Virus record (IMG/VR): IMGVR_UViG_3300008114_000012
Coordinates: 1-64,000 of that record
Strand: one strand, 5' to 3'
Source of the DNA: a virus
Length of the DNA stretch: 64,000 nucleotides
Each line of letters opens with the position of its first letter. Within the stretch, counting starts at the first letter, position 1. This document shows, in pieces, positions 1 to 64,000 of this stretch. Below the pieces are notes generated by a model. The model was not told the origin of the DNA. It saw only the letters and a program-made list of their open reading frames with translations, and did not search any database. Position numbers and translations under genes: made by a program.

Positions 1-1
1 T

Positions 2-199
2 GATGGTAAGGGTGGATTTTATAGACTAAAAGGGTTTTATAGTTTGGGGGGCGGTGGTGGTGCAGGTGTTGAAACGTCGAATGGCGGTAATGGTGGCCCA
101 GGAGGACCTGGTTCAGGTGGTGGGGGAGGAGGTTCAGGTACAACAGGAGGGACTGGTGGAAAGGGAGGTCAAGGTATTGTAATAATAACTTGTTGGTAA
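2..199 (+). CDS. Glycine-rich tail fibre/adhesin protein, C-terminal end (partial)
   Basis: The window opens inside a reading frame that ends at the TAA at 197-199; 65 residues are visible and the start lies outside. The residues are mostly Gly with Ser, Thr and Pro, and the frame closes on a hydrophobic strand, GIVIITCW. Gly-rich sandwich domains ending in a short V/I strand are typical of distal phage tail fibres and adhesins, where they form a bundle of polyglycine helices. That role is inferred from composition and from the adhesin and glycosyltransferase genes that follow. Nothing catalytic is visible. Confidence 0.6.
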   Translation, partial: DGKGGFYRLKGFYSLGGGGGAGVETSNGGNGGPGGPGSGGGGGGSGTTGGTGGKGGQGIVIITCW

Positions 200-259
200 A
201 TTAAAACTACTATTTACCATCTAACATAAATTAATATTTTTTCTATAAAAACAATTGTA

Positions 260-1507
260 ATGAAAATTTTTATTCAAATCGCATCGTACAGGGACCCACA
301 ACTTATCCCTACTATTGAAAGTGCGTTAGAGAACGCAAAAAGACCTAAAAATTTAGTATTTGGTATTGCAAGACAATTCCATGAAGAAGATGGTTTCGAT
401 AATCTCGATAAATACAGAAAGGATAAAAGATTTAGAATTTTAGATATTCCATATAGTGATTCTAAAGGTGTTTGTTGGGCTCGTCACCAAGTACAACAAC
501 TTTATAAGGGTGAAGAATACACCATGCAGATTGACTCACACATGAGATTCGAAAAGAATTGGGATGATGAGTTTATTAAGATGGTTAAACAACTTCAAAA
601 AGATGGTCACAAAAAACCATTGCTGACCGCCTATGTTTCATCATTTGACCCTGATAACGACCCGGCAGCTAGAGTCCAAGAACCATGGAGAATGGTGTTC
701 GACCGTTTTATTCCCGAAGGTGCGGTATTCTTCTTACCTGAAACATTACCGGGTTGGCAAGATATGAAGAAGCCAGTAACCGCTCGTTTCTATTCCGCTC
801 ACTTTGCGTTCTCCGTTGGGGAATTCAGTACGGAAGTGCAACACGACCCTGAATACTATTTCCACGGAGAAGAGATATCAATCGCCGCAAGAGCACATAC
901 TCACGGATATGATTTATTCCACCCTCATAAAGTTTTAGTATGGCACGAATATACTCGTAAAGGAAGAACCAAGCAGTGGGATGACGACAGAGAATGGCAC
1001 CTGAAAAATAACCATGCTCACAAAAAGAATCGTCAATTATTCGGAATGGATGGTGAGGAAATGATTGATATGGGTATATACGGTTTTGGTACCGAAAGAA
1101 CTTTGGCCGATTATGAAAAATATGCTGGAATCAATTTCAAGAAGAGAGGTGTACAACAATATACGTTAGATAAACTTTATCCACCAAATCCACAGAATTT
1201 TGAAACTGAAGAGGAATATATGGAGTCATTCTCATCAATTTTCAAACACTGTATTGATGTTGGTTATTCTCAAGTACCTGAAACTGATTATGATTTTTGG
1301 GTAGTTGCATTCCACGGGGAAAACGATGAAACATTGTATAGATTAGATGCCGACCCCGGCGAAATTTCAAGAATGAAAAATGACCCTGACGGATATTGTA
1401 AAGTATGGAGACAATTCCAAACTGTTACAAAACCAAAGTATTGGGTTGTATGGCCTTACTCAACATCAAAAGGATGGTGTGAAAGAATAACCGGTAATTT
1501 ATTTTAA
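260..1507 (+). CDS. GT60-like N-acetylglucosaminyltransferase (GlcNAc family)
   Basis: A 415-residue protein that opens directly with the GT-A-like strand MKIFIQIASYRDPQL and has a metal-site-like DSH at residues 92-94 (QIDSHMRF). This layout matches the GlcNAc-transferase family (PF11397, GT60), known from enzymes that add GlcNAc to hydroxyproline of Skp1 and from many bacterial and phage homologues. There is no signal peptide or membrane segment, so it should act in the host cytoplasm. Residues 1-300 carry the catalytic domain. The last ~110 residues, rich in Tyr and Trp, form an unassigned tail. It is the first of four linked sugar/methyl-transfer genes (5 bp to the next). The acceptor is unknown; the neighbouring Pro/Thr-rich adhesins are plausible targets. 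Confidence 0.75.
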   Translation: MKIFIQIASYRDPQLIPTIESALENAKRPKNLVFGIARQFHEEDGFDNLDKYRKDKRFRILDIPYSDSKGVCWARHQVQQLYKGEEYTMQIDSHMRFEKNWDDEFIKMVKQLQKDGHKKPLLTAYVSSFDPDNDPAARVQEPWRMVFDRFIPEGAVFFLPETLPGWQDMKKPVTARFYSAHFAFSVGEFSTEVQHDPEYYFHGEEISIAARAHTHGYDLFHPHKVLVWHEYTRKGRTKQWDDDREWHLKNNHAHKKNRQLFGMDGEEMIDMGIYGFGTERTLADYEKYAGINFKKRGVQQYTLDKLYPPNPQNFETEEEYMESFSSIFKHCIDVGYSQVPETDYDFWVVAFHGENDETLYRLDADPGEISRMKNDPDGYCKVWRQFQTVTKPKYWVVWPYSTSKGWCERITGNLF

Positions 1508-1512
1508 TATAT

Positions 1513-4500
1513 ATGAAAATTTGTTTCGCGACAGACGTTAATTATCCAAATTATACAAAAAGAATTCAAAGAAACACATTAAAAGATTTTTTGGATAGAA
1601 AATTATATGAATATGATGTTAGTTATTATATCTCTACTAATCGTCCTAAAGATTTAGAGAAGTATGATAATATTAAAAATGTTAGAATATTCGATATAAA
1701 TGAATTGAGAAGTTCTCATGATTATTCTTTACAATATGAATTACTTCCTGAGGACCCTACTGGAATATATCCCGCAAGGTACCCTTGGAACTTGAGGAGG
1801 TTTGTGATTGAGCAAGCGGCTAAAGATGGTTTTGATTATATCATATATGTGGATGGAGATACTGTGTTTCACAAACATGTAAATACTGAAGAAATTGTTA
1901 ATACTATAATTAGAAATCACGAGCCTAATACTGTTAAAACAAATGCTGCGGTTTTCTACTACTCTAAAGAATCAACATCAGAAGTTTTTCATTTACACCC
2001 CAAGTATTTTGAGGTTTTAAATCGAGAGTTTAAAGATGAAGAGCTTCATACTATGGACGGGCCATGCATGATTTTTATCGGGGAAAATCCTGAAAAAATA
2101 TTAGAGTTAACAAAAGTTTGGCACAAGTTTGCCGAATTTGGTTATAAGAAAGAATTTGGATTTGGGTACGAAAGTAACTTTCATGGTAATCTATCATTTA
2201 GTATTCCGATATCAGGTTTTAGAGTAAAATCAGAAGCCTATCCGTTTTATGCTGACCATGTGTCTGAAGATAGATACACTTATGGTAATCAGCATATAAA
2301 CTCTCAAGAAGATGTAGAAGAAGTTTTAGCTCCTGTAGAAGAAGATACATTTGATGGTCTATTTATTAAAAAAAATATACCAAACACCCAACCACAAATA
2401 AGTGATGATTTATTTAATGTGGAAAATATTATGGTTGAGTCAACTAAATCAGAACCTTATATTTTTGGAATACCATCTTCGAATACATTGAATTCCAATC
2501 AAAGTACTCATAGCGAAAATTCTATAACATTTTTAATGTCTAAATACTTTTCTCCTAAAGTACAAAGCAAATATACATTAATTTATGAGTCATTATTTAA
2601 ACCTTTAAAGGATGGTAATTTAAACATTTTAGAAATCGGTGTAGGTACAGTCTCAAAAACTCCTTTAGATGGAATGAGTCACGTACCAAGTGGTATGTAT
2701 GGATGGAAAGAAAGAAATTTAGGTTACGAACCAGGAGCATCACTTAGGGGATTAAGAGACTATTTTACAAACAGCCAAATCCATGGTGTTGACATTCAAC
2801 CTGATTGTTTGATTGAGGAAGAAAGAATTAAAACTGTTTTATTTGATTCTACAGACAAATCAAGGGCGGATGAGTTTTTTGAGGACGGCACTTTTGATAT
2901 TATCATTGATGATGGTGACCATGACCCAAACTTCCAAATTAAAACTTTAACAAACTTTTATCACAAGTTACACGATGGTGGGTTATACATTATAGAAGAT
3001 GTAGTTAATAGAGAAAAAGTTTGTAGTTATCTCGATGAAAATGAGATTAATTATAAGAACTACGATGTTAATGTAATAGTAATATCTAAAAAAAAAAATT
3101 TTGAATTCACGGTCCCTTCTGAAGATATAGAAATGAGAAAACCTGAAATTACTGAATTAAGAGCTCCTGAACAACCTATTCATTTTGTTAATGAGGAAAA
3201 AGAATTTAAAATTAATGGTATTAAATTTGCCGACAGAGGATTTTTCATCAATTTAGATAGTAGTACTGACCGACTTAGACTTGTTGTTAATCAAATAAAA
3301 AAATACGATATAGAGGGTCTAAATCGTTTTCCAGCACTAACCGATGAATGGAGACACTTTTCGTGCACTAAAAGTCATTTAAAAGTTTTTGAAACTTCAT
3401 TACTTGAGGATTATGAAACAATCTTTGTGGCTGAAGATGATTTTATGATTGAGGATTTGTGTTATTATCCTAATGGTTCTCCACAAAAATTCAACGATGT
3501 TTTACAAAGAGTTAGTGAAGATTTAAAAAACGTAGAATGGGATGTTTTAACTTTTGGTTGTAATCCGAAAGGACCACTAATTCCTATTACCGATAATTTG
3601 GCGGTTGCCAATAAAAGTACAGGTGCTTGGGCGTATTTGATTAAAAAGAAAGCTTACAGATATCTTTTAAAAAATTCAAATTATAAAAGGGATGTTACCG
3701 CGATTGATGATTGGTTACCTTTATTAAATGATAAAGGATTTGTTACACTTACAACAATACCTTTAACAATAAATCACGGAATTGGGTTGGTTTCAACTCT
3801 CCAACCGGCAGGACCTGTAAATTATGACGGATGGATAAAAGGGTCATATCATAAGTTTCTTTATGATATCTACCCAAGTAATAATTTTACAAATAATATT
3901 ATTGAGAAAGATTTGACTGTAATAATTACCGGTCATTTTGTTGAGAACTCAATATATTATTTAAACTATCTTCTTCACAGTTTACCAAATGTTCTAAACA
4001 AGTGTAAGATATTTGTTCATTATGATGAACACGGTGTTGATATAAACGACCAAAAAATAAAGTTATCGGCTTACTTTAGAGACACTAGACCTAACTTGAA
4101 TGCATCAATATCATATAGTCACGGAGGTTTAATATCATCTATTGATTATATTATTGATAAGATTAAAACTCCATACTTCCTACTATTAGAACATGATTGG
4201 GTTTTTCTTGACAAGACAAATATTGATTTTTCTTCCTTGTTATCGGCATTTAATAATCACAAATTCATAAACGCCGTATGGTTTTCAAAAGACGATAATC
4301 AAATGAGAGGATTTGAGATTGCTGATGATGTTACAGGAGCAATAACTCCTTTCGAGCTTGAATCAAGAGTAGGTGAATGTAATTTAGTTACAAGTTGTCG
4401 TTGGTCAAATAATCCCGCAATTTTCAGAACGGAAAAGATGAAAGAATGGTTTTACAATATAATCAAAAATGACCATGTCGGAACATCTCACCAAGGAAGC

Positions 4501-4716
4501 CATAATGTTGAGGAAACAATGATACCTTATTATAGAAATCAAATAAAAGAAAATGTTTGGGGAGATATCAAGGATAACTGGGGTACCTACTTGTACGGTA
4601 ACATAGGTGAAGGTCCTTATGTAGGTCACACAGACGCATCTAAAAGATACCAAGGACAAAGTAAGTCCCAGCCAGAAATAAACGGAGAGGAATACATTAA
4701 AAATAATCCTTTATGA
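1513..4716 (+). CDS. Four-domain glycosyltransferase-methyltransferase polyprotein
   Basis: A 1067-residue fusion. Domain 1 (about 1-250) is a GT-A glycosyltransferase with a DxD motif at D114-D116 (IYVDGDTVFH). Domain 2 (about 330-530) is a class I SAM methyltransferase with a glycine-rich loop near residue 373 (LEIGVGT) and an acidic strand IIIDDGDHD near 465, as in CmcI or macrocin/mycinose-type O-methyltransferases. Domain 3 (about 575-780) resembles GT25 LPS-type transferases: FFINLDSSTDR start and AEDDF near 641. Domain 4 (from about 800) starts LTVIITGHF, with LLLEHDW near 890, and looks like another GT-A fold. Linkers between domains are acidic. It overlaps the next gene by 4 nt (ATGA), so translation is probably coupled. 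It may build or cap a methylated glycan on virion proteins or host surface. Domains are well supported; substrates are unknown. Confidence 0.7.
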   Translation: MKICFATDVNYPNYTKRIQRNTLKDFLDRKLYEYDVSYYISTNRPKDLEKYDNIKNVRIFDINELRSSHDYSLQYELLPEDPTGIYPARYPWNLRRFVIEQAAKDGFDYIIYVDGDTVFHKHVNTEEIVNTIIRNHEPNTVKTNAAVFYYSKESTSEVFHLHPKYFEVLNREFKDEELHTMDGPCMIFIGENPEKILELTKVWHKFAEFGYKKEFGFGYESNFHGNLSFSIPISGFRVKSEAYPFYADHVSEDRYTYGNQHINSQEDVEEVLAPVEEDTFDGLFIKKNIPNTQPQISDDLFNVENIMVESTKSEPYIFGIPSSNTLNSNQSTHSENSITFLMSKYFSPKVQSKYTLIYESLFKPLKDGNLNILEIGVGTVSKTPLDGMSHVPSGMYGWKERNLGYEPGASLRGLRDYFTNSQIHGVDIQPDCLIEEERIKTVLFDSTDKSRADEFFEDGTFDIIIDDGDHDPNFQIKTLTNFYHKLHDGGLYIIEDVVNREKVCSYLDENEINYKNYDVNVIVISKKKNFEFTVPSEDIEMRKPEITELRAPEQPIHFVNEEKEFKINGIKFADRGFFINLDSSTDRLRLVVNQIKKYDIEGLNRFPALTDEWRHFSCTKSHLKVFETSLLEDYETIFVAEDDFMIEDLCYYPNGSPQKFNDVLQRVSEDLKNVEWDVLTFGCNPKGPLIPITDNLAVANKSTGAWAYLIKKKAYRYLLKNSNYKRDVTAIDDWLPLLNDKGFVTLTTIPLTINHGIGLVSTLQPAGPVNYDGWIKGSYHKFLYDIYPSNNFTNNIIEKDLTVIITGHFVENSIYYLNYLLHSLPNVLNKCKIFVHYDEHGVDINDQKIKLSAYFRDTRPNLNASISYSHGGLISSIDYIIDKIKTPYFLLLEHDWVFLDKTNIDFSSLLSAFNNHKFINAVWFSKDDNQMRGFEIADDVTGAITPFELESRVGECNLVTSCRWSNNPAIFRTEKMKEWFYNIIKNDHVGTSHQGSHNVEETMIPYYRNQIKENVWGDIKDNWGTYLYGNIGEGPYVGHTDASKRYQGQSKSQPEINGEEYIKNNPL

Positions 4717-6089
4717 ATATAAATTTATTTACCTCAAAACAAAATTATAGAAAAAATAAAAAACAATCAGAAGTTGATTATTGTTTAGATAAACATAAAA
4801 GTTTACCAATCGATGTTTTTTTTATTAGGGAAGGTCATAATACACCACCTTTTGCCGAGTTTTTTCAAGTCATGAATGTGTATCCCAATGACATTAATAT
4901 ACTATGTAATCCTGACGTTTTAATTGATGAAAAATTTTTAATAGAGATATTGAAGTTTTATTCTAATCCGAGTGAGGAGGTAAGAAATACTTGCCTTGCT
5001 TTATCAACTTGGGAAAAATATAGTGACGGTACGGAATCTAAAAAGATTAATGTAAGAGAACAAAACGTATGGGTATTTTTTGGTAGAGTAAAATTTGATG
5101 CGTCAATTGATGATTTAAATATGGCTCACGAATGCGGAGACTTGATGCTACTTTCAGAACTTACTTTTAAGTTTGGTCACAAGTTTTTAAATCCATATGA
5201 ACAATTCAAAGCTTATACCTATAAAGAAGTCGAACAACCTCAAGAAACTTTAACTGAAAATATTACAGTTGTTGTTAATCAAGAAGTTGTTGAAGAGGTA
5301 GTACCTGAAAAAATATACGACGGTAATTACAGGCATAAGTTGAACATGTTAATTACTTGTCACACTAGAGAGGATTATATTCCTCACCTAATTCAAATTA
5401 TCGAGTCATATAAAAAGATTGATGTAAATTATGCGATTTGTTATAATGGATATGATGATAATTTTAATTGTCATTTTAGAACAGTATACCAACCAAATAA
5501 TGGAAGAGGTGATGACGGTCATCAACACGGATGTCCTTATGCCGAAGCTGATTTAGATTTATTATTAGGAGGATATGATTATCTTAAAGACAATGGAGCT
5601 CATTTGTGGGTCAAACTGTCGGCCGATAGCTGGATGCTTGATGAGGATAAAATTATTCAAATTTTGGATGAATTGGAAAAAACTGATTGTGCGTATGCGG
5701 GAAACTTTTGGTATGAATACAAAAATATGTCAACTGACGTTTTCTTCTCAAGTACAAAGGTGAATAATATTTTTGAAGAATTTAAGAAACATAAAACCGA
5801 ATATTTTGACCAAATATATGAAGTTAAAAGTATGCAAGGGTTAGAAATGTATGTTGGTTTTATAAGTAGAATTTATGATAGACTTATCATTGAAAATCGA
5901 GAACCAATGCAAGCGGACTCTACAAGATGGGGGGTACAATCTTTGGGATGGACAATGAGCCATGCGATAGGTAATAATTTGAATTTTGTACAAAATTATG
6001 TACCTGATAATGGAAAGGTTACATTTAGAATAGAGAAAGGTCATGGTAATCCTTTCAGCGTAGAAGAAAATAAAATAAACATTTGGTAA
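4713..6089 (+). CDS. Two-domain GT-A glycosyltransferase-like protein
   Basis: A 458-residue protein with two halves separated by a Val/Glu-rich linker at about 185-205. The N-terminal half contains NILCNPDVLID, where the acidic residues sit where GT2-type enzymes bind nucleotide-sugar. The C-terminal half begins LNMLITCHTREDYI, a typical GT-A opening strand, followed by a polar loop with several His/Asp (GRGDDGHQHG) and LWVKLSADSWML, a DxD-like site. There are no membrane segments. Its start ATG overlaps the previous stop by 4 nt, and the next gene begins 4 nt after its stop, so the four genes look like one operon. The exact family cannot be named from sequence alone. It could be an unusual GT2 or a sugar-binding partner. 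Confidence 0.5.
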   Translation: MNINLFTSKQNYRKNKKQSEVDYCLDKHKSLPIDVFFIREGHNTPPFAEFFQVMNVYPNDINILCNPDVLIDEKFLIEILKFYSNPSEEVRNTCLALSTWEKYSDGTESKKINVREQNVWVFFGRVKFDASIDDLNMAHECGDLMLLSELTFKFGHKFLNPYEQFKAYTYKEVEQPQETLTENITVVVNQEVVEEVVPEKIYDGNYRHKLNMLITCHTREDYIPHLIQIIESYKKIDVNYAICYNGYDDNFNCHFRTVYQPNNGRGDDGHQHGCPYAEADLDLLLGGYDYLKDNGAHLWVKLSADSWMLDEDKIIQILDELEKTDCAYAGNFWYEYKNMSTDVFFSSTKVNNIFEEFKKHKTEYFDQIYEVKSMQGLEMYVGFISRIYDRLIIENREPMQADSTRWGVQSLGWTMSHAIGNNLNFVQNYVPDNGKVTFRIEKGHGNPFSVEENKINIW

Positions 6090-6093
6090 AAAT

Positions 6094-8466
6094 ATGTTAG
6101 AAACAATATTAAATTTTCACAACAATCAAGTTGACCCAATTATTATAAACAGAGAACAAGTTGGGTGTTTAGTCACTAATTTGATAGACATCATTGAGAA
6201 AAATGTCGAAGGTGACGTAGTAGAATTAGGATGTTATGTAGGAGAGTCATCAAAATATTTGATGAAAACTCTTGTAGAATATAATTCAACAAAAAAATTA
6301 TTCGTATATGACTCATTTGATGGGTTACCTGAACTTACAAAATGGGAAGAGTCATCAGGATGGCAACCAGGTACTCTTAAAACTACCGAAGAAGTTTTAA
6401 TTGGTAACTTTAAAAATAATAATCTTCCTCTTCCTATAATTCATAAGGATTGGTTCAAGGATATTCCTGATTACAAAATTCCTGAAAAAATATCTTTCGC
6501 CTTTTTAGACGGTGATTTTTATAACTCAATTTATGATAGTTTGACCAAAATTTACGATAAGGTAAGTGATGGGGGATATATTTTCTTTCATGATTTTATG
6601 AGAGCTGATTTACCTGGTGTTGATGCTGCGGTAAGAGACTTTTTATCTGAAAGAGGTTTGAAATATAACGTTGTTGAAATATGTGAGCAGGTTGGTATGA
6701 TGATTAAAACAGGAGAGAGAATTGAAGAAGTTGCCGCCACTCCTGAAGAAGTTGTGATTGAAACTGAACAACCTGTTGAAAATTATACATCAAATAAAAT
6801 CGTAACTTTGGTTACAGGTCTTTGGGAGATTGGTAGAGAAAATCTTGAAAATGGATGGTCTAGAAGTTTTGAGCATTATATCGAAAAATTTGTACAGCTT
6901 TTAAAGACTGAAGATAACATGATTGTCTTTGGTGATATTGAATTACAAAAAATAGTTTTCGAACATAGAACACAAAAAAATACACAATTCATAGTTAGGG
7001 ATTTAAGTTGGTTTAAAAGAAACGATTATTTTGAAAAAATTCAAAAGATAAGAACCAACCCAAAATGGTATAATCAGGTAGGGTGGCTTACCGAATCAAC
7101 TCAAGCTAAATTAGAGATGTATAATCCTTTAGTAATGTCTAAAGTCTTCTTACTCAATGATGCAAAAATATTAGATAAATTTAATTCAGATTATCTATTT
7201 TGGATTGATGCGGGTTTAACTAATACTGTACACGCCGGTTATTTTACACACGATAAAGTAATAAAAAAACTTCCTGATTTAATTAAAGATTTTCATTTTG
7301 TTTGTTTTCCATATGAAGCAAATTCAGAAATTCATGGTTTCGATTATGAAGAAATGAAAAAATATTGTGATGGAGCTAAAGTTAATAAAGTTGCAAGAGC
7401 TGGTTTCTTTGGTGGTAAAAAAGATACAATCGGTCAAATAAACGCAATCTATTATAGTTTATTGAATGAGACTTTAGATAGAGGTTTCATGGGTACTGAG
7501 GAGAGTTTATTTACAATTTTAGTTTACAAATATCCCGAATTGGTTGGTTTTTCCGAAATCGACGAAAGTGGATTGATGGGTAAATTTTTTGAGGAATTAA
7601 AAAATTCTGAAATAAAAGTAAAATCTGAAAAAGTTAATCAGTTGAGTGATTTGGACGTAAGTAAAACCGCTCTATATGTTTTAACTTTTAATAGTCCGAA
7701 ACAATTTGAAACTTTGATTGACTCGATGTTATTGTATGACGCGGACTTCATACATAAACCAATGAAATTCTTGATTGACAACTCTACAGATAGTTCTACG
7801 TTCGAAAGATATACTGAACTTTGTGAGAGATATAATTTTGAGCATATCAAGAAAGAAAACTTAGGAATTTGTGGAGGTCGTCAGTTTATCGCCGAACACT
7901 TTGAAGCAACTGGATATGATTACTATCTATTCTTCGAGGATGATATGTTTTTCTACACAGGAAACGAAAGTACATGTAGGAATGGTTTCCCTAGACAATT
8001 GAAGAGTTTATACGAGAAAACATTGAGAATTATAAATAAGGAAAATTTTGACTTCTTGAAATTTAATTTTTCGGAATTTTACGGAGATAATTCAACTCAA
8101 TGGTCTTGGTATAATGTACCTCAAAATGTAAGAGAGCAATATTGGCCTCATTATTCAAAATTACCTCAAATGGGTACCGACCCAAATGCTCCAAGAGCGC
8201 AATACGATAATGTAAAATCATATGACGGTGTACCATATGTAACAGGTGAAGTATATTATTGTAATTGGCCTCAAATAGTATCAAGAGACGGTAATAAGAA
8301 AATGTTCCTCACCGATAAGTGGGCTCATCCGTATGAACAAACATGGATGAGTTATATGTACCAAGAATTGAAAAAGGGTAAACTCAGGCCGGCTTTATTA
8401 TTGGCTAGCCCAACAGAACATAACAGGTTTGAGCATTACGACGGGTCGTTAAGAAAAGAAAGTTAA
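6094..8466 (+). CDS. TylF-like methyltransferase fused to HtrL/YibB-like and GT2-like glycosyltransferases
   Basis: A 790-residue three-domain protein. Residues 1-210 match macrocin O-methyltransferase (TylF, PF05711): VVELGCYVGESS near 43 is the SAM loop and FLDGDFYN near 140 the metal/substrate loop. Residues about 235-510 resemble HtrL/YibB (WlaTC) glycosyltransferases, with VTGLWEIGREN at the start and LFWIDAGLTN as the probable acidic site. Residues about 520-790 start ALYVLTFNSPKQFE and contain FFEDDMFF near 614, as in GT2 enzymes. An acidic linker (EEVVIETEQPVE) joins domains 1 and 2. Last gene of the sugar-transfer operon, 50 bp before the adhesin block. A methylated sugar on tail adhesins or a changed host glycan are the two likely outcomes; both are inference. 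Confidence 0.7.
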   Translation: MLETILNFHNNQVDPIIINREQVGCLVTNLIDIIEKNVEGDVVELGCYVGESSKYLMKTLVEYNSTKKLFVYDSFDGLPELTKWEESSGWQPGTLKTTEEVLIGNFKNNNLPLPIIHKDWFKDIPDYKIPEKISFAFLDGDFYNSIYDSLTKIYDKVSDGGYIFFHDFMRADLPGVDAAVRDFLSERGLKYNVVEICEQVGMMIKTGERIEEVAATPEEVVIETEQPVENYTSNKIVTLVTGLWEIGRENLENGWSRSFEHYIEKFVQLLKTEDNMIVFGDIELQKIVFEHRTQKNTQFIVRDLSWFKRNDYFEKIQKIRTNPKWYNQVGWLTESTQAKLEMYNPLVMSKVFLLNDAKILDKFNSDYLFWIDAGLTNTVHAGYFTHDKVIKKLPDLIKDFHFVCFPYEANSEIHGFDYEEMKKYCDGAKVNKVARAGFFGGKKDTIGQINAIYYSLLNETLDRGFMGTEESLFTILVYKYPELVGFSEIDESGLMGKFFEELKNSEIKVKSEKVNQLSDLDVSKTALYVLTFNSPKQFETLIDSMLLYDADFIHKPMKFLIDNSTDSSTFERYTELCERYNFEHIKKENLGICGGRQFIAEHFEATGYDYYLFFEDDMFFYTGNESTCRNGFPRQLKSLYEKTLRIINKENFDFLKFNFSEFYGDNSTQWSWYNVPQNVREQYWPHYSKLPQMGTDPNAPRAQYDNVKSYDGVPYVTGEVYYCNWPQIVSRDGNKKMFLTDKWAHPYEQTWMSYMYQELKKGKLRPALLLASPTEHNRFEHYDGSLRKES

Positions 8467-8491
8467 TTTTCTGAATTTTAATAACTCGTAG

Positions 8492-8500
8492 TATTTATAA
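8492..8500 (+). promoter_or_regulatory. Candidate phage promoter box TATTTATAA
   Basis: TATTTATAA lies 15 nt before the ATG of the giant adhesin, in the only intergenic gap since the glycosyltransferase operon. The same box recurs before most units in this window. Promoter function is inferred. Confidence 0.5.
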
Positions 8501-8515
8501 TCAAATAAGTTTTTG

Positions 8516-11500
8516 ATGGAGTTTGTAATCAGGAAAAATGCCACTTTACCACTGCTGAAAATGCAGATAGTTAAAGATGGTAGGGGTACGTATGAGGATT
8601 TTATGAATTTTATAGAGACCTCGACTATCTATTTTTCGATGCAAAATTCTGAAACTGGTGTTATGAAAATTAACACCAAATTTGCAGGCTATGTTGAGAA
8701 GGAATTTATTGAGCCAAACTCTCCTCCCGAATATTACATTTATTATAAATTTACCAAAAGAGAAACAAACAAAGTTGGTAAATATGAAGGTCAATTCCTT
8801 TTAAAGAATGAAATAGGTACTTTAGTTCTTCCGATACGAGAAAAACTAAACATCACAATTAAAGATTCAAATTTAGAAGATGATTTAGACTATAATGAAT
8901 GTTTTGTAGGACAATTCCAATGCTGTGTAATAGGACCTCCAGGTCCAAATACTCCATATGAATTTGAACTTAATGCTAACTATTCACCCGGCTCCGTTAT
9001 TGCCGATTATACTCTAACCGCGAGTAAACCTGTCGATGCGACTACTACGGTATTATTTGAAAATATTTTAGTAACTTATACAGGTGAATCAATTACAATA
9101 TCTACAGGAATTACAATAAATAGAGGTCAGACCACATCCTCGGTTGAAGTTGTAACTGATGGTGATTTTAGTAATTTAACACTGGCAAATTATTTTGATA
9201 ATGTTTTAATTACACCTTCTACAAGTTTAACCCCAGATTCTATAGATATTAAACAATCATTTCCTCCATCAGTTCTTACAGGAGATTGTTATTGTTATAG
9301 ATTTATTAATACTCAAGGTAAACCTGCAAAATTAAGATATACCCATTGTAATGGTACACCAGTCGAAACATCAATTTCACCAAATGGTAGTTACCAAGAC
9401 TGTATTCAAACCAACCAATATAATGTATCAAGTGGAGTTATTGCCGGTGTGAGTCAGGAATGTTTCGGTCCTAATTATTTATGTTTTACGGCTGGTACTC
9501 CTTGTAAATGCTACAGGTACAACTATATAGGTAATGGTGCTCAAATAGGTCAGATAAGGTATGTCGATTGTCAAAATAATACAATATCTGATAATTCAAC
9601 TGATTCTGTTGTTGAGTTGTGTGTTTCTGAAAGACTTGGTGAAAAATATTATACTCATACTGAATTAGATGCGACTTGTACCACCGAAGCTGATTGTTCT
9701 TTTTGTTGTTCGGCGTCTCATAATTTAGTACTTACAACTGGAATATCCGGTGAAATAGACGAAAATGTTACAAAATTATATCGTTATAACACTCTAACCG
9801 GTAATCAAACTCTCATTTTAACAATAGACCCTGTTTCATCACCCCCATATCAAGCTTTGGATGTTGCCCATAAATTTAGTCCTATCACTAATAATGGTAA
9901 AATTTGGATAAGTTTTAAAGGGTTAAATTCTGATAATTTACCGGACCAATATATTGAAGAGTATGACATTGATTCATCATATAACGTCCAATATAACCGT
10001 AGAATTAATATACCGTGGCTCAATGGATTACGAGAAATTGGTCACGGGTTGAGTCTTTACAATGAAAATAATTTAATTTTAACATTATGTCTTTTTGGGG
10101 TAAACGAAGAATTTGTACTTCTAAATATAAATAATACAGGTGATATTCCTGATGCGAACTTGATACCTACCGGTATTTACTCACCATTCGAACCCACACA
10201 ATTACCAAATACTCTTGATTCTGAAGGTAGAGTTAACAAAATTGTTGATATATTAATTACTTCTGACTCTAAAATAGTTGCGACTAATTACGGAATTTTG
10301 GCGAATGGGGCGGTCAATACAATACTTCAAATTGATATAACGACTAACGATTATGAAACATTTTTTTATTGGCCAGATGTAAATAATTATGTTCAAAATT
10401 CATACCAAGGAATATTTGAAAGTTGTGGGACATTTTATTGTTTTACATATTCTGAAAATTTTAATGAGTTATGGAGTGTGGATACCGAAACTTATGAGTT
10501 AAATCAAGTTCAACCATATAATTCAAATTTACGAGTTGTGGTCGGGTGTTCATCATTATTGGTTTGCCAAACTCAAAGTTTTGTTCCTGACACTCCTTGT
10601 GCTCCTGATGCCGAGGGATGTAATATCGCTATTACGGGTACTGTTCATAATGTATCATTTACTTATGAATACACTGGAGACGTGGTGGTGTATTCACCTC
10701 AAGATAATACAGAAGATAGTTTTATTTGTTATGAAGATTGTATAAACGTTTATAACATCGAAGCTCTATTTTGTGGACACGGTGATGGCACCCCAACACC
10801 TGGAAATCCGTCAACCCACTTTACTGTAACATTTAATTTTGCTTCAGAAGTTAATGATGTTAGAATTGTAATATGGGGTTCAGGATGGGGAGGAAATGAA
10901 AATTTTCATATAATGACTGACCAAGGAGTCCCAACAATAACTTCATATTATAGTTGTTATAGTGAGATTATTGGTAACACAATTTATTCGGGGGCCGAAC
11001 CATATCCACCTTATAAAGGTGGGGGTATTTTTAATGTAAATTCTAATAATGATTTTACATCGATTGTAATCAGTGGTGATGGCGGATGGGCTGGGTCATT
11101 TATTTATTTGTGTACAGATAGCTCTTTATGTTTTGATAATTGTACACCAATTCTATTGAGTCCTTTAGCACAAATAACTTTATATAATGGAACAAATCAA
11201 TATTCAATAACTTTACCATACATAAATGGAGGCCCATTTCCTAATCCAGGGACGAGTTATAATTACAACGCAATTGCTCATACCCCTAACAAATTGTGGA
11301 TATCTAATTTCCTTTTCACAAGTGACCCAACCAACTGGTATTTGTTAGAGTGGGATTTATCTCTGTGTCCATTTTCTGTAACGTACAATACAAGATATGT
11401 CCAAAGTGTTGATAGTGGAGTAACATCCATAAGATTTGGAGAGAGTAGTAGTCCTGGACTTTTTGCCTTGAACGATACAACTTTATTGACCTCAATCAGA

Positions 11501-14500
11501 ATTAACCAAAACAGTCCTCAGGAAAAAATAGTAATAGTTTCATTATCATCACCATTAATGACTGTTGTTGATTTATATTCATTACCAGGACAACAAGCGG
11601 TTTCGGGGGATATAATAGCAACTAACAATTTTAATTTATTAGTTTCTACGGTAGATAATACGAACACATATAGATTATTACAATTAGATTTTATAACCGG
11701 TAATTTAGAAATAGAAGTACTATATAATATAGGAGGAGCAAATATACGAGGTTTGTTCGAATACCAAGGTAACTTGTTCGCAACAACATCCAATGGATTA
11801 TATCAGATAAACCCTAATTACCCCTACCAATTTACCCAAGTTAACGCTACTACAACAAACCAAGATTCATCATCATCTATTTTATTTTGTAACCCAACTT
11901 ATTTGTTACCACCACCAACACAAACACCGACTCCGACTCAAACACAAACGAATACCCCATCTAGATTACCTTTGGGTGAATTATGTAGATGTCATTATAT
12001 AACTAACTATGAGAACAAACCTATCACATTTACAGCAACAACTTGTGATTCTTCAATACCCCAAACTTATACGCTACCCGCTAATACAAGTTATCCTCCA
12101 TCATGCTTCAAATTAGGTTCAGTATATAGTTTTAATGCTCAAGTAACAATCACATATTCTATAACACCTTGTGTATTTTGTAATGGTAAATATGTTTGTA
12201 ACTCCGTATTGTGTCCTACACCTACACCAACTCCTACTAAAACTAGTACACCTACACCAACGTCACCATGTCAACCTCCCCAAGTTGGGGTTCAAACTTT
12301 TACCCAAGCTTGGTCAGTAAATAACACCTGTGTTGCCGCAGAGTTAGGTTATTATTTATTTACAACCGGTACAACTGAAGAGGCATGTCAGTCATTTGTT
12401 GGGTTCGCTGAAACTCCAGAAGGAAGTCAATATTGCCCTTCTTTAGGTACTAACACAATAACTCCATCAACCCAACAAAAAACTTTTGGTGTTTATCCTT
12501 ATCCTGTAGAGATAGGAAGTAGACTTTATTCTACAGTCCCAACGTCATGTAACTGTCCATCTTTTTGGTTTAATGGGTGGGGCGGTCCTAATAATGACCC
12601 TGGCGCTCCTTTTTTGTTTCTTTCTAATGGCCCATATAAAGCTTGGTATAATGACGGGGTCATTGTAAACGGTGATAATACGTCTGTAAAAATAGCCACG
12701 ATATCAGGATGTACCGTGATTGATATAGAAATTTGTGAAGTGGTGGGATTCAATGTAAATATAATTGCGTCACCAGGTTCTGTCGATATGATATATAACT
12801 TTACGTCAACTCAACCTGTTAAATCCGCAGTTACTATTAATTTTACAAACATACTTCAAACATATACCGGAGACTCAATCTTTATCACCACAGGACTTAC
12901 TTTAAATAGTGGTGAAACATCAACATTTGTAACAGTTTCAAGAGATGTCGATTTTGATAATCTTACCTTAGGTTATTCTACTATAGATTTTTCAGTGACC
13001 TCTAATTTATACATTAATCCTGAATTAATATATTTTAATTTCTCAATACCAACAATACCAACACCATCAAACAAATGTTACTGCTATGAATTAACAAACA
13101 CGAGAACAGATGTAACCGCAATAGTCAAATATAGAACTTGCGAGAATGAAATAATTACAGATTATTTGAGCCCCCTTGAAACAATAAATGATTGTATAAG
13201 ATTTAATTCAATTTCAGCTAGCTCAATAGTCGATATTACTCAAATATCAGTTTGCGGTCCTCCTGATTATAGTTGCGTAACACCAAATGTACCATGTTAT
13301 TGTTATAAATTAACTTATGATAATTCAGGTTATTTAGGTGCGATTCATTATATTGATTGTGCGGGTGAAAATCAAAGTATAACAAATACAACTCAATCAT
13401 TATATGAAATTTGTGCCAGAGAAATAACCGGAACTTTTAAATACAAGGCAGACCAATTAGGGGAATGTACCTCAACCACTCAATGTTCTCAATGTTGTAC
13501 AACCAGTAAAGTTTTAGTTTTAACAAATGATTTCCCGAATGGTTCTCCTGGACCTACAGGGGTGGCCATCTATAACCCATCGAATGGTACATCAACTTTG
13601 ATGAGTTTAACTTTAACAGGGTTACCATATTCTCTTACTCACATTTACGATAACACCACAAACACAGGAAGAATGTGGATTGCTTTTGATGCCCCTGTAC
13701 GTATAGAAGAATACACGCTTGACGCAAACTACAATCCTTCTTTTGATAGATATATTTTCATATCAGGAAATGAGTTTGAGATTGGAGAGTCGATAACTTA
13801 TCTAAATTCAAATACTTTATTAAGTACTAGACGGGGAACAAACCCAAGAAGAGTTGTTACAATAGATATATCTACACCAAATATTGACATCACCGTACCT
13901 CTAGTTAATACAATTTACACTATACCATTAATTACTACTAATGCCGACGACATTACAAGTTTATTAGTGACCACTAATAATAGACTTATTGGTACTAGAT
14001 ATAGTGGAACATATACACAGAACGGTAGTTCAAATACAATTTTCCAAATTGACATGAACACAAATCAGCTCGAATATTTGGCGACATGGCCTGATGTTCC
14101 TTGGGAAGGCTGGTGGGACGGGATATTCATAAACTGTAACAAATATTATAGGTTTGTTAATAATCAAGTTTCATTAAATCAATTATGGACATCCTCAACA
14201 AATTCTAATGGTATACCTACATATAGTTTAGTATTTAATAACAATAATTCATTATCAAACATATGGGACACATCTTCAAACCCTATTTGTAACACTTTTA
14301 ATTTTAACCCTAACCAAATTTTATTAACACCCACACCTACTTTAACCCCAACAATAACTAAAACACCTACTAAAACACCTACCCCTACCGTAACCAAAAC
14401 AAAAACTCCAACAGTTACTCCAACATCAACTGATTATAAATCCGATTGTGCTTGTTATACTATAACTAACACTAGTCCATATAATTCTATTCCGATATTT

Positions 14501-17026
14501 TATTTTTATCGTAGATGTAAAACAAACACACTAACGGTGGGTGTTGTTTATGGTAACACAACGTTTAGTGATTGTTATGTTCCTGGTTCGGTAACCGCAT
14601 TCAACAACAATCCTAATTTAATTATTACTTTGGGCGCGGAATGCAGTGATTGCAGCCAAGGATTTACATGTAATCCATGCCCATCTAAGACCCCAACTAA
14701 AACGCCTACCAACACTAAAACCCCAAGTAACACACCGACCAAGTCATTAACCCCAACCAAAACACCCACACCAACAATAACACCAACCGATTATCCTTAT
14801 TCGGCGGACTGTAAGGTTTATTCTTTCAGTTTAATAACAGGTACTTTATATGGGTATGGGGTTGAGTCGGGGGACATAATCTATGAAATGGTATTACCAG
14901 TTCTAGGTGTTCCGACAAATATTGCAATATCTAATGTAAGTAATTTATTGTTTATATATTTTTCTCAAACTAATTTATTAATAACTTTTCAGTTTGATTA
15001 TATTACAAATCAAATTATAGATGGGTCATTAACAACGTATGATATACCCGAACCAATTTTTAATCCAATAGAACAAAATCCTTATCAGAGTATAACTTCT
15101 ATGGATAATGGACAAGGAGTATTTTTTACTTCACAAGGTTATAATCAAGAAAATTTAGAAACTTATTCTTTATTAACTTATGAATTAACCGGTACAATTA
15201 CTTATTTATCCGATTTCCCCAATGGGTTATCTTCAAAAACAATAATTAGGGGTTCAAATAATTTAATTTTTGCATTGGTTGTAGAACAAAATTCATCCGA
15301 TTGTGCAATACAACAATGGTATTGTGACGGGACCTTTGCTAACACGACTCTTCTTTATTCCTTTACATTACCATTATCGTATACGAATGGTACCTCTATA
15401 TTCATTTATGATGGTGAATTTTATATAGTTTCACAACAGTCATCACCTAATGGACCTCATATAGTATATACCGTTGACCCATACCAACCACACACATTGA
15501 CTGAGGTTTCACAATTCACAATAGAATTTGGGTATATAAATGATAGTGAATCTTTCGCTAATTGCAACCAGTTTGAATTTTACCAGTATCCTGACACTCC
15601 AACGTTAACTCCTACCCCAACATTAACTAAAACTCCCACCCCAACAAGAACACAGACATCTACACAATTAACACCAACACCAACATCAACCAATTTGACT
15701 CAAACACCAACGGCAACAAATTTAACCCCAACACCAACCCCTAATTGTTTTTGTACGAGCTTTAGAAATACTGTTAATTACGATGTAATTATTACTTTCA
15801 ATACTTGTGATAAAAAAACAAAATCAAAATTATTAACACCTGATGGTACTCAAGGAAGTACATTTACAACTTGTGTCACGGATTACGTTGAGGATATTAG
15901 AATCAATGTAGTGTCGAATGGCCCATGTGTTAGTGAGAGTTGCGGTAGCCCAACACCTACCCCCACAGTTACAAATACACAGACTCCGACAGTTACTTCA
16001 TCTACAGGATTTATAAATGAGACTCCGACAGTAACCCCAACTAATACCGAAACCCCAACAATTACACCAACTAATACCGAAACCCCAACAATTACACCAA
16101 CTAATAGTTCCACTCCTACAATGACCTCAACTAATATTACCCCAACCCCAACTATAAGTTCAACACCATCACCAATAATCGAGACTTCAATTCTAATATC
16201 CGCAGAATATAAACCAGTCCCTAATGGTGTTAATTATAATTTAGTTTTCAAATATAATTTTGTATCCAACACATTACAACCACTAATATCCCAGTCAGGT
16301 GAATCAATTCAAGGAATGTTATCAACCGGTTTGGCTCACTCATATGATTTGAATACTAATACAGGATACGTTTGGACGAAGTCACCTAATTCATCACAAA
16401 TAAATGAATATTCAATAATAAATTCAGATTATAATACATTATTTATAAGAACAATTACCTTGACTGGCTCATCATATGGTAAAGGTTTAACTTATATAAA
16501 TGACACTACATTAATTAGTACGAGAAAAATAGGCGCTGAACAATGGGTTATTGAAATAAATATTGACCCGTCATTATCGAGCCCTATTGAGACTTTGAAA
16601 TTTCAAGTACCGTTCAATCAGTCGGATGATTATAGTGACTTAATGTTTACAAGTACAGGTAAATTTATATGGACAAACAATGGTCCATTAGGGTTCAATG
16701 TTGAGCAGTACATTTACGATACGGGGGAACTTAATTTTAGAGCACCTGCTTGTTGTACCCCAACCGCACTATGGCAATATAATGGGAATATTTATTCTTC
16801 TCAGTCGGGGGCAAATATGAGAATAAGATATGACTTAACAACCGCCGAAAAGACATTCATTTGTCCCCCAATCGGATGTGGAGAAACATCATGTGAAGAC
16901 CCACTTAGTTGTATTTGTTCGGGACCCTGTACGGTTGATTTTATATCTTTCGGAGGTTCTTCATTAGTGGAAGATAACAATGCCGAATTTGTGCCAAATA
17001 TTGACCCAATTCAGGTTCTACTTTAG
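8516..17026 (+). CDS. Giant Pro/Thr-repeat modular adhesin or tail fibre (5' part)
   Basis: About 2836 residues. ATG 8516 is preferred over TTG 8513 because the paralogue at 19514 begins at the same MEF(V/F)I(R/K)K residues. Residues 1-145 form an N-terminal domain shared with that paralogue and probably anchor the protein to the virion. Behind it alternate Calx-beta-like strands (about 150-245 and 1415-1510), seven Cys-rich CxC modules (first codons near 9285, 9512, 11984, 13076, 13294, 14449, 15750), several propeller-like repeats, and Pro/Thr/Lys-rich linkers (TPTPTKTPT style). No signal peptide. The frame stops at TAG 17024-17026, but coding similarity continues in the -1 frame, so the natural product may run on to 19440. 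Likely a host-recognition fibre; no homologue can be named by sight. Confidence 0.65.
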   Translation: MEFVIRKNATLPLLKMQIVKDGRGTYEDFMNFIETSTIYFSMQNSETGVMKINTKFAGYVEKEFIEPNSPPEYYIYYKFTKRETNKVGKYEGQFLLKNEIGTLVLPIREKLNITIKDSNLEDDLDYNECFVGQFQCCVIGPPGPNTPYEFELNANYSPGSVIADYTLTASKPVDATTTVLFENILVTYTGESITISTGITINRGQTTSSVEVVTDGDFSNLTLANYFDNVLITPSTSLTPDSIDIKQSFPPSVLTGDCYCYRFINTQGKPAKLRYTHCNGTPVETSISPNGSYQDCIQTNQYNVSSGVIAGVSQECFGPNYLCFTAGTPCKCYRYNYIGNGAQIGQIRYVDCQNNTISDNSTDSVVELCVSERLGEKYYTHTELDATCTTEADCSFCCSASHNLVLTTGISGEIDENVTKLYRYNTLTGNQTLILTIDPVSSPPYQALDVAHKFSPITNNGKIWISFKGLNSDNLPDQYIEEYDIDSSYNVQYNRRINIPWLNGLREIGHGLSLYNENNLILTLCLFGVNEEFVLLNINNTGDIPDANLIPTGIYSPFEPTQLPNTLDSEGRVNKIVDILITSDSKIVATNYGILANGAVNTILQIDITTNDYETFFYWPDVNNYVQNSYQGIFESCGTFYCFTYSENFNELWSVDTETYELNQVQPYNSNLRVVVGCSSLLVCQTQSFVPDTPCAPDAEGCNIAITGTVHNVSFTYEYTGDVVVYSPQDNTEDSFICYEDCINVYNIEALFCGHGDGTPTPGNPSTHFTVTFNFASEVNDVRIVIWGSGWGGNENFHIMTDQGVPTITSYYSCYSEIIGNTIYSGAEPYPPYKGGGIFNVNSNNDFTSIVISGDGGWAGSFIYLCTDSSLCFDNCTPILLSPLAQITLYNGTNQYSITLPYINGGPFPNPGTSYNYNAIAHTPNKLWISNFLFTSDPTNWYLLEWDLSLCPFSVTYNTRYVQSVDSGVTSIRFGESSSPGLFALNDTTLLTSIRINQNSPQEKIVIVSLSSPLMTVVDLYSLPGQQAVSGDIIATNNFNLLVSTVDNTNTYRLLQLDFITGNLEIEVLYNIGGANIRGLFEYQGNLFATTSNGLYQINPNYPYQFTQVNATTTNQDSSSSILFCNPTYLLPPPTQTPTPTQTQTNTPSRLPLGELCRCHYITNYENKPITFTATTCDSSIPQTYTLPANTSYPPSCFKLGSVYSFNAQVTITYSITPCVFCNGKYVCNSVLCPTPTPTPTKTSTPTPTSPCQPPQVGVQTFTQAWSVNNTCVAAELGYYLFTTGTTEEACQSFVGFAETPEGSQYCPSLGTNTITPSTQQKTFGVYPYPVEIGSRLYSTVPTSCNCPSFWFNGWGGPNNDPGAPFLFLSNGPYKAWYNDGVIVNGDNTSVKIATISGCTVIDIEICEVVGFNVNIIASPGSVDMIYNFTSTQPVKSAVTINFTNILQTYTGDSIFITTGLTLNSGETSTFVTVSRDVDFDNLTLGYSTIDFSVTSNLYINPELIYFNFSIPTIPTPSNKCYCYELTNTRTDVTAIVKYRTCENEIITDYLSPLETINDCIRFNSISASSIVDITQISVCGPPDYSCVTPNVPCYCYKLTYDNSGYLGAIHYIDCAGENQSITNTTQSLYEICAREITGTFKYKADQLGECTSTTQCSQCCTTSKVLVLTNDFPNGSPGPTGVAIYNPSNGTSTLMSLTLTGLPYSLTHIYDNTTNTGRMWIAFDAPVRIEEYTLDANYNPSFDRYIFISGNEFEIGESITYLNSNTLLSTRRGTNPRRVVTIDISTPNIDITVPLVNTIYTIPLITTNADDITSLLVTTNNRLIGTRYSGTYTQNGSSNTIFQIDMNTNQLEYLATWPDVPWEGWWDGIFINCNKYYRFVNNQVSLNQLWTSSTNSNGIPTYSLVFNNNNSLSNIWDTSSNPICNTFNFNPNQILLTPTPTLTPTITKTPTKTPTPTVTKTKTPTVTPTSTDYKSDCACYTITNTSPYNSIPIFYFYRRCKTNTLTVGVVYGNTTFSDCYVPGSVTAFNNNPNLIITLGAECSDCSQGFTCNPCPSKTPTKTPTNTKTPSNTPTKSLTPTKTPTPTITPTDYPYSADCKVYSFSLITGTLYGYGVESGDIIYEMVLPVLGVPTNIAISNVSNLLFIYFSQTNLLITFQFDYITNQIIDGSLTTYDIPEPIFNPIEQNPYQSITSMDNGQGVFFTSQGYNQENLETYSLLTYELTGTITYLSDFPNGLSSKTIIRGSNNLIFALVVEQNSSDCAIQQWYCDGTFANTTLLYSFTLPLSYTNGTSIFIYDGEFYIVSQQSSPNGPHIVYTVDPYQPHTLTEVSQFTIEFGYINDSESFANCNQFEFYQYPDTPTLTPTPTLTKTPTPTRTQTSTQLTPTPTSTNLTQTPTATNLTPTPTPNCFCTSFRNTVNYDVIITFNTCDKKTKSKLLTPDGTQGSTFTTCVTDYVEDIRINVVSNGPCVSESCGSPTPTPTVTNTQTPTVTSSTGFINETPTVTPTNTETPTITPTNTETPTITPTNSSTPTMTSTNITPTPTISSTPSPIIETSILISAEYKPVPNGVNYNLVFKYNFVSNTLQPLISQSGESIQGMLSTGLAHSYDLNTNTGYVWTKSPNSSQINEYSIINSDYNTLFIRTITLTGSSYGKGLTYINDTTLISTRKIGAEQWVIEINIDPSLSSPIETLKFQVPFNQSDDYSDLMFTSTGKFIWTNNGPLGFNVEQYIYDTGELNFRAPACCTPTALWQYNGNIYSSQSGANMRIRYDLTTAEKTFICPPIGCGETSCEDPLSCICSGPCTVDFISFGGSSLVEDNNAEFVPNIDPIQVLL
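16037..16106 (+). repeat. 30-bp tandem repeat in a Pro/Thr linker
   Basis: A 30-bp unit occupies 16037-16066 and 16067-16096 with identical sequence, followed by 10 bases of a third copy. It is in frame and encodes Pro-Thr-Asn-Thr-Glu-Thr-Pro-Thr-Ile-Thr, so copy number can change without breaking the adhesin. Confidence 0.85.
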
Positions 17027-17100
17027 TCACACTTGAAGATAGTATTTATGATTTAGATAAAACAAGTTATTTTACTAATATCTCGATATACCCTCCTTAT

Positions 17101-19440
17101 TTGAGTGGTATAACTACAATTGTGGAGACCAATGTTTTCCCAACCCCAACATCTACCGTAACATCAACAATAACCCCAACACCATCTATCACACCTAGTA
17201 TAACCCCAACTAATACCCCCATATTCCCTCAAAATATTGAATTAATCTTGAGCACAAGTCTTGTTTATTATGTTGATTCATTCGAAATTATTTACAATTT
17301 GGTATCGAATTTACCACTAACTTATTATTTTGATTTGTTCTTTACAAATACCTTGGGTACAACAATTTATGGACCATTCCCAATTGAAACTGGAGTGTCA
17401 ATAAACGTTGGTGAAGTTAGTGGAACAACATCAATAATATTTGAAATACCCCCAAGTGTTTTAGATAGAACAAGTACCTTTAGTGGATTTACTTACGACC
17501 CATATTTTTATAGCGGAACGACCCAATTAAATGTTAATACGATGTTCCCAACCCCAACCCCAACAGTAACTATAACTCAAACCCCTCAATTTGACATAAC
17601 TTCAACACCAACAAGAAGCGTAACCCCAACAAGAACTCAAACTCCAACTCAATTGGCTTGTTCGGCAACCACTTCAATTATTAATACAAACACAGCAATA
17701 GTATTATCAAGAAAGAGTGATTTGGTATATAGTCAGCAAGGAACATTGTTCTATCCTATAACATTCACTTTAAGTGGTACTAGTCCAGTATACGATGCGA
17801 CATCGACAACTGTACCGGTATGGGATACATCAAATGTTAATAACGGTCCATTAAATAGAACTGGAGTTTGGACAAACTCAGGGCAACCTGTTGATATATG
17901 GATTGGAGATACATTCTGTTTTACAAGTGCAACAGATAACAAGAGATATTACATAGGTATTGGGGCGGATAATGACTTTAGAATCCGACTCGACGGAGTA
18001 CAGATTGTAAATTCTAGTATTGGTCCGTATAATAATACAAATATACCATTCTTGTGGTGGCACGTTTATCCTATAACTGTTAATTCAGGAGCGCATACAG
18101 TTGAGGTCTATGGTTTAAATGACAACTCAATAGGTTCATTTGGATGTGAGATTTATGATAACACTCTATCCCAATTAACCGCAGCAACTTCAGTAAGTGA
18201 CCTTAATATAATTTACAGTACAAGTGCATTAACAGCGGCTACTATAGTTCAGAGTATGGCGGGAGTTTATTTATCAAGCGGGTATACTTGTCCTTCAGGT
18301 TATGAATTAGACGTGTGTAAAAACTATTGTATTAGTTATGCTAATTGTCCATCACCAACTCCTACAAATACGCCATCTAATACACCAACAAAGAGTATAA
18401 CACCAACTATAAGTTTAACACCGTCAATTACCCCTACAATAAGTTTAACACCGTCAATTACCCCTACAATAAGTTTGACGCCATCACCAACCGCGTCACC
18501 ATCACCACTCATTTGTCCATATCAAGTTGGAACTAAAGGATTTGGTTCTCCTATCTATAGGATAGGTTACAATGATTATACTAATTACATTTACGTGGTT
18601 ACCACTGGTGGCACGGTTGTATTAGATAGTTCGTACTTAACTATTGATACTTATCCAAATTCATTAAGTGGTGGAAGTGTAACTTATGCTAGTATGACAT
18701 TTGCGCAAAGTACTTATAAGTATGTTTATGTTGGACATGATGGGGATTTAAAGTATGTTGATTACTATGATATAACTAACCTTACTTCAGGTATAATATC
18801 CACCACTATAGAACCAACTGAGATAGATGTAGACAGAACCAATTCTTTTATAGGAATGATAGGGGTTAATGATGAATATAAACAAATAAACATTTCAACT
18901 CAATTAGTTAACTATACTGTTAATGTTAGTGCAACCACTAATGGTGATATCGCTTGGTCCAGACTTAATGACACGTTTTGGATTGTTTCTACTGGAGACA
19001 CGATTGTGTATATTGACCCAACGGCCAAAGATATAGTTGGTACAGATACTATTCCATCAGGAGGTTATAGTGGATATGGTAAACGATTACTTTATGACAA
19101 TACTAATTCTTATACGTATTTACTTGTTGATAGTCAAAGATTATTTATATATGACGCCGTAGGTTCGGCAACATCTTATGTAGATTTAACTCCATACAGT
19201 GGAACTAATACAAGTATGACAATCGATATAAATAATAACAAACTTTATATTCTAAATGTTGATGACAATGTGTTTGGATTAATTAAGATTGACATAACAA
19301 CACTAACTGATGAAGGATTATCAGTACTTGGGACTTATAGTGGTAAGTCTAACGGAAGTATACTATATGAGCCAAATAATTCTGAAATTATATTGAGTCT
19401 TGAGCCATTTACTAATACGTTCTATATATTCTGTACTTAA
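17101..19440 (+). CDS. Pro/Thr-repeat adhesin, probable 3' part of the preceding gene
   Basis: The frame is open from 17005, just after a TGA at 17002-17004; the first usable start is TTG 17101, which has no promoter box or ribosome site. From codon one after that TGA the protein reads like the second half of a Calx-beta-like module (NSGSTLVTLEDSIYDL), then a Pro/Thr linker. Next come another Calx-beta-like module, a PA14-like or lectin-like region (about residues 185-370, RYYIGIGADNDFRIRLDG), Pro/Thr repeats, and a C-terminal propeller-like domain (about 475-779). Only 74 nt separate the two frames and the downstream part lacks an N-terminal anchor domain. I read it as one gene with 8516-17026 split by a frameshift or deletion. 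A separate protein from the TTG cannot be excluded. Confidence 0.55.
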   Translation: MSGITTIVETNVFPTPTSTVTSTITPTPSITPSITPTNTPIFPQNIELILSTSLVYYVDSFEIIYNLVSNLPLTYYFDLFFTNTLGTTIYGPFPIETGVSINVGEVSGTTSIIFEIPPSVLDRTSTFSGFTYDPYFYSGTTQLNVNTMFPTPTPTVTITQTPQFDITSTPTRSVTPTRTQTPTQLACSATTSIINTNTAIVLSRKSDLVYSQQGTLFYPITFTLSGTSPVYDATSTTVPVWDTSNVNNGPLNRTGVWTNSGQPVDIWIGDTFCFTSATDNKRYYIGIGADNDFRIRLDGVQIVNSSIGPYNNTNIPFLWWHVYPITVNSGAHTVEVYGLNDNSIGSFGCEIYDNTLSQLTAATSVSDLNIIYSTSALTAATIVQSMAGVYLSSGYTCPSGYELDVCKNYCISYANCPSPTPTNTPSNTPTKSITPTISLTPSITPTISLTPSITPTISLTPSPTASPSPLICPYQVGTKGFGSPIYRIGYNDYTNYIYVVTTGGTVVLDSSYLTIDTYPNSLSGGSVTYASMTFAQSTYKYVYVGHDGDLKYVDYYDITNLTSGIISTTIEPTEIDVDRTNSFIGMIGVNDEYKQINISTQLVNYTVNVSATTNGDIAWSRLNDTFWIVSTGDTIVYIDPTAKDIVGTDTIPSGGYSGYGKRLLYDNTNSYTYLLVDSQRLFIYDAVGSATSYVDLTPYSGTNTSMTIDINNNKLYILNVDDNVFGLIKIDITTLTDEGLSVLGTYSGKSNGSILYEPNNSEIILSLEPFTNTFYIFCT
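18411..18480 (+). repeat. 30-bp tandem repeat in a Pro/Thr linker
   Basis: A 30-bp unit starting AAGTTTAACACCG occupies 18411-18440 and 18441-18470 identically, with a diverged third start at 18471. In frame, encoding the Pro/Thr/Ser/Ile linker of the adhesin. Confidence 0.85.
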
Positions 19441-19490
19441 TTATATAATTACAATGTCTAAATCTTTACTTATTAAAACGTTTACCAAAG

Positions 19491-19499
19491 TATTTATAG
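19491..19499 (+). promoter_or_regulatory. Candidate phage promoter box TATTTATAG
   Basis: Box 14 nt before the ATG of the metalloprotease adhesin, in a 73-bp gap. Same position relative to the start as the box before the paralogous gene at 8516. Confidence 0.5.
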
Positions 19500-19513
19500 A
19501 ATAAAATCTTTGG

Positions 19514-22500
19514 ATGGAATTTTTCATTAAAAAAGGCGCGACCCTTCCTTTATTAAAACTTAACATTGTTGACAATGGAAGAAGCGATTATAACAACTTT
19601 CTAAATACGTTAGAGTTGTCATCTTTATTCTTTTCAATGACTAATGTTGAAAACGGTACCCCAAAGATAACAAACAAACCTGCAGGTGTTGGCGGCGAAT
19701 ACCCAAACTATTTTATATACTATCAGTTTCAAAATACCGACACAACAAAAGAGGGTAGATTTGAGGGTGAGTTTGTTATAAAAAATGAGTACGGTAATAA
19801 TGTTTTAACATTAGGTGAAAAACTTTATGTTAACATAACCGAGTCATTTATATTAGATGATTTAGATTACGTTTCATGTTACATAGTTGATTATGCTTGT
19901 TGCAGTAATCCTATACCAGTGCCATTACCTCAACCTTCAAGTACTCCTACTCCTACACCTACTGTAACTGACTCTCAATTATCTCTAACTCTACAAGGAT
20001 TTATAAATCCAGGGTCAGTTGTTATAGATTATGTTCTAACATCAAATAGATTATTTTCACAGGAACTTACAATGTCGTTCTCAAATTTACTTGGGGTGAT
20101 TGTTGGAAGTCCTGTATTAATAACAACCGGTGTAACTTTGAGTGTTGGTGAATTTACGGGAACTACCCAAGTAATTCTTCCTGATGATTTTCAAAATTTA
20201 AATCGTGAAAGTTTATTTTTTGGTAATACCATAAATCTTACAGGTTTAACGTATACGACTTACTATCAAAATTCAGTATTCTTTGCAACACCAACACCCA
20301 CCCCAACTCCAACACCAACTGAAACAATTGTTTGTGAATGTTTTGAAATTGTTGCTCCATTAGCGAATGGTTCATATTCTTATATCGATTGTAGTGGAAT
20401 TGAACAACCAGTTGTTGAATTAGGTATAGGTGAATCTTCTAGAGTTTGTGTAGGTAATTCTAAAATAAACGCGTTTGACGGAGCCGAATTCTATGTTGTT
20501 GGATTATGTTCAGACTGTCTATTACCGACCCCTACCCCCACCCCAACTCAAACTGAGGGTGAGATTTTTATGGGTAATATAATAGAAAATATTAACCTTA
20601 ATGAAACTTTTACAACGAATGAAGAAGAATTAAATAGGATTTTACGCGAAAGACCTAAAAAATTAAATATTGATTTACCATTTAAAGATGGGGTCATAAA
20701 TGTTAATCTAACTAGACGAAATATTTACGAAAATGATTTTAGAATATCAAATGAATTCGGAGAGACACTTTATTCAAAATTAGGAGAACATTATGAAGGT
20801 ATTATTGTTGGTAGTCAAAATTCTACAGTTTCTTTAAGCATTACAAGCGAAGGGTTCAGTGGGTCCTTACAAGATGAAGGATTAGTTGTTGATATTAATA
20901 ACATCAGTGGATTTACTCATCACTGCCAAGAAGTATTTGAGGAAACTAAACATGATTGTAATACATACAATATTGATTTTCCCGAATTAGATAACTACAT
21001 CTCCCCAAACCAAGAAATGTTTAATAACTTTGAGGGTGAGATTATGGCTAACATTAATTTTGAGAATTTGAATTCTTACGTTACCATGGTTGCCAACAAA
21101 AACGTGAGGTATCTCTTGGAGGTTGATTACGATATATATCAATATTTTGGTAATGATTTACAGGCAACTACTAATTACATCACCGCGTTATTTAATTCTA
21201 TATCCGCTATCCATGCCGCTGAAGGGGTGTCGATAACAATGAGTGAGATTAAATTTTGGACTTCGGGCGAGTCTCCATATAGGACTTACGGTCATACAAT
21301 ACCATGCACCGCGAACACAAGTAATCTAGACTGCGCATTAAAAAATTATAGGCAATATTATAAAAATAATAATTTAACTTTCAATGGAGATGTTAGAATG
21401 TTGTTAACAGTCGGATGGCCCAATCCTGTTGGTGGTAGTGCTAGATATAGCTCGGCGTATACTCCGGGTGTGTGCTCCCCCGATTTTTATAATTGTCTTT
21501 TCCATCAGTTAAGACCAACAACTGTCAGTCCTGGTAGCCCACCTCCTGAAGGATATGTCGATGGAGGTAGTAATTTAAGTGTTTACTACGGAAATGCCAA
21601 TGGGTGGAATGTAATTGCGGGTGCTCACGAAATTGGTCATACTCATGGATGTTCTCATACATTCAGTTCGGTTTGGAATTGTAACTACACAATAGGTAGC
21701 ACAAATGTTGCGGGTACATGTTGTTTAGATTGTTGTTCAGGTCTTGCAAATTGCGCTTGCGTTGGCGGTACAACTATACAAAACCCAACTAACGGTACAT
21801 GTATAGCGTCAGGTGCGACAATTATGTCTTATAATACAAGACAACCTATATTCGGACCTCAACCACAACAGAAAATGGTCAATACGATAAATGCGGCACT
21901 TTGTTTACAAAATTTTACTACACCAACCCCTACACCAACCCCTACAAGAACAAGTACAACACCAACTCCAACTCCTACAAGAAACACACCAACTCCAACT
22001 AAAACAAGTAATTGGGATTGTGCTGCGTCTTTCAATATAAATATTCCAAATACAACCTCAGTAACTATAAGTGGAGTAACATTCGTAAAGTCGGTATCTC
22101 AAGTGATGTCAACTCAAAGTTTTGCGATTATACCTTCGTCATGCATAGGTTCAAGTAATATTAGTGGAGTTAACATATTAACTTCTCTAACTGATACTTC
22201 GGGTAACTACACCATGAGTTCCTCGACTTTATTGACAAGTATCGCATTATCGTTTGGGGCTTTACAAGCAACTGATGTGATTACGTTTAGTGCAAATAAT
22301 GGTACTACGTTTGTCGGAATTTGCCAAGGGTGTTGTGGTCAAAATGGCGCCGCCAATCAAATTGTTGGTACAACTTTATGTAGCCAGCTCGGAAACGTAG
22401 ATGGAGGTGCATTCCGAGTCATTGTTAATTCAACAGAACCGTTCAATCAACTAAATGTAAAAATAAGCAGTCCTTTAAATAACGGGTGGGGTAAGTTTTT

Positions 22501-23755
22501 AAAAATTAATAATTTTAGAACTTTAGGAACCTCAATCACCCCAACTAAAACACCAACAAGAACTGCAACACCAACAGTTACAAAAACCGCCAATTTTGTT
22601 GACGTAACTCCAACATCGACACCTACTGTAACGTTGACTAAAACCCTTACATCCACCCCAACAAGAACATTAACACCTACAAGGACATCCACTCAAACCC
22701 CAACAGTAAGTAAAACAAGTAATTTAATTGTTGAAAGTCCGACCTCTACCCCAACAAGAACATTAACACCTACTCCGACAAGAACCCTCACACCAACTAA
22801 ATCAACTAATATTACATTAACCCTCACACCAACGAGAACAAAAACCCCTACTCCGACTAAATCGTCTAATACATCATTAACACCTACTCCGACAAGAACA
22901 AAAACCCCAACACCGACAAGAACAAAAACCCCAACACCGACTAAATCGTCTAATACATCATTAACCCCAACACCGACAAGAACAAAAACCCCAACACCGA
23001 GTACTTCAATATCGATTTCATTGTGTGATATTTTAAGTGTTGCAAATACAACGGGTATTATATACAAATATGATTACGTATCGAATACTGTTACCGAATT
23101 GCCGGTCAGCGGTAGACAAGTATTACCGAGTGATATTGCCGTTTCAGAAAATTATTTATTTACGATATCTTCTAACACTATTAGAAGGTTCCAAATAACT
23201 AGAAACCCATGGACCGCAACTAACCCAACCGATTTCATATATCCGTCAGGTACATTCGCAACAAGTAACAACGGTTTATTTGCATTGAGCGACTCAACAC
23301 TTATATCATTTAACACTTTAAATCAAATTATATCTGTTAATTTAACCAATTTGACAACAACAGTTTTATTTAGTTTACCTGCGGGTAGGTCAATTGCGGG
23401 AGATATAATATACACAACAAACAATAGATATATAATTGTCAACCGAAGTATATCCACATCTACCACATTTGTTTCTCAATTTGATTCATCGGGTAACCCA
23501 ATGGGTGAAATGAGTATGGCAAGTATTACATTAGTTAACGGAAGTTTATTTATTTATAATAGTGAATTATATATTCAAAGGCAGTCCACCCCTCCACATA
23601 ATTATAAATTAACATTCCCATCAACAATAAGTCCTGTGTTAAGTACCGCCACAGTAACATCACTAGGATTTGCTCAACCACAAAACTGTATAAGTTTTGA
23701 TTTTCCTGTTTCACCAACACCTACTAAAACAGTCACCCCGACAAAAATACTATAG
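19514..23755 (+). CDS. Modular adhesin with an embedded metzincin-type zinc metalloprotease
   Basis: 1413 residues. Residues 1-140 are the anchor domain shared with the 8516 gene. A Calx-beta-like module and one CxC module follow (about 150-345). Residues about 355-800 are a reprolysin-like metallopeptidase: HEIGHTHGCSH at H705-H715 gives the three Zn-binding His and the catalytic Glu706, and the Met-turn is IMSY at M771. A segment before it (EGIIVGSQNSTVSLSI) resembles the prodomain of ADAM/reprolysin zymogens. The remainder is Pro/Thr linkers, a beta-rich domain (about 835-1010), more linkers and a propeller-like C-terminus (about 1170-1400). No signal peptide; it should be carried on the virion. 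The protease probably cuts a surface protein or exopolymer-associated protein of the host during adsorption. The activity call is strong; the target is unknown. Confidence 0.8.
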   Translation: MEFFIKKGATLPLLKLNIVDNGRSDYNNFLNTLELSSLFFSMTNVENGTPKITNKPAGVGGEYPNYFIYYQFQNTDTTKEGRFEGEFVIKNEYGNNVLTLGEKLYVNITESFILDDLDYVSCYIVDYACCSNPIPVPLPQPSSTPTPTPTVTDSQLSLTLQGFINPGSVVIDYVLTSNRLFSQELTMSFSNLLGVIVGSPVLITTGVTLSVGEFTGTTQVILPDDFQNLNRESLFFGNTINLTGLTYTTYYQNSVFFATPTPTPTPTPTETIVCECFEIVAPLANGSYSYIDCSGIEQPVVELGIGESSRVCVGNSKINAFDGAEFYVVGLCSDCLLPTPTPTPTQTEGEIFMGNIIENINLNETFTTNEEELNRILRERPKKLNIDLPFKDGVINVNLTRRNIYENDFRISNEFGETLYSKLGEHYEGIIVGSQNSTVSLSITSEGFSGSLQDEGLVVDINNISGFTHHCQEVFEETKHDCNTYNIDFPELDNYISPNQEMFNNFEGEIMANINFENLNSYVTMVANKNVRYLLEVDYDIYQYFGNDLQATTNYITALFNSISAIHAAEGVSITMSEIKFWTSGESPYRTYGHTIPCTANTSNLDCALKNYRQYYKNNNLTFNGDVRMLLTVGWPNPVGGSARYSSAYTPGVCSPDFYNCLFHQLRPTTVSPGSPPPEGYVDGGSNLSVYYGNANGWNVIAGAHEIGHTHGCSHTFSSVWNCNYTIGSTNVAGTCCLDCCSGLANCACVGGTTIQNPTNGTCIASGATIMSYNTRQPIFGPQPQQKMVNTINAALCLQNFTTPTPTPTPTRTSTTPTPTPTRNTPTPTKTSNWDCAASFNINIPNTTSVTISGVTFVKSVSQVMSTQSFAIIPSSCIGSSNISGVNILTSLTDTSGNYTMSSSTLLTSIALSFGALQATDVITFSANNGTTFVGICQGCCGQNGAANQIVGTTLCSQLGNVDGGAFRVIVNSTEPFNQLNVKISSPLNNGWGKFLKINNFRTLGTSITPTKTPTRTATPTVTKTANFVDVTPTSTPTVTLTKTLTSTPTRTLTPTRTSTQTPTVSKTSNLIVESPTSTPTRTLTPTPTRTLTPTKSTNITLTLTPTRTKTPTPTKSSNTSLTPTPTRTKTPTPTRTKTPTPTKSSNTSLTPTPTRTKTPTPSTSISISLCDILSVANTTGIIYKYDYVSNTVTELPVSGRQVLPSDIAVSENYLFTISSNTIRRFQITRNPWTATNPTDFIYPSGTFATSNNGLFALSDSTLISFNTLNQIISVNLTNLTTTVLFSLPAGRSIAGDIIYTTNNRYIIVNRSISTSTTFVSQFDSSGNPMGEMSMASITLVNGSLFIYNSELYIQRQSTPPHNYKLTFPSTISPVLSTATVTSLGFAQPQNCISFDFPVSPTPTKTVTPTKIL
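22850..23000 (+). repeat. Imperfect long tandem repeats encoding Pro/Thr/Arg/Lys linkers
   Basis: Units containing ACAAGAACAAAAACCCC and CTAAATCGTCTAATACATC recur two to three times with few changes. All stay in frame. Highly repeated DNA of this kind is prone to copy-number change and to assembly collapse. Confidence 0.75.
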
Positions 23756-23787
23756 AATTAAATTAAAAAGATAATTATATTAAAAAC

Positions 23788-26664
23788 ATGTTGCAAATTA
23801 TAACCATAGAAAGTGTCCATTTTGATGGTGAAATTGCGCAAATTTTATTCCAACCGTTTAATTCCGAACAAATAATTAATTTAGGTTCGGTAACATTACC
23901 TTATACATATGAACCCCCTATCGGTGTCGAAATATATGGTACTTACACGATATTGACACAGGAAGACCCGAGCTGCCCTTATTACATTACCGCACCTTAT
24001 CCCACACCTACTAACACCCCAACTATATCTTTAACAAAATCACAGACACCGACACCATCAATTACAAGCTCACCAACTTTAAGTTTAGACCCATGTAAAA
24101 TACCATTAACACCCTCATCAACAGTTGAGCCAACTCCGACAAATTCAATAAAACCAACAAGAACTCCAACACCTACTAATAGTAAAATACCTTGTAGTCC
24201 TGACCCAACTCCGTCAAATACTCCAACTCCTAGTATAACAAGAACTAACAAGCCAACTAGAACTCCGACCAAGACTCCAACTAAAACACCTACCAGTACT
24301 CCTTCTAATACCCCAACTATTAGTGTCACATCATCCAACACTCCTTCTAATACACCCACAAAAACAATTACAAAAACTCCAAGTTCAACAGTAACAAAAA
24401 CACCAACCAATACCCCAACAAAAACAACCCAACCAATTGCCCCAACAAAAACCCCAACTAAATCTGTTACACCTACAATCACAAACACAAAAACCAATAC
24501 CCCGTCAATAACTCCTACTAAAACACCAGCATCAACGACAACTCCTACAAAAACTATAGAACCAACCGCAACTCCACAGTCAATTGCGTCTTGTAATGAT
24601 ACGGTAAATATTAGAAATGGTAGTAGTGGTACTTACACGTATGAAGTAGAATTTGGAAATGATACAGGACCGATTAAATTAAATTATAACGCGGTATCGG
24701 TACCTGATAGATTTACTGTAGTATGGGATGGAATTGAAGTGATAAATACAGGATTTGTTGGTTCTCCGACTTACGATTCACAATTAAATGCTCTTGGTTA
24801 CCCTGGTGTTAGTGGTCCGGGTCGAGGTGTCGCCGCGTTCACCAAATCGTCCTCAACCCCAACTAGTGCATTTATAACAATATTAGCACCACTCCCCGGT
24901 ACTGCATGGGATTTTAGTTTCTCATGTCCCGTACCTCCACCAACTCAAGCCCCTACCAAAACACCTACTTCAACTCGAGGAGCAACACCGACACCAACAA
25001 AAACATCCACTCCTACCAATACTTCTCAAGCGGCCCCACCACCTACTAAAACTCCAACTAAAACTTCAACACCAACAATGACAAGAACTCCGACAAATAC
25101 ACCAATAGGTCAGACACCAACAATGACAAGAACTCCGACAATGACTAAAACCCCAACGGTTACGCCTACATATACTTCGAGCGTAAATTGTTTCTGCTAT
25201 AGAGTATTAACTAACCCAGGTATTGCTGTTGGTAGTTTATTTTACTACGACTGTTACACATCTCAATATGAGGAATCTCAAGTCTTATCGTCTAATACCA
25301 CCACAACAATATGTGTACAATCTGGTTTCCAAATCTTTGAGAGTGGAGCGTATCCTGTATTAGTCGGTAATTGTTATGGTGGGCAGTGCATTCCTCTTAC
25401 ATCCACACCTACAACCACTAAAACTCCAACTAAAACAATTGCACCATCTAGAACTCCGTCACACACTCCAACTAAAACCCCAACTCAAACTAGTTCTGAT
25501 ATTAATTTATCTTTGGGAGCAATATTCGGACCTGGCTCAACTATTATTGATTATGTATTGAGTGCTAGTAGAGTTTTATCTGAAACAATAACACTTTCAT
25601 TCACAAATACTATTGGTGTAATAGTTGGTTCACCAATTCAAGTTATCACGGGTGTAACAATAACTTCAGGTATGACTAGTGGGGTTACTCGAGTTACATT
25701 GGTTAACGATTTTTATAATCTATCCAAAATAAATTCATATTCAGGAATAACTTTAAACGGAAGCGGAGGAACATTTAATTACAACATAACTGAAACATCC
25801 ATTTTCCCAACTAATACTCCAACACTAACTAAAACACCAACTAATACGCCAACCGTTACTACAACAAGAACTCCCGCCGCAACCCCAACAAAAACAATTC
25901 CACCTACTCAAACTCAATTCCCTGGACCAACGTCTACTCCAACACAAACCCCAACTTTAACAGTTACAAAAACTATACCTCCAACTAAAACCCCAACTAG
26001 AACAGTAACTCCTACTTTAAGTATTAGTCCAACTATAACTAAAACACCAACAGTAACAAGAACAAATACACCAACACCAACTAATACCGTAAGTATAACC
26101 CCTACAATAAGTAATACACCGTCTATTACACCTACAATAACCGACACCCCAACAAATACACCTTCTATAACCCCTACTAAAACATCAACACCTTCAAATA
26201 CACCAACAAAAACTAGTACCCCAACAAATACGCCAACAAAAACTAGTACCCCAACAAATACGCCAACATTAAGTATAACACCAACAATAAGTAATACACC
26301 GACAATTACACCAACACCGGATTTATATCCTCCAATAATTAATGGTGTTGATGTAACAATTACAATTACAGGTACTTCGGTTCAAATAGTTAATACGAAT
26401 TTCATATATAATCGTATTTGGGTTTGGGATGGTCCGACTAATAACGCCGGTGATTTCCTTAATGAGATTGCACCTGGAGGAGGAATAGGAGATTGGCTTC
26501 CATTATCATTATTCACAACAGGTAAGATTGGTTTGTCTTATGTTGCACCTCCTACATACCAAACTTGTTATAGTATATACACGTTAGATATGGTAGATTG
26601 TTTGGCTCCATTACCAACTAGAACCCCAACAACCACACCAACACCAACACCAAGTCCAATTTAA
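23788..26664 (+). CDS. Pro/Thr-repeat adhesin with a different N-terminal domain
   Basis: 958 residues. The N-terminus (about 1-70, IITIESVHFDGEIAQILFQP) is not related to the anchor domain of the other two adhesins, so it may bind another virion part. It is followed by a long Pro/Thr linker (about 70-265), a small beta domain (about 268-385), another linker, one CxC module (about 468-535), a Calx-beta-like module (about 570-670), a very repetitive linker (about 675-845) and a final small beta domain with YPPIINGVDVTITITG. It starts 32 nt after the metalloprotease gene; I see no TATTTATA box, so it is probably co-transcribed. No enzyme motif is visible. Probably a fibre or decoration protein. 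Confidence 0.6.
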   Translation: MLQIITIESVHFDGEIAQILFQPFNSEQIINLGSVTLPYTYEPPIGVEIYGTYTILTQEDPSCPYYITAPYPTPTNTPTISLTKSQTPTPSITSSPTLSLDPCKIPLTPSSTVEPTPTNSIKPTRTPTPTNSKIPCSPDPTPSNTPTPSITRTNKPTRTPTKTPTKTPTSTPSNTPTISVTSSNTPSNTPTKTITKTPSSTVTKTPTNTPTKTTQPIAPTKTPTKSVTPTITNTKTNTPSITPTKTPASTTTPTKTIEPTATPQSIASCNDTVNIRNGSSGTYTYEVEFGNDTGPIKLNYNAVSVPDRFTVVWDGIEVINTGFVGSPTYDSQLNALGYPGVSGPGRGVAAFTKSSSTPTSAFITILAPLPGTAWDFSFSCPVPPPTQAPTKTPTSTRGATPTPTKTSTPTNTSQAAPPPTKTPTKTSTPTMTRTPTNTPIGQTPTMTRTPTMTKTPTVTPTYTSSVNCFCYRVLTNPGIAVGSLFYYDCYTSQYEESQVLSSNTTTTICVQSGFQIFESGAYPVLVGNCYGGQCIPLTSTPTTTKTPTKTIAPSRTPSHTPTKTPTQTSSDINLSLGAIFGPGSTIIDYVLSASRVLSETITLSFTNTIGVIVGSPIQVITGVTITSGMTSGVTRVTLVNDFYNLSKINSYSGITLNGSGGTFNYNITETSIFPTNTPTLTKTPTNTPTVTTTRTPAATPTKTIPPTQTQFPGPTSTPTQTPTLTVTKTIPPTKTPTRTVTPTLSISPTITKTPTVTRTNTPTPTNTVSITPTISNTPSITPTITDTPTNTPSITPTKTSTPSNTPTKTSTPTNTPTKTSTPTNTPTLSITPTISNTPTITPTPDLYPPIINGVDVTITITGTSVQIVNTNFIYNRIWVWDGPTNNAGDFLNEIAPGGGIGDWLPLSLFTTGKIGLSYVAPPTYQTCYSIYTLDMVDCLAPLPTRTPTTTPTPTPSPI
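26208..26267 (+). repeat. 30-bp perfect tandem duplication in a Pro/Thr linker
   Basis: Two identical 30-bp copies (26208-26237 and 26238-26267), beginning AAAAACTAGTACCCC. In frame, encoding Lys-Thr-Ser-Thr-Pro-Thr-Asn-Thr-Pro-Thr. Confidence 0.85.
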
Positions 26665-26686
26665 CATTTGACAACCTAACCTTCAA

Positions 26687-26695
26687 TATTTATAA
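26687..26695 (+). promoter_or_regulatory. Candidate phage promoter box TATTTATAA
   Basis: Box in the 84-bp gap before DNA polymerase, about 53 nt upstream of its ATG, leaving room for an mRNA leader. Confidence 0.45.
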
Positions 26696-26711
26696 TTGAT
26701 ATAAAGGTAAA

Positions 26712-26729
26712 TGTCGTAATTTCGCGGCA
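26712..26729 (+). promoter_or_regulatory. Leader hairpin, possible gp43 translational operator
   Basis: TGTCG (26712-26716) pairs with CGGCA (26725-26729) around an 8-nt loop TAATTTCG, ending 19 nt before the polymerase ATG. T4 gp43 is known to repress its own translation by binding a hairpin with a 5-bp stem and 8-nt loop just upstream of its gene. The shape matches; the loop sequence differs from T4, and one pair is G-U. Confidence 0.35.
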
Positions 26730-26748
26730 GCCAATAAACCAATCAATT

Positions 26749-29577
26749 ATGATAAGTCAAGAAGAAATTAAATCGTTTCTAGAAGGAAACGACCCCGAAG
26801 AACATATCGTTGCCATAGAATTCGACTATGTTTCCGATTCTATATTCAAAATCAAAGAAATCCCTGGCAAAGGAAAAGAAATTAAAAAAGATACATTCGT
26901 AGCTTTCGCGTGGGTAGGTGACCTACGTGGTCTTAACTTTTATCAATCATCAAAGGCCTTACAGAAAGAAGCCATGTCCAAGTACGGGATTATGATTGAT
27001 AAACTCGAAACGGGGGATAATGACCGTATGGAGGAAGGTCTGAAGTTTATGGTTAAGTCCTTAAAGGGTTATCGCTCTCTCATTCAGTTTTTCAGAGATG
27101 GTGGTGTTGACCCGTGGGGAGAAAGAACCAAAGACCTAATAATGATACTACCCCCCACCGAACAGTATCTCATCTCACGAGAAAAAAGATTATTCAAAGG
27201 ATACGACGAATACAATGACATCACGAGGTTTGTATTCGACTTAGAGACAACCGCACTCGAACCCAAAGACGGTCGTATATTCATGATTGGTATCAAGACA
27301 AACAAAGGATACCAAAAAGTAATTGAGTGTTCTAATGAGGACGAGGAACGTCGTGGTCTTGTAGAATTCTTTAATATCATTGATGAATTAAAACCAAGTA
27401 TTATAGGAGGTTACAATTCGGCGAACTTCGACTGGTATTGGATATTCGAGCGTTGTAAAGCTCTGAACCTCGAAATTAAAAGGATTTGTAAAACACTTAA
27501 CCCAAAATATACAATTAAGGAAAGTGAGAACATGCTCAAACTTGCCAACGAAGTTGAAAGATACAACCAAGTTGGAATGTGGGGTTATAATGTAATTGAC
27601 ATTATACATTCTGTACGGAGAGCTCAAGCAATCAATTCAAGTATCAAGTCTGCGGGTTTGAAATACATTACCCAATATATTGATGCCGAGTCCGAAGACC
27701 GAGTTTATATTGACCACACCGAGATTGGTCCGATGTATTCCAAAAAAGAAGAATATTGGTTAAACATTAAGAACGGAAAATACAAGAAGGCAAATAATCC
27801 TGAGTTTGATAACTTGGACGCAAGATTTCCTGGTACATACATTAAGACAACAGGTGATGACATTGTGGAGAGATATCTTGACGATGACTTGGAGGAAACA
27901 TTATTGGTTGACGAAGAATTCAATCAGGGTACATTCCTTCTCGCTTCACTTGTACCAACAACTTATGAGAGAGTATCCACTATGGGTACAGCTACTTTGT
28001 GGAAGATGTTGATGCTTGCGTGGAGTTATAAACACAAACTCGCAATACCAAAGAAACAATCAAAGACAGATTTTGTGGGAGGATTGTCACGACTACTGAA
28101 AGTAGGATACTCAACCAAAGTATTAAAGCTCGACTACTCGTCACTTTATCCTTCAATCCAACTTGTACATGATGTGTTTCCTGATTGTGATATTACAGGA
28201 GCGATGAAAGGTATGTTGTCATACTTCCGTAACTCTCGTATCATGTATAAAAACTTGGCGGCCGAGTGGTATGATAAAGATAAAAAGACATCACTCAAAT
28301 ACGATAGAAAACAGTTACCGATTAAGATTTTCATCAACTCAATGTTCGGAGCCTTGTCGGCACCACAGGTATTTGCGTGGGGTGATATGTATATGGGAGA
28401 ACAGATTACATGTACAGGAAGACAATACCTTCGTATGATGATTAAGTTCTTTATGAATAAGGGTTATACCCCCCTTGTAATGGATACCGATGGTGTTAAC
28501 TTCTCAAAACCTGAAGGTGTGGAGGATAGAATTTATATTGGTAAGGGTCTAAACTGGAAAGTTAAGGAGGGTAAAGAATATCGTGGTGATGATGCTGACG
28601 TTGCCGAGTTTAACGATACATTCATGAGAGGTGAAATGGCGTTAGATACTGACGGTACTTGGCCATCTTGTATTAATCTCGCTCGTAAGAACTATGCGGT
28701 TATGGATGCGAAGGGTAAAATTAAACTCACGGGTAATACAATTAAGTCAAAGAAACTCCCACTTTATATTGAAACGTTTTTGGACAAAGGAGTTAAACAA
28801 TTACTCGAAGGTAAGGGTCAGGAGTTTATCGAGTGGTATTATGAATACGTTCAGAAAATTTATGATAAACAAATCCCACTCATGAAAATCGCCCAACGAG
28901 CCAAGGTTAAGTTAAGTATTGAGGATTATAGAAAACGTTCGAAGGAAAAAACAAAAGCGGGTAATGAGATGTCAAGGATGGCCCACATGGAACTCGCAAT
29001 TCGTGATAATATTGCGGTGAATCTTGGTGATGTTATATATTATGTTAATAACGGTGTGAAAGCGTCTCACGGTGATGTTCAGAAAGTTAATGATAAGATG
29101 TCAAAGAAAGAAAAGGATGAGTACAGAGCAAAACACGGTAAAGAACCGGTATTAGGTTCTCACATTCAACTTAATTGTTATCGTCTCGACCCAAGTGAGT
29201 TAGAAAACAATCCTGATATGACAGGTGATTACAATGTGCCGAGAGCGATAGCAACATTTAACAAACGTATCGAACCGTTGTTGGTTGTCTTTAAAGAAGA
29301 AGTACGTGACGGTTTGATTGTTGATAATCCCGAGGATAGAATGTTCTTTACCAAAGACCAATCAGAATTGATTAATGGATTACCATTTGAGAAGGGAGAC
29401 CAAGATACGTTGGAAGAAGTTTTGACAATATCTGAACCTGAAATGAGGTATTGGGAAAAACGAGGATTACATCCTGATTACATGTACGAACTTGCTTCTG
29501 AAGGGTGGAAAGAAAAATTAATCCATTTTGAGACCATCGGAGGACAGAACGTACCAATGGTTACCAATGTTAATTAA
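26749..29577 (+). CDS. 43: Family B DNA polymerase with 3'-5' exonuclease (gp43-like)
   Basis: 942 residues, close to T4 gp43 (898). The exonuclease motif is FVFDLETT with D164 and E166. Polymerase motif A is LDYSSLYPSIQ with D462; motif B is KIFINSMFG near 530; motif C is MDTDGVNF with D579 and D581. All catalytic residues are present, so both activities are expected. It replicates the phage genome with gp32, the helicase and (outside the window) the clamp and loader. It stands alone between the adhesin block and a minus-strand island. The last 60 nt overlap the 3' end of a convergent gene. The ATG at 26749 has no Shine-Dalgarno; a leader hairpin lies upstream. Confidence 0.97.
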   Translation: MISQEEIKSFLEGNDPEEHIVAIEFDYVSDSIFKIKEIPGKGKEIKKDTFVAFAWVGDLRGLNFYQSSKALQKEAMSKYGIMIDKLETGDNDRMEEGLKFMVKSLKGYRSLIQFFRDGGVDPWGERTKDLIMILPPTEQYLISREKRLFKGYDEYNDITRFVFDLETTALEPKDGRIFMIGIKTNKGYQKVIECSNEDEERRGLVEFFNIIDELKPSIIGGYNSANFDWYWIFERCKALNLEIKRICKTLNPKYTIKESENMLKLANEVERYNQVGMWGYNVIDIIHSVRRAQAINSSIKSAGLKYITQYIDAESEDRVYIDHTEIGPMYSKKEEYWLNIKNGKYKKANNPEFDNLDARFPGTYIKTTGDDIVERYLDDDLEETLLVDEEFNQGTFLLASLVPTTYERVSTMGTATLWKMLMLAWSYKHKLAIPKKQSKTDFVGGLSRLLKVGYSTKVLKLDYSSLYPSIQLVHDVFPDCDITGAMKGMLSYFRNSRIMYKNLAAEWYDKDKKTSLKYDRKQLPIKIFINSMFGALSAPQVFAWGDMYMGEQITCTGRQYLRMMIKFFMNKGYTPLVMDTDGVNFSKPEGVEDRIYIGKGLNWKVKEGKEYRGDDADVAEFNDTFMRGEMALDTDGTWPSCINLARKNYAVMDAKGKIKLTGNTIKSKKLPLYIETFLDKGVKQLLEGKGQEFIEWYYEYVQKIYDKQIPLMKIAQRAKVKLSIEDYRKRSKEKTKAGNEMSRMAHMELAIRDNIAVNLGDVIYYVNNGVKASHGDVQKVNDKMSKKEKDEYRAKHGKEPVLGSHIQLNCYRLDPSELENNPDMTGDYNVPRAIATFNKRIEPLLVVFKEEVRDGLIVDNPEDRMFFTKDQSELINGLPFEKGDQDTLEEVLTISEPEMRYWEKRGLHPDYMYELASEGWKEKLIHFETIGGQNVPMVTNVN

Positions 29578-29865
29578 TTCTACACAGGCACCTTTTTTCA
29601 TTTCGATTTCCTCGTAGTATTCATCAATGAGACCCGAGTTTGTCTTCAATAAAGTATTAGTAAGTGATTTAATAATAAGATGAGTAGTTGTAGTCCTGTC
29701 TAAAGTTAGTTGGCAGGATTCAACTTCTCTAACTAAAATTATATTTTCACCATTTGTGGTATATTCTGACTCGGAGATTGTTTTAATATTTAACTCACTA
29801 TCAGTCGCAACAGTATATGTTGTTTTATCACCAACTATTTTTCTAACGATATTAGATTTCTGCAT
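29518..29865 (-). CDS. Small beta-rich virion or fibre-like protein
   Basis: 115 residues, starting immediately after the neck-protein gene on the minus strand (2 nt apart) and overlapping the 3' end of the polymerase gene tail to tail. The end of the protein (ACVELINIGNHWYVLSS) follows a pattern common at the end of phage fibre and decoration domains, where a strand is followed by G-x-x-W-x-V-x-S. The middle is rich in Thr, Ser and Leu. No cysteines that bind metal and no catalytic motif are seen. A role on the virion is inferred from this pattern and from its coupling to the neck gene. Confidence 0.5.
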   Translation of the reverse strand: MQKSNIVRKIVGDKTTYTVATDSELNIKTISESEYTTNGENIILVREVESCQLTLDRTTTTHLIIKSLTNTLLKTNSGLIDEYYEEIEMKKGACVELINIGNHWYVLSSDGLKMD

Positions 29866-29867
29866 AA

Positions 29868-30989
29868 TTAGATAACGTAAATTTGTCTTGGCATTGCTGT
29901 GAGTTTCTTAATCTTGTTAAGATTTTCAGCAATCAACGCCTCTCTCTCCATTACTTTTTCAGGTTTAAGCCTTGTAAGACGACCTTCGGCACCTGTTAAT
30001 TCTTCAATTAATTTTGTTTTTTCATCTTTGGCTTCGGTTGCTAAAGATTGATAATCCATTGTTAATTCAGAATCAGGTGTTTTGATGTTACCACTAAACT
30101 TACCACGAATTCTAGATAAAGTTTCTTTGGCGTAAGCAAAGAACCAACGACGAACCCAAATTTGAGCCGGATTATTTAAATCAACCCAATCAATTTTATT
30201 AAATGGTACATCAGAAGGTAATTTAATAATATCAGGATTATCCTTTAAACATTTATCTCTATCAGGACCACCAGCATCATAATACCAATACCATACCTTA
30301 CCTCTCATCAATGTGGAGTTACCAAAGTCAAATTTACCACCAGGTGTATTCATTAAGTGAATTGCCTTTTTACCTTCAGGTAAAGCGGTAACTCTATAAG
30401 TTAATTCACCGGCTATAATCCTTCTCTGAATATTAATTTCCTGCATTCTTAATAACATATCGAATGCGGGCATCATAAAATATGAACCTGACATACCCAT
30501 TTGTGCGAATCCACCAGGACCCCCAAAACCACCACCACCTAAACCTCCAAAAGTCCAAGGGTCAAATAATAAGTTATTTAATTCTGATGGTGTAAACCAC
30601 AACAATTCGTTTAGTTCACGACCTGCGGGTATTTCATATATTTGTTGGTTTGGTACAAGTTGTATATAATCTTTTTGTAAAACCCAATCACCACCGGCCT
30701 GAAGACCAACTATTTTAGAATATGCGTAAGTGTATCTTTCCTCAAAACCTTGGCTTTTAGTGATGAAAGCTTTAGCCAAAGATTGGGTATCTAAATTTAG
30801 ATTATACAATGAAGTCCATTGACTCTCAATCAACCAATCTTGGATGTATTGTGAATAATCGTCAATAGATAGTTGTAACAGTGAGTCGAGTTGCTCGTCC
30901 TCTAATTCAACACTACGTAACGGAGCTCCTAACAAGTGTTTTAATCTTGTATATAACTCACTTCTTTCTGGTTCTGCGATTACGGCCAT
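29868..30989 (-). CDS. 13: Neck protein, gp13-like
   Basis: 373 residues (T4 gp13 is 309). The N-terminus has the helical pattern of gp13 proteins: LGAPLRSVELEDEQLDSLL followed by an aromatic helix. A beta region with WVLQKDYIQLVPNQQIYEI follows. Near the end, an aromatic helix (IWVRRWFFAYAKETLSRIRG) precedes a hydrophilic tail, as in T4-like cyanophage gp13. A Gly-rich loop at about 150-165 (FGGLGGGGFGGPGGF) is unusual and may be an insertion. It would sit in the head-tail connector below the portal. A box TATATTTAT lies 13 nt upstream of its ATG on the minus strand. The family call rests on pattern, not on alignment. Confidence 0.55.
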   Translation of the reverse strand: MAVIAEPERSELYTRLKHLLGAPLRSVELEDEQLDSLLQLSIDDYSQYIQDWLIESQWTSLYNLNLDTQSLAKAFITKSQGFEERYTYAYSKIVGLQAGGDWVLQKDYIQLVPNQQIYEIPAGRELNELLWFTPSELNNLLFDPWTFGGLGGGGFGGPGGFAQMGMSGSYFMMPAFDMLLRMQEINIQRRIIAGELTYRVTALPEGKKAIHLMNTPGGKFDFGNSTLMRGKVWYWYYDAGGPDRDKCLKDNPDIIKLPSDVPFNKIDWVDLNNPAQIWVRRWFFAYAKETLSRIRGKFSGNIKTPDSELTMDYQSLATEAKDEKTKLIEELTGAEGRLTRLKPEKVMEREALIAENLNKIKKLTAMPRQIYVI

Positions 30990-31002
30990 ATTGGTGTTTT
31001 AT

Positions 31003-31011
31003 ATATAAATA
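31003..31011 (-). promoter_or_regulatory. Candidate phage promoter box TATTTATAT (minus strand)
   Basis: Read on the minus strand, TATTTATAT lies 13 nt before the neck-protein ATG, directly after the stop codon of the SOD-fusion gene. Confidence 0.5.
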
Positions 31012-32553
31012 TCAACCCAATGTATAAATTAAATTGTTCTTATCGAATGTGTAATTACCGTCAACAATTTTTGTATCCGAGTTATCAAATACTAAAATAC
31101 CATCAGGACCACCCTCAAAAATAATCCAATCAGTCGAATAAACTTTTACTTGTCCTGTATCTAACATTGAAACCAAATTTTCATCGACAACTTTAACCGT
31201 TTTATATGGTTTTATTTGAGCGGTATATTCTTCACCATCAATAATGATGATACAATCAACACCCATTATCATGTCAGATTTGGCACCTAACTCGCCAATC
31301 TTTTTAACATTTTTGTCTCCGAATTTTTCCTTGAGTTTCTTAACTACTAAATCTTCTCTGGCGTCACCGGCTTTGTTGGTCGAACCTAATATTGCCATGA
31401 CATTTTGAAATGTGCCTGACTTTGATGAAAAAATTCTGTCTTTATATTCATCGAGTATTCTAACAAATTTTTTGGTCTCACTAACTTGTTGAGCCGGTGG
31501 TAATCCGATTAATTGTAATTCGGGTCTTCTTTCATATCTTAATACTGAATTCAAGTCGTGATATAAAACACAGAACGCATTGTAGTTGGTATTCAGTTTG
31601 TTAATTACCGAACGTCCTCTGTTTTCTAAATCAAAAATACCCGACATAGAACCTTCGGCGTATTCCCCATTCTCATACCAATTATCAGGAAACACTGACT
31701 TTAAAATTGACTCGATACCATAACGAAATGTGTTCTTAACTGCGGGATTGATATTAAAAATCATTCTTATCTCCTCAACTTTTTCTCTCGAACATCTTTC
31801 TGACTTACCTTCAGTGATAAGTTTTTTCATAACGGTGCTCTCGTTGATTTTTGTCTTGAGTTTCATTTCGTATAGTTTATTAACAAATTCCCAATTCACA
31901 ACTTTCCAAAAGTTTGAAATGTATTCGTCTCGTTTGTTTCTGTATTTCAAATAATATGCGTGCTCCCAAAGGTCTAATCCAAGTATCGGATATCCACCAC
32001 CCTTAACAACATTCATTAAGGGGTTGTCTTGGTTTGGGGTTGTTAAAATCTTTAACGTGTTTCTTTTTGTAAGAACCAACCAAACCCAACCTGAACCAAA
32101 ACGTTCTTTTGCTTTTTCCTCAAATTGTTTTTTGAATTCAACATAACTACCAAAATCACTTTTTATTTTATCTAAAATCTTACCATTAGCTTTTTGTGTT
32201 TTTGGCGATAACATCTTCCAAAACAATGCGTGGTTAAATGCCCCACCGGCATTGTCTCTGACTGTTTTATTGAATCGACTAATTGATTTAACAATTTGTT
32301 CTAATTCTAAATCTCCGTAATCTTTTTTTGATAAAGCTTTGTTTAACTTTTCAACATAACCTTTGTAGTGTTTGTTGTAATGTACATCCATCGTTTCAGA
32401 ATCGATGAATGATTTTAAGGATGAATAGGCGTAAGGTAATTTTTCAATACCTATGTTTTTCATTTCGGTGAGTAAAGTTTGACTCGACTCGACCTTTTCT
32501 TCTTTCAAAATTGATTTGGTTAAGGTGTCTATTTTTTTTTCTATGTTCTTCAT
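31012..32553 (-). CDS. Mn/Fe superoxide dismutase fused to a PD-(D/E)XK nuclease-like domain
   Basis: 513 residues. Residues about 35-232 are a full-length superoxide dismutase: metal ligands H58, H108 (GGAFNHALFW), D194 and H198 (DLWEHAYY), and the active-site gate Tyr66. GG at 103-104 and Q175 in NQDNPLM point to the Mn type. Residues about 243-513 are unrelated. They contain E400, D427/D433 and Q446-x-K448 (YTAQIKP), the spacing of PD-(D/E)XK nucleases with Gln in the third position. The first ~34 residues (SILKEE, LLTEM) form a charged helix absent from cellular SODs. A restart-like MKKLITEGK at codon 242 marks the fusion point. SOD activity is very likely, the nuclease is plausible. It might protect phage or host from superoxide while acting on DNA; that coupling is inference. 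Confidence 0.85.
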   Translation of the reverse strand: MKNIEKKIDTLTKSILKEEKVESSQTLLTEMKNIGIEKLPYAYSSLKSFIDSETMDVHYNKHYKGYVEKLNKALSKKDYGDLELEQIVKSISRFNKTVRDNAGGAFNHALFWKMLSPKTQKANGKILDKIKSDFGSYVEFKKQFEEKAKERFGSGWVWLVLTKRNTLKILTTPNQDNPLMNVVKGGGYPILGLDLWEHAYYLKYRNKRDEYISNFWKVVNWEFVNKLYEMKLKTKINESTVMKKLITEGKSERCSREKVEEIRMIFNINPAVKNTFRYGIESILKSVFPDNWYENGEYAEGSMSGIFDLENRGRSVINKLNTNYNAFCVLYHDLNSVLRYERRPELQLIGLPPAQQVSETKKFVRILDEYKDRIFSSKSGTFQNVMAILGSTNKAGDAREDLVVKKLKEKFGDKNVKKIGELGAKSDMIMGVDCIIIIDGEEYTAQIKPYKTVKVVDENLVSMLDTGQVKVYSTDWIIFEGGPDGILVFDNSDTKIVDGNYTFDKNNLIYTLG

Positions 32554-32568
32554 TTGAAGCTTATTTTT

Positions 32569-32577
32569 CTATAAATA
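32569..32577 (-). promoter_or_regulatory. Candidate phage promoter box TATTTATAG inside an inverted repeat (minus strand)
   Basis: Box 15 nt before the SOD-fusion ATG. It overlaps an inverted repeat GCTTATTT / AAATAAGC (32559-32580) with a 6-nt loop, which could also end transcription of the helicase gene upstream. Confidence 0.5.
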
Positions 32578-32586
32578 AGCCGAAGG

Positions 32587-34356
32587 TTAGAATTGTCTTA
32601 CAGAATTTATCTTATTCATTATTTCCTCAACTATGTCACCGGAATTTATATTATCACCCATCACGGTTTCAATATTTTTCTTCTTGTTATTAACCATATC
32701 GTAGATTATTCCTTCGATTGTATTTTCAAATATCGGATAATAAACGGAAACTGAATTTTTTTGACCGTATCTATAAGCTCTATCTTCAGCTTGTGATAAA
32801 TCACCTGGCACGAATGCCAAGTCGTTTATGATTACCGCTTCTGCGGCGGTTAGGGTAATACCAACACCTGCGGCTTTTAAGTTACCAACGAATACTTTTA
32901 TCTTTTCGTTGTCTTGAAATTGGTCTACCGCATATTGTCTTTGAGCATTACTACAACTACCATCTAAAAATACAGCTTGTTTTCCGAAGTGACTGTAAAT
33001 TTTATGTAATGTATCTGTAAAGTTTGTGAATATAATGACTTTCTTTCCTTGTTCTAAAATATTTTCAGCAATCTCGATTGTGTTATTAACCTTTTCATCG
33101 GCAATGACCTGTCTAACTTTCATTAACTTACTAAATTGTACGGTCAATGACCCTGATTCTTCTTTTTTGTTGTCATACCAATCATAATAATCACCCATCA
33201 ATGCTTCGTATTGTTTTGACCTAACACGAAGATAAACTGGTGTAATAATCTTGTCAGGTAAATCCAACACTTCTGTCTTCAATCTACGTAAAACTTGTCT
33301 TGCTGTTCTATCTCTCAACTCCTCCAAGTTTGATGCTCCTGTCACATTCCAAACCTTCCTATTACCCGCTCTGAATTGATACCCCTGACAATATCTAATG
33401 GCAAATGCCATCCAATTTTGAGCTACAGGACTATCAATAAGATGTAATAGATTAAAATAATTCATTGGTCGTGATGTCATCGGAGTACCAGTTAATAACC
33501 ACAACTTATCAACATTCTTACAGATGTGATTAACAATCTTTGTTCTTTGAGCTTGAGCATTCTGAACATAGTGGGCTTCATCCAAAATTATCAAATCAAA
33601 GTTTGATTGTTTGATTAATGAAGTTTCTTTGTCCTTTGGGTCATGAAAGTTTTTCAATATGTCATAATTCACAATAACAAAATCATGCTCGGTCGAATAT
33701 GATTTACCTTCAGAAATAAACACACTTCGGTCTGTATAATTCTGAATCTCACGAAGCCAATTGACCTTTAACGTTGCCGGACAGACAATTAAAATCTTTT
33801 TGGCTCCCGTTTCTAAAGCCGCAATAATTGTTGATGTTGTTTTACCCAAACCCATGTCATCGGCAAGAATAAATCTTTTACTACCTGCCAATTTTTCTAT
33901 TGCTTCTTTTTGATGTTCGAGTGGAGGACGATGAGAATACTTTGAATAGTTGATATCGACTTTCTCCATTCTGTGTGACTTAATCAACGCCCCTTTCGGT
34001 AACCAAAAATCGTGAATTGTCTCACCTGAAAAAAACTTACCCCAAACGTGATAAGCTTTCTCCTTCTCAACCAACAATTTTTCTATCCAACATTCTGTGG
34101 GTATCTCCGTATATAATTTTTCATCGGCAATTTTCTTTGCGAAGTATGGGTCCAAATCAACCCATTTTTTGGCGACCTTTGGTGATGTTTCATGAAAGGT
34201 TGTGATATATTCTGATTGAGCTCGGGTGGGGTAAAACTTTTTATTATGTTCTTTATTGTATTTTAATTTCAGGATATAGTTGTTTGCCCCCGAATAATTT
34301 TCGAGAATGCCCAAAGCTCGTTGCTCAATCAAATTTGTCGAGGTTGAATTCAACAC
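32587..34356 (-). CDS. SNF2-type superfamily 2 helicase/ATPase
   Basis: 589 residues from GTG 34356; an upstream TTG at 34401 is in frame but would run through the promoter box and the neighbour's start. Walker A is DDMGLGKT (K172), the DEAH box is at 259-262 (ILDEAHYVQN), motif III is LLTGTPMTS, and the C-terminal helicase lobe contains FVGNLKAAGVGITLT and AEDRAYRYGQ. Order and motifs match the SNF2 family, including SMARCAL1/HARP-like fork-remodelling ATPases. In T4 the comparable job (branch migration and regression) is done by UvsW, a different SF2 protein. It may take that role here; the alternative is chromatin- or protein-remodelling on DNA. It is divergent from the 34393 gene, with overlapping control regions. 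Confidence 0.85.
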   Translation of the reverse strand: MLNSTSTNLIEQRALGILENYSGANNYILKLKYNKEHNKKFYPTRAQSEYITTFHETSPKVAKKWVDLDPYFAKKIADEKLYTEIPTECWIEKLLVEKEKAYHVWGKFFSGETIHDFWLPKGALIKSHRMEKVDINYSKYSHRPPLEHQKEAIEKLAGSKRFILADDMGLGKTTSTIIAALETGAKKILIVCPATLKVNWLREIQNYTDRSVFISEGKSYSTEHDFVIVNYDILKNFHDPKDKETSLIKQSNFDLIILDEAHYVQNAQAQRTKIVNHICKNVDKLWLLTGTPMTSRPMNYFNLLHLIDSPVAQNWMAFAIRYCQGYQFRAGNRKVWNVTGASNLEELRDRTARQVLRRLKTEVLDLPDKIITPVYLRVRSKQYEALMGDYYDWYDNKKEESGSLTVQFSKLMKVRQVIADEKVNNTIEIAENILEQGKKVIIFTNFTDTLHKIYSHFGKQAVFLDGSCSNAQRQYAVDQFQDNEKIKVFVGNLKAAGVGITLTAAEAVIINDLAFVPGDLSQAEDRAYRYGQKNSVSVYYPIFENTIEGIIYDMVNNKKKNIETVMGDNINSGDIVEEIMNKINSVRQF

Positions 34357-34357
34357 A

Positions 34358-34368
34358 TTATAAAAATA
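34358..34368 (-). promoter_or_regulatory. Candidate promoter box TATTTTTATAA abutting a GTG start (minus strand)
   Basis: On the minus strand TATTTTTATAA ends 1 nt before GTG 34356. The same variant occurs before NrdA at 63858. The spacing implies a leaderless or near-leaderless mRNA. Confidence 0.4.
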
Positions 34369-34381
34369 ATAAACAATTCGA

Positions 34382-34390
34382 TATTTATCA
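34382..34390 (+). promoter_or_regulatory. Candidate promoter box TATTTATCA abutting an ATG
   Basis: Ends 2 nt before ATG 34393. With the minus-strand box at 34358 it forms a compact divergent control region of about 35 bp. Confidence 0.45.
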
Positions 34391-34392
34391 AT

Positions 34393-34908
34393 ATGGGACA
34401 ACCGAGAGTACCAATATCAAGGATAGGAAAATTTTTTGGAGTTGAGGATTTCGACTTGGATATCTCTATGGGTGAGGAATGGTTACACGGTGATATGAAT
34501 TTCACACTTGTTCTATACCGTGTGGATAGACAAAAAACCAAAACCGATGATGTATATGGAGAGGCTTTAATGGATGGAATAAAGTTTTTACCACCCGTAG
34601 AATTCAAAGCATTTGTACAAATCATGGCCCCTGAAAACAAATATTTAGGTAACTCAAAGATTGACCAAGTTGAGCCAGGTAACATTAGAATATCGGTGTA
34701 TCAAAAACAGTTAGATGAACTTGAGATTGATATTAATTACGGTGATTACATTGGTTATTATGAAACTGAAAATCGTGTTAGATATTATGTGGTCAACAAT
34801 GATGGTCGTGTAATTTCTGATAATAAACATACATACGCTGGGTACAAGCCATTCTATAGAACAATTATGGCGTCTGCCGTTGTAGATAACGAATTTAGAG
34901 GATTATGA
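34393..34908 (+). CDS. Virion connector-like protein (possibly gp14-type neck)
   Basis: 171 residues, mostly predicted beta strands, no metal site or membrane segment. It contains YRVDRQKTKTDDVYGEA followed by FLPPVEFKAFV and a strand pattern ending YRTIMASAVV. Its place just before a probable tail terminator, the sheath and the tube suggests a head-tail connector protein. The layout of describing a barrel with a mid-length loop recalls neck protein gp14, but the length is shorter (T4 gp14 is 256) and no clear motif is shared. ATG 34393 is chosen because the promoter box sits just upstream. It overlaps the next small gene by 4 nt (ATGA). Confidence 0.45.
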   Translation: MGQPRVPISRIGKFFGVEDFDLDISMGEEWLHGDMNFTLVLYRVDRQKTKTDDVYGEALMDGIKFLPPVEFKAFVQIMAPENKYLGNSKIDQVEPGNIRISVYQKQLDELEIDINYGDYIGYYETENRVRYYVVNNDGRVISDNKHTYAGYKPFYRTIMASAVVDNEFRGL

Positions 34909-35063
34909 AAATAAAATTAACCGAAGACCAAATTAGAAGAATTTTAGAAATTGTTGATTCTGAAAAAGTTAAGTGTGATAAATGTGATTGGGAATGGAAC
35001 TTATCAGATGGTGGGGATGGCCCATTTATTTGTCATAAGTGTTGGCACGACAACGGAAAATAA
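34905..35063 (+). CDS. Small zinc-ribbon protein
   Basis: 52 residues: a short amphipathic N-terminal helix (MKIKLTEDQIRRILE), then two CxxC pairs (CDKC and CHKC) 16 residues apart, a four-Cys zinc ribbon. It is joined to both neighbours: its ATG overlaps the previous stop (ATGA) and its TAA shares an A with the next ATG (TAATG). The ribbon suggests a nucleic-acid or protein-binding adaptor. The leader, ending in Leu-Glu, resembles those of other proteins here that may be packaged in the head. Function unknown. Confidence 0.75.
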   Translation: MKIKLTEDQIRRILEIVDSEKVKCDKCDWEWNLSDGGDGPFICHKCWHDNGK

Positions 35064-36097
35064 TGGGATTACCAAAAAAAATAAAAAAATTCTTACCTCT
35101 AACAGAGTCGAAAACTTTGTTACCAAGAAGGAGGGAACTTGTTGATAAAATCAATAAGGATGGAACCTATTTGCCAAAATCTTTATTACATGCCGATTTA
35201 GATAAAGGATTTTTAGATTTTGTGAAAACAGATTTGGAAACGGTAGTGGAAGGTAAGAAAGTGCCTATGGTCGACATTCTAATAACGACCCAAAATTGGG
35301 CTCAATTTACAGAAACATGGAATTTTCAAAACCTTGACAAGAACGCTGAACCACCATTCATCACAGTTGTTAGAGTACCTGAAGTAAAATTTGGTACCAA
35401 TCCCGCATTGTTGTACAACATACCAAATAGAAAACTTTATTTCTATGCTCAAGTACCGACTTGGGATGGACAAAGACACGGATATGACATTTATAGAATA
35501 CCACAACCAGTACCCGTAGATATATCTTATACCGTTAAGATTATCTGTAACCGAATGAGAGAACTAAATAAATTCAATAAGATTGTTATTGAAAAGTTTG
35601 CCTCAAGACAAGCCTATACTAATATCAAAGGACACTATATCCCTATTGTGATGGGTGATATATCTGATGAATCAGTTCTTGATGTTGAAAAAAGAAAGTA
35701 TTATATCCAAAGTTATTCATTTACCATGCTTGGTTTCTTAATAGATGAGGATGAGTTTGAGGTTTCTCCGGCAATCAATAGATTATTACAAATTGTGGAA
35801 GTCGACGAGAAAGTAGTTAGACGACAAGTTAAAAATGAATTAAGTAAAGAACCAAAAATTAACGCTTTGTTTGTTGAGGGTAATGATGAGTTAAACGAGA
35901 GATTTGATTACACAACGGATTTGATTTTAGAGAAAACAAAAAACGTAGAAACTTTTGAGGTCTATATTAACGGAACATTCTTCGGTGAAAGCCCAAACAA
36001 GATTCAAATTAACACGGGGGACGCTTTAAGACTTGTGGTAAAAAAATTAAATGACGAACAAGAATCGAAAGTAACATTCATGTCGATTGTTATTTAA
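35063..36097 (+). CDS. Probable tail terminator / sheath completion protein (gp15-like)
   Basis: 344 residues from ATG 35063, which overlaps the upstream stop (TAATG); an in-frame GTG at 35039 would add eight residues but lies inside the zinc-ribbon gene. The protein starts basic (LPKKIKKF). Residues about 70-210 form a beta-rich core with YFYAQVPTWDGQRHGYDIYR and QPVPVDISYTVKIICNRMR, recalling tail-terminator or gp15-like proteins that cap the sheath and tube. It is the last gene before the sheath, which suits that role. The C-terminal ~75 residues look like a separate small beta domain (VYINGTFFGESPNKI). The family call is positional and tentative. Confidence 0.4.
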   Translation: MGLPKKIKKFLPLTESKTLLPRRRELVDKINKDGTYLPKSLLHADLDKGFLDFVKTDLETVVEGKKVPMVDILITTQNWAQFTETWNFQNLDKNAEPPFITVVRVPEVKFGTNPALLYNIPNRKLYFYAQVPTWDGQRHGYDIYRIPQPVPVDISYTVKIICNRMRELNKFNKIVIEKFASRQAYTNIKGHYIPIVMGDISDESVLDVEKRKYYIQSYSFTMLGFLIDEDEFEVSPAINRLLQIVEVDEKVVRRQVKNELSKEPKINALFVEGNDELNERFDYTTDLILEKTKNVETFEVYINGTFFGESPNKIQINTGDALRLVVKKLNDEQESKVTFMSIVI

Positions 36098-36258
36098 TCC
36101 TCCCCGTATATATCTTTTTTTTCCTTACACTTTTCAATTATTAGTTTCTCCAAGAACCTATACATCTTAATACCGTTCTTATCACAATACTTTTTTAAGA
36201 TGTCATGGACTTCTTGTGAAATCTTTAAATTTTTAATCTGGCGACCATTCTGTGACAT
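36094..36258 (-). CDS. Small ribbon-helix-helix-like protein
   Basis: 54 residues: MSQNGRQIKNLKISQEVHDI, then KKYCDKNGIKMYRFLEKLII and a charged tail. The strand NLKIS followed by two helices is the pattern of ribbon-helix-helix repressors, and similar small proteins are common in phages. It lies antisense, tail to tail with the preceding structural gene, overlapping it by 4 nt. Upstream on its own strand are a TATTTATAA box and then a terminator-like hairpin directly before the ATG. DNA binding is inferred from the pattern; the target could be the divergent sheath promoter. Confidence 0.65.
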   Translation of the reverse strand: MSQNGRQIKNLKISQEVHDILKKYCDKNGIKMYRFLEKLIIEKCKEKKDIYGED

Positions 36259-36261
36259 AAG

Positions 36262-36287
36262 ATAAAAAAGGCAGAAAATAGTCTGCC
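36262..36287 (-). terminator. Terminator-like hairpin just before the small RHH gene (minus strand)
   Basis: On the minus strand GGCAGA, a 6-nt loop CTATTT, TCTGCC and then TTTTTT. It sits between the candidate promoter at 36292 and the ATG at 36258, so it could attenuate that gene. Confidence 0.6.
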
Positions 36288-36291
36288 CAAT

Positions 36292-36300
36292 TTATAAATA
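36292..36300 (-). promoter_or_regulatory. Candidate phage promoter box TATTTATAA (minus strand)
   Basis: Minus-strand box upstream of the hairpin and the small RHH gene. Confidence 0.45.
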
Positions 36301-36337
36301 GTTATCGGTAAGTCAAGAATTTTGGTTTTTTCTTGAA

Positions 36338-36346
36338 TATTTATCA
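36338..36346 (+). promoter_or_regulatory. Candidate phage promoter box TATTTATCA
   Basis: 30 nt before the sheath ATG at 36377, divergent from the minus-strand box at 36292. Confidence 0.5.
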
Positions 36347-36376
36347 ATAAAATAAAAATAAAGAAACTCAAAACTA

Positions 36377-39300
36377 ATGGCAAGCAACAGTAAAGTATTT
36401 GTATCACCTGGAGTTTATACTTCAGAGGTTGATTTAAGTTTTGTGGCACAAAGTGTGGGGGTAACCACACTTGGTATAGTGGGAGAGACTCTACGAGGTC
36501 CTGCTTTTGAACCAATATTCATCAGAAATTTTGATGAATTCACAGCTTATTTTGGTGGAACCTCACCAGAAAAATTCATTAATACTCAAATTCCAAAGTA
36601 TGAGGCGGCATATATTGCCAAAGCTTATTTACAACAATCTAATCAATTGTTTGTAACAAGAGTACTTGGGTTATCGGGGTATGATGCGGGACCCTCATGG
36701 TCAATAACTACAAAGGCAAATGTTGATGGTAGTACAGTGGATTTTTATTGTAACTCATCTTCATTAGTTGATTGTGTAACTGAATGTACTGATTATGAAG
36801 TAATTGACTTTAGTGTTGATTTCAATGGATGTTCTAATAACATATCGTCAATCAGTTTCAATACCGCACAAATTCCGTCAGTTATTTTAAACAAACTAAG
36901 TAATTCTTTAGAACTATTCAATGGAAGTACTACTTCATTGTTGGCTCAAATGAACAATCAAGTTTATAACGCAATCTTATCTTCGGGTAACACCACCGGT
37001 TCCTCAATTTATTACTATGGTGTAATTTCTGGAGGTAGTTATAGCGCGTTATCAACTACTTATAGTGCAGAAACAAACGTGTTTGGTGTAGACACCGTAG
37101 ATTCAACAAATTACAATTACGCTGACCCAAATAATGACCCTTGGTATTATGCGTTGTTTGATAATAACTCTCATCAGGTTGGGGGATATTCGGGGTATTC
37201 ATTTTATACAACTATAAGTAGCTTTATTCCGACGACAACATCTAGTAATTGTGCAACTTTCTATTCATTCCAATTAGATGGTACACCTGGTGTTATAAAT
37301 TACAACACCAATACAATAACAGTTTGTGTAGGAGCTTTGAGTGCTGCTTTCACACCAACATATACGACTTGTGTTGATGAAGATAATATTACAGGTCCTG
37401 GAGGAGCTATTTTATGGAATGGTGCTTCATTCTTGGATTTAAGTTCAGGTTCGGCAATAGTTCAGATGGTATCTGAAGATGGTACAGTTACAGTAAATTG
37501 GAATATCGTTGCAGTTGTAAGCGACCCCTGTAATCCTTGTACCGCAACAGGTGCTGGCGAAGGTAATGTTGGTTCAATCAATAGATGTTATAGCGGTACT
37601 TTGACCGGTAAAATTTATGTATATAGTGGAACACCGTATTTAGATTACGATAATTTAGTTATTGCTACTCTCCGTTCAAGAGGTCTTGCAACATATGGTA
37701 ACGATACAGGTGCGGTTTACGAAGTTACAGGATTGACTGACGTGAGTATGGTTACAACAGGTCAGTATTCAGGAGTAACCAAAAATCCATTCTCAACTTT
37801 TGGATTAAACGTTACAAATAACGATGGAACGACCCTGTTCTTTCAAACCTCATTTACTAATGCGGACACTCAATATATTTCAAAAGTATTCGGTTCAACA
37901 AACTTTGCAAAACCAAGACAAACCGTTCCTTTATTTGTTGAGGAAAGATATCAAAACTTATTGAGTTACGCTTATAGAAAAGGTTACATTAAAGGTTTAA
38001 ATACCTCGTTAACCGCACTAAACAGTGCCAGAAGTGAAGAGATAACAAGTATCGGTTTTTATTTAGAACAATACCAATCATCGTCTTCACCATGGATAGT
38101 ATCTGAATTAAGAGGTTCTAAAGTATATAATTTATTCAGATTCCATACAATTGCTGATGGTGAAGACGCTAACTTACAAGTTAAGATTTCATTGGCTAAT
38201 ATGTCTTTTGCTAATCAGACATTTGATGTGTTAGTTAGAGATTATTTTGACTCTGATAATTCTCCAGTGGTTATAGAAAAATTCACCAACTGCAGTATGG
38301 ACCCCAATGAAAATAACTTCATTGCGACTAAGATTGGTACTTCTGATGGTGAGTATCAGTTAAATTCTAAATACATAATGGTTGAGATGAATGAGGATGC
38401 TCCTACAGACGCACTTCCTTGTGGATTCTTAGGATTTAATATGAGAGAATATTCAGGAGTTGTACCTCCATTTCCTATTTATAAAACAAAATATGATTTC
38501 CCTGGTGAAACAGTATTCAATCCGCCATTTGGCAATTCTTCGGGTGCCGATGACGCGGTAACTAGTGCGGGTGACAACGTAAGACGTACATATTTAGGTA
38601 TCTCGGATACTGTTGGATATGACGTTGATTTCTTCCTTTACAAAGGTAAAAGAATACCTGGAGCATTTTGTACTGACCCAACAGGAGAGGAATGGGGATA
38701 TAGAACAAGAGGTTTCCACATGGATATAAACGCATCAGGAGTTACAATTGCAAATGGCTTTGCAACTAGTGGCACCCCAACGTTCTTCTGTGGTTCCGCT
38801 CCGTTCATTAACGACCCTGAAGACCCAACAAATCCATATTATAGATTGTTTGGTCGTAAATTTACTGTGGCGGTACAAGGAGGTTTTGATGGATGGGATA
38901 TCTATACAGAACGTCGTACAAATTCAGATAGATTCGTACTTGGTAAGTCAGGTTATTTAAAAGGTGCATGTGAATCAATTCTTTATCCTAATGCTACTGG
39001 ATGGGGAGCATTTAAGAAAATTACAGTCAATAAAAATTCAGTAGACTTTGCAAACACAGATTATTACGCTTATTTATTGGGTCAACAGACCTTCTCAAAT
39101 CCTGAGGCGGTTAATATTAATGTATTTGTTACTCCTGGTATTGATTATGTAAATAACTCAAACTTGGTTGAAGCGGCGATAGAGATGATTGAGTTTGATA
39201 GGGCTGACTCCTTATACATTTGTACAACACCTGACTACAACATGTTTACACCTTCAGCTGGTAATTCAGAAGAAATAATTTACCCACAAGAAGCGGTTGA

Positions 39301-39946
39301 TAATCTTGAAACTACGGGTATTGACTCAAACTATACTTGTACTTACTACCCATGGGTTTTAACAAGAGATAGTGTTAACAATACACAAATTTATTTACCA
39401 CCAACTGCTGAAGTTACAAGAAACTTAGCATTGACCGACAACATTGCATTCCCATGGTTCGCGGCGGCAGGTTACACTCGTGGTATAGTAAACGCTGTAA
39501 AAGCTCGTAAGAAACTGACTCAAGAGGATAGAGATGTTCTTTACAAAGGTAGAATTAACCCAATCGCAACCTTCTCTGATGTAGGTACAGTAATTTGGGG
39601 TAATAAAACCCTTCAAGTTAGAGAATCTGCACTTGACAGAATTAACGTTAGAAGATTGTTGTTACAAGCTCGTAAGTTAATTTCAGCAGTTTCAGTTAGA
39701 TTGTTGTTCGAACAAAATGACCAAAAGGTTAGACAGGACTTCTTGGATGCGGTTAATCCAATCCTTGACGCAATCAGAAGAGACAGAGGTTTATACGATT
39801 TCCGTGTAACAGTTTCTTCAGACACTGCTGACTTGGATAGAAACCAAATGACAGGTAAGATTTATATCAAACCAACAAGGTCACTTGAATTCATCGATAT
39901 TACATTCTACATAACCCCAACAGGTGCGTCGTTTGAAAATATCTAA
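36377..39946 (+). CDS. 18: Tail sheath protein (gp18-like), very large
   Basis: 1189 residues, against 659 in T4 gp18. The N-terminus (SPGVYTSEVDLSFVAQSVGV, then GPAFEPIFIRNFDEFTAYFGG) is the standard sheath opening. The C-terminal ~280 residues hold the conserved core: PPTAEVTRNLALTD, AGYTRGIVNAVKARKKLT, RLLLQARKLISAVSVRLLFE and FIDITFYITPTG. Between them, about residues 115-470 contain a Ser/Thr/Asn-rich stretch with several Cys that looks like inserted surface domains. The sheath contracts to drive the tube into the cell; the insertions should decorate its outside. Promoter box 30 nt upstream, no Shine-Dalgarno, hairpin after the stop. Confidence 0.93.
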   Translation: MASNSKVFVSPGVYTSEVDLSFVAQSVGVTTLGIVGETLRGPAFEPIFIRNFDEFTAYFGGTSPEKFINTQIPKYEAAYIAKAYLQQSNQLFVTRVLGLSGYDAGPSWSITTKANVDGSTVDFYCNSSSLVDCVTECTDYEVIDFSVDFNGCSNNISSISFNTAQIPSVILNKLSNSLELFNGSTTSLLAQMNNQVYNAILSSGNTTGSSIYYYGVISGGSYSALSTTYSAETNVFGVDTVDSTNYNYADPNNDPWYYALFDNNSHQVGGYSGYSFYTTISSFIPTTTSSNCATFYSFQLDGTPGVINYNTNTITVCVGALSAAFTPTYTTCVDEDNITGPGGAILWNGASFLDLSSGSAIVQMVSEDGTVTVNWNIVAVVSDPCNPCTATGAGEGNVGSINRCYSGTLTGKIYVYSGTPYLDYDNLVIATLRSRGLATYGNDTGAVYEVTGLTDVSMVTTGQYSGVTKNPFSTFGLNVTNNDGTTLFFQTSFTNADTQYISKVFGSTNFAKPRQTVPLFVEERYQNLLSYAYRKGYIKGLNTSLTALNSARSEEITSIGFYLEQYQSSSSPWIVSELRGSKVYNLFRFHTIADGEDANLQVKISLANMSFANQTFDVLVRDYFDSDNSPVVIEKFTNCSMDPNENNFIATKIGTSDGEYQLNSKYIMVEMNEDAPTDALPCGFLGFNMREYSGVVPPFPIYKTKYDFPGETVFNPPFGNSSGADDAVTSAGDNVRRTYLGISDTVGYDVDFFLYKGKRIPGAFCTDPTGEEWGYRTRGFHMDINASGVTIANGFATSGTPTFFCGSAPFINDPEDPTNPYYRLFGRKFTVAVQGGFDGWDIYTERRTNSDRFVLGKSGYLKGACESILYPNATGWGAFKKITVNKNSVDFANTDYYAYLLGQQTFSNPEAVNINVFVTPGIDYVNNSNLVEAAIEMIEFDRADSLYICTTPDYNMFTPSAGNSEEIIYPQEAVDNLETTGIDSNYTCTYYPWVLTRDSVNNTQIYLPPTAEVTRNLALTDNIAFPWFAAAGYTRGIVNAVKARKKLTQEDRDVLYKGRINPIATFSDVGTVIWGNKTLQVRESALDRINVRRLLLQARKLISAVSVRLLFEQNDQKVRQDFLDAVNPILDAIRRDRGLYDFRVTVSSDTADLDRNQMTGKIYIKPTRSLEFIDITFYITPTGASFENI

Positions 39947-39957
39947 TAAATTTTAAT

Positions 39958-39990
39958 AGGACAGGCCGATATAAAAGTCGGTCTGTCCTT
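39958..39990 (+). terminator. Hairpin terminator after the sheath gene
   Basis: AGGACAGGCCGA pairs with TCGGTCTGTCCT (one G-T pair) around TATAAAAG, followed by a T-rich tail that runs into the next promoter box. Confidence 0.7.
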
Positions 39991-39998
39991 ATTTATTA
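39990..39998 (+). promoter_or_regulatory. Candidate promoter box TATTTATTA abutting an ATG
   Basis: Ends 2 nt before ATG 40001, directly behind the sheath terminator. Suggests a leaderless mRNA. Confidence 0.4.
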
Positions 39999-40000
39999 AT

Positions 40001-40819
40001 ATGAGAAAAAAATACATATTAGAAGGTATTACAGAAGAAGGTACTCCTGACATGAAATATTATGCGTTTGATTGGGATGATAATATCTTAACAATGCCGA
40101 CCAAAATAGTACTCAAGGATGTTGATGGTGATGAAGTAGGTATGTCAACTGAAGATTTCGCTCATCATCGTGAAAAAATAGGAAAAGAAAATTTTGAATA
40201 CGATGGACATGAAATTGTAGGTTTCGCTCAAAATCCATTTAGATACTTTAGTATAGAAGGTGATAAAAGATTTATTATTGACTCTATGTTAGCAAAACCA
40301 GGACCAGCTTGGACTGATTTTGTCGAAGCAATTAATAACGGGTCTGTGTTTTCGATAGTCACCGCTAGAGGTCATACTCCAAGTGTTATTAAAGAGTCAG
40401 TATATAATATGATTATTTCAAATCATATGGGTATTAATTCAAATGAGTTAATAAAAAATTTAGAAAAATTCCGTGATTTAGAAGGTGTGGGAAAATCCAC
40501 CAAAAGAGATATGATATTAGAATATCTTGATATGTGTCGTTTTTACCCTGTAACTTACGGAGAAGGTAGTGCGACTAATCCTGAAGAAGGAAAAATTAAA
40601 GCCCTAAAAGATTTTGTGGATTATGTTAAAAGAATTTCTAAAATGATTAATAAGAAAGCATATCTGAAAAATAAGATTTCTAACAGATTTACACCAATGA
40701 TTGGATTTTCAGATGACGACTTAAGAAATTTAGAAAAAGTTAAACAACATTTTGAAAAAGACCCAGAAAACATAATTAAAACTATATCAACTGCAGGAGG
40801 AATTAAAAAACCTTATTAA
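40001..40819 (+). CDS. HAD-superfamily phosphatase-like protein
   Basis: 272 residues. Motif I is YAFDWDDN (D24, D26), motif II is SIVTARGHT, and motif IV is GFSDDDLRN, all in the usual HAD order, so a phosphohydrolase is likely. A helical stretch between motifs II and IV (about 135-220) is the cap or substrate-binding part. The start MRKKYILEGITEE resembles the charged leaders of other proteins here and might be cut off. In T4-like phages HAD domains occur in polynucleotide kinase-phosphatase; no kinase domain is seen, so the substrate stays open. It lies alone between sheath and tube genes, an odd place for a metabolic enzyme. Confidence 0.75.
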   Translation: MRKKYILEGITEEGTPDMKYYAFDWDDNILTMPTKIVLKDVDGDEVGMSTEDFAHHREKIGKENFEYDGHEIVGFAQNPFRYFSIEGDKRFIIDSMLAKPGPAWTDFVEAINNGSVFSIVTARGHTPSVIKESVYNMIISNHMGINSNELIKNLEKFRDLEGVGKSTKRDMILEYLDMCRFYPVTYGEGSATNPEEGKIKALKDFVDYVKRISKMINKKAYLKNKISNRFTPMIGFSDDDLRNLEKVKQHFEKDPENIIKTISTAGGIKKPY

Positions 40820-40886
40820 CTGGATACTTATAACTGGAATCTATTTGAAAAAAAACCAAAGTAAATAGAAAAAAAATAACTTGGTA

Positions 40887-40895
40887 TATTTATAT
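40887..40895 (+). promoter_or_regulatory. Candidate phage promoter box TATTTATAT
   Basis: In a 118-bp A-rich gap, 42 nt before the tube-protein ATG. Apart from this box the gap holds only A-runs and a weak inverted repeat. Confidence 0.5.
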
Positions 40896-40937
40896 AATAT
40901 AAAACAAAAAAATAAAAAATTAAAAAACTGATATACG

Positions 40938-41426
40938 ATGGCTGATTTACTGATGAAAATGCCGATACCTTACGAACCCAAAAGGCAAAACCGATTCATT
41001 CTACGTTTTGACACTACGTTAGGTATCAACGAATGGTTTGTTGAGAGTACGGCTCGTCCTCACATTACTATTAATCCTGTGGAAATTCCATTTTTGAATA
41101 CTTCCACATATGTGGCCGGTAGATTTACATGGGGTACAATTAACGTTAAATTCCGTGACCCAATCGGACCATCGGCATCACAAGCTCTTATGGAGTGGGT
41201 TCGTCTATGTGCTGAATCAGTTACAGGTCGTATGGGTTATGCTGTTGGTTATAAGAAAAACGTTGATTTGGAAATGTTAGACCCAACTGGTGTTGTTGTT
41301 GAAAAATGGATTTTAGAAGGAACATTCTTATCTGATGTTAATTTTGATAGTTTGGCATACAATACAGATGCGTTGGCAACAATCTCAGCAACTCTTCGTA
41401 TGGACCGTTGTATATTAGTTTATTAA
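40938..41426 (+). CDS. 19: Tail tube protein (gp19-like)
   Basis: 162 residues, nearly the same as T4 gp19 (163). The sequence has the family's typical elements: PIPYEPKRQNRFILRFD at the start, ARPHITINPVEIPFLNT, the stretch WGTINVKFRDPIGPSAS, and a last strand SATLRMDRCILVY. It forms the hexameric rings of the inner tail tube around which the sheath assembles. It follows the sheath gene with only the HAD gene between. A strong hairpin follows its stop. The start is fixed by the conserved MADLLMKMPIP. No odd features; very high confidence. Confidence 0.95.
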   Translation: MADLLMKMPIPYEPKRQNRFILRFDTTLGINEWFVESTARPHITINPVEIPFLNTSTYVAGRFTWGTINVKFRDPIGPSASQALMEWVRLCAESVTGRMGYAVGYKKNVDLEMLDPTGVVVEKWILEGTFLSDVNFDSLAYNTDALATISATLRMDRCILVY

Positions 41427-41439
41427 AATTCAATTTACA

Positions 41440-41449
41440 TATTTTATAT
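41440..41449 (+). promoter_or_regulatory. Weak candidate promoter box TATTTTATAT
   Basis: Directly before the hairpin that precedes the small zinc-finger-like ORF. Same order (box, hairpin, T-run, ATG) as at the RHH gene near 36258. Confidence 0.3.
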
Positions 41450-41450
41450 A

Positions 41451-41483
41451 ATCCCGTATATATTGTTATACGGGATTTTTTTT
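41451..41483 (+). terminator. Strong rho-independent terminator after the tail tube gene
   Basis: A perfect 10-bp stem ATCCCGTATA / TATACGGGAT with loop TATTGT, followed by seven more T. The ATG of the next small ORF follows immediately. Confidence 0.9.
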
Positions 41484-41612
41484 ATGGAAGAAATTAGTGG
41501 ATATACATGTAATCGGTGTGGTAAAGTTTTCGATACCGAAGAAGAATTTCTTAATCGTCACAATAAGAAAAAAAAGTTAGAGTCTGGTGATAATCAAACA
41601 AGTGTTGATTAA
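41484..41612 (+). CDS. Small zinc-finger-like protein
   Basis: 42 residues. It has YTCNRCGKVFDTEEEFLNRH, which copies the first half of a C2H2 zinc finger (CxxC, Phe, Leu, His), but the second His is missing, so metal binding may use another ligand or be lost. The rest is Lys-rich and then acidic. It starts directly after the T-run of the tube terminator, so it is expressed only by read-through or from a nearby start. Small enough to be missed by most gene callers. Function unknown; a DNA- or protein-binding regulator is possible. Confidence 0.6.
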   Translation: MEEISGYTCNRCGKVFDTEEEFLNRHNKKKKLESGDNQTSVD

Positions 41613-41626
41613 TTTACTATAATAGT

Positions 41627-41636
41627 TATTTTATAA
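41627..41636 (+). promoter_or_regulatory. Candidate promoter box TATTTTATAA
   Basis: 10 nt before the ATG of the gp26-like gene; a one-T-longer form of the common box. Confidence 0.4.
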
Positions 41637-41646
41637 ATAAAAAACA

Positions 41647-42405
41647 ATGGATGCTAGTTTATTAAACGCTGCGACGGAAAATTTTAATCTTCCCCACGAC
41701 GTTGTTACATTACCTTCAGGTGGTGTATTCTATAAGTCAAAAAAGAAATCAATCAAAGTAGGTTATCTAACCGCGAGTGATGAGAACGTTATTATAAATG
41801 CCGCTTTATATAATAAAGATTATTTTGTTCTTAATTTATTACGTAACAAAGTTTATGAACATGATTTGAGACCTGAAGAGTTATTGGAGGGAGATGTTGA
41901 AGCGGTTTTAATTTTCCTTAGAAACACATCTTTCGGACCTGAATATTCAATTAACGTAGAAGACCCAGGAACAGGTAAAAATTTCCAAACTACCATTGTG
42001 TTAGATGAATTGTATATCAAACAAACTGAACATAAACCAAATGAAGAAGGTTTGTTCATTACAAAATTACCTAAAACTGAGTCCGAAGTTAAATTAAGAT
42101 TACTTACATATAGTGAAGTTATAGAGTTGAATAAAATGGCTGATGAATATCCGGCCGGTAGAGTCGCTCCAAGAGTACAATGGAGATTACAAAAACAAAT
42201 TGTTGAGGTAAATGGTGAAAGAGACAAGGGTGTCATTGCTAGATTTATCGAGAACCTTCCTATTATGGACTCTAAATATATTAGAAACTTCCTTATTGAC
42301 AACCAACCGTCATTAGACCTAAAAAGACAAGTAAAAGCCCCATCAGGAGAAATTGCAACAGTTACGATTGCGTTTGGGGTTGAGTTTTTTCGGCCTTTCT
42401 TCTAA
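41647..42405 (+). CDS. 26: Baseplate hub assembly chaperone (gp26-like)
   Basis: 252 residues. The T4 base plate family (PF12322, gp26) is recognised by the opening DVVTLPSGGVFY, then VGYLTASDENVI and the long alpha-helical middle. It is cytosolic and helps build the baseplate hub. The frame ends in GVEFFRPFF. The downstream frame continues from the same T-run with a helical tail like gp51, so this is probably the short form of a frameshifted pair. Its role in that case would match the G/GT tail chaperones of lambda. The zero-frame product is well supported; the fusion is inferred. Confidence 0.75.
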   Translation: MDASLLNAATENFNLPHDVVTLPSGGVFYKSKKKSIKVGYLTASDENVIINAALYNKDYFVLNLLRNKVYEHDLRPEELLEGDVEAVLIFLRNTSFGPEYSINVEDPGTGKNFQTTIVLDELYIKQTEHKPNEEGLFITKLPKTESEVKLRLLTYSEVIELNKMADEYPAGRVAPRVQWRLQKQIVEVNGERDKGVIARFIENLPIMDSKYIRNFLIDNQPSLDLKRQVKAPSGEIATVTIAFGVEFFRPFF

Positions 42406-42547
42406 TTACCGGCAGTATCTTACAGATGAATTTTTATTGATGGGTAGATTTTTGAGAACACAATATAGTGAATTCTTGAGTATGCCCACTTATGTGAGAA
42501 AATACTTGGTTGATAAAATCATAGAATATAATACTCCGAAAAGTTAA
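42353..42547 (+). CDS. 51: gp51-like hub assembly factor or frameshift extension of the gp26-like protein
   Basis: Open in the +1 frame relative to the gp26-like gene. The only starts are TTG 42353, inside that gene, and ATG 42440, which would cut off conserved-looking residues. The tail NYRQYLTDEFLLMGRFLRT, then SMPTYVRKYLVDKIIE, has the pattern of short helical hub-assembly and chaperone tails (E-F-x-L, M-P-x-Y-x-R-K). A six-T run followed by C at 42385-42391 lies just before the zero-frame stop. A +1 or -2 shift there would give a single ~300-residue protein. An assembly error in the T-run would look the same. Confidence 0.55.
   Translation: MQQLRLRLGLSFFGLSSNYRQYLTDEFLLMGRFLRTQYSEFLSMPTYVRKYLVDKIIEYNTPKS
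42385..42391 (+). promoter_or_regulatory. Candidate slippery site TTTTTTC
   Basis: Zero-frame codons GAG TTT TTT CGG. A +1 or -2 shift enters the open gp51-like frame 12 nt before the zero-frame stop. Confidence 0.4.
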
Positions 42548-42563
42548 AAACTTTAATTTGTTC

Positions 42564-42572
42564 TATTTATAT
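42564..42572 (+). promoter_or_regulatory. Candidate promoter box TATTTATAT inside a perfect inverted repeat
   Basis: GTTCTATTT / AAATAGAAC (42560-42583) form a 9-bp stem with a 6-nt loop. The box is within it, 14 nt before ATG 42587. Confidence 0.5.
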
Positions 42573-42586
42573 AAAAATAGAACCTG

Positions 42587-44461
42587 ATGTTAGAAGGAGA
42601 AGGTGACAAGAAGGACACCACAAAAAAATCCGCGTTAGAAGAGATTAAAGGTGTTATTAGTGATTTCGCTACCGAGATAGGAGACGCTCTTGCGACTAAC
42701 ATAAATCCTGATAGGATGTTAGAAAAACTATTTGAGGTTGATGATGCCGCCAAAGCAATTGCTAAATCTTTCGGTACCGGTACGGATAATATAGTTAATC
42801 TAAAGATGTCCATGACCAATGCGGTCACGGAGGTAACCAAGTTGGGAGGTAATTTTGAAAAGATTGCTCAAATTCAACAAACAGTCGGTGAGTCAGTAGG
42901 TAGAAATGTGGTTATTGCTTCTGAGGCGTATGCAAAGTTATATGCTGCTGGTGAGGTATCTGGAAAGCAGGCCGCGGAATTTGTTCCAAAATTCAAAGAT
43001 GTTGGTATCTCAATATATCAAGCGGGAACACAAATGGAAAAAATTGTTAATACTGCAAGAGAAATAGGGGTTAATGTGGGGACGGTAACTGGAGAGGTTA
43101 TGAAACACATGGATAAGTTGAACCTTATTACTTTCCAAGGAGGAGTTGAAGGTTTAGCTAAAATGGCGGCTCATGCCACTTCTATTAATATGGATATGGG
43201 TAAAACTTTGGAATTTGCCGAAAAAGTGTATAATCCTGAAGGTGCAATTGAAACGGCTGCGGCTTTACAGAGATTAGGTGTAACACAATCACAACTTCTT
43301 GACCCTTTGAGATTAATGGATTTGTCACAGAATGACCCTGAAGAATTACAAAGACAGATTGCTGATTTAGGTAAAGACTTTGTAAAGTTAAATGAAAAAG
43401 GTCAATTTGAAATTATTAAAGGAGAACAAAGAAGACTTAAAGAGGTTGCTAAAGAATTGGGTATGATGCCGGCCGAATTTGCAAAAATGGCGATTGGTGC
43501 AAAGGAACTCGAAGACAAACTACAGAAGATTAAATTCCCTGATACGATAACTGAAGAACAAAAACAATTCATTGCCAACATGGCAGAAATGAATGAAAAG
43601 GGTGAGTATGTTATTTCGTATGAGGGTAAGGATAGGGAAGTTAATGATTTAATGAAAGAGTTTGGTGGAGACCAAGCAAAGTTGGCAAAATTCATGGAAG
43701 ATAGTAAACCAAAAACCATGGAGGACCTCGCCACCCAACAATTAACAACTCTACAAGGAATAAAGGCAAGTATTGATTCACTGCAAGATAGAGGAGGATA
43801 TGCTTTTGGAGGAAGTGAAGTAGGTCAAGACGCTATCGAGGCTGTGGTTGCGGGTTATAAAAAAACTGCAGACGCTTTTGATGAAATCGACATCAAAGGT
43901 ATGAGAAAAATTTATGACGAAGGGGCAACTGATTTTGTTGATACATTGAATAGAGTTATTAGAGGTGAAGATAGTGTTGAAGCGGTATTCAAATCTATGA
44001 CAGGAATAGCAAAACAAACATCAGAGTTTTTAGAAAAAGGATTTAACTCGGCAATAGAAAGTGCGAAAAACAGTACATTAGAGTTATCAACTAGTCAAAA
44101 TAAATTTGCTCAGTTATTGACAACTGTCACGGGTCAATTTGCTAAAAACGAAGGAATGACGGGGGATAACCAAACAGCAAACGCTGGTACGACAACCACA
44201 ACAGCAACAAATCCTAATCTTACACAAATGGCGACAAACAATGCCACGATGGGAACAACTGCAAATCAAACAATGACAACCAATTCAAACTCAAATATAT
44301 CGTTAAATATTAAAATTGATTCCCCTCCAGGAGTAGATGCTTCAACACTCGAAAAAATATTCCAAGACCCCGTATTCAAACAGACGTTATTACAAGCGGT
44401 TGAGACCGCCGCTAAACAAAATGGTTTAACTCCATCAGCTACGGGTATTGTGAAAAAATAA
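42587..44461 (+). CDS. 29: Tape measure / hub protein (gp29-like)
   Basis: 624 residues (T4 gp29 is 590). Almost wholly alpha-helical, with Ala/Lys/Glu-rich stretches and long amphipathic repeats, for example KMSMTNAVTEVTKLGG and SGKQAAEFVPKF. The order chaperone, then tape measure, then baseplate is the rule in contractile-tail phages. It would fix tail length and span the tube. Near the end is a low-complexity Thr/Asn/Ala segment (about 520-580), then SNISLNIKIDSPPGVD, which resembles the C-terminus of other tape measures. No peptidase or lytic motif is seen. Assignment is by position and composition. Confidence 0.65.
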   Translation: MLEGEGDKKDTTKKSALEEIKGVISDFATEIGDALATNINPDRMLEKLFEVDDAAKAIAKSFGTGTDNIVNLKMSMTNAVTEVTKLGGNFEKIAQIQQTVGESVGRNVVIASEAYAKLYAAGEVSGKQAAEFVPKFKDVGISIYQAGTQMEKIVNTAREIGVNVGTVTGEVMKHMDKLNLITFQGGVEGLAKMAAHATSINMDMGKTLEFAEKVYNPEGAIETAAALQRLGVTQSQLLDPLRLMDLSQNDPEELQRQIADLGKDFVKLNEKGQFEIIKGEQRRLKEVAKELGMMPAEFAKMAIGAKELEDKLQKIKFPDTITEEQKQFIANMAEMNEKGEYVISYEGKDREVNDLMKEFGGDQAKLAKFMEDSKPKTMEDLATQQLTTLQGIKASIDSLQDRGGYAFGGSEVGQDAIEAVVAGYKKTADAFDEIDIKGMRKIYDEGATDFVDTLNRVIRGEDSVEAVFKSMTGIAKQTSEFLEKGFNSAIESAKNSTLELSTSQNKFAQLLTTVTGQFAKNEGMTGDNQTANAGTTTTTATNPNLTQMATNNATMGTTANQTMTTNSNSNISLNIKIDSPPGVDASTLEKIFQDPVFKQTLLQAVETAAKQNGLTPSATGIVKK

Positions 44462-44470
44462 CAAGTCATC

Positions 44471-44479
44471 TATTTATAA
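44471..44479 (+). promoter_or_regulatory. Candidate phage promoter box TATTTATAA
   Basis: 13 nt before ATG 44493, directly after the tape-measure stop. Confidence 0.5.
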
Positions 44480-44492
44480 TAAAGTTTAATTG

Positions 44493-47400
44493 ATGTCCGA
44501 AAGTAGTTTATCATTTTCGTCAACACAGTCCTTTAGAGACAAATTGATTGCGAGAAACTTGGCACCTTATAATGTGCCGGGTGTTTATTCTCCACCGGCA
44601 AATCAATTAACGTATGAATATATCCAATCAAATCTTTCGGTAATTAATTCACCTGATGAATTAATTGCTGAAAACCCATTTGCTAATAAATTATACCCAT
44701 TAAACGAATTCGGACCTGAAGGTGGATATAATTTAGACATAACATATAATGGACCTTTATTACCTGTTGACCCAAACCAAGGACCATATTACCCTTTTTC
44801 AGTAAGTCCATTAGTTTTGTCATCAGATTATTATTTGAGTGGGTCGGCATTTGCTCCGAATAATCAGAATAGATTTTTACCTGATGGAGGATATAACTAT
44901 TTATATAGTACTGAAGATATCCCGTTAAGTTTTAAATATTTTGTTCAATACTGGGAACCACCAAGTTTTGTACCTTCAACTTATTCGCCATATCAAATAT
45001 TATTATCAAATAATCCGACGGGTGACAATGGACCGTTATCACAGGACTCATATATTGCTAAACTTGGGGCCGAACAATTAAAAAAATTGTTTGAGGTTAG
45101 GATTAATGCTGAAATATATCAAAATAGTTTAGGTTTAGTAAATTTACAGGCATTACAGGACCCGTTTGAGGCTAGTTTAGTTGCATCGGGTAAAGAACCT
45201 TTAATATATCGAAATTATAGAATTACTGTTCCTGAAAACCCTATATCAAGAACAGTAGATTTGGCAACAAGACTTGCTAGTGCTTATTGGCCGGTATCAC
45301 CAATACCAGGTGATTATTTTGACGAAAATACACCTAATGGTCAATCACCACAGATATCTAACGCTCTTAATGTTACAAATCAACTAACAGGTGGATTTTT
45401 AGGTCCGATATTAAATATTACAAGAAATCCGTCTGAAATATTTTTGGCGAATACGGGTAATGCTCAAAGGTCGGCACTTTTCAATAACCTTGATTATAAT
45501 AGGTATCAACCATCATATCAGGAACAATTTGGTGGTTTATTGGGAATAGCTTCGGGTATAATAAACGCCGCGGTTGATTTATTGGGGGGTAGTAGTGCAG
45601 GCCCTGGTTATTATGTAGGAAGTAAGAATGCCGAACCAAGTACAATTACTTCTCCACCAAACCAAGTACCGGTTAATCCTTATGGACAACAAGTAAACGC
45701 CCCTGTATATGGGCCATCTGAATTAGGTATTTTATATGAAGGGAATGAAACCCAAATTAATTTTGGTTTAAAGGCAAAAAATTATTCTGATACTGGTGAT
45801 ATAACAGGTGCTTTTGTTTGGACATCACCTAAATATAAAGGTGCTGCGGGTTATAAACCAACAGTCGGAGGAGGAAAGGGTAGTAGAGACGAAGAGTTTA
45901 ATATAGTTAGCGGAAATTACACTAAAGGGGAGTCCACAAACATTGATTTTAAGAAAAATTCAATATTAGATAACACCCAAAGGATTATTCAATCTGCGGA
46001 TAACGTACAAGGAATTCAAAAATTAAAACACGTAGGTAATGCGATTAATCAAGTAAGTAAGGTGTTCAATGACGGGTATAAAGAAATGACAAAAGGTTCT
46101 CAAGTTGTTTCTTATACTGATAATACAACTGGTGGTGAAGTTGGTAGAGAATACTGTAGGGTATTTGCTAAAGATATTCCTTATTTAACATATGCTGATT
46201 TACAAAAAAGAGATGGTATAACAAAGTCGGGTAGAAGATTTACCAATTCTGTAATGGATAGTACCTACAATTTAAATATTGCTCCTTTAAGAGGTTCAGG
46301 TGATGATAGAATTGGTTCTACTAATCTATTGAAAGGAGCGGATGGTAAGATTGTTGCTAAAAAATATATGTTCTCTATTGAGAACTTGGCTTGGAGAACT
46401 TCGTCAAGACCTGGTTTTACATATGATGAATTACCTGATTGTGAAAAAGGACCAAATGGAGGCCGAGTTATGTGGTTTCCTCCATACGATATTAAATTCA
46501 ATGAGTCAAGTACTGCGAATTGGAACCCAACTTCATTTATCGGAAGACCTGAACCAATTTATACCTATAAAGACACAAGTAGAACGGGTAGTTTAAGTTG
46601 GAAAATAATTGTAGATAGTCCTTCTGTAATAAATGCCATAATTGAAAAACAATTAAAGGGACAAAGTAAGGAAAGAGTTAATTCAATAATTGATTCATTC
46701 TTTGCGGGATGTGTAAAATACGACATATATGAATTGGCAAAAAAATTCAACACGATTCCCTCAAAAGATTTATTTACATATCAAGAAATAATCAATAATC
46801 CAAGATTAACACCTGAAGAATTGGCCGGTGTTAAAAGAGAGATTCCTGTCAATTATCAAGTGGATGTTATCACTCCTGGTGTCGCTGAAGAAGTACCACA
46901 AGTTACAGAAGACACCACTCTTGCGTCCTTCAACTCAAATTATTTAGGGTTTGCATTTTATTTTGATAACGATGTGCCTGGCCCTCAAGACAAAACTGTT
47001 ACAACCACAAGTGAAGATTTTGAAAGTGCTTATAATATCTACATAGGACAGAAATCTAATTATAGTTCGACCGCTTCTGTAACTTTTCCTTCAGGAAGTG
47101 CTGAGGCGAATACTGATGAGTTCTTTACGGAAATAATTGAAAATAATTTTAATATTATAAATAATAAATTTATTCCGGACGCAATAGATATTTTATCAAA
47201 CAAAAAAGGAACAATCAGTATTACAATGGTTGGTTCTGCGTCAGCTAAAGCAAGTACTCAATATAATGATGCTTTATCAAAAAGACGTATAGACTCGGTT
47301 AAAAATTATTTTCGTAGTAAGGGATTAGGTCAATATATTGATACGGATAAAACATTTACAATCACATCAGAACAAGGTTCAGGAGAATCAATCACAATAC

Positions 47401-49520
47401 CCCAATATTCATTAGAAGTGACTACGGGAGCGACTACAGCCTCAACAATTGATTCAGGAACTCAAGGGTCGGTTGATTGTACCGCTGACATTAAAGATAA
47501 AAATAATAAAGTAACAACTAACTCACAAACTTATTCTGTCAGTGCTATGGCATGTAGACGAGTTAGAATATCTAATATAAATGTAACCCCATTACCAACC
47601 CCTACACCCCCTAAAAAACCTGACCCTACACCTATTAAAACGACAGAAACAAGAACATCCGCATCAACTATAACCGAATACCCACCACAGCCACAACCAA
47701 CAGTTGACATTGTTAAGAAATTAAAAGATGGTATAGGTAAGAAAATATTAAGACAATTATTTTCCGAGTGCGATTATTTTGAGGTTATTAAAGAAACTAA
47801 TCCTTTTGTATACGACTCAATTCAAGAAAAAATAAAATATTTTAATCCTGCGTTTCACTCTATGACCCCTGAAGGATTAAATGCTAGGTTAACTTTCTTG
47901 AATCAATGTGTTAGACCTGGTGAAACAATACCTGTGATAGGGCCTGATGGAACACCAAAATACAATGATGCCGTGAATACCTCATTCGGGGCACCACCTG
48001 TTTTGATTTTAAGAATTGGAGATTTTTTCCACACCAAGATAATACCAACTAGCTTACAAATAGGATATGAGCCTTTGATTTTTGACCTAAATCCTGAAGG
48101 TATTGGGGTACAACCAATGATTGCCAACATATCCTTATCGTTTAATGTTATCGGTGGTCAGGGTATTGCTAAACCTGTCGAACAATTACAGAACGCATTG
48201 TCGTTTAATTACTATGGTAACACTGAAGTTTATGACGATAGAGCAGTATTCACGGAAGATACTTCAGCGTTAGATAAAACTTTGGTACAGGGTATTATTG
48301 ATGGAGAACAGCCTGCAACACCAAATCAAGTTGATAATCAACAACCTAATGATGGTGGGACAACTATTGGTACAATAATAACTAATATACCAGCGGCTAG
48401 CGGACAAACAGGTGAGATTGGATATAAGGATATTATGGACAAACTTTATGATAATACTAAAGATTATTTTTCAACTATCGTTAATCAACTTGAAAAAGTT
48501 GTCTTGGTTAATAACTATGGTGTGCTCATGATGTTAAATGATAGAAGAGAAAGTAATCCTGAAAGTACTGAATTACCGACAAAAAATGGGGATGAAGATG
48601 AAAAAGTTATAATATATGGTAATCCTGGAAACTACGAAGAACCTGTCCAATCGTTGTTTGACAGAAACATTGAAAATGTAATTAACGATGATAACCCAAT
48701 TATTTCCGATTTCATAGACAAACATGGAACGGCTTACAATGAAACAACTAAAATAGATAACTTGAAAAATAATTTGAATAATTATCTCAAAGCGTTTCAG
48801 GCTGAGTTTTCTAATTCGATATCAACTATAGTACAAGAAATCACTATTTTTGAGCAAGACTTTTATCAGACAGTTAGAAAAGTTAGTTTAGTTTCAGAAA
48901 AGTTAGACGGAAAACTTTTATCAGGAAATGTTCCAAGAGTTTATAATACTGTCGGAACATCTGAAGTATCAACATCTAGTGAAAATTCACCTGCCGATAC
49001 TTTGGTGGAATTAAGGTCCGACTTCCAATCCTTTATTGATGTATTACCAGAATTTAATGAATTAATATCTGTAACATACGCAATCGCCAATAACGCTTAT
49101 TATGACGGTGACTATGATACTCCAGAATCGAGTAATGAATTTGACCCGTCGAATACAGAAAATGATAAACTATTTTATATTATTATAAGTAGAGTTCTTA
49201 CCGACGATGCTAAATTACAAACATTTCAGAAAGATTTGGTTAAAGGGATTGATGAGGATAATCAATTTGTCCGAAGGGTTAATAGAGTGGTGGACGACGT
49301 TGCTGACAGGTACAAAAAACAATTGAAGGATGATGAGAAGTACATGAAAAACTTCAAAAAATCCAAAGATTACAAAGATTTTGAAGATGGGTTAGATAAT
49401 AAATTATATGTTAAAGGAAAATTAAGAAAGTTCACATATGATACAACACCTGATGCGAATGTTCAGACAAATGGAGAGAAAATTAAAGACTTGTATCTAA
49501 ACCCATTTAAATTTAAGTAA
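44493..49520 (+). CDS. Large baseplate protein with an OmpA-like peptidoglycan-binding domain
   Basis: 1676 residues (1675 from ATG 44493; TTG 44490 is the other start). Residues 1-600 are Pro/Asn/Tyr-rich without a known domain. Around 625-740, strands such as IENLAWRTSSRPGF and YTYKDTSRTGSLSWKIIVDS suggest a tube-initiator or baseplate fold. Residues about 870-960 look OmpA-like: a strand with ISITMVGSASAK, then SKRRIDSVKNYF, the helix that contacts meso-diaminopimelate in that family. A short Pro/Thr linker follows (about 1025-1050). Near 1170-1250 is another beta region (LILRIGDFFHTKIIPTSLQI). The C-terminal ~350 residues are helical. It ends just before the gp53-like gene. Likely a baseplate component; a gp48/54 role is possible but not shown. 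Confidence 0.55.
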   Translation: MSESSLSFSSTQSFRDKLIARNLAPYNVPGVYSPPANQLTYEYIQSNLSVINSPDELIAENPFANKLYPLNEFGPEGGYNLDITYNGPLLPVDPNQGPYYPFSVSPLVLSSDYYLSGSAFAPNNQNRFLPDGGYNYLYSTEDIPLSFKYFVQYWEPPSFVPSTYSPYQILLSNNPTGDNGPLSQDSYIAKLGAEQLKKLFEVRINAEIYQNSLGLVNLQALQDPFEASLVASGKEPLIYRNYRITVPENPISRTVDLATRLASAYWPVSPIPGDYFDENTPNGQSPQISNALNVTNQLTGGFLGPILNITRNPSEIFLANTGNAQRSALFNNLDYNRYQPSYQEQFGGLLGIASGIINAAVDLLGGSSAGPGYYVGSKNAEPSTITSPPNQVPVNPYGQQVNAPVYGPSELGILYEGNETQINFGLKAKNYSDTGDITGAFVWTSPKYKGAAGYKPTVGGGKGSRDEEFNIVSGNYTKGESTNIDFKKNSILDNTQRIIQSADNVQGIQKLKHVGNAINQVSKVFNDGYKEMTKGSQVVSYTDNTTGGEVGREYCRVFAKDIPYLTYADLQKRDGITKSGRRFTNSVMDSTYNLNIAPLRGSGDDRIGSTNLLKGADGKIVAKKYMFSIENLAWRTSSRPGFTYDELPDCEKGPNGGRVMWFPPYDIKFNESSTANWNPTSFIGRPEPIYTYKDTSRTGSLSWKIIVDSPSVINAIIEKQLKGQSKERVNSIIDSFFAGCVKYDIYELAKKFNTIPSKDLFTYQEIINNPRLTPEELAGVKREIPVNYQVDVITPGVAEEVPQVTEDTTLASFNSNYLGFAFYFDNDVPGPQDKTVTTTSEDFESAYNIYIGQKSNYSSTASVTFPSGSAEANTDEFFTEIIENNFNIINNKFIPDAIDILSNKKGTISITMVGSASAKASTQYNDALSKRRIDSVKNYFRSKGLGQYIDTDKTFTITSEQGSGESITIPQYSLEVTTGATTASTIDSGTQGSVDCTADIKDKNNKVTTNSQTYSVSAMACRRVRISNINVTPLPTPTPPKKPDPTPIKTTETRTSASTITEYPPQPQPTVDIVKKLKDGIGKKILRQLFSECDYFEVIKETNPFVYDSIQEKIKYFNPAFHSMTPEGLNARLTFLNQCVRPGETIPVIGPDGTPKYNDAVNTSFGAPPVLILRIGDFFHTKIIPTSLQIGYEPLIFDLNPEGIGVQPMIANISLSFNVIGGQGIAKPVEQLQNALSFNYYGNTEVYDDRAVFTEDTSALDKTLVQGIIDGEQPATPNQVDNQQPNDGGTTIGTIITNIPAASGQTGEIGYKDIMDKLYDNTKDYFSTIVNQLEKVVLVNNYGVLMMLNDRRESNPESTELPTKNGDEDEKVIIYGNPGNYEEPVQSLFDRNIENVINDDNPIISDFIDKHGTAYNETTKIDNLKNNLNNYLKAFQAEFSNSISTIVQEITIFEQDFYQTVRKVSLVSEKLDGKLLSGNVPRVYNTVGTSEVSTSSENSPADTLVELRSDFQSFIDVLPEFNELISVTYAIANNAYYDGDYDTPESSNEFDPSNTENDKLFYIIISRVLTDDAKLQTFQKDLVKGIDEDNQFVRRVNRVVDDVADRYKKQLKDDEKYMKNFKKSKDYKDFEDGLDNKLYVKGKLRKFTYDTTPDANVQTNGEKIKDLYLNPFKFK

Positions 49521-49521
49521 C

Positions 49522-49848
49522 ATGGCCGGCAGACAATATTTTAATAGGTATAGTAATTTTGTAATTAACGGACAACAAACTGTTGTTCCTTATGTAAATC
49601 TGCCGAGTAAATCAACAGATAAAAGATTTATATATAAGATAGGTCAATCAAGATTAGATAAGATGTCACAACAATATTATGGTACTCCATATTTCGGATG
49701 GTTGATATTAGCAGCAAACCCAATTTATGGAGGTCAAGAATGGAATATTGCTGACGGGTCTATATTGACTATTCCGTTTCCTTTAGTAGCTTCGTTACAA
49801 GACTATAAAAACGCTTTAGACAATCACTTCTTCTACTATGGTAGGTAA
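49522..49848 (+). CDS. 53: Baseplate wedge protein (gp53-like, LysM-type)
   Basis: 108 residues. The stretch FIYKIGQSRLDKMSQQYYGT, then FGWLILAANPI, is the LysM-like fold of gp53. The protein is shorter than T4 gp53 (196), so it holds the core only. It begins 1 nt after the preceding stop and overlaps the next gene by 11 nt, so the three baseplate genes are translated together. It helps wedge sectors close around the hub. Assignment is firm from the core motif, less so for the exact orthologue. Confidence 0.75.
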   Translation: MAGRQYFNRYSNFVINGQQTVVPYVNLPSKSTDKRFIYKIGQSRLDKMSQQYYGTPYFGWLILAANPIYGGQEWNIADGSILTIPFPLVASLQDYKNALDNHFFYYGR

Positions 49849-52800
49849 TAACGAAAATATATTAACGGAATTTGATTATAACAACATTACCATAGTTGAC
49901 CCAAATAAAGTAGTTGACGCTCAAGGTAAAGTTAAAGAAAGATTTGTGAACCAAGAAGACTTGGTTTATTATGTTAATTTGGAATGTAAAATGCTCCCAA
50001 GAACAAAACTAGCTTTGGGAGTTGCTAACAATGATTCACTACAAACTATATCGGTCGCTTCGATAAATTTTTTGAAACCTGGTGGTAAAACATTTTTAGA
50101 TAATTCTTATACCGACGAGATAACAGGAGAAAATTCAGTAAAAGGCGAAGGTGTTAACCAACCAAAAAAGACGGCAATTTCAAACCCAAATAAGAGTGAC
50201 GATTTTTATATTAGACAAACAATAACATCAGGTGGAAAACAAGGGTCTACTGATAATGGGTTATTGGGGGTAAGAAATATAACTGTAAAGTTAGATACTT
50301 CATTCTTACCAATTATTACAGTAGAGCTTATTGATGTTAAAGGCAGAGCATTATTTGAAGGTGGAAACAATTCTCCATACGCCGCGTTTTTTAATCTACC
50401 ATACCCCAAATTCTTTTTAACCCTCAAAGGTTATTACGGTAAGGCAATTCAATTAGAATTAATGTTACAAAGCTTCAATTCTCGTTTTGATGCTGGAACA
50501 AGTAATTTTGAAATATCATTAGTTTTTTACACTTACAAATATACAATGTTGTCCGAAATATCGATGGGTATGTTGTTAGCGACCCCTCATATGTATAAAT
50601 CTAGTGTTCAGGTTGCGGCATTGACAAGTGGTGGAGGAGCGACAACTCCTGTCAATCAAAGTTTTGCGGAAATTGGGTATGAAAAAATTAAAGAAATGTA
50701 TTCAGAATATAAATCTAAAGGATTAATTCCTGATGATTTTCCTGAATTAACTTTAATACAATTACAATATAGACTTGAGAACTTTATAAAAAACATTTTA
50801 GATAACTTTACTAAAGTTAATATGAAGCCTTTGGATGACCTAGAGTTATATCAAAAGACTATCAATGAATATATAAGGGATGTTTATACGGCTCAAGGAG
50901 AAAAAGCGGGGTCTTGGTTTAACAAGTATATGGATACCAAAGCGCCATTCGTATTGGCAAATCAATTCAAGACCAAAATATATACGTTTAAAGGTAATTT
51001 AGATGCTGAAAAAAAACAAGCGGCGATTACAGAGTTAAAGTCTTTGATATCTAGTTATAATGAGAAACTAAAGACTAATAACACACTTGGGGATAAAGGG
51101 TCTTATACTATAGATAATAAGACCATACCGGCATCAATACCCGTTAAAATAACTTATGATAAAACATTTTTAAGAACATTCACGTCTGAAAATGAAATAA
51201 ATTTTGAAGAAACGTTTAAGTTAATAAACGGTGTTCCTGCGACAGGAGATACACAAATTAACGAATTAAAGGCTGACTTTCAGAAAAGAAATTTATTTAA
51301 TGCTTCTGATACAACAGTTAAAGACGGACAACCTGAAATAACCTATCAATATTTTGCATTTGATAACAACACCAATGAAATTATTAATAATGTTTCAAAT
51401 TTTTTAGACCCGACTTTTTTTGGTGAGATAGACCAAATACAAAAAAAATTAAAAGCTTTTAGAATTCAAATAGAAGAAGACCTAACTAAAGCTCTATCTA
51501 ATTTATTACAAAATTCAAATAACGGTATTGGGTTTGTCCCAAATATAAGGAATGTTTTGGCGGTTGTTTTTGCAAGTGGAGAAGCTTTCATAAGATTGAT
51601 GGATGATGTTCACAGAGAGGCGTGGAATCAAAGGGATGCTCCCGCAAGAAAAAATGCAATTTTTAATAAACAAATTGAAAGTGCGTCACAGGACGCTTTG
51701 GACCCGGGGTTAAATAATGAAAATCCTGTTTATCCATGGCCTCAGTTTTTAGTAGAAACCGCAGGGGAAAACGGACAAGAAAAATATGAAATAAAATACC
51801 CTGGAGACAGCGATGTTATACAACAAACTCAAGGATTTCAATATGATGTTTGGCCTGAAATAGAATTTGAAGAAGAATTTATAAAAGGATACATAGAAAG
51901 AACTTTACCACCACAAAACCCGAGCACAAATTTTAATGAACTAACCGAACCAAAGAGAATTTCGTTCAATGCTATGGAATTCCCAATAAACAACATTGTT
52001 TTTTCGAATAAAGAAGAGATTAAGTTTTTCTTTGAAATTTATGAAAGAATAAATTTTGTAACATATTATTCAAAACTTTCGAGATGTTCTAACTCTATTG
52101 CGGAATCAGATAAAATAATCGATTTGTTGGCAGATGCTGAGGCAACAAATATGGTTACAAGTTTGGGGGATACAAATCCGTTCCTACTTGACAAGTTAAA
52201 AAATTATGCGTTCAACTCTCAAAATTATTTATCCACACTCAGGGGATTTTCGAATGATGGAACGGGACAAAGTTGGCAGAATTATTTGAGAGGAATTTAC
52301 AATACAAATTATATAAGAAATTTAATATCAAATTCTGAGTTTGAATTTATGGATTTGAATACATTACTTGCACCAGTATCAGAACCGCTTGTAAGTTTAG
52401 AAAAAGAACAAGATATTATTGATTATTTGGCTCAAGCATCGCTCTCAAATGTTTTTGATGTTACTGATATATATCCTTTCATAAGTAACGCTTGGTCTAA
52501 AAGTGGGTTGGCGAATGGTAAAAATGTGGCCGACGCTAAACAAGCGTTTACCACCGACAAAATACTGACATTCAATAAAACTAAAAAAGTCATAACGAAT
52601 TTTTTGGATGCGACAAGTCCCGAAGAAAAAAGAATAGTAACTAACTTTATATATAAGACCAATAACGTACCCAACATTACTAACGAAAATATAAAAAGTT
52701 TTTACGAAGGAAGAACACCCAAGAAACAACTTGTTACTGAAGGTAATATTACTTATTCAGGTTATAATGGGCTGTTAACAAGTAGTCAAACTACCTCAAT

Positions 52801-55800
52801 GTTTAACACTCCATTCTTTATAAATTCAATTTCGGAAGGAGTTGAAAAGTTTAGAAATTTTGATAAACATCCATATAAAGTCCCCGCGTATCTTTTTCTA
52901 AATTCATTGCCCTTACCTACATTAAGGGAGAAATATCAAACATTTGAGTCATCGACTGACGGAGGTGTTTTTAGTAAACCCCTTGACTATATATTTGCTA
53001 CATTAAAAAAGTTTGGTGCAATCCACAGAGTACCATATCCTTGGATTTTAAAGTTAGGTTCTATATGGCATAGATATAAAGAATACACCGATAAAGGTAT
53101 AGACATACTTGACGGTTCTTGGAAAAACTTTGATTCAACCCGCAGTTTTGACCCATTTGGTTCTAACCCCTCAAGGAATTACGGATTAATTTTGAATGGT
53201 TCTCCATTCGACATTGTACTACAAAAAGATACGGTATTTGGTACCGAAACATCTTCATTAATTAACACTGGATTTTATCCTAAACTTATTAATGATTTTA
53301 ACGTATTCTATCAAGGATATAATATTATAGACACAAGTACTGAAATTAAAGGTACTTGCACATCCGCTGGAAACATATTAACCGTACTAACTGTAAATCA
53401 TAATTCATTAACTACTGGATTTATTTTACAAGGAAACGGATTAAACTCGGCTCAAATATTGTCACAAACAGATGGAATACCTGGCGGACCAGGCACTTAT
53501 CAAATAAGCACTTCACAAAATGTGACCAATATAAGTTTTACAGTAGTAAATGCGTTTAACACACCATACAGTGACCAATCGATACAGGACTCATTTTTAA
53601 AAGGATTAAGTATAAACTATTCACAAGACTCTGTCATAGATTTGGCGGAAGGTTTTGATGACGAGAACCCACAGAGAGACTTAAGAATTATAACTTGGAG
53701 TGTTTTAGTTGACGATAAAAATAGAACAAACCAATTTATTATACCATCACAAGGGTCAACCTTCAATCAAACCAAAGTGGAATGTTTTGAAAACGGTAAA
53801 ATTAAAAAAGAAGTTAATAATAATAAATCTATGTTTAATGGGTCCGTTAGAATGTTTTGGGCGGCACCTCATTATGGATATTTTGATTTAGACAATTTAT
53901 TAAAACCATCACCTGAAGAATATCTAAAAACAATTTTTATAAATCAGGAAGAACAAAATCATTTTACATTAAATTCAAAACCAATTTATACCAAAATAAG
54001 TGAAATTTTTTCAGTATTTGAAAAAGAAATTTTAGATAAATTTGAAGAAGAGTTCTTGAATTTTTCAGTATGTAAGTATGATTTTGTAGATAGTGGTTTG
54101 ATAAAACCGATGGCGATGACTAATAGTTACGCCCAAGCAAGTAATCCGGGAACTACTGGAACGACTGGGGACACCGCGGCAACACAACAAACAGATTTAG
54201 AATCGAGTTTAACATCGACACTCAAAAACTTTCAGACACTTTTCACAAACATGATGACTGTCGTTAAATTGACCGGAACAACGGGGGACCAATTGATAAC
54301 AGATGTTCAAAATAAACAGACATCAGTTATTGCAAATACACTTACAAAGTTCTTGACATATGATGCTGCGTTCAAATTCGGTAACCCATCTAACTATAAT
54401 AAAAAATTATTTTATTCTTTTACACCTTCAATAATAGAAGACCCTTTTACTTGGGAAAGTTATAAAGAAAAAACACCAAACGCATTACCTGTTGACGGAG
54501 GAACTACTACCCTCAGTGATTCTAAATTAAATTACCCTGACGCTTGGAAAGCATTAGAAACTTATGTTGGTAAGTCAGATATTTCTAGTCTAACATATTC
54601 GGATAATGGGTCATATATTACGGATTTCTTTATTGATTTAAATGTTGCTTTTACTGACAATAATGTTAAAAATTTATACCCAATTATAAAAATTTACGCT
54701 TCACAAAAACTAGCTCAATTTCAAGTAAATTCAACACCACCAACTTTACCATCAACTCAACCATACGAAGGGGCGTTAATTGAAACCTATGAATTATCTG
54801 GAGGGTCAAAAGTTTTAATTTTTAAACAAGGACCAAGAAAATTCGCGGTACTTGTTAATCAGAATGAAGAGACACTATATATAGGAGAAAAAATATCCAT
54901 ATCAGCAAATCCTGACAGCCAAGGAATTGTCAATGAAGCGTTACAGGCGTACTATGGTAATCTCGCAGAGTCACCGGAAGTTATTAATATAATTAAAAGT
55001 CCGGCACCACAATTTCCCGCAGTACCAGACCCTGTTGGTAAATGGAGTAAAACAACATTGTCAAACTCATTGGGAGAATTTGTTAGAAATACCGATGACT
55101 TCCAAAACAAAATAATAGATAGTTTCTTTACTAAAATTAGAAAAAAACTACCCGATATCAGTTTAAAGTCAGAGGTTATTAATCAATCGGCTCTTGAGGG
55201 ACCACAGAGTAAAGTTGATTTATGGGAAACATTCAAAGCGATTAATGATAAATGGATTGCCGGTAATGACTTTAAACAAAAAACATTATTTGAAGACATT
55301 CTATTATTAGATAGAGCTAGTAGAAATATAGGTGATGTTGTTCTTTGTGACATTTATAAATTAAGAAATCAACTTATGACCATTGACCCAACAAACAATA
55401 TGTTGGGTTTTATAACCACTATTCTTGTTGAGAATAATTTTGTGGTAATGAACATACCATCATATGTTAATTTTTATAATGTTCAAGAAGCTCAGAAAAA
55501 CGCAAAACCAAGATTGGATAGTACTTCAGATTTTGCTAATAATTTGTTTGGTACATTTTTGAATGTTGACTACCGAGACTCTAGTGCTAAAATGGTGTGT
55601 TTTTATGGTGGCAAACCAAGTGAGATTGTTGATATAAAAGATAATGTGGATTTTAGATTTAGAGATGATGCGTTTGAAATCACTAAAGCGTCAAGTAATC
55701 CATTAGCAGAAAATCAAATTGGTAAAACCGATTGGGATAAATCAAATAAGGTGGTTGGCTTTAGTGTAGATATCGGACCTCAAAATCAATCAATATTTTA

Positions 55801-56836
55801 TGGATTTAATATTAATCAAGGTAATAGCCAGAGTACCGCAGAAGCTCTCCAAGTCCTAAATCAGATGGCAAACCAAGGAGGGAATAGGGCAGTGGCAACT
55901 CAAAACCTATCCCTATATAATTTGTATAAAAACAGAAGTTATACGTGTACCGTAAGTTTATTAGGCAATGCCATGATACAACCAACAATGTATTTCAATC
56001 TTAGGCACGTACCAATGTTTAGTGGTCCATATATGATTACAAAGGTTACTCATACTGTAAATCCCGGTAGTTTCGAGACCATATTGGAGGCGGTAAGACA
56101 ACCGACCGCGTCTTTACCTAAAATAGATAACTTCTTACAGATATTAAAAACAAATCTTTTAAATTCTGTTATTGCTGAAAGTAATAGACAAAAGGAGGCG
56201 ATAAACAATGAGGCTAAAAAGGCCGAAAATGTTAAAGCTCAACAGAAACAATTAAATGATTTTGTTAATACAAATCCTTCTAATACTGCATCGGCTAACC
56301 AAACCTGCTCAGCTTCAACTAATTTTGTAGAATTTACTTATAAAGCTGCGGTTAAACAGACACTTACAACAAATCAAATGGTTGGGAAAGTAAAATCTTT
56401 GGTTGGGGCAACTACGATTTCAGAAAAAGATAAATTAAATATGTGTGTGTTTGCAGCGGCTTATATTGCATCAGGAACACAAACAGGATTTCAGGCAAAT
56501 AATAATAACTTTATCGGATTGGATTTACAACAGAATTGGAATAAAAATTATATGGAGACTAGATTTTTCTGTTCTTCGAGTAACGTGCCATTTGCATCAT
56601 TTGCGAATGCGGATGACTCCATCAAATACTTGGTTCAAAGATGGAAAGATAGAATGTATCAAGTTCAACAAATTGATGCAAAATTAATTACTAAATTTTA
56701 CATTTTAAATTTTGCGGCTACCAATACTGGAACTGGAAGAGAGGATATATATAATTCTTACGACCCAGCACTATTAAGTAATATTGAAACAGAGGTGCAA
56801 AACGCAATTAACTTGTTTAATTCCTCAAATGGATAA
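49838..56836 (+). CDS. Giant baseplate hub protein with a terminal glucosaminidase-like domain
   Basis: 2332 residues. An N-terminal domain (about 140-250) contains ITVKLDTSFLPIITVELIDV and FFLTLKGYYGKAIQLELML, a beta fold seen in hub proteins. A long helical and beta middle follows. Near 2045-2090 is PTMYFNLRHVPMFSGPYMIT plus HTVNPGSFETIL, typical of hub or gp27/gp44-like domains. The last ~165 residues (NNNFIGLDLQQNW, FASFANADDSIKYLVQRWKD) resemble glucosaminidase/lytic domains. However, the Glu expected before the SG pair is Ala (YIASGTQTG), so it may bind rather than cut peptidoglycan. Residues about 1165-1210 form a small inserted beta module (TSAGNILTVLTV). It would form the central hub and spike base. 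Confidence 0.6.
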   Translation: MVGNNENILTEFDYNNITIVDPNKVVDAQGKVKERFVNQEDLVYYVNLECKMLPRTKLALGVANNDSLQTISVASINFLKPGGKTFLDNSYTDEITGENSVKGEGVNQPKKTAISNPNKSDDFYIRQTITSGGKQGSTDNGLLGVRNITVKLDTSFLPIITVELIDVKGRALFEGGNNSPYAAFFNLPYPKFFLTLKGYYGKAIQLELMLQSFNSRFDAGTSNFEISLVFYTYKYTMLSEISMGMLLATPHMYKSSVQVAALTSGGGATTPVNQSFAEIGYEKIKEMYSEYKSKGLIPDDFPELTLIQLQYRLENFIKNILDNFTKVNMKPLDDLELYQKTINEYIRDVYTAQGEKAGSWFNKYMDTKAPFVLANQFKTKIYTFKGNLDAEKKQAAITELKSLISSYNEKLKTNNTLGDKGSYTIDNKTIPASIPVKITYDKTFLRTFTSENEINFEETFKLINGVPATGDTQINELKADFQKRNLFNASDTTVKDGQPEITYQYFAFDNNTNEIINNVSNFLDPTFFGEIDQIQKKLKAFRIQIEEDLTKALSNLLQNSNNGIGFVPNIRNVLAVVFASGEAFIRLMDDVHREAWNQRDAPARKNAIFNKQIESASQDALDPGLNNENPVYPWPQFLVETAGENGQEKYEIKYPGDSDVIQQTQGFQYDVWPEIEFEEEFIKGYIERTLPPQNPSTNFNELTEPKRISFNAMEFPINNIVFSNKEEIKFFFEIYERINFVTYYSKLSRCSNSIAESDKIIDLLADAEATNMVTSLGDTNPFLLDKLKNYAFNSQNYLSTLRGFSNDGTGQSWQNYLRGIYNTNYIRNLISNSEFEFMDLNTLLAPVSEPLVSLEKEQDIIDYLAQASLSNVFDVTDIYPFISNAWSKSGLANGKNVADAKQAFTTDKILTFNKTKKVITNFLDATSPEEKRIVTNFIYKTNNVPNITNENIKSFYEGRTPKKQLVTEGNITYSGYNGLLTSSQTTSMFNTPFFINSISEGVEKFRNFDKHPYKVPAYLFLNSLPLPTLREKYQTFESSTDGGVFSKPLDYIFATLKKFGAIHRVPYPWILKLGSIWHRYKEYTDKGIDILDGSWKNFDSTRSFDPFGSNPSRNYGLILNGSPFDIVLQKDTVFGTETSSLINTGFYPKLINDFNVFYQGYNIIDTSTEIKGTCTSAGNILTVLTVNHNSLTTGFILQGNGLNSAQILSQTDGIPGGPGTYQISTSQNVTNISFTVVNAFNTPYSDQSIQDSFLKGLSINYSQDSVIDLAEGFDDENPQRDLRIITWSVLVDDKNRTNQFIIPSQGSTFNQTKVECFENGKIKKEVNNNKSMFNGSVRMFWAAPHYGYFDLDNLLKPSPEEYLKTIFINQEEQNHFTLNSKPIYTKISEIFSVFEKEILDKFEEEFLNFSVCKYDFVDSGLIKPMAMTNSYAQASNPGTTGTTGDTAATQQTDLESSLTSTLKNFQTLFTNMMTVVKLTGTTGDQLITDVQNKQTSVIANTLTKFLTYDAAFKFGNPSNYNKKLFYSFTPSIIEDPFTWESYKEKTPNALPVDGGTTTLSDSKLNYPDAWKALETYVGKSDISSLTYSDNGSYITDFFIDLNVAFTDNNVKNLYPIIKIYASQKLAQFQVNSTPPTLPSTQPYEGALIETYELSGGSKVLIFKQGPRKFAVLVNQNEETLYIGEKISISANPDSQGIVNEALQAYYGNLAESPEVINIIKSPAPQFPAVPDPVGKWSKTTLSNSLGEFVRNTDDFQNKIIDSFFTKIRKKLPDISLKSEVINQSALEGPQSKVDLWETFKAINDKWIAGNDFKQKTLFEDILLLDRASRNIGDVVLCDIYKLRNQLMTIDPTNNMLGFITTILVENNFVVMNIPSYVNFYNVQEAQKNAKPRLDSTSDFANNLFGTFLNVDYRDSSAKMVCFYGGKPSEIVDIKDNVDFRFRDDAFEITKASSNPLAENQIGKTDWDKSNKVVGFSVDIGPQNQSIFYGFNINQGNSQSTAEALQVLNQMANQGGNRAVATQNLSLYNLYKNRSYTCTVSLLGNAMIQPTMYFNLRHVPMFSGPYMITKVTHTVNPGSFETILEAVRQPTASLPKIDNFLQILKTNLLNSVIAESNRQKEAINNEAKKAENVKAQQKQLNDFVNTNPSNTASANQTCSASTNFVEFTYKAAVKQTLTTNQMVGKVKSLVGATTISEKDKLNMCVFAAAYIASGTQTGFQANNNNFIGLDLQQNWNKNYMETRFFCSSSNVPFASFANADDSIKYLVQRWKDRMYQVQQIDAKLITKFYILNFAATNTGTGREDIYNSYDPALLSNIETEVQNAINLFNSSNG

Positions 56837-56854
56837 TTTTTCTATATTGAATAA

Positions 56855-56863
56855 TATTTATAA
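56855..56863 (+). promoter_or_regulatory. Candidate phage promoter box TATTTATAA (palindromic TATTTATAAATA)
   Basis: 10 nt before ATG 56874. Reading on, it includes TATAAATA, the T4 late box, in both directions. Confidence 0.5.
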
Positions 56864-56873
56864 ATAAAATACT

Positions 56874-57098
56874 ATGAACACGAAAGAAGTTTTGGATAGA
56901 TACTTGGGTAAGAATACCCGTATCACCGAAAAAGAAACAGGTAATGGTTACAAAGAAGTTTGTGATTTGGATACAGGAGAATGTTATACTTTGAGAATGA
57001 AAGATGGGTTGATTGAAAGAGTAGATAACACGATGAAACAAAATAAAAAAATCCAAGTCGAAACAATGACTGGTGTTAAACAACTATTAAACGGTTAA
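56874..57098 (+). CDS. Small conserved-looking protein of unknown function
   Basis: 74 residues. No domain is recognised. It has two Cys 8 residues apart (CDLDTGEC), a Thr/Gly/Glu-rich start and a charged C-terminal half. ATG 56874 follows the promoter box with normal spacing. It lies 4 nt before the next gene and so is probably co-transcribed with it. Codon use is like its neighbours. A small virion accessory protein is one possibility, but nothing in the sequence says so directly. Confidence 0.6.
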   Translation: MNTKEVLDRYLGKNTRITEKETGNGYKEVCDLDTGECYTLRMKDGLIERVDNTMKQNKKIQVETMTGVKQLLNG

Positions 57099-57102
57099 AA
57101 AA

Positions 57103-57795
57103 ATGTCCATAGATAACAAAATTTTAGAAGAAATTCAGAGATATAAGAATATTAATCAATATATCACTGAACAAGAAGTGCCACCGGTTCCCGAAGACCC
57201 GGCAGCAGCGTTACCACCCCCACCTGATGCGGGTGCCGCATTACCTCCTCCACCAGGAGCTCCTGCCCCTGACGCAGGAGCTGCACCACCTCCATCACCA
57301 CCAGCTGCGGGAGCTGAACCACAACCTGTAGATGTTGCAACTGACCCTGATGTTGAAAAGGTTGGTGATGAAAAGGAGAAAAGAGAAGAATTAGAAATAA
57401 CTGACTTGGTACAATCACAACAAAATGTTGAGAAAAAACAAGAAGAGTATTTCGAAAATTTATTTAAACACCTCGAAGATTTAGAATCAAAACTTGGTAA
57501 TATGGATTCAATTGTTAGTAAGTTGAATGACCTTGAAGCCAAAGTTGAAAAATACAGACCAAAAACTCCTGAAGAAAAATTGGAGTTAAGAAGTTTAGAT
57601 TCAGGACCATTCAATCAAAAATTATCTGAATTTTTTGAGGACAAACAAGGAGACCTTGAAAAAGCGGGTAAGAATGAGTATGTTTTAACTTCGGATGAGG
57701 TTGAAGGATTTTCACCAAACGAAATCAAAAAAAGTTTTAGAAACTTTGATGATGAAAATGAGGATGATATACAAGACTTCAAAGAAATTAGATAA
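57103..57795 (+). CDS. Pro/Ala-linker protein with coiled coil
   Basis: 230 residues. A short charged N-terminal helix ends in YITEQE, followed by a Pro/Ala/Gly linker (about 25-80: PPPPDAGAALPPPPGAP). Then comes an acidic coiled coil (about 90-155; KLNDLEAKVEKYRP) and a C-terminal acidic part. The Pro/Ala spacer between a short leader and a coiled coil suits a flexible anchor. The leader fits the possible capsid-targeting pattern seen in the SOD-fusion and zinc-ribbon proteins. It could be a prohead core or head-packaged protein. A strong terminator follows. Confidence 0.55.
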   Translation: MSIDNKILEEIQRYKNINQYITEQEVPPVPEDPAAALPPPPDAGAALPPPPGAPAPDAGAAPPPSPPAAGAEPQPVDVATDPDVEKVGDEKEKREELEITDLVQSQQNVEKKQEEYFENLFKHLEDLESKLGNMDSIVSKLNDLEAKVEKYRPKTPEEKLELRSLDSGPFNQKLSEFFEDKQGDLEKAGKNEYVLTSDEVEGFSPNEIKKSFRNFDDENEDDIQDFKEIR

Positions 57796-57796
57796 T

Positions 57797-57819
57797 AAAA
57801 AGGGACTTCGGTCCCTTTT
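57797..57819 (+). terminator. Rho-independent terminator with a TTCG loop
   Basis: AGGGAC / GTCCCT around TTCG, with A-run before and T-run after. It closes the late structural block. Confidence 0.9.
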
Positions 57820-57848
57820 ACATTTGACTACACTACGGCTGACACTTA

Positions 57849-57857
57849 TATTTAGTA
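57849..57857 (+). promoter_or_regulatory. Weak candidate promoter box TATTTAGTA
   Basis: 21 nt before ATG 57879 of the gp32-like gene. Matches the common box less well, as may suit an earlier class. Confidence 0.3.
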
Positions 57858-57878
57858 AACAATTTAAATTTATATATT

Positions 57879-58727
57879 ATGGCGACAAACAATTCTTTAG
57901 ATGCTGTACTTGCACAGTATGAAAAAGCAAGTCAAGGAGGTTCATCTAACTCCTCAAAAATGTCTCAAGATGAAAGAATGAAAAAGTATTTCGCAGCAAT
58001 TCTTAAAGACAGCGAAAAACAAGGTCAGAAAAGACTTCGTATTCTACCTACAAAAGACGGAAGCTCACCATTCAAAGAAGTATGGTATCATGAGGTACAA
58101 GTTGATGGCAAGTGGAATAAAATCTATGACCCAGGAAAAAATGATAATGAACGTTCACCACTTACCGAAGTTTATGAAGAACTCATGTCAACAGGTAAAG
58201 AGGCGGACAAAGAACTTGCTAAACAATATAAGCCACGTAAGTTTTATATTGTAAAAGTTATTGACCGTGATAACGAACAAGACGGTGTGAAATTCTGGCG
58301 TTTCAAGCACAACTACAAGAACGAAGGTATTCTTGATAAGATTATCCCGATTTGGAGAGCTAAAGGTGACATTACTGACCCTGATAAAGGTCGTGACATC
58401 ATTCTTGAAATGACCAAAGCTAAAACACCAAAAGGCGCGACTTATACGGTAATTCAAACAATCATGTATGATGACCCAAGTCCTGTTCATGAAGACAAGG
58501 CGATTGGTGACTCATGGGTTAAAGATGAGTTGAGTTGGGCTGACGTTTATTCTAAAAAGCCAGTTGATTACTTGGAGGCTATCGCTCGTGGCGAAACTCC
58601 ACGTTGGGACTCGGATGCTGGTAAATATGTTTATGGCAATTCAGTTGAAGAAACAACATCTATGGGTGGGGCAAAATACACTGACCCACAGTCAGAAGAT
58701 GAACCTGATGGTGATTTGCCATTCTAA
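57879..58727 (+). CDS. 32: Single-stranded DNA-binding protein (gp32-like)
   Basis: 282 residues (T4 gp32 is 301). A helical, basic N-terminus is followed by an OB-like core with aromatic and basic strands (FKEVWYHEVQVDGKWNKIYD and PRKFYIVKVIDRD) and a Ser/Asp-rich acidic tail. There are no Cys at all, so the zinc site of T4 gp32 is lost. The tail ends DGDLPF, which copies the tip of bacterial SSB proteins rather than T4's. It coats ssDNA for gp43, UvsX and the helicase. Position before uvsX is the usual cyanophage/T4 order. A terminator with TTCG loop follows. Confidence 0.85.
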   Translation: MATNNSLDAVLAQYEKASQGGSSNSSKMSQDERMKKYFAAILKDSEKQGQKRLRILPTKDGSSPFKEVWYHEVQVDGKWNKIYDPGKNDNERSPLTEVYEELMSTGKEADKELAKQYKPRKFYIVKVIDRDNEQDGVKFWRFKHNYKNEGILDKIIPIWRAKGDITDPDKGRDIILEMTKAKTPKGATYTVIQTIMYDDPSPVHEDKAIGDSWVKDELSWADVYSKKPVDYLEAIARGETPRWDSDAGKYVYGNSVEETTSMGGAKYTDPQSEDEPDGDLPF

Positions 58728-58738
58728 TAAAATAATCG

Positions 58739-58768
58739 GCGTGGGTATTTCGGTACCCACGCTTTTTT
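58739..58768 (+). terminator. Rho-independent terminator with a TTCG loop
   Basis: GCGTGGGTAT / GTACCCACGC (one U-G pair) around TTCG, followed by six T. It ends the gp32-like transcript. Confidence 0.9.
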
Positions 58769-58789
58769 CTAATTTATTAAATTTTTTTT

Positions 58790-59014
58790 ATGAAAATTGC
58801 GGAAAGTATGTACAAGGCGCTCATGAAAAGATATGAGGCCGAAATTGCGGAGGCGGAAGCCACACTCTTGATTTATTTTAATAATCCTGTTGGAATTGGG
58901 GAACACCCACAACACTTGGAGGAAATGGACAAAATGTTGGAAAAATATGCCAACGCGAAAGACAAATTGGAAATAATTCAAGCTTTAATCAAAATCGAAC
59001 CAAATGGCAATTAA
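58790..59014 (+). CDS. Small helical protein upstream of uvsX
   Basis: 74 residues, fully helical: AEIAEAEATLLIYFNNPVG, then GEHPQHLEEMDKMLEKYA. The stretch around NNPVGIGEHP is a turn between two helices and looks conserved. It overlaps the uvsX start by 11 nt, so they are coupled. It starts at ATG 58790 right after a T-run and carries no known motif. It may be a replication or recombination accessory protein, but this rests only on position. Confidence 0.65.
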   Translation: MKIAESMYKALMKRYEAEIAEAEATLLIYFNNPVGIGEHPQHLEEMDKMLEKYANAKDKLEIIQALIKIEPNGN

Positions 59015-60014
59015 GAAAAAAGAAATGGGTTTGGACTCAATCAAGTCTAAATTCTCGACTTCGGCCAAATATAAACCACAACGGTATTTTGACTTGGGTC
59101 CTGAATTTTTGGATGCGGTTGGAATTCCTGGCCCTGCTATGGGACATATCAATATGTTCCTTGGACACTCTGATACGGGTAAGACAACTGCTCTTGTAAA
59201 GGCGGCAGTTGATGCTCAAAAGAAAGGAATTCTTCCTGTGTTTATTATTACAGAACAGAAGTGGTCATTCGAACACGCTCGAATCATGGGATTTCAGTGT
59301 GAAGAAGTTGTTGATGAATCTACAGGTGAAATCGATTGGGACGGATTCTATTTGTTCAATAATAACTTTGACTATATTGAACAGATTACCGAATACATCA
59401 ATTCACTTTTGGACGCACAAGAAAAAGGTGAACTTGATTACAGTCTTCTTTTCCTTTGGGATTCTGTAGGTTCTGTACCTTGTAAGATGACCTTTGAAGG
59501 TAAAGGTGGAAAGCAACATAACGCCTCTGTCTTGGCCGATAAGATTGGTATGGGTATCAATCAACGTATTTCAGGTAGTCGTAAAGCTGACTCAAAGTTT
59601 GAAAATACTTTGGTTATTGTTAATCAACCTTGGGTTGAATTACCCGACAATCCATTTGGTCAACCAAAAATTAAGGCAAAAGGTGGTGAAGCGATTTGGT
59701 TAAACTCATCTTTGGTATTCTTGTTTGGAAATCAAAAAGGTGCTGGTACAACAAAGATTACCGCCACAAAAGATAAAAGAACTGTTAAATTTGCCGTTCG
59801 TACCAAGATATCCGTACTCAAGAATCACATCAATGGTTTGGGGTATGAGGATGGTAAAATTATAGTAACACCTCATGGTTTTATGGCGGGTAAAGAACCG
59901 GCGGAAGAAAAAGCGTCGATTGAAAGTTACAAAAAAGACCATGCGGAATATTGGAAAGATATTTTGGGTGTGGCGGATTTGGATTTTGATTTGAAAGAAG
60001 AAGTAGAACCTTAA
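59004..60014 (+). CDS. uvsX: RecA-like recombinase (UvsX)
   Basis: 336 residues (T4 UvsX is 391). Walker A is GHSDTGKT at 54-61, Walker B-like strand is SLLFLWDSVGS, and loop L2 region reads KIKAKGGEAIWLNSS. The order matches the RecA fold. It forms filaments on ssDNA covered by the gp32-like protein and drives recombination-dependent replication, with an SF2 helicase doing branch migration. It is translated from ATG 59004 inside the previous small gene. The C-terminus ends DLDFDLKEEVEP, an acidic tail like that of other UvsX proteins. Confidence 0.93.
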   Translation: MAIKKKEMGLDSIKSKFSTSAKYKPQRYFDLGPEFLDAVGIPGPAMGHINMFLGHSDTGKTTALVKAAVDAQKKGILPVFIITEQKWSFEHARIMGFQCEEVVDESTGEIDWDGFYLFNNNFDYIEQITEYINSLLDAQEKGELDYSLLFLWDSVGSVPCKMTFEGKGGKQHNASVLADKIGMGINQRISGSRKADSKFENTLVIVNQPWVELPDNPFGQPKIKAKGGEAIWLNSSLVFLFGNQKGAGTTKITATKDKRTVKFAVRTKISVLKNHINGLGYEDGKIIVTPHGFMAGKEPAEEKASIESYKKDHAEYWKDILGVADLDFDLKEEVEP

Positions 60015-60025
60015 TAAACTACAAG

Positions 60026-61030
60026 TTGACCAAAACATTATTAATTGACGGAAACAATCTATTAAAGATAGGATTTCATGGTGTGAAAGATTTCTTTCAC
60101 GAAAACAGACACGTCGGGGGTATTTGGCATTTTCTGAATACCACCCGACGTTTTATTGAGGAAGAAAACTTCGATAAGGTTGTTGTGTTTTGGGATGGGG
60201 AAGGGAGCTCATTGGCTCGTAAAATCATTTACCCCCAATACAAGGAGAACAGAAAACCTGGTCAGGACTTTAAAGAAGATTCATTTTACGAACAAAAACA
60301 TAGGGTAAAACAATATCTCGAGGAGATGTTTGTTCGTCAGGTTGATATTAATAACAATGAGGCGGATGACCTTATCGCCTATTACTGTCAAATCGCAAAC
60401 GATGAAGTTATAACCATTTTCTCGGGTGACAGGGACCTCACACAGTTAATATCTGATAACGTTTCCCTATACTCACCTAATAAGAGATTGACATATAAAA
60501 AGGGTGACTATATTAAGTTACAAGATGCGGAAATTCCGCACTATAATGTAAAAACATATAAAATAATATCTGGTGACAAATCAGATAATATTGATGGTAT
60601 CTATTATTTGGGGGAGAAAACTTTATTGAAATTATTTCCTGAAATTCTTGACCGTGAGGTTACTTATAACGATATTTTAACAAGGGCCGAGGTTTTATTG
60701 ACCGAGGACAAAGACAACAAAGCGTTACAAAACTTACTTTCAGGTAAAACAAAAACAGGTATCTATGGAAATGAATTTTTTGAGATTAACAACAAAATCG
60801 TTGATTTATCTAATCCGTTAATCACAGAAGAAGGTAAGGAATTAGTCGAACTTTATTATCGTGAAACTTTAGACCCCGAAGGAAGGGGACACAGAAACCT
60901 CATTAGAATGATGATGGAAGATGGGTTCTTTAAATTCCTCCCAAAACATGACGAAGCATGGGTTAATTTCGTTAAACCGTTTATGAAACTAACAAGAAAA
61001 GAAAAAAAGCAATTTAAAACAAAAAAGTAA
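60026..61030 (+). CDS. rnh: 5'-3' exonuclease / RNase H (T4 Rnh, FEN family)
   Basis: 334 residues (T4 Rnh is 305). Start is TTG 60026 (MTKTLLIDGNN), since the family opens with a strand ending in Asp-Gly-Asn. Further metal-site motifs are NNEADDLIAYY, FSGDRDLTQL and SGDKSDNI, in FEN order. It removes RNA primers and flaps on the lagging strand, working with the gp32-like protein. It starts 11 nt after uvsX, without its own promoter box, so it is co-transcribed. All catalytic Asp appear to be present. Confidence 0.88.
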   Translation: MTKTLLIDGNNLLKIGFHGVKDFFHENRHVGGIWHFLNTTRRFIEEENFDKVVVFWDGEGSSLARKIIYPQYKENRKPGQDFKEDSFYEQKHRVKQYLEEMFVRQVDINNNEADDLIAYYCQIANDEVITIFSGDRDLTQLISDNVSLYSPNKRLTYKKGDYIKLQDAEIPHYNVKTYKIISGDKSDNIDGIYYLGEKTLLKLFPEILDREVTYNDILTRAEVLLTEDKDNKALQNLLSGKTKTGIYGNEFFEINNKIVDLSNPLITEEGKELVELYYRETLDPEGRGHRNLIRMMMEDGFFKFLPKHDEAWVNFVKPFMKLTRKEKKQFKTKK

Positions 61031-61034
61031 TTTT

Positions 61035-61487
61035 ATGAAAGAACAAGATTCAACCAAATTGGAATTCTTGATGATGGTAAATGATAACATCATCGTTCAA
61101 AGATTTTTTAACGTAAGAGATTACAATCCCACGGCTAAATTTTCAGCCGAGTTAATTGAGTATCTCGCCGAATTCAAAGGAATGTTTATGCATCAATTGA
61201 AGATGAAAACAATTGATTATATGCTTGAACACTCTTATGAAATTCAGAGTAATCCGGCAGTGTTGGACACATCATATACTGATGGTCCCGAACACTTTAA
61301 CATCTTTATTAAACAAGGTGACATGACAATTTGTCAGCATCAGATTGATGCCAAAGTTTTCCCACCTAAAATAAGATATACCGTGGATATCCGCCCACAC
61401 ATAAAAACTCTACTTTCAACTTTAACTGACATCTTTTCGTCAAAAAAATTATCTTACGAGTACGCCGGAATTACTTTGAAACACTAA
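61035..61487 (+). CDS. Unknown protein between rnh and gp41
   Basis: 150 residues. No family is recognised. An N-terminal hydrophilic strand (LEFLMMVNDNIIVQRFFNVR) is followed by helices and a mixed C-terminus with TICQHQIDAKVFPPK. It is coupled to rnh (4 nt from its stop) and lies in the replication operon. In T4 the helicase loader gp59 acts nearby, but this protein is shorter (gp59 is 217) and I see no matching motif. A replication accessory role is inferred from location only. Confidence 0.6.
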   Translation: MKEQDSTKLEFLMMVNDNIIVQRFFNVRDYNPTAKFSAELIEYLAEFKGMFMHQLKMKTIDYMLEHSYEIQSNPAVLDTSYTDGPEHFNIFIKQGDMTICQHQIDAKVFPPKIRYTVDIRPHIKTLLSTLTDIFSSKKLSYEYAGITLKH

Positions 61488-61496
61488 TATTTATCT
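61488..61496 (+). promoter_or_regulatory. Candidate phage promoter box TATTTATCT
   Basis: 20 nt before ATG 61517 of the helicase gene, in a 29-nt gap. Confidence 0.4.
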
Positions 61497-61516
61497 AACA
61501 CAACAATATATTTCTC

Positions 61517-62899
61517 ATGGCGTCAAACAAAAATTTCGATTATTTAGGGTCTTCTTTTCAGGTTCAATTATTAAATCAAATTATCGTAGATAAGGATTTT
61601 GGAAGGTCCATCATTGACGTTATAGAACAACAGTATTTCGAAAACAAGTACTTCAAAATCATAATTCAAATGATTAGGGAGTATCACTCAAAGTACGAAC
61701 ACGTACCTACTTTCGATACGTTAGAACAAATAACAAAGGCGGAGTTACAACAAGAGTTGGCATCTAAAATTGTTTTGGATACCATAACCAAGATTAAGGA
61801 AGTGCAAATCGAAGGTTCACAGTTTGTTCAAGAAAAGGCTCTCAAATTCTGTAAACAACAAGAATTACAAAAGGCGATTACGAAAGCTCAAAAAGTAATT
61901 GATGGTGGTGAATTTGAGAGTTATGACAAACTTGAAGAGTTGGTCAGAGAAGCGTTACAAGTTGGTGAAAGAGAAGATGGTATGGCTGATGTGTTCTCTA
62001 ATCTCGATGATGTGTTAAATGAGGATTATCGTCACCCTATCCCTATGGGAATACCGGGTATCGACAGATTGTTGAAAGGAGGTTTGGCCAAAGGAGAATT
62101 GGGAGTTATATTAGCACCCACGGGAGTTGGTAAATCAACTTTCTTAACCAAAATAGCAAACCATTCATTTAACTTGGGATATAACGTACTTCAAATATTT
62201 TTCGAGGATAACCCAAAAATTATCCAACGTAAGCATATTACTTTATGGACAAAGGTCCATCCTGATGAGTTGTCAAATAAGAAAGACGAGGTGATGGATA
62301 AGGTTCGTGAAGTACAAAGTAAAATGGAAAATAAACTTATACTTAAAAAGTTACCTTCAGATACTTTGACAATGCTTCAAATCAAAAATCAACTTCGTAA
62401 GATGATTGCAGATGGTTTAAAGTTGGATATGGTAGTTTTGGATTATATCGATTGTATTGTACCAGATAAGAATTTGGGTGATGAATGGAAGAGTGAAGGT
62501 TCAGTTATGAGAGGATTTGAGGCGATGTGTCACGAATTAAATCTTGTGGGATGGACCGCTACTCAAGGTAATAGAAGTTCTATCTCCTCTGAAGTTGTAA
62601 CCACGGACCAAATGGGAGGTTCTATCAAGAAGGCACAGGTTGGTCACGTTATTATATCGGTGGCGAAAACCTTACAACAAAAGGAGATGAAACTTGCAAC
62701 TATTGCCATTACTAAATCAAGAATTGGTGACGATGGTATTGTGTTCGAAAACTGTAAGTTCGATAATGGTATGTTAGAGATTGACACTGAAAGTTCAGTA
62801 ACATTCTTGGGACTTGAAGAACAGAAAGAAGAAAACAACAGGCAGCGAATTAAAGATTTGCTTGAAAAAAGAAAACAAAGAGAACAACAAAATAATTAA
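61517..62899 (+). CDS. 41: Replicative DNA helicase (DnaB family, gp41-like)
   Basis: 460 residues (T4 gp41 is 475). The N-terminal ~150 residues form the helical collar ([20 protein letters not shown]). The RecA-like motor starts at about 170: [13 protein letters not shown], Walker [10 protein letters not shown] at 200-208, DnaB motif [11 protein letters not shown] as Walker B, and [20 protein letters not shown] at the end. A hexameric 5'-3' helicase, working with a primase outside the window. It lies 6 nt before nrdB. Strong call. Confidence 0.93.
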
Positions 62900-62904
62900 T
62901 TAAT

Positions 62905-63852
62905 ATGGAGAAGATTTTAGTAGAAAACCCAAATAGGTTTGTAATATTTCCTATCGAGCATAACGATATTTGGGAGTTTTATAAAATGCACCAAGCCGCA
63001 TTTTGGACGGCTGAAGAGGTAGATTTGTCAGGTGACATCAGAGACTGGCAAAATCTATCCGAAAATGAACAATACTTCGTTAAGAATGTTTTATCATTCT
63101 TTGCGGCATCTGACGGTATTGTTAATGAAAACTTAGCGGAGAACTTCTATCGTGAAGTTCAGTATCCCGAAGCAAAATTTTTCTACGGGATTCAATTAGC
63201 TATGGAAAATATCCACAGTTTGATGTATTCACTTTTGATTGACACCTATGTTTCAAATCCAAAAGAGAAAGACGAGTGTTTTCATGCTATTGACAGATTA
63301 CCTGCGGTACAAAAGAAAGCAAAATGGGCTTTGGAATGGATTACAAATGCATCCTTTCAGGAAAGGTTAGTTGCCTTTGCGGCGGTTGAAGGTATATTCT
63401 TTTCGGGGTCGTTTTGCTCAATATTTTGGTTGAAATCAAGAGGACTGATGCAGGGTTTGTGTAACGCAAACTCACTTATCTTTAAAGATGAAAATCTACA
63501 TTGTGACTTCGCAATTCATTTGTTAAACAATCACGTAGAAAACAAACCAAGTGAAAAAAGAATTAAAGAAATTCTATTGTCAGCTTTGGAGATTGAAAAA
63601 GAATTTATTACAGAATCATTACCAGTTTCACTTATTGGTATGAATTCAAATCTAATGAAGCAATACCTTGAATTTGTAGTTGATGGACTACTCGTTAAGT
63701 TTGGTTGTAAGAAACATTTTAATGTTGAACAACCATTTAAATTTATGGAGCAGATTGCAGTAGAAACAAAGGGTAATTTCTTTGAATCTAGAACTGTTGA
63801 ATATCAAAAAGCAAAGTTGAATGAAACTTTGTCCTTTACCGACGACTTTTAA
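62905..63852 (+). CDS. nrdB: Ribonucleotide reductase class I small subunit (NrdB)
   Basis: 315 residues (E. coli NrdB is 376). The iron ligands fall at the family's spacing: D70, E101 and H104 (ENIHSLMY), E162, E196 and H199 (ENLH). The radical Tyr is Y108. All are present, so the enzyme should be active. With NrdA, which starts 20 nt downstream, it makes dNTPs from host ribonucleotides. It lies in the same operon as the helicase. No intron or inserted domain is seen. Confidence 0.93.
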
Positions 63853-63857
63853 TTTGT

Positions 63858-63868
63858 TATTTTTATAA
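63858..63868 (+). promoter_or_regulatory. Candidate promoter box TATTTTTATAA
   Basis: Same variant as before the SNF2 gene; 3 nt before the NrdA ATG at 63872. Confidence 0.35.
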
Positions 63869-63871
63869 ACT

Positions 63872-64000
63872 ATGATGTCACTAAAAATTAAGAAACGTAG
63901 TGGAGACGATGCGTCGTTTAACCCACAGAAAATTTACAATAGAATTAAGCGAGCTGCTAAAGGTTTGAATGTTAATTCTGATGAGATTTTTATTAAGGTA
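63872..64000 (+). CDS. nrdA: Ribonucleotide reductase class I large subunit (NrdA), N-terminal start (partial)
   Basis: 43 residues are visible, and the gene leaves the window. The start KIKKRSGDDASFNPQKIYN, then RIKRAAKGL, is the ATP-cone (PF03477) that lies at the N-terminus of NrdA. ATG 63872 and ATG 63875 are both in frame; the first is used here. It follows nrdB with a 19-nt gap. The cone suggests that activity is regulated by ATP/dATP, as in T4 and bacterial NrdA. Identity is supported by nrdB directly before it. Confidence 0.85.
   Translation, partial: MMSLKIKKRSGDDASFNPQKIYNRIKRAAKGLNVNSDEIFIKV

What the first reader, a model, noticed from the sequence alone, without database searches (positions are those of the whole stretch)
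31012..32553. Superoxide dismutase fused to a nuclease-like domain in a T4-type phage
Residues 35-232 hold a complete Mn-type SOD (H58, H108, D194, H198, gate Y66, Q175). The next 270 residues are unrelated and contain E400, D427/D433 and Q446-x-K448, as expected of a PD-(D/E)XK nuclease. Phage SODs are rare and I know of no SOD-nuclease fusion. The combination could link oxidative-stress defence with DNA cutting or repair, or serve as a virion-delivered effector.
Basis: partly seen in the sequence, partly recalled or inferred. Interest (0 to 1): 0.8.

Follow-up and report, generated by a model that had tools for sequence, protein, structure and literature searches.

The report
Capsid-targeted SOD–nuclease phage polyprotein
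A large family of uncultured T4-type phages carries one gene that joins a complete antioxidant enzyme (superoxide dismutase) to a DNA-cutting-type domain, with conserved cut sites for the phage's own head protease at every domain boundary, which suggests that both parts are packed in the virus head, cut apart and injected into the host.

Summary
In detail: window 31012-32553, minus strand, encodes 513 aa with a complete Mn-type SOD (residues 36-229, all ligands present) and a C-terminal domain with no Pfam or PHROG match. Its predicted fold (pLDDT 91) has only PD-(D/E)XK nucleases as its best PDB matches, at modest E-values. The fusion is real and widespread: 160 fetched IMG/VR loci share one gene order, SOD ligands are 39/39 and E400/D427/D433/Q446/K448 are 41/41 in representatives, and both halves are under purifying selection. 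A related 501-aa protein is already deposited, labelled only 'superoxide dismutase'.
[LI]-x-E, the cleavage rule of T4 head protease gp21, is invariant at exactly the three domain boundaries (28-30, 236-238, 246-248) and almost nowhere else in the protein. The SOD/nuclease linker is the only internal copy in the 200-kb record of a tag motif otherwise found at N-termini. A second phage carries SOD plus two nuclease-type modules, again separated by tags; two lineages lost SOD cleanly but kept tag, site and nuclease.
Best reading: an encapsidated polyprotein cut by gp21 and delivered with the DNA. Cleavage, packaging and both activities remain untested.

The parts
31012..32553 (-). SOD-nuclease fusion gene, 513 aa
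32464..32553 (-). N-terminal tag, residues 1-30 (predicted capsid-targeting propeptide)
   Evidence: variable in sequence but ends in an invariant [LI]-x-E; retained in L134, which lost SOD
32464..32472 (-). predicted head-protease site 1, residues 28-30 (LTE|M)
   Evidence: [LI]-x-E in 39/39 representatives, middle residue free
31867..32454 (-). Mn-type superoxide dismutase domain, residues 34-229
   Evidence: Pfam, PDB and ligand conservation
31810..31866 (-). separator, residues 230-248 (..KTKINESTVMKKLITE), tag-like
   Evidence: only internal match to the N-terminal tag motif in the G000 ORFs
31840..31848 (-). predicted head-protease site 2, residues 236-238 (INE|S)
   Evidence: E238 41/41; [LIM] at 236 in 40/41
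31810..31818 (-). predicted head-protease site 3, residues 246-248 (ITE|G)
   Evidence: [LIM]-x-E 41/41
31015..31809 (-). C-terminal PD-(D/E)XK-like domain, residues 249-513
   Evidence: AF2 pLDDT 91.4; Foldseek PDB best matches I-Ssp6803I and Hjc; homologous to a stand-alone head-cluster protein
31111..31398 (-). putative catalytic core, residues 386-481, with E400, D427, D433, Q446-x-K448
   Evidence: five residues invariant across SOD-fused and stand-alone homologues
32587..34401 (-). SNF2-type helicase (UvsW-like), upstream neighbour
   Evidence: Pfam SNF2-rel_dom and Helicase_C; PHROG DNA helicase; syntenic
29868..30989 (-). putative neck protein (gp13-like), downstream neighbour
   Evidence: partial match to PHROG head-tail adaptor, 1.9e-10; syntenic
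29518..29865 (-). 115-aa ORF downstream, no known family
   Evidence: syntenic

Best explanation
The gene encodes a head-targeted polyprotein. An N-terminal propeptide brings it into the prohead; the phage's gp21-type protease then cuts after [LI]-x-E at residue 30 and at 238 and/or 248, giving a free Mn-type SOD and a free PD-(D/E)XK-type nuclease that stay in the capsid and enter the host with the DNA. The SOD would remove superoxide in or at the newly infected cell or during head filling; the nuclease would act on host or phage DNA early in infection. Shown: both domains, their conserved active-site residues, conserved sites at the boundaries, tag modularity, presence of gp21 and gp23 in the phage. 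Inferred: packaging, cleavage, delivery, both activities and their targets.
For: (1) Of ten [LI]-x-E triplets in the protein, the three at domain boundaries are kept (39/39, 40/41, 41/41); the others are kept in 1-18 of about 40 relatives, except LWE inside the SOD metal motif. (2) The same rule fits the presumed maturation site of the phage's own gp23 (LINE|A) and is the published rule of T4 gp21, L/I-X-E (PMC9026906). gp21 (S77) and gp23 are present in the 322-kb contig of the same phage. (3) The separator KINESTVMKKLITEG is the only internal match of a tag motif in about 50,000 residues of G000 ORFs, against 8-9 N-terminal matches in other ORFs. (4) Modularity: L117 encodes tag-SOD-tag-module A-tag-module B, 873 aa, also found in further contigs; L134 and L140 lack SOD but keep tag, site and nuclease, in two separate clades. 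(5) A homologous nuclease-type protein with its own N-terminal tag lies between gp21 and the putative scaffold gene in G001. (6) N-terminal [LI][TIN]E[SEQGK] motifs are enriched in G000: 28 of 174 ORFs versus 3.7 expected, maximum 9 in 200 draws.
Against: No virion proteomics or cleavage data exist here for any member. The tag regex was written after seeing tags and linker. Enrichment is clear in G000 but not in the 182-kb fragment of the relative G002 (6 versus 3.5) nor in Flavobacterium phage immuto. The full-length AF2 model is poor (pLDDT 70), so exposure of the sites is not shown. PDB fold matches are weak (best E 5e-3). The scaffold label on the gene before gp23 rests on position only (no PHROG match).
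Confidence: 0.6

Rival explanations
1. An uncut bifunctional enzyme made in the infected cell: SOD protects phage replication from oxidative stress while the nuclease works in recombination or repair alongside the neighbouring UvsW-like helicase.
For: Gene follows a UvsW-like helicase; nuclease fold resembles Holliday-junction resolvases; fusion kept in nearly all relatives.
Against: Two lineages lose SOD cleanly but keep the tag; domain boundaries carry invariant protease-like sites; the homologous stand-alone domain lies in the head gene cluster.
Confidence: 0.2
2. The tags only dock the protein onto the prohead core; the protein is packaged but not cut apart, and works as a fused virion effector.
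For: Tags look like amphipathic helices and are found at N-termini of other phage ORFs.
Against: P3 and P1 are fixed and P2 is free at all three sites, as expected of a cleavage site rather than a docking helix.
Confidence: 0.1
3. The C-terminal domain has a PD-(D/E)XK-like fold but is a structural or DNA-binding head component without nuclease activity.
For: Weak PDB fold matches; no sequence match to a nuclease family.
Against: Five putative catalytic residues invariant across SOD-fused and stand-alone homologues that share only about 20-25% identity; PD-QxK is an active motif in Mrr and MspJI (PMC12707154).
Confidence: 0.1

Closest known systems
T4 internal proteins (IPI-III, Alt) with capsid targeting sequences cleaved by gp21 (PMC9026906)
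   Same: short N-terminal propeptide ending in an L/I-X-E-type site; phage encodes gp21 and gp23 homologues; proposed delivery with DNA
   Different: carries SOD and a nuclease-type domain, and has additional internal sites that would make it a polyprotein
Polyvalent proteins of phages and conjugative elements (PMC5512222), e.g. P1 DarA/DdrB
   Same: several unrelated effector-like domains in one chain, proteolytic processing, head packaging
   Different: no peptidase domain of its own recognised; the word superoxide does not occur in that paper; tags separate the modules
Mn/Fe superoxide dismutases; SOD genes of other phages (e.g. Pseudomonas phage PA5oct, Vibrio phage 2.275.O)
   Same: SOD domains and ligands
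   Different: phage family is one distinct clade, at most 51% identical to the bacterial SODs found, and fused to tag and nuclease; matches in other phage records cover only the SOD part
PD-(D/E)XK nucleases: I-Ssp6803I, archaeal Hjc; QxK variants as in Mrr/MspJI
   Same: order of helix-borne E, D before strand, QxK on next strand; top fold matches
   Different: no detectable sequence similarity; extra N-terminal helical region of about 130 residues
UniProt A0A6J5L953, 'superoxide dismutase', uncultured Caudovirales phage, 501 aa
   Same: C-terminal domain 38% identical, TM 0.91, and SOD name: very likely the same fusion
   Different: deposited under the SOD name only

Membership tests
Mn/Fe superoxide dismutase | Sod_Fe_N and Sod_Fe_C domains above cut-off | tested here: met
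   77.8 and 137.5 bits versus cut-offs 27 and 20.9
Mn/Fe superoxide dismutase | three His and one Asp metal ligands | tested here: met
   H58, H108, D194, H198 invariant
Mn/Fe superoxide dismutase | dismutase activity and metal preference | not testable with these tools
   Gln175 in the C-terminal SOD domain suggests Mn type (inference)
PD-(D/E)XK nuclease superfamily | restriction-endonuclease-like core fold | tested here: inconclusive
   top PDB matches all of this fold, prob up to 0.99, but E at best 5e-3 and low TM-scores
PD-(D/E)XK nuclease superfamily | acidic residue on helix, D, and (D/E/Q)xK on adjacent strands | tested here: met
   E400, D433, Q446-x-K448 invariant and placed so in the model's secondary structure
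PD-(D/E)XK nuclease superfamily | metal-dependent nuclease activity | not testable with these tools
   needs assay
T4-type internal (capsid-targeted) proteins | N-terminal propeptide ending in L/I-X-E | tested here: met
   residues 28-30, 39/39
T4-type internal (capsid-targeted) proteins | phage has gp21-type protease and gp23 | tested here: met
   in G001, same phage, and G002; not in the 200-kb G000 fragment
T4-type internal (capsid-targeted) proteins | present in virions in cleaved form | not testable with these tools
   no proteomics of any member at hand
Polyvalent proteins (Iyer et al. 2017) | multiple effector domains in one phage chain, with processing | tested here: inconclusive
   2-3 domains with separators; processing not shown; no own peptidase domain found by Pfam

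The most novel reading that the evidence does not exclude
A capsid-delivered antioxidant: the phage carries active SOD in its head, released from a polyprotein by the head protease together with a nuclease, so that superoxide defence enters the host with the first DNA. More generally, internal tag copies let this lineage string unrelated cargo modules into head-protease-processed polyproteins.
Probability: 0.5. Interest if true: 0.82.

Novelty: new variant of a known kind. Interest (0 to 1): 0.68.

Why it matters
T4 internal proteins show that phages inject proteins with their DNA, but the cargo repertoire is poorly known. Here sequence alone points to cargo with two clear enzymatic signatures in an abundant uncultured lineage, and to a tag by which further cargo can be listed from genomes. 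If right, it gives a readable signal for predicting virion-delivered proteins in this lineage and raises the question why a phage would need SOD in the first moments of infection.

Tried and rejected
Assembly chimera: rejected by 160 loci with one gene order. Host contamination: rejected; nearest bacterial SODs are at most 51% identical, and phage SODs form one clade with a long stem not inside any bacterial group. Sequence search of the C-terminal domain in Pfam, PHROGs, PDB, cultured phages and GTDB genomes: nothing significant; the GTDB scan used only two peptide patterns, so it is not exhaustive. Full-length AF2 model: too poor to judge site exposure or SOD geometry, probably because the alignment held only close relatives. 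Literature search for the tag sequence and for phage SOD-nuclease fusions: no relevant paper. Flavobacterium phage immuto as a cultured model: it has gp21/gp23 but shows no tag enrichment over the part examined and no match to the fusion protein.

Full report
What is there. The ORF lies on the minus strand, 32553 to 31012, 513 aa. Residues 36-229 are a complete Mn/Fe-SOD by Pfam and by 161 PDB matches. Residues 249-513 match nothing in Pfam, PHROGs, PDB sequences or cultured phages. It sits between a UvsW-like SNF2 helicase and a gp13-like neck protein on the same strand, and this order holds in all 160 related loci fetched.

Is it real and common? Catalytic residues of both halves are invariant. 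Median dN/dS is 0.04 for SOD and 0.10 for the C-terminal domain. BFVD holds a 501-aa 'superoxide dismutase' from an uncultured phage, part of which has the fold of our C-terminal domain at 38% identity, so the sequence type is deposited. I found no paper describing it.

The C-terminal domain. AlphaFold2 on 24 relatives gave pLDDT 91.4. The first 23 Foldseek hits in PDB are PD-(D/E)XK enzymes (I-Ssp6803I, Hjc), E from 5e-3, probability up to 0.99. E400 lies on the long helix, D433 before a strand, Q446-x-K448 on the next strand: the order expected, with the QxK variant known from Mrr and MspJI (PMC12707154). A stand-alone 318-aa homologue exists in the head cluster of G001 (BLASTP 7e-6; profile-profile 3.9e-10, probability 97%), and the same five residues are invariant across both. 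I call it a probable nuclease; activity is not shown.

The host phage. G000 is a 200-kb fragment without gp21 or gp23. G001, a 322-kb contig with a 100% identical fusion protein, has terminase, portal, S77 protease and gp23; the terminase label rests on its tblastn hits. Nearest cultured relatives by terminase and capsid include Flavobacterium phage immuto, Microcystis phage Mel-JY01 and Rhodothermus phage RM378, and many of the closest bacterial SODs are from Bacteroidota. A Bacteroidota host is a guess from this.

The boundaries. T4 gp21 cuts after L/I-X-E (PMC9026906). In this phage group the presumed gp23 site reads LINE|A in three gp23 sequences. In the fusion protein ten [LI]-x-E triplets occur. 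Those at 28-30, 236-238 and 246-248 are kept in 39/39, 40/41 and 41/41 representatives. The only other conserved one is LWE of the SOD motif DLWEHAYY. The remaining six are kept in at most 18 of 40. The position between L/I and E varies freely. These three lie before the SOD and between the SOD and the nuclease.

The tag. Many small ORFs in G000 begin with peptides such as MKKIIRLTESDLTRIVKRAINE. Short motifs of this type occur in the first 30 residues of 28 of 174 ORFs against 3.7 expected. A longer motif, [KR][LIM]xE[STG]x(5-14)[LIM]xE, is found at 8-9 N-termini and at one single internal place in about 50,000 residues: the SOD/nuclease linker. Shuffled linkers match in 0.3% of cases; none of 2913 windows inside the domains match. 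The motif was written with the tags and the linker in view, so these are descriptions, not a blind test; the absence elsewhere is still informative. The enrichment is not seen in the partial relative G002 or in immuto. In G002 the fusion gene spans a border between fetched pieces and was not scored there.

Modularity. L117 and further contigs carry an 873-aa form at the same locus: tag, SOD, separator KLMESIRIIKEE, nuclease-type module, separator KLTESTRKNRLLLEG, second nuclease-type module. L134-type (309 aa) and L140-type (298 aa) proteins at the same locus lack SOD. In L134 the tag and a few residues of the SOD start run straight into the separator and nuclease. In the tree of the nuclease domain these two forms fall in different SOD-bearing clades, so SOD was probably lost twice. 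Phage SODs form one clade with a long stem, pointing to one old acquisition.

Mechanism. Taken together this fits a head-targeted polyprotein processed by gp21, with two cargo enzymes. Shown: domains, conservation, boundary sites, modularity, presence of the protease gene. Inferred: packaging, cleavage, ejection, activities. What the SOD does is the weakest step; likely roles are removal of superoxide at infection or protection of packaged DNA and proteins.

Verdict. It is a new variant of a known kind (T4-type internal proteins and polyvalent proteins), not a new category.

Noticed in passing
G000 133-186 kb (L085-L088), outside the window: Many small ORFs start with MKK-x-RLTESDL..., MK(F/Y)(L/I)ITES... 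or MNLKESIKRILREE; likely a set of further capsid-targeted proteins, most without a Pfam match among those tested.
   Followed up: partly
L085:4061-5473 (G000 125061-126473): 470-aa ORF with an N-terminal tag (KLNETYINSLVEKIINE) and a second tag-like stretch inside (TMTEGELINFIEKIIKEE); may be another tagged polyprotein or core protein.
   Followed up: partly
L100:10104-11060: Stand-alone PD-(D/E)XK-like protein with N-terminal tag between the gp21 protease and the putative scaffold gene; no such ORF at that place in G002.
   Followed up: yes
window 34905-35063 (+): 52-aa ORF MKIKLTEDQIRRILE... with four cysteines in pairs; a tag-like N-terminus on a possible zinc ribbon.
   Followed up: no
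window 40001-40819 (+): 272-aa protein starting MRKKYILEGITEEG, just after the tail sheath gene; looks HAD-like by eye (FDWDDNIL), no Pfam match.
   Followed up: no
window 36377-39946 (+): Tail sheath of 1189 aa, much longer than usual; sheath families match only its last quarter.
   Followed up: no
G000 138204-138804 (L085): Thioredoxin-like and glutaredoxin-like ORFs by eye, so the phage may have other redox genes.
   Followed up: no
phages collection records OR850395, OR845917, OR851122, OR846937: Short records named as phages hold what look like bacterial SOD genes; probably host DNA filed as phage.
   Followed up: no
Pseudomonas phage PA5oct group and Vibrio phage 2.275.O: Jumbo phages carry divergent SOD-like proteins matching only the SOD part, some annotated as hypothetical; whether they keep all ligands was not checked.
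   Followed up: no
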